NCBI GenBank assembly: GCA_003218735.1
Contig: QHOJ01000072.1
Span: 1-12,626, forward strand
DNA length: 12,626 bases
Origin: Verrucomicrobiota bacterium
GTDB taxonomy: Bacteria; Verrucomicrobiota; Verrucomicrobiia; Chthoniobacterales; UBA10450
Direction of reading: 5' to 3'
This document shows positions 1 through 12,626 of the stretch, one piece after another. A program made the translations under genes and the position numbers. Positions within the stretch are counted from its first letter, which is position 1. The number at the start of each line of letters is the position of its first letter. The notes under the pieces are model-generated. The model was given only the letters and a program-made list of their open reading frames with translations. It was not told the origin of the DNA and did no database searches.

Positions 1-2
1 CG

Positions 3-770
3 CAGGGACTCGGTCGCGCGATGGCGTTGCGTTTTGCGTGCGAAGGCGCGTCCGGCTTGTCGATCGTGGCACGGCATGCCGATCAACTGAACAAAGTGCG
101 GGACGAAATCCGTCAGATCGCGGCCAAGATCGACTCGCCTTCGCCGGGCTACGGCGCGGCGAGCATCGTCGCCATCGAAGCGGACGTGAGCAAACCGCGT
201 GACATCGAGCGGATCATCGCGACAACGCTCGCGCAATTCAAAGGCCGTCTCGACGTCCTCGTAAACAACGCTTCCACCATCGGGCCGTCGCCCATGCCGA
301 ACCTGCTCGATTATCCGGTGGAAGATTTTCGTGAAGTGATCGATACGAATTTGATCGGGCCGTTTTTGCTGATTAAAAACGCCCTGCCAGCGATGATTGA
401 ATGCGGTGGCTCAATTATCAACGTAACCAGCGACGCGGGCCAGGTTGGTTATCCCGGCTGGGGAGCCTACGGCATTTCCAAATTCGGACTTGAAGGGATG
501 TCGCAAACATGGGCATCGGAGTTGGAAGACAGCGGCGTGCGCGTCAACTGGGTTGATCCCGGGAACATGAACACCGCCATGCATCGCGCGGCCGAACCTG
601 AGGAAGATCCAGACGAGTGGGCGAGCCCAGCGGACGTCACCGACGTTTTCGTCTTTCTAGCTTCCGATGAATCGAAGGGCGTAACCGGCAAACGCTTCCA
701 AGCGCAGGAAGATTGGAAAGCGGAGATCTCGCGCAACGACCACAAAGGACACGAAGTAATAGAAAATTAA
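3..770 (+). CDS. Short-chain dehydrogenase/reductase (SDR), 5' end outside window
   Basis: NAD(P)-dependent oxidoreductase of the classical SDR family; the substrate cannot be told from sequence. The reading frame is open to the left edge and the first codons (QGLGRA before Met at 21) are the end of the glycine-rich TGxxxGxG cofactor motif, so Met21 is internal and only the first ~15-25 residues of the protein are missing. Counting from Met21, the SDR signatures are NNAS at 82-85, N110, catalytic S137, the YxxxK pair Y150/K154, and the PG turn at 180-181, so the full Asn-Ser-Tyr-Lys tetrad is present and the enzyme should be active. The last ~20 residues (KAEISRNDHKGHEVIEN) look unlike an SDR C-terminus and lie over an inverted repeat (732-798), suggesting the tail came from a repeat. 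A QueA-like gene follows 51 bases downstream on the same strand. The family call is secure; the substrate is unknown. Confidence 0.9.
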   Translation, partial: QGLGRAMALRFACEGASGLSIVARHADQLNKVRDEIRQIAAKIDSPSPGYGAASIVAIEADVSKPRDIERIIATTLAQFKGRLDVLVNNASTIGPSPMPNLLDYPVEDFREVIDTNLIGPFLLIKNALPAMIECGGSIINVTSDAGQVGYPGWGAYGISKFGLEGMSQTWASELEDSGVRVNWVDPGNMNTAMHRAAEPEEDPDEWASPADVTDVFVFLASDESKGVTGKRFQAQEDWKAEISRNDHKGHEVIEN

Positions 771-798
771 TCCTTCGGATTTCTTTGTGCCCGTTGCG
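732..798. repeat. Imperfect inverted repeat over the SDR stop codon
   Basis: Arms CGCAACGACCACAAAG (732-747) and CTTTGTGCCCGTTGCG (783-798) pair at 14 of 16 positions, and an inner CGAAG/CTTCG pair (752-756 with 773-777) lengthens the stem. The left arm is coding and gives the last residues of the SDR; the right arm lies in the spacer before the QueA-like gene. The CACAAAGGACACGAAG wording resembles an interspersed repeat that I associate from memory with related genomes. It could form a transcript hairpin between the two genes. There is no U-tract, so a simple intrinsic terminator is unlikely. Confidence 0.6.
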
Positions 799-821
799 GA
801 CTTGGTGCGAGAATTCTTCTG

Positions 822-1808
822 ATGCCTGCGCCATTCGCATTCACGCTGCCGCCGGAGTTGAGCGCAAAGGAGCCGCCGGAACGGCGTGGCATTCGTCGCG
901 ATCAAGTTCGCTTGCTGGTAATCGATCGGACGACCGGCCGCATCGAGCACACGCGCTTTGACAAAATCGCCAGATACCTTCGCGCGGGCGATCTGCTTGT
1001 TTTCAATTCGAGTCGCACTTTGCCGGCGTCACTGCGGGGCTGCGAGTGCGGCGCGACGCATGGCCCGTGCATGGAGGTGCGTCTGGCCGAGCGGTTGCCG
1101 GACGACTCCTGGCTCGCGCTTCTGCTTTGCGAACAAGGCCTGGAGCGCGACGATCGCATCCCGCGCCTCTGGAAATTGCGCTTCTCGATTTCCGGTACCG
1201 AACTTGTCGATCTTATCTATCGGCTCGGAAAGCCGATTCGTTATGAGTATGTATCGGCGCCGTGGGACCTTGATTATTATCAAACGGTTTACGCAACTGA
1301 GCCGGGCTCAGCCGAGATGCCGTCAGCCGGTCGTGCGTTTAGCTGGAAGTTGCTGCTCGATCTCAAGCGCCGCGGTATCGACACCGGTTACATCGTCCTG
1401 CACACCGGGCTTTCCTCTTACATGGATGACGACCTGGATCGCATTCATCCTGCGTCGGAGGAAGAATATTTCGTGAGCGCAACCACCGCGGAAAAAATTA
1501 CTCATGCGCGCAAAAACTGCGGACGCGTCATCGCCGTCGGCACAACGGTCGTGCGCGCGCTGGAATCAGTGGCCGATTCGGAGGGCCGTGTAAGTGAAAA
1601 GCAAGGCTACACGCGACTAAAGATCGATAGCCAACACCGTTTGATAGCGGTCGATGGGTTGCTCACCGGGCTGCACGAGGCAGAGGCGAGCCATCTTGAT
1701 TTGCTGAGCGCATTTCTGTCGCCAGAAACGATTCGCGCCGCGTACGAAGAAGCGATCGCGAGAAAATATCTCTGGCACGAATTCGGCGATTTGAATTTGA
1801 TTTTGTAA
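822..1808 (+). CDS. queA: QueA-like S-adenosylmethionine:tRNA ribosyltransferase-isomerase, divergent
   Basis: Canonical QueA transfers and isomerises the ribose of SAM onto the 7-aminomethyl-7-deazaguanine at tRNA position 34, making epoxyqueuosine in queuosine synthesis. The family is shown by GDLLVFNSSRTLPASL (56-71), YQTVYATEPGS (153-163), PSAG (167-170), LHTGL (193-197), RVIAVGTTVVRALES (235-249), VDGLLTGLH (277-285) and the C-terminal YEEAIARKY region (308-316). At 328 residues it is slightly shorter than typical QueA (~340-360). Several normally strict motifs are altered: PTAGLHFT is PSAGRAFS, LHVGLGTF is LHTGLSSY, and the GWTDIFIYPGY segment is reduced to QGYTRLKI. A CxCx3Hx2C cluster (C74, C76, H80, C83) sits where QueA normally has a short basic loop. 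The start at ATG 822 has no strong Shine-Dalgarno. It may be a QueA paralogue with a different substrate; no other queuosine gene is in the window. Confidence 0.75.
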   Translation: MPAPFAFTLPPELSAKEPPERRGIRRDQVRLLVIDRTTGRIEHTRFDKIARYLRAGDLLVFNSSRTLPASLRGCECGATHGPCMEVRLAERLPDDSWLALLLCEQGLERDDRIPRLWKLRFSISGTELVDLIYRLGKPIRYEYVSAPWDLDYYQTVYATEPGSAEMPSAGRAFSWKLLLDLKRRGIDTGYIVLHTGLSSYMDDDLDRIHPASEEEYFVSATTAEKITHARKNCGRVIAVGTTVVRALESVADSEGRVSEKQGYTRLKIDSQHRLIAVDGLLTGLHEAEASHLDLLSAFLSPETIRAAYEEAIARKYLWHEFGDLNLIL

Positions 1809-1870
1809 TCTGCAATTTCGAGCGTCAACGCGCGATTGCCAACGCCAGTAGATCCCAAGCCCAACAAGAA

Positions 1871-2581
1871 ATGATCTCGTTCATCATTCCCGCCTACAAT
1901 GAAGAATTGGAACTTTCATCGACCATCGCAGCGATTCGTGTTGCGGCCTCCGGCGTGACCCTTCCGTATGAAATCATTGTGGTCGATGATGCCTCCACGG
2001 ATATGACTGCCGAACTGGCGGCCCAGGGAGGCGCCCGGGTCATCTCGATCAACCGACGCCAAATTGCGGCGTCACGTAACGCCGGAGCGCGCGCCGCGCA
2101 GGGTGACTACCTGTTTTTCGTCGATGCCGATACGCGCATTAATCCAAAACATATCTACGAGGCAATCGCTGCTCTCAAGGCCGGTTACGCCGGGGGCAGC
2201 GCGCGCGTGATAACGGATGGCGCCATTCCGATGTGGGGACGCATATTCGTGCGCGCGTTTTGCACTGTTTATTTCGCGCTCAAGCTCGGCGCGGGCGCAT
2301 TTCTTTTCACAACTCGCCGCAATTTCGATATTATCGTCGGGTTCGATGAGCAATATTTTATCGCCGAAGAAGTCTACTTCAGTCTTGCACTGCGAAAGCT
2401 GGGGCGCTTCAAAGTGCTACGCGAACCGATCCTGACTTCAGGGCGGAAATTGCGCATGTATTCAGCCCGGTATGTGCTCGGCCGCGCTTTGTCGATTATC
2501 ATCCGTGGCCCGCGCGCCGCCCGCTCGCGAGATAAACTCGATTTTTGGTACAACGGAAGACGCGAAGATCGCCTTCTGTAG
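1871..2581 (+). CDS. Family 2 glycosyltransferase (GT-A fold)
   Basis: Probable inverting glycosyltransferase using a nucleotide-sugar donor in the cytoplasm; the acceptor is not predictable. The N-terminus is a typical GT2 nucleotide-binding fold: FIIPAYNEE (4-12), EIIVVDDAST (34-43), the conserved SRNAGARAAQGDYLFFVDADT segment with the DxD metal motif as D85-A-D87, and a later GFDEQYFIAEEV stretch (157-168) matching the acceptor/base region where GT2 enzymes carry an ED/EE pair (E166-E167). At 236 residues it is a compact single-domain enzyme with no clear transmembrane helix, although the 125-147 segment is rather hydrophobic. It lies 62 bases after the QueA-like gene and could be co-transcribed, but no functional link is apparent. 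ATG 1871 is followed directly by the first beta strand, which supports the start; no good Shine-Dalgarno is visible. Confidence 0.9.
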   Translation: MISFIIPAYNEELELSSTIAAIRVAASGVTLPYEIIVVDDASTDMTAELAAQGGARVISINRRQIAASRNAGARAAQGDYLFFVDADTRINPKHIYEAIAALKAGYAGGSARVITDGAIPMWGRIFVRAFCTVYFALKLGAGAFLFTTRRNFDIIVGFDEQYFIAEEVYFSLALRKLGRFKVLREPILTSGRKLRMYSARYVLGRALSIIIRGPRAARSRDKLDFWYNGRREDRLL

Positions 2582-2625
2582 GAGTCGATAACCTTGCCGC
2601 GACGGGGAACACGTTGAAAACTTCA

Positions 2626-2667
2626 GGGCCTTCCATCCGCAGCAATGTCTGTGAAAGGGAAGGGCCC
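2626..2667. other. Hairpin-forming inverted repeat after the glycosyltransferase gene
   Basis: GGGCCTTCC (2626-2634) can pair with GGAAGGGCCC (2658-2667), with one unpaired G and a ~23-base loop. It lies 45 bases after the glycosyltransferase stop and just outside the DUF559 unit. It may slow or end transcription, but there is no T-tract, so a terminator function is only a guess. Confidence 0.3.
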
Positions 2668-2684
2668 CCGACAAGGCGTGCCCG

Positions 2685-2716
2685 CCTCTCCCTTAGGGAA
2701 AGGACTAAGGTGAGGG
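2685..2716 (-). repeat. Hairpin repeat, left copy, flanking the DUF559 gene
   Basis: Read on the minus strand it begins CCCTCACCTTAGTCC and ends in a hairpin, CCTTTCCC-TAA-GGGAGAGG (8 pairs, one of them G-T). It matches the copy at 3086-3117 at 27 of 32 positions in inverted orientation. It contains the TAG stop (2705-2707) and the last codons of the DUF559 gene. The sequence type is a 'CCCTCACC...CTCTCCC' palindromic repeat that I recall as common beside DUF559 genes in other bacteria. Confidence 0.8.
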
Positions 2717-3079
2717 CGTTTTAACTGTCGTCCACAAAGATTTCTCGGGATCGGCCGCATAAACAATGGCGTTCAAAACTCCATCGAGATTTGAGAGAAC
2801 TTCGCGATTGATAAATCTAAGGACCCGAATCCCTCTCTCATGTAATTCCATCTCGCGATCGAGATCAGTCGTTTGACCGAAGTGGCGGCGGTGTCCAGAG
2901 CCATCAAGTTCGACCGCAAGCTTTGCTTCCGCGCAGAAAAAGTCTACCACACGCGTTCCGAGCGGGTGCTGACGCCGGAATTTCAACCCTGCCAATCTAC
3001 GATTTCTTAGATGCGCCCAGAGTCGTTTCTCAGCCGTGGTTCCCGCCTTTCGCAAACGCCGTGCTTGTTTTACGCTCAC
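2705..3079 (-). CDS. DUF559 family endonuclease-like protein
   Basis: Small protein (124 residues) of the DUF559 family, which is related to the very-short-patch-repair/restriction-endonuclease-like PD-(D/E)xK nucleases; its biological role is not established. Family hallmarks are LRKAGTTAEKRLWAHLRNRRL (9-29), KFRRQHPLG (33-41), VVDFFC (44-49), KLAVELDGSGH (53-63) and the C-terminal RVLRFINREVLSNLDGVL (85-102). D46 and the E57/D59 pair are the likely metal ligands, with H63 also conserved. The start is GTG at 3079. The adjacent inverted repeat supplies a GAGGTGAGGG purine-rich stretch ending 6 bases before it, a plausible ribosome site. The stop and the final Pro-Ser-Pro codons lie in the other repeat copy. 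It is transcribed against its neighbours and stands alone, consistent with a self-contained repeat-bounded unit rather than an operon member. Confidence 0.9.
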   Translation of the reverse strand: MSVKQARRLRKAGTTAEKRLWAHLRNRRLAGLKFRRQHPLGTRVVDFFCAEAKLAVELDGSGHRRHFGQTTDLDREMELHERGIRVLRFINREVLSNLDGVLNAIVYAADPEKSLWTTVKTPSP

Positions 3080-3085
3080 AATTTA

Positions 3086-3117
3086 CCCTCACCTCAGTCC
3101 TCTCCCAGTGGGAGAGG
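3086..3117 (+). repeat. Hairpin repeat, right copy, flanking the DUF559 gene
   Basis: Begins CCCTCACCTCAGTCC and ends in a perfect 8-bp hairpin, CCTCTCCC-AGT-GGGAGAGG. It is the inverted partner of 2685-2716. Its complement supplies GAGGTGAGGG, six bases before the GTG start of the DUF559 gene, so the repeat doubles as the gene's ribosome-binding region. It is followed by a second small imperfect hairpin, GGAGAC-AAAA-GTCTTCTCC (3116-3134). Confidence 0.8.
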
Positions 3118-3369
3118 AGACAAAAGTCTTCTCCAAGTTAAATGTTTACGTCCGCGTTCGCGACTGACTTTCCTCGCGATTGTCAATCCAGTGCGCTGGA
3201 AGATGAAGAAGACGCTAAAATTAAAACGGCTCGCGTTCACTTTGAGCGATCGTCATTGGCCTAAAAGCCGGTCTTGATTACGCCCGTAGCAGACCTGCCA
3301 AGGTGAATCCTGTCACGCCGGTAGCAGACTTGCGAAATGCGACTCTTCGCTTACAATAGCCCTTCGCTT
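3118..3369. other. Intergenic region upstream of rpsO
   Basis: About 250 bases without a convincing gene. It should hold the rpsO promoter, but I cannot pick a clear -35/-10 pair. Visible structure is a small hairpin at its left edge and the near-duplicate 'GTAGCAGAC' elements at 3280-3299 and 3315-3334. Short open frames here have no recognisable protein signature. Confidence 0.4.
3280..3334 (+). repeat. Tandem near-duplicate 20-mers upstream of rpsO
   Basis: The 20-mers at 3280-3299 (ACGCCCGTAGCAGACCTGCC) and 3315-3334 (ACGCCGGTAGCAGACTTGCG) match at 17 of 20 positions and are offset by 35 bases. The second ends about 36 bases before the chosen rpsO start, so the pair could lie in the promoter or leader. 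They may be remnants of an interspersed repeat. Confidence 0.5.
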
Positions 3370-3633
3370 ATGGCAGAGAGCACGGAAACGTTGAGCCTCA
3401 AGGAGTTCCAGTTGCATGACGAAGATACCGGCAGCGCAGATGTGCAGGTCGCACTTCTCACCCGCCGGATCGAGCATCTGACCGAACACCTGAAGAGCAA
3501 CGCCAAAGATCATTCCTCGCGTCGCGGCCTTCTTAAGATGGTCGCGCAACGCCGGAGTTTGCTCGATTATTTGAACAGGTCGCAAGCCGATCGCTACAAA
3601 AAGCTGATCGACAAGTTGAACCTGCGTAAGTAA
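3370..3633 (+). CDS. rpsO: 30S ribosomal protein S15
   Basis: Primary binding protein of the small ribosomal subunit; it binds the central domain of 16S rRNA and helps form the subunit bridge. From Met at 3370 the protein is 87 residues, close to the usual 88-89. Signatures are [14 protein letters not shown] (18-31) and [21 protein letters not shown] (48-68), whose basic residues contact rRNA. An in-frame ATG at 3337 would add [11 protein letters not shown], which does not resemble any S15 N-terminus; I reject it although neither start has a strong Shine-Dalgarno. pnp follows 224 bases downstream, the conserved rpsO-pnp order seen in many bacteria, where the two are often partly co-transcribed. 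In E. coli S15 represses its own translation through a leader structure; nothing here can be assigned to that with confidence. Confidence 0.97.
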
Positions 3634-3743
3634 CCGGCGGATTGTTTGCAAGCTCGCATCCAACTGTTTGCTCGCTCAAAGCCGAAGCTAAATTAGAACA
3701 CAACAAAATCAGCGACCCAGGCCGAACGAATCACCTTGGATTT

Positions 3744-3812
3744 TAGGTTTTAGTTCCGAACATGCCAGCGTAAGCGTCTCGCTTGCGATTGTTAGTTCGA
3801 AGTTAAAACCTA
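3744..3812. repeat. Long imperfect hairpin in the rpsO-pnp spacer (pnp leader)
   Basis: Outer arms TAGGTTTTA (3744-3752) and TAAAACCTA (3804-3812) pair perfectly. An inner stem is formed by GCGTAAGCG-TCT-CGCTTGCG (3768-3787), with partial pairing between GAACA (3758-3762) and TGTT/TTCGAA on the other side. The whole lies 45 bases before the pnp start. E. coli pnp is autoregulated through a leader stem cut by RNase III, so an analogous role is conceivable. Alternatively this is one copy of an interspersed palindromic repeat, since the GCGTAAGCGTCTCGCTTGCG core looks like one. Confidence 0.6.
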
Positions 3813-3846
3813 CAGTCAGGGTGACCGGCCTGGAATTCGCGCATCC

Positions 3847-3853
3847 AGGAAAG
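3847..3853 (+). promoter_or_regulatory. Shine-Dalgarno site of pnp
   Basis: AGGAAAG lies in front of ATG 3858, with 7 bases between AGGA and the start codon. It is one of the clearest ribosome-binding sites in the window and fixes the pnp start. Confidence 0.75.
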
Positions 3854-3857
3854 TAAA

Positions 3858-6005
3858 ATGCAACAAAAGGTCACGGCCCAAATTGGGGCCACTCAAATCT
3901 CTATCGAAACCGGCAAAATCGCCAGACTCGCAGACGGCGCGGTCGTTGTCTCTTGCGGCGACACCATGGTAATGGCCAGTGCGGTCTCGGCCACAGCTAT
4001 CAAGGAAGGCCAGGATTATTTCCCGCTCATGGTCGATTACCGCGAAAAAGCCGCCGCGGTGGGGAAATTCCCGGGCGGCTATTTCAAGCGCGAAGGCCGA
4101 CCGACCGAAAAGGAAACGCTCACCTCGCGCATGATCGATCGGCCGCTCCGGCCGCTCTTTCCACAAGGTTATTTCTACGATACCCAAGTCATCAGCCTTC
4201 TCCTGAGCGCGGACGGCGAAAACGATCCCGATATTCTCGCGCTCAACGGCGCGTCGGCAGCACTTTGCGTTTCCGACATTCCGTTTGCCGGACCAATCGG
4301 TGCTGTGCGCGTCGGTCGCGTCAACGGGCAGTTCGTCGCGAACCCGACGCATACGGAGCGCGAACAAAGCGACCTCGATCTGGTTTATGTCGGAACTGAA
4401 AACGACATTATCATGATCGAAGGCGCGGCCAGGGAAGTTCCCGAAGCTGATTTCGTGAAGGCGCTCGACTTTGCCCATGAGCATGCGCGCGAAATGGTCC
4501 GGATTCAGAAAGAGCTCGCCGCACAAGTTGGCAAGCCGAAGCGCGAGATGCCGTTGCTCCAGGTGAATCAGGATTTGCTCGAGATTGCTTATCGAGTCGG
4601 CGGCGATCGGATTGAAGGCGCGCTCTACACCGAGGGCAAAGTTGCGCGGGCAAAAGCAATCGATGCGCTCCGCGAAGAAGTGAAGATGTCGATCTTGGAA
4701 AAACATCCCGAGGCCGACAAGTTCTCGATCTCGCAAGCGTTCGATTACGTGCAGAAGAAAGCGTTCCGCATCAGCGTTCTGGACAAGCAGAAACGTGTCG
4801 ACGGTCGGAGCTATCAAGAGCTGCGCCCGATCTCGTGCGAGATCGGCGTTCTCCCGCGCGCGCATGGTTCGGCAATTTTCCAGCGCGGCGAGACCCAGGC
4901 GCTCGCCCTCGCCACACTCGCGCCGATCGAAGAAGCGCAGATGATCGATGCTTACGGCGGCGGCGAACAATCGAAGCGGTTCATTTTGCATTACAATTTT
5001 CCGCCATTCAGCGTCGGCGAAACAGGGCGGACCGGCGGGGCGAGTCGGCGCGAGATTGGCCACGGAGCCCTGGCAGAGCGCTCGCTCGAACCAGTCGTGC
5101 CGAGCGCAAACGATTTTCGTTACGCCATTCGTATCTCCAGCGAAATTATGGAATCGAACGGATCGACATCGATGGCGAGCGTTTGCGGCGGGATGCTCGC
5201 GCTGATGGACGCCGGTGTGCCCGTCAAAACACCGGTCGCAGGAATCTCTGTCGGCCTTGTCACTGAACATGGCGAAGATCGACAACTGAAACGGTATGAA
5301 TTGCTCACCGACATCATCGGTTCCGAAGATCATTTCGGCGACATGGATTTCAAGCTGTGCGGCACGGACGCCGGCGTCACCGGTTATCAGCTCGACCTGA
5401 AACTTCCCGGCATCAGCCACAAGATCATGGCCGAAGCCATTCTTCGCGCAAAAGAAGCGCGCACGAAAATTCTCGAGATCATGCGCGCCAGGATCGACAA
5501 GCCACGGCCGGAGTTGTCGAAGTACGCGCCCCGGATCGAGACAATCAAGATCAACCCGGAGAAAATCGGCGCACTTATCGGCCCAGGTGGCAAGACGATT
5601 AAGGGCATCGTCGCGGAGACTGGCGCCGAAATTAACATCGAAGACGACGGCTCGGTGCATATCTATGCGACGAGCGGCGAATCGATGGCGCGCGCGAAAG
5701 AAATCATCGGCGGCATGACCCGCGAGATCGAGATCGGCCAGACCTATCAGGGACGTGTCGTCTCGGTGAAAGAATTCGGCGCGTTCGTCGAAGTTTTCCC
5801 GGGCCGGGACGGTCTCGTCCACATCTCTGAGCTGGCAGATTTCCGGGTCAAACGAACGGAAGATGTCGTGAAAGTTGGTGACATGATCTGGGTCAAATGC
5901 ATCGGTATTGACGACAAGGGTCGCGTAAAACTTTCGCGCAAGGCCGCGTTGAAAGAACGCGCCGAAGCCGAAACCGGCCAGCCAATTCCGGCCGAGACAC
6001 ACTGA
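3858..6005 (+). CDS. pnp: Polyribonucleotide nucleotidyltransferase (PNPase)
   Basis: Trimeric 3'-to-5' phosphorolytic exoribonuclease of mRNA decay, also able to add 3' tails; in many bacteria it is a degradosome member. The 715-residue protein has the complete architecture: first RNase PH domain (about 5-145, with the [17 protein letters not shown] region), an all-helical linker domain (about 150-235), the catalytic second RNase PH domain (about 315-545), KH (GPGG loop at 575-578) and S1 (about 629-698). Active-site residues are intact by comparison with E. coli: R397/R398, H402, the phosphate-binding S436-T437-S438 loop, and metal ligands D491, D497 and K499. The one small difference is Thr at 437 where E. 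coli has Ser. The tail after S1 is short and shows no degradosome-binding extension. It has a good ribosome site, follows rpsO, and its leader contains a long hairpin. Confidence 0.98.
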
Positions 6006-6008
6006 GGT

Positions 6009-6037
6009 TGTAGCCGAGGGCGCTGACCTCCGCTACA
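6009..6037. repeat. Palindromic TGTAGC repeat after pnp
   Basis: TGTAGC (6009-6014) pairs with GCTACA (6032-6037), and GAGG (6016-6019) with CCTC (6027-6030), leaving a 7-base loop. It starts 4 bases after the pnp stop, so pnp mRNA would end in or just after this hairpin. It shares ends with the repeat embedded in the downstream kinase gene. Confidence 0.6.
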
Positions 6038-6061
6038 GGTCAGTTGATTGAGAAGTTGGCG

Positions 6062-6084
6062 ACGGTCATAGACCGCCGCTACAG
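6062..6084. repeat. Second TGTAGC-family repeat copy, partial, before the kinase gene
   Basis: CGGTC-ATA-GACCG (6063-6075) forms a 5-bp hairpin followed by CCGCTACAG (6076-6084), the same end as the preceding copy (6030-6038). The left TGTAGC end is missing, so the copy is truncated or diverged. It ends 12 bases before the kinase ATG and so occupies the place of a ribosome site. Confidence 0.5.
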
Positions 6085-6096
6085 TCGCAAAGCGTC

Positions 6097-7323
6097 ATGA
6101 AGGCCGGTTTTCTGGAGAAATTAATCGAGCGGCTCGGGCGCATCGGCCCCGAAGAGGTGCAGAATTATTTTCTGCGCCTGGCGCAGGAAAAAGGTTTTCT
6201 CGAAACGGTTTTCAATGCGATTCAGGAAGGAATCATTGTAACGGATGCGAAGGGGCGCATCACATATCTCAACGGTGCGGCATGCGAATTGTTTGGTCTC
6301 GAGACGAGTGACGCCATTGGCAAACGGCTCGACGAACGCGTGCGCGGCCTCGATTGGCAATCATTGACGCAAAGTGCCGGGCCCGTCAGCCGGGATATGG
6401 AAATTTTCTATCCGGCGAATCGGTTCATCAATTTTTACATCGTGCCACTGATAATCGAATCGCGCGATTCTGTAGCCGGGGACGGTGCCCCCGGCCCGCG
6501 ATCGGCGACCGCGGCTACAGATGAGCAGGTTGGCCATGCCATGATTTTGCGCGATATCACCGAGAGTCGACGCTCAGCACAGGAGACGATCGAATCCGAG
6601 CGAATGAATGCGCTCACGCTGTTGGCGGCTGGGGTAGCGCACGAGATTGGGAACCCGCTCAATTCACTTCACATCCATTTGCAACTGATGGAGCGCAAAG
6701 TGCGCGAGCTTGATGACAATTCAAAGGCGGAGCTTCAAGACTCGATTGATGTTGCGCGATCCGAAATCGCGCGGCTTGACTCAATCGTTACACAATTCCT
6801 GCGCGCAATCCGGCCCTCCCGGCCGCAACTGCATCCGGAAAACCTAAACGTAATTGTCGAGGAGGCGGTGCGTTTCTTTGGGCCGGAAATTCGAGACCGT
6901 GACGTCGTAGTCGAACAGGAACTGCGCTCGGACCTGCCTTTGCTTCAGATCGATAGAGACCAGATGAAGCAAGCCTTCTACAACGTGATCAAGAACAGCC
7001 TCGAGGCCATGAAGCGCCGCGGCATTCTGCGCATTCACACCGACATGGACGACAAGCACGTTCTCATCAGTTTCATCGACAGTGGCGGCGGCATGTCTTC
7101 CGAGGATTTAAGCCGAGTGTTCGAGCCTTATTTCACGACGAAACCATCCGGCACCGGCCTTGGCCTGTTGATCGTGCGGCGCATCGTGCGTGAGCATGGC
7201 GGCGAGCTATCCATCGAAAGCAGCCAGGGCCAAGGTCTCACGCTAACGATTCGCCTGCCTTACATCGACAAACGGGTCCGTATGTTGGAGGCGGGGAACA
7301 CCAAAGCCGAGGGCGAATCGTAA
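6097..7323 (+). CDS. Soluble PAS-domain sensor histidine kinase (NtrB-like)
   Basis: Predicted cytoplasmic two-component kinase; it has no signal peptide or membrane helix, so it should sense an internal signal through its PAS domain. Order: N-terminal helix (1-30), PAS (about 35-120, with GIIVTDAKGRITYLNGAACELFG), a linker, a HisKA dimerisation domain with phosphorylatable H182 in AHEIGNPLNSL, and HATPase_c with the N-box around N296/N300, D328-SGGG (G1), FEPYFTTK (342-349) and GTGLGL (352-357, G2). All catalytic boxes are intact, so it should autophosphorylate. Residues ~125-142 of the PAS-HisKA linker are encoded by a palindromic interspersed repeat (6470-6520) inserted in frame. No response regulator is in the window, making it an orphan here. 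ATG 6097 has no visible Shine-Dalgarno and lies just after a repeat copy. The signal is unknown. Confidence 0.93.
   Translation: MKAGFLEKLIERLGRIGPEEVQNYFLRLAQEKGFLETVFNAIQEGIIVTDAKGRITYLNGAACELFGLETSDAIGKRLDERVRGLDWQSLTQSAGPVSRDMEIFYPANRFINFYIVPLIIESRDSVAGDGAPGPRSATAATDEQVGHAMILRDITESRRSAQETIESERMNALTLLAAGVAHEIGNPLNSLHIHLQLMERKVRELDDNSKAELQDSIDVARSEIARLDSIVTQFLRAIRPSRPQLHPENLNVIVEEAVRFFGPEIRDRDVVVEQELRSDLPLLQIDRDQMKQAFYNVIKNSLEAMKRRGILRIHTDMDDKHVLISFIDSGGGMSSEDLSRVFEPYFTTKPSGTGLGLLIVRRIVREHGGELSIESSQGQGLTLTIRLPYIDKRVRMLEAGNTKAEGES
6470..6520. repeat. Palindromic repeat inserted in frame in the kinase gene
   Basis: The 51-base segment starts CTGTAGCCG (6470-6478) and ends CGGCTACAG (6512-6520), a perfect 9-bp inverted pair. 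Inside it GCCGGGG (6475-6481) can also pair with CCCCGGC (6489-6495). Its length is exactly 17 codons, so the frame is kept, and it adds a Gly/Ala/Pro-rich stretch between PAS and HisKA. The ends match the TGTAGC...GCTACAG copies in the pnp-kinase spacer. Confidence 0.7.
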
Positions 7324-7416
7324 TTTCGATGTTGCGCCAGTGGCCTGCGGCCGGCAGAAACGAGACGGATCGTTCACCTGCACCGTGGCGCTGTCGGCTG
7401 TCTTATTGAATCGATT

Positions 7417-8016
7417 TCAAGCGTATGCGCCTTCGCCCGATTCCTTGCGCGAACGGAGTTCCGCGAGCATGTCTCCCTCGCTTAAATCACCAGCCCAGTT
7501 TGGTCGCAGCTGAAAATGCGGTTCGTCTTGAATCGTCTTCCGGTTGCCGCCCCACTCCAGTCCCAGGTCCATCCCGATAGCCCCGACAGCTTTATACTTT
7601 GGAGATTCGTCGATATATTGGCTGCCTTCGAATACACCCACATCGAACGCGATCCCAAAATTGTGGTTTGAGTATCCGCCACGTGCATTGGTCACGATCT
7701 TGCCCGGTTTCGTTCGTCCCTGCGCGTAGAGGTCGTTTTGTTCGTCGTAAGTCCGCAGCCCACTAATCACCTTGATCGTGATGCCATCGGCACTGGCCTT
7801 CGTGACGAGCGCCCGCGCGTAGGACTGCACCTCCGACAAAAGCGTCGCGATCACCTTCTCGCTGCGATCGTCGACCTTATCACTTGTGGTAATTGCCGGG
7901 TGCGCATCAGGAACGATGCGGTCGTAGACTGCTTGCCAGGTTGCGGGCCCAGCGTAGCCGTCGACATCAACGCCGAGCGCCGTCTGAATCGCACGAATGA
8001 CTTCCGGAATGTTCAC
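7417..8016 (-). CDS. M15-family peptidoglycan peptidase (CwlK/VanY-like) with N-terminal binding module
   Basis: Zinc peptidase of the D-Ala-D-Ala carboxypeptidase / L-Ala-D-Glu endopeptidase type that cuts peptidoglycan stem peptides. The catalytic domain covers roughly the last 130 residues: SGLRTYDEQNDLYAQGRT, then SNHNFGIAFD holding the first two zinc ligands (His and Asp), then GLEWGG and EPHFQ with the third ligand His. The N-terminus (IPEVIRAIQTALGVDVDGYAGPATWQAV) resembles a peptidoglycan-binding module. I choose GTG 8016 (199 residues): it has GGGGAGA 10 bases upstream and begins just before the binding module. A TTG at 8079 would add 21 residues without a family match. No signal peptide is apparent from either start, as in phage-type endolysins of this family, so export is unclear. 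It is convergent with the kinase gene and divergent from the next gene. Confidence 0.85.
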   Translation of the reverse strand: MNIPEVIRAIQTALGVDVDGYAGPATWQAVYDRIVPDAHPAITTSDKVDDRSEKVIATLLSEVQSYARALVTKASADGITIKVISGLRTYDEQNDLYAQGRTKPGKIVTNARGGYSNHNFGIAFDVGVFEGSQYIDESPKYKAVGAIGMDLGLEWGGNRKTIQDEPHFQLRPNWAGDLSEGDMLAELRSRKESGEGAYA

Positions 8017-8026
8017 GGCAATTTGT

Positions 8027-8033
8027 TCTCCCC
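8027..8033 (-). promoter_or_regulatory. Shine-Dalgarno site choosing the GTG start of the M15 peptidase
   Basis: On the minus strand GGGGAGA lies 10 bases before GTG 8016. The spacing is slightly long, but there is no comparable site before the upstream TTG, so it supports the shorter protein. Confidence 0.5.
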
Positions 8034-8145
8034 GATTTCTTGTGAATCTCAAACATAGTGACAACGACTTTTGCTTCAATCTAAAGCTGCCCGTTCCGCC
8101 GGTCTGTGGGATCGCTATTTACCTGAATCCGTGCGATACTACCCA

Positions 8146-8499
8146 ATGTCTAAACCTGGCATTTCTTTTACGCGTCGCGCGCCCGACAACATTACCGAGG
8201 AATTGGTGGCCGTGCTTTCCTCCAAAGCCTCGTTCGAATTCAAGCCTTTGTTCGACATCGTCCTGCTTAATCTTCGGGAACGAAATGCGGCCAGTGGAGG
8301 CGAAGAAATGCTGCGGCTGCGTTCTTATGAAAAGCTTCAGGGCCTGGTCAATCAGGGCGCGGTAACGAGGACGGTTAAGGGGATCACTAAAAAATATAAA
8401 GGAGTCGCGGCGCGCATGGTCACGTTACGCGCGGAGATGAAAGTTTTGCGTGCGGACTGGAGTGAGAAGCTTCGGGCCAAGGCCGCGTCCGCGACATAG
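8146..8499 (+). CDS. Unrecognised 117-residue protein
   Basis: I do not recognise a family. From ATG 8146 the protein is 117 residues, basic and probably mostly helical. It has an N-terminal ISFTRRAPDNITEELVAVLSS segment, a central KPLFDIVLLNLRERNAASGGEE stretch, and a Lys/Arg-rich C-terminal half with KLQGLVNQGAVTRTVKGITKKYKGV followed by a heptad-like RAEMKVLRADWSEKLRAKA helix. There is no signal peptide, membrane segment or Cys. The protein-like composition and its place directly before the phospholipase D-like gene (no room for a separate promoter) favour a real gene and co-transcription. The frame continues in phase into that gene with only the TAG at 8497 between them. A TTG start at 8071 is possible but would overlap the leader of the divergent peptidase gene. 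Confidence 0.6.
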   Translation: MSKPGISFTRRAPDNITEELVAVLSSKASFEFKPLFDIVLLNLRERNAASGGEEMLRLRSYEKLQGLVNQGAVTRTVKGITKKYKGVAARMVTLRAEMKVLRADWSEKLRAKAASAT

Positions 8500-8544
8500 A
8501 TCACAAGACCCGGACTGAACTTGCGCTACGCCGTCGATCGGGCG

Positions 8545-9615
8545 ATGGCCGGTCCCGGCGTGGATAATCTTTCGGTTTTCTTTCTCGCTCAAGGCGAACA
8601 AACCGCCGATGCCGTCATGGCGCGGCTGACCACGTTCATACGTGCCGCAAAGCAAACTCTCGATCTTGCCGTTTACGACATGCGGTTCAGTGATCCGCTC
8701 CGCGCCCAATTAGCGTCGGCTTTGCGCGAGCGATCGGAGGCGGGCGTGCAAATCCGTTTTTGCTATGACGGCGACAAGCCAACTCAACCAAATGTTGCCG
8801 CCGGTCAGGATCCCGCTCCGGCAGGCACCGGCGCATTCGTCCAATCGTTAGGCTATCCCTGGCGTCGCATTGCCGGTATGAAACTGATGCACAGCAAATT
8901 TATCCTGCGAGATCGACAATCAATCTGGACTGGCTCGACCAACATGACGGACGACGCCTTTACCTTGATGGAAAACAATATTCTGGAGATCGATTCGCCC
9001 GCCTTGGCCAATTATTACGCTCAGGATTTCAAACAAATCTGGGAAAAAGAAAACTTCGATTACACCGGCGAGATACAAACGGTTCCCGTGCCGTTGATCT
9101 TTTCTGGTCAATTAGCCGAGGCGCGCGTCATGTTTTCTCCAGGCTGCGGGTTGGAAATCGATTCCGAAATCGCGAGGTGCGTTCGCTCGGCGCAGCGTCG
9201 TGTTCGCATCTGCAGCTTATTAATAAACTCAGGCACTCTTATCTCCGAGCTCGGCAATTTGTTGCGTGGAGGCCGCGTCGCTGTGGATGGCATTTACGAT
9301 CGCACGCAAATGGCGGAGGTATACCAGCAGTGGCAGGAAGTGCCGCAAAATCGTTGGAAGATCGACGCACTTAAAGACATCATTGCGCGCGCCGGCTTGG
9401 TCGGAAAAAACTCAACACCCTACACACCCACGGGGCGCCACGATTTCATGCACAACAAAGTTCTCGTGATCGACAATAGCGTTATCACCGGCTCATATAA
9501 CTTCTCGCGCAGCGCCCAATTCAACGCCGAGAATATTCTGTTCATCGAAAGCGCGCCGCTCGCCCAAGCCTACAGCGCTTATATCGATCACTTGAAACGG
9601 AAATACGGTTCCTAA
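8545..9615 (+). CDS. Phospholipase D-like protein with two HKD motifs
   Basis: Member of the PLD superfamily, whose two HxK(x)4D motifs form one active site acting on phosphodiester bonds: phospholipids, cardiolipin or nucleic acid. Counting from ATG 8545, the first motif is H116-S-K118-FILR-D123 followed by the GSTNMTDDAF stretch, and the second is H303-N-K305-VLVI-D310 followed by GSYNFSRSAQFNAEN. The GS-N-(S/T) residues after each HKD are also in place, so the enzyme looks active. The first lobe starts at TTFIRAAKQTLDLAVYDMRF and the second at EIARCVRSAQRRVRICSLLI. There is no signal peptide or membrane helix. With 356 residues it has the size of nuclease/cardiolipin-synthase-like PLD_2 proteins. 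The start is uncertain: TTG 8521 is also open and neither has a good ribosome site. It follows the unrecognised 117-residue gene closely and may be co-transcribed. Substrate undetermined. Confidence 0.88.
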   Translation: MAGPGVDNLSVFFLAQGEQTADAVMARLTTFIRAAKQTLDLAVYDMRFSDPLRAQLASALRERSEAGVQIRFCYDGDKPTQPNVAAGQDPAPAGTGAFVQSLGYPWRRIAGMKLMHSKFILRDRQSIWTGSTNMTDDAFTLMENNILEIDSPALANYYAQDFKQIWEKENFDYTGEIQTVPVPLIFSGQLAEARVMFSPGCGLEIDSEIARCVRSAQRRVRICSLLINSGTLISELGNLLRGGRVAVDGIYDRTQMAEVYQQWQEVPQNRWKIDALKDIIARAGLVGKNSTPYTPTGRHDFMHNKVLVIDNSVITGSYNFSRSAQFNAENILFIESAPLAQAYSAYIDHLKRKYGS

Positions 9616-9650
9616 ATTCGAGCGACGATTCGCATCGACTGATGTCTTGT

Positions 9651-10892
9651 TTACACGCCGTCCTGCCACGGACAAAAAGTAACCGGTACCGCCAAATACG
9701 CAATTAACGCGCCCGTACTTGGGTCGACTGCTCTACCTGTAATTTCTCCCTTGTTATTTATGTCTTTCGCGCTTGCGAGAAAGGCAGAAGCGCCGCCTTT
9801 GAGATCGTTGAGGTCGGTGGGATAGACACCGTGATCCCAAATAACGGCACGACAATCATTTTGCTCCGCGTCGCATGACACACCGACTACCTGGCGGGCT
9901 TCGTTAATACCGTAGGCCTCACTGTCTACATGTTGCGGGACACGTCCTCGCAACGGTTTGAGAGCTTGGATGCCGTTATCCTTAGTCCAGATAAAAGCGT
10001 GTAATATGTCGCCTTCAACAAAGGCTGGGTCTCCGGCAAACCCGACGACATCGCCGTGTTGATTGATCGCCGTCGGCGTGTTCCACCACTGAGCACCAAG
10101 GTTGCCGATGTCAGTCACCCCGCCGTTTTCCCACAGCACGGCATGCTTGGCCGTATGTCTTCCAACGGCCTGGTCGCAGATGCCCGAAATGCCCACGATC
10201 TGACCATTGTCATTGATCGCCGTGGCGGCTCCTGAGGTGTCGCCCGCGATCAGAGGGAGGTCATGGATCTGGTCTGGTGGTCCGAGTTCCCACACGGCTG
10301 GGCGAAACTGGAGGACTTGTGGAGAGACGCACATAGTGTCATGAACACCATTCTCTGCCCACCCGACTACCTGACCCAAGTTATTGGCTCCAGTCGCAAA
10401 ACCGTTGTTTCCACCCGGAAAATTGGGAAGTCCCCGCATCTGGTTCTGTTCCCAAACGAAACCGAGATTGATGTAGCCGACATTGTTAGGCGTACTGTAG
10501 AAAGCCGCGCTACTCCAGTTCTCGCCGAGCGGCTCCGGCGTGGCAGTTTGGGAAATACCCGCGATGATTCCCGCGGTATTTTTCACGTTCCATGTTACAC
10601 TGCTGTTTGGTCCCCCGAGTGTGCCGAGGTCGGTTAGCGAACCGTTTCGCCACAGCGTAGCGTGCCGGTTCCTATTCGGGAGTCTGGAATAGCCTGCCAC
10701 CCAGCTCTGGTCATTGATGCTGTTTCCCCCGCTACTCGTTCCGCCGAGTGAAGCGAGGGTGGATACATTGTATTGCACCTTTGACTTTGCCTTTGCCGGC
10801 GCCTGTGCGAAAGCCGTTCCGCAGCAGCATGTGACGACGATGATAGTGAAAAGGATTTGGCCAGCTTTATCGGTTTTGAATTGTGTTGTCAT
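9651..10892 (-). CDS. Secreted HAF-repeat protein
   Basis: Exported protein of the 'probable extracellular repeat, HAF family' group; its function is unknown. Residues 1-30 form a signal peptide: basic start MTTQFKTDK, hydrophobic QILFTIIVVTCCCGTAFA, likely cut after an Ala near 28-31. The rest is built of repeats of about 35-50 residues, each with an '(H)A(x)(L/I)W..G...DLG.LGG' half and an 'AIN..GQ(V/I)VG' half. The second half occurs near 58-69, 102-114, 168-180, 224-235, 275-287, 328-340 and 377-389. HATLW (77-81), AVLWENG (251-257) and HAFIWTKDNG (298-307) mark the first half. Such repeats suggest a beta-propeller-like fold (inference). It has a good ribosome site: AGGA eight bases before ATG 10892. 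It is convergent with the phospholipase D-like gene, 35 bases apart, and a MocR-type regulator gene lies upstream on the same strand. Confidence 0.85.
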   Translation of the reverse strand: MTTQFKTDKAGQILFTIIVVTCCCGTAFAQAPAKAKSKVQYNVSTLASLGGTSSGGNSINDQSWVAGYSRLPNRNRHATLWRNGSLTDLGTLGGPNSSVTWNVKNTAGIIAGISQTATPEPLGENWSSAAFYSTPNNVGYINLGFVWEQNQMRGLPNFPGGNNGFATGANNLGQVVGWAENGVHDTMCVSPQVLQFRPAVWELGPPDQIHDLPLIAGDTSGAATAINDNGQIVGISGICDQAVGRHTAKHAVLWENGGVTDIGNLGAQWWNTPTAINQHGDVVGFAGDPAFVEGDILHAFIWTKDNGIQALKPLRGRVPQHVDSEAYGINEARQVVGVSCDAEQNDCRAVIWDHGVYPTDLNDLKGGASAFLASAKDINNKGEITGRAVDPSTGALIAYLAVPVTFCPWQDGV

Positions 10893-10900
10893 ATTTTTTG

Positions 10901-10904
10901 TCCT
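10901..10904 (-). promoter_or_regulatory. Shine-Dalgarno site of the HAF-repeat gene
   Basis: AGGA on the minus strand, eight bases before ATG 10892, within an A-rich stretch. It supports the chosen start and therefore the signal peptide. Confidence 0.6.
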
Positions 10905-10932
10905 TTGTTGAATTTTTTCATGACCACACTTT

Positions 10933-10963
10933 AGCGACTGGCTCTAAGTCGCTGCCAGAGCCA
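10933..10963. promoter_or_regulatory. Interlaced inverted repeats (possible pseudoknot) upstream of the HAF gene
   Basis: AGCGAC (10933-10938) pairs with GTCGCT (10948-10953), and TGGCTCT (10939-10945) pairs with AGAGCCA (10957-10963). The two perfect pairs are interleaved in the a-b-a'-b' order of an H-type pseudoknot. They lie 41-71 bases before the HAF start codon, so they fall in its promoter or mRNA leader. Connecting loops are 0, 2 and 3 bases, tight for a complete RNA pseudoknot; two alternative hairpins (a switch) or overlapping operators fit equally well. Confidence 0.5.
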
Positions 10964-11004
10964 CTTTGCACGTTTCGTACAAGCCATTTTTATTTCGAAT
11001 TCAC

Positions 11005-11021
11005 GGTTCGATTAACGAACC
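11005..11021. other. Perfect 6-bp stem in the HAF/MocR intergenic region
   Basis: GGTTCG-ATTAA-CGAACC is a perfect inverted repeat with a 5-base spacer, about 110 bases upstream of the HAF gene. It could be an operator half-site pair or a hairpin; no function is assigned. Confidence 0.35.
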
Positions 11022-11084
11022 CAGTGAGACAAACAGTGATTCCTTGCAGGACTCAGAATAACGGAACGATTGACGGCGGCTCGT

Positions 11085-11110
11085 AAAAGAGCGCTACCGA
11101 GAAATAGCGC
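11085..11110 (-). terminator. Candidate intrinsic terminator of the MocR-type gene
   Basis: On the minus strand GCGCTA-TTTCTCGG-TAGCGC is followed directly by TCTTTT. The 6-bp stem with a short U-rich run lies about 20 bases past the MocR stop codon, in the right place to end that transcript before the HAF gene. The stem is short, so efficiency is uncertain. Confidence 0.45.
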
Positions 11111-11126
11111 GGATGGCCGGAAGATA

Positions 11127-11148
11127 CTTAATTCAATTTTGAATTAAG
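11127..11148. repeat. Perfect 10-bp-arm palindrome over the MocR stop codon
   Basis: CTTAATTCAA (11127-11136) and TTGAATTAAG (11139-11148) are perfect complements separated by TT. The segment encodes the last residues (NSKLN) and the TAA stop of the MocR-type gene. It is AT-rich, unlike the surrounding coding sequence. Confidence 0.6.
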
Positions 11149-12609
11149 CGCCGCCGCGAGCTTGCTAAGACCTTCGCGAATTTGTGCACGTGACCATGCA
11201 GCAAACCCGAAAGTGAGCGCAGGGTCCAACTCAGGTTTAATAAAGCATGACGATAGCGGGCTCGGTCTTATACCGATTTCTGAGCAAACGCGCGTGATCA
11301 CGGGTAAATCTGCTTTCCGGCGTAACCACGCGACGAAGTGTAGCCCAGCTTCGGGGATTTCTAGAATAAAGTAATTACTTAACAGATTGTTGAACTGTTC
11401 GATAAAGAATTCTCGCCGGTCAGAATATAATTTCCGCATCCTCTTTATGTGACTCAGGAAAAATCCCTCGGTGAGGAATCTGGCCAGCGTCGCCTGATCG
11501 ATCGCGGGTGAATGTTGATCCATCACAGCGCGAATCTTGATCATCGGTTCGACCAATTGTTCTGGTGCGAGCAGGTAGCCCAGACGCAGAGATGGGTAAA
11601 GAATCTTGCTCATTGTGCCTGCGTAGATGACACGACCCGCGTTATCGAGTCCCTGCAAACATGGCAGCGGGGGACCGGTATAACGAAATTCCGAGTTGTG
11701 ATCGTCCTCGAAAATGTAAGCGTCGCACGTACGCGCAAAATCGATTAGAGCCGTCCTTCGCGCGAGACTCATCGTCATGCCAAGCGGAAATTGATGGGAA
11801 GGCGTCACGTAAATTATTTTTGGCGAGCGTTGTTTCGACGGCCGCGCGATCATGATTCCTTCTCGATCTACAGGTCTTGGAATGACAGTCGCGCCGGCGA
11901 AGCCAAAGGCTCGGCGAGCCTGGTAAAATCCCGGATCTTCGATCCACGCCACCTCACCCCGATTTACCAGGGCCATCGCGCTGATCATCATCGCCTGCTG
12001 CGTTCCAGCGGTGATGATGATCTGGTCTGGATGACAGCGCGCACCTCTGTAATCGCATAAATAAGTTGCGAGTGCCTTGCGAAGGTCGGGGTCGCCACGG
12101 CTTGATGCGTACTGGAGCAGATGCGCTCCCTTTTTTGCGAGGACCTGCGCTCTGAGTCGCTCCCATATGGCGATCGGAAATTCGTCAAGCGCTGCGACAG
12201 CAGGGACAAAAGAGACACCGGGCGCGCCTGCGATCCCAAAATCAAACTGTTTTCCGGTTCGTCTGTCGGGAATGCTTCTAACCCGATCAGAAAGACGGGG
12301 CGGCCTTTCAACTAGCCGTTCTATGTTTGGCCTGCGCGGACTCAAAAAAGTTTCGGGAAGAGAATCCGCGACGAACGTGCCCGATCCGATCTTGGACTGA
12401 AGGTAGCCTTCGTCATGAAGCTTGGAAAAGGCAAGATCGACGGTGAATCTCGAGATGCCCAGGTCTGCCGCGAGTGCTCTGGAAGAGGGAAGTCGGGAAG
12501 AGCTGCCGTTGAAGCTTCCCGAAATTACTTCATCGCGAATCTGGCGATAAAGTTGTTGATGAAGCGGTTCGGCGGCAGCGCGATCAAGCCGAATCATTTC
12601 AAGAGCCAC
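11128..12609 (-). CDS. MocR/PdxR-type regulator: GntR winged helix fused to aminotransferase-like domain
   Basis: DNA-binding regulator whose C-terminal fold-type I aminotransferase-like domain binds pyridoxal phosphate and often a ligand; relatives include GabR and PdxR. Residues ~14-83 are a GntR winged helix (PLHQQLYRQIRDEVISG, LPSSRALAADLGISRFTV, GYLQSKIGSGTFV). The rest (~120-490) is the aminotransferase domain: QYASSRGDPDLRKALATYL, ITAGTQQAM (199-207), YVTPSHQFPLGMTMS (267-281), EDDHNSEFRY (301-310), AGTMSKILYPSLRLGY (330-345) with the PLP-lysine K335, and FGFAAWSRAQIREG near the end. The usual EDDYDSEF is EDDHNSEF, so the Tyr that contacts the PLP phenol oxygen is His304. Start: GTG 12609, with ATG 12597 (MIRLDRAAAEP) equally plausible; the frame stays open to the window edge. 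Such regulators are often divergent from their target, which would lie beyond the right end. Whether it controls the HAF gene is unknown. Confidence 0.92.
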   Translation of the reverse strand: MALEMIRLDRAAAEPLHQQLYRQIRDEVISGSFNGSSSRLPSSRALAADLGISRFTVDLAFSKLHDEGYLQSKIGSGTFVADSLPETFLSPRRPNIERLVERPPRLSDRVRSIPDRRTGKQFDFGIAGAPGVSFVPAVAALDEFPIAIWERLRAQVLAKKGAHLLQYASSRGDPDLRKALATYLCDYRGARCHPDQIIITAGTQQAMMISAMALVNRGEVAWIEDPGFYQARRAFGFAGATVIPRPVDREGIMIARPSKQRSPKIIYVTPSHQFPLGMTMSLARRTALIDFARTCDAYIFEDDHNSEFRYTGPPLPCLQGLDNAGRVIYAGTMSKILYPSLRLGYLLAPEQLVEPMIKIRAVMDQHSPAIDQATLARFLTEGFFLSHIKRMRKLYSDRREFFIEQFNNLLSNYFILEIPEAGLHFVAWLRRKADLPVITRVCSEIGIRPSPLSSCFIKPELDPALTFGFAAWSRAQIREGLSKLAAALNSKLN

Positions 12610-12626
12610 GATCGAATGGCGACGCC

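Follow-up and report, generated by a model that had tools for sequence, protein, structure and literature searches.

Standalone DUF559 genes in many bacterial phyla are bracketed by small hairpin repeats, copies of which lie dispersed over genomes. The repeat itself is already known; what is new is its link to DUF559 and the clade-specificity of that link. We consider it probable that standalone DUF559 genes and dispersed hairpin-plus-head repeats constitute one two-part system across these phyla, with a mechanism, proposed below, in which we infer cleavage and mobilisation of the repeats by DUF559.

In the window (the whole 12,626-nt stretch of DNA analysed here), a DUF559 gene encoding 124 amino acids lies on the minus strand at 2705..3079, with a GTG start at 3079 and a TAG stop at 2705-2707. 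Its strand is opposite to that of the open reading frames at 1871-2581 and 3337-3633, and it is enclosed by two inverted 32-nt repeats (2685-2716 and 3086-3117) that are 27/32 complementary and separated by 369 nt. This pair, first reported in a preliminary description of the DNA along with the opposed strand of the gene, was confirmed as the top inverted 32-mer pair no more than 600 bp apart in the window, where it occurs once; when the entire window was dinucleotide-shuffled 12 times, the best inverted pair reached 21-24 of 32. The downstream (3') repeat (2685..2716, minus strand) comprises a head (2709-2716), a linker that holds the TAG stop (2704-2708) and hairpin arms (2696-2703 and 2685-2692) with one mismatch, whereas the upstream (5') repeat (3086..3117, plus strand) comprises a head (3086-3093), a linker (3094-3098) and hairpin arms at 3099-3106 and 3110-3117. 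The right copy folds into a 9-bp hairpin. The earlier ascription of an 8-bp hairpin to each copy is borne out there but is slightly generous for the left copy, because its CCTCTCCC-TTA-GGGAAAGG stem contains the mismatch and a folding program favours a different pairing. On the minus strand, GGTGAGGG from the right copy ends 6 nt 5' of the GTG, and together with these 6 nt forms a probable ribosome-binding stretch (3080..3093, minus strand), a function suggested by the spacing; both this placement and that of the stop codon within the left copy agree with what had been described. The assembly to which the window belongs is 1.49 Mb long and 80% complete, and the strict repeat pattern matches the right copy only there. 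Nucleotide queries with the unit or with the DNA around it gave no match beyond the window itself, and neither approach revealed dispersed repeats or inverted doublets in this assembly. Separately, the window holds two 22-nt direct copies of ACGCCSGTAGCAGACYTGCSAA at 3280-3336, upstream of the open reading frame at 3337, that are 86% alike and 35 nt apart and perhaps belong to another small repeat family of this genome.

The window protein is a member of PF04480 (DUF559; E 4.5e-35, 120.2 bits versus a curated cut-off of 20.6), and its only other Pfam match is to one sub-threshold nuclease family. An AF2 model based on 59 sequences has a mean pLDDT of 76.4. When this model was compared with solved structures using Foldseek, the best match was 3hrl (NGO0050, putative endonuclease-like; E 8.5e-8) and the runner-up was the homing endonuclease I-Bth0305I (3r3p; E 2.8e-5). 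These were the sole solved matches below E 0.001, with AbaSI and Vsr weaker (E 0.066-0.091 for the Vsr structures 1cw0 and 1vsr). Residues E17, D46, E57, D59, H63 and D72, which are putative catalytic residues, are invariant across the 59 aligned sequences (the window plus 58 of the 80 loci introduced below, with columns 31-38 biased by the search seed). The model thus points to a VSR-like (PD-(D/E)XK-like) nuclease fold, and nuclease activity is predicted.

Repeats bracketing DUF559 genes elsewhere were sought at 80 loci drawn from a species-level genome collection by protein similarity alone (the best 80 of 514 confirmed candidates). Among these best 80, the motif CTCACC...CTCTCC is present within 250 bp of the gene at 43/80 loci and on both sides at 25/80, and its density is 2.13 per kb near the gene versus 0.063 per kb farther out. 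According to record titles, the motif-bearing loci belong to Pseudomonadota/Proteobacteria, Chloroflexi, Planctomycetota, cyanobacteria, Bacteroidota, Elusimicrobia, Armatimonadetes and Gracilibacteria. The strict motif is missing at DUF559-like domains located in long open frames from the window's order (L013-L016, L018, L023 and L024) and at the standalone DUF559 locus L020. A motif-free test, in which the upstream 250 bp was compared with the reverse complement of the downstream 250 bp, gave a local score of at least 18 at 59/95 loci with full flanks, as compared to 0/95 when both windows were shifted 1 kb outward; the remaining 36/95 loci scored below 18 and have no strong inverted repeat, and 27/48 loci without the exact motif reached the threshold. 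The direct flank comparison likewise scored at least 18 at 46/95 loci, because hairpins are palindromes. Perfect 8-bp Y/R hairpins occur on 127/190 near sides versus 3/190 displaced sides (one duplicated gene, L055 = L221, is contained in the row sets of the motif-free, hairpin and start/stop-overlap analyses). Of six loci from a plasmid collection, those of Azospirillum, Deinococcus and Sphingobium score at least 25, while those of Picosynechococcus (14.5), N. gonorrhoeae (11) and Sinorhizobium (9) fall below 18 (L308, L310 and L312). That these patterns arise by chance or as a compositional artefact of GC-rich low-complexity DNA has a probability close to nil: the motifs are indeed C/T- and G/A-rich, but displaced windows of the same loci yielded only the 0/95 and 3/190 given above, a backward-pattern control matched 0-1 times per genome, and the 12 window shuffles never reached 27/32.

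At the 25 two-sided loci among the best 80 of 514, the repeats are inverted in 19/25 cases, with 14 heads-in, 5 heads-out and 6 in the same direction. The nearest copy has its head toward the gene at 22/35 upstream and 21/33 downstream positions; a head-inward rule had been expected, and the heads face the gene in a majority of copies only. Similarly, a left/right difference in the linker, evident at certain loci and among the E. coli doublets, did not hold as a general trait, as the upstream and downstream length distributions overlap. In E. coli K-12 (L144, ~6750-6800), what lies 5' of ycjD is not a TM copy but an unrelated inverted repeat (CACCTCATTCTGACAAGATT...), the TM-like sequences being located 3' of the gene. 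The downstream repeat overlaps the stop codon or coding end in 25/30 rows, 5 of which are frames that read on for more than 200 nt, and at 9/30 upstream-motif loci GGTGAGGG is followed after 3-17 nt by a possible start codon (one duplicate row removed; starts putative). Thus, of the proposal that the repeats supply the gene with its ribosome-binding site and its stop codon, the second half extends beyond the window, whereas ribosome binding is a minority feature and was rejected as a general role. The overlaps would also suit repeats that are ordinary expression signals, i.e. autoregulatory hairpins, terminators or ribosome-binding sites, and a terminator role has been presumed for the one hundred such palindromes of Enterobacter 638 (PMC2869309). 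We regard this explanation as very unlikely, as expression signals have no need of copies by the hundred elsewhere in the genome or of the stem-head covariation described next.

A typical repeat is built from a pyrimidine arm, a loop, a purine arm, a short linker and a head, in that order, and the head is the purine arm in reverse, with A or T facing A. A purine-motif triplex demands this kind of mirroring, so that the strand could fold into one. Full 8/8 heads adjoin the hairpin on its gene-facing side in 55/127 cases and on its far side in 16/125. The match between stem and head has a mean of 6.756 as compared to 6.220 (sd 0.057) when heads are paired with the arms of other loci, a value that 0/2000 permutations reach. 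Head and stem therefore covary by the triplex rule, and triplex formation is predicted from the sequences. Variants that obey the rule include GGGGGAAGG with GGGATGGGGG and GGGAGAAGG with GGATGAGG, and many DUF559 flanks carry variants that lie outside the consensus of TM-ECO, the published triplex motif of E. coli, yet still follow it.

Several further features of the repeats were observed. In class III repeats, a small hairpin between stem and head varies among copies (e.g. ATGCTTCGCAT, ACGCTTCGCGT and GCTTCGC) and is self-complementary in most of those listed, as if pairing and not sequence were conserved. In two genomes (G106, L248-L267; G105, L268-L287), tandem units of ~140 bp alternate a class I repeat with a second type, which consists of CCTTCTCCC...GGGAGAAGG, an extra small hairpin and then GGATGAGGG, and which resembles the DUF559-flanking repeat at L035 and L241. 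Two others (G142 and G265) contain inverted doublets in which a 47-nt start-to-start spacing recurs, a REPIN-like unit whose members usually differ in their linkers (CCCTGT versus the CCCCAG/CCCCAA type).

The repeats are dispersed in genomes that carry DUF559. In 39 genomes hand-picked from those of the 80 loci, motif-bearing ones first, the exact pattern is present in 37/39 with up to 363 copies. Among 160 Pseudomonadota genomes, at least 5 copies occur in 20/36 with standalone DUF559 versus 8/124 without (Fisher p 6e-10), where standalone DUF559 was defined as E <=1e-10, a threshold set after the table was seen and by which 15/51 matching genomes were counted as negative. A distribution of the repeats independent of DUF559 would have spoken against the preliminary description and is not what is seen, though exceptions exist in both directions: 16/36 positive genomes fall short of 5 exact copies, 13 of these having none, and the 8/124 negatives include G254 with 151. 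Exact repeats were likewise seen without a PF04480 match in G146 (44), G163 (27) and G265 (22); in these genomes and G254 the gene may have been lost or fallen into an assembly gap, or another enzyme may be present. In the window's genus, the median is 21.5 copies in 10 DUF559-positive versus 5 in 25 negative assemblies (p 0.0014), the positives including the window's own genome and one partial match and many assemblies being incomplete. A search for the repeat with and without DUF559, as originally suggested, therefore finds it tracking the gene among relatives, while in the window's own assembly the strict pattern recovers the right copy alone. In E. coli, at least 80% of a query joining TM and ycjD is present in 3,364/5,426 complete genomes, and about two in five lack most of it. 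Among the matches listed, the median number of matching places is 22 with ycjD (n=37) and 6 without (n=22; p 3e-8; of 60 rows, the plasmid record H150 was excluded), a comparison that is confounded because the distribution of ycjD follows E. coli phylogroup (PMC12817139).

Among paralogs of one genome, repeat class follows the clade of the protein, not the genome. One genome (G138) has 10 PF04480 matches, of which the eight examined carry at least 3 repeat classes that follow protein similarity (one at L319, L321 and L322; another at L324 and L325 with a near variant at L323; a third at L318). Over 138 loci, with five duplicates removed beforehand, protein identity and repeat similarity correlate with a Mantel rho of 0.295 as compared to a 300-permutation maximum of 0.10, a statistic that is partly confounded by relatedness. 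For 20 paralogs in four genomes, of which 17/20 have an inverted score of at least 18 and 3/20 are without a strong inverted repeat, shuffling the flanks within genomes reached the observed rho in 0/5000 trials over all pairs and in 3/5000 over within-genome pairs. Sharing a genome does not itself raise repeat similarity (median 13.0 within versus 12.5 between genomes). On a FastTree phylogeny of 143 proteins, 94 class labels require 28 changes versus a shuffled mean of 44.5, with 0/200 shuffles as low, although the tree is poorly resolved, the classes were defined by our own regular expressions and relatedness inflates the test. Class III requires 2 changes over 13 rows; clustering is weak for class Ib (13/500 shuffles as low) and class V (47/500), and class IV shows none (500/500). 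Copies of class III number 7-47 in each of 7 genomes chosen for their class III flanks and 0 in 11 others, and for a second variant the two cognate genomes have 6 and 5 copies, two further genomes have 1 and 3, and 11 have 0.

The preliminary description suggested that the gene and its repeats are a minimal mobile or homing-like unit, and orthologous loci were to be compared in the hope of an exact empty site. Both flanks of the window's locus lie on a single contig in 26 congeners, and 0/26 carry DUF559 there, yet the edges fail to align cleanly: 23 of the 26 have 38-238 bases between the aligned pieces, and G005, the strongest flank match, has ~99 unalignable bases versus ~760 in the window, with no clean junction. 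An exact empty site was therefore rejected at this locus. Neither three E. coli sites (hrpB-mrcB, lldD-trmL and alx-sstT) nor the 6 comparisons displayed of 37 placed flank pairs from three 400-kb Xanthomonas regions yielded a clean insertion with target duplication, and one of the 6 (G107 cluster 5) proved to flank a different DUF559 gene; the events seen were limited to collapses, tandem arrays and messy differences. The window locus, the three E. coli sites and the 6 Xanthomonas comparisons thus gave no exact empty site or target duplication, and the mobile unit is one of the weaker parts of the preliminary description. Plasmids were also dismissed as the main vehicle, as 43/72,556 plasmid records match and several of these are chromosome-sized.

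An alternative is that DUF559 is a homing-type selfish gene, in which a VSR-like homing endonuclease cuts dispersed repeats and the flanking repeats serve as homology arms for copying. The second-best solved match, I-Bth0305I, is an enzyme of this kind; DUF559 is missing from the window's site in 26/26 of the congeners with both flanks on one contig; G138 has its 10 PF04480 matches; and the 13 DUF559 loci of the window's family fall into 10 contexts by shared flanks, or possibly fewer, because several flanks are cut by contig ends. In Xanthomonas, however, the gene keeps to one site in 16/20 genomes, with 35 to 89 query matches each, mostly repeats, and the 20 paralogs are only 31-65% identical within their genomes, which means that no recent copying has been caught. 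We therefore judge homing unlikely.

The four Xanthomonas genomes without the gene comprise two with two flank matches only (G097 and G109), one with 23 matches (G114) and one with 72 (G113). In G113, the gene and both heads are lost and one hairpin is left; in E. coli, doublets have collapsed in the same way in an O111 strain (hrpB-mrcB) and in JJ1886 (alx-sstT). Collapse is not proof of nuclease action, because deletion between near-identical palindromes can produce it. It is also compatible with a different explanation, in which the repeats are spread by another agent or by slippage or gene conversion, and DUF559 is a genome-care nuclease present alongside its substrates, performing either VSP-like mismatch repair or the removal of triplex or hairpin DNA. 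The persistence of repeats in some genomes without DUF559 fits this explanation, as does the Caulobacter DUF559 protein VsrA, which reportedly triggers a DNA damage response, and is required for it, once a cytosine methylase is missing (PMC12907096). This dependence favours a DNA-cutting enzyme, while the role that its authors assign to VsrA, mismatch repair (PMC12907096), counts against a repeat partner. A genome-care nuclease nevertheless leaves unexplained why the repeats surround the gene itself and why their pairing with it is clade-specific within a genome, and we consider it improbable.

We return to the reading that DUF559 and the repeats are partners. It is natural to suppose, and somewhat better than an even bet, that the DUF559 nuclease acts on the repeat. 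Two copies bracket the gene, most often inverted and with heads toward it, and the same copies, single or as gene-free inverted doublets, are scattered over the chromosome. In the mechanism we propose, each DUF559 clade would recognise its own repeat, probably on an unpaired, folded strand at the replication fork, and would nick or cut there. Repair of the break would then copy, tandemly amplify or collapse the repeats; RAYTs are hypothesised to act on REPs in a comparable way, whereas the enzyme here would be a hydrolytic nuclease. It counts against this mechanism that a VSR-type hydrolase is unable by itself to join DNA. The gene can keep one site genus-wide, as in Xanthomonas, or occupy several places, as in the window's genus. 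The full form of this proposal, in which standalone DUF559 proteins are dedicated, clade-matched enzymes of bacteria-wide triplex-forming repeats, selfish or domesticated, that host repair copies, amplifies and deletes, we put at slightly below an even chance. If true, a hydrolytic VSR-fold nuclease recognising an intrastrand triplex or a hairpin-head strand would be a new genome-resident kind, the unexplained instability of TM-ECO loci would gain its enzyme, and DUF559, which is widespread and without an agreed function, would merge with intrastrand-triplex repeats into one testable system. E. coli K-12 contains ycjD as well as 23 published copies of the repeat, and because about two in five genomes of the species lack most of TM-ycjD, a test there would be cheap.

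Comparison with known systems places these findings as follows. The predicted fold and the invariant acidic and histidine residues are shared with the VSR-like nucleases 3hrl, I-Bth0305I and Vsr, for which we know of no partner repeat family. Vsr targets a T:G mismatch and homing endonucleases habitually interrupt genes, which is not what DUF559 loci show: whether in the window or, as ycjD, in E. coli, the gene lies between genes, with no intron, intein or conserved target gene. The repeat is closest to TM-ECO, the 'intrastrand triplex motif' described by Holder et al. 2015, with 23 copies in K-12 and inverted doublets of type A and type B, and with CD, NMR and footprinting evidence for triplex formation by that motif (PMC4666352). 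Such repeats are present in many copies in enterobacteria and cyanobacteria and are tied to genome rearrangement, and TM-ECO shows large copy-number differences as well as raised instability, the mechanism of the latter being one that, to the authors, 'remains unclear'; no mobile-element association and no functional class of neighbouring genes are reported there (PMC4666352). The class I repeat is TM-ECO, and copy 9 of the published Table 1 (1,351,204-1,351,239; PMC4666352) adjoins ycjD at L144, whereas the window's linker is 5 nt as compared to the published 3-nt second loop. The terms 'DUF' and 'endonuclease' have 0 occurrences in the main text of PMC4666352, and among the matches listed in a search of the open literature, with subscription journals and preprints largely outside it, no paper joins DUF559 or ycjD to these repeats.

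The RAYT gene is stable and mostly single-copy, a trait that DUF559 shares. REPs, like the repeats studied here, are small dispersed palindromes with an unpaired tag that flank a dedicated small enzyme gene, many of them as closely spaced units in opposite orientation (PMC3733652). CGTC-tagged REPs, which are dispersed palindromes without a known enzyme (PMC3733652), were considered as DUF559 partners and rejected, as CGTC/TGTC-ATT occurs at 0.154 per kb near DUF559 versus 0.147 far from it. Two differences separate the systems: DUF559 is a VSR-fold nuclease whereas RAYT is an HUH tyrosine transposase, and the DUF559 repeat carries a stem-mirroring head where the REP has a fixed tetranucleotide tag, with no GTAG enrichment near DUF559 (3.63 per kb near versus 3.85 per kb far). 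Because the enzyme class and the GTAG tag do not match, the system is not filed as REP/RAYT. The inverted flanking palindromes (59/95 versus 0/95) and, in other genomes, the dispersed repeats including inverted doublets are nevertheless shared with it. The analogy with REP/RAYT drawn at the outset is backed by flanking in many phyla, by dispersal with DUF559 and by clade pairing, and our best reading, by analogy, is a REP/RAYT-like partnership in which a VSR-fold nuclease would replace the HUH transposase; to our knowledge, it would be the first REP-like system run by a non-HUH enzyme.
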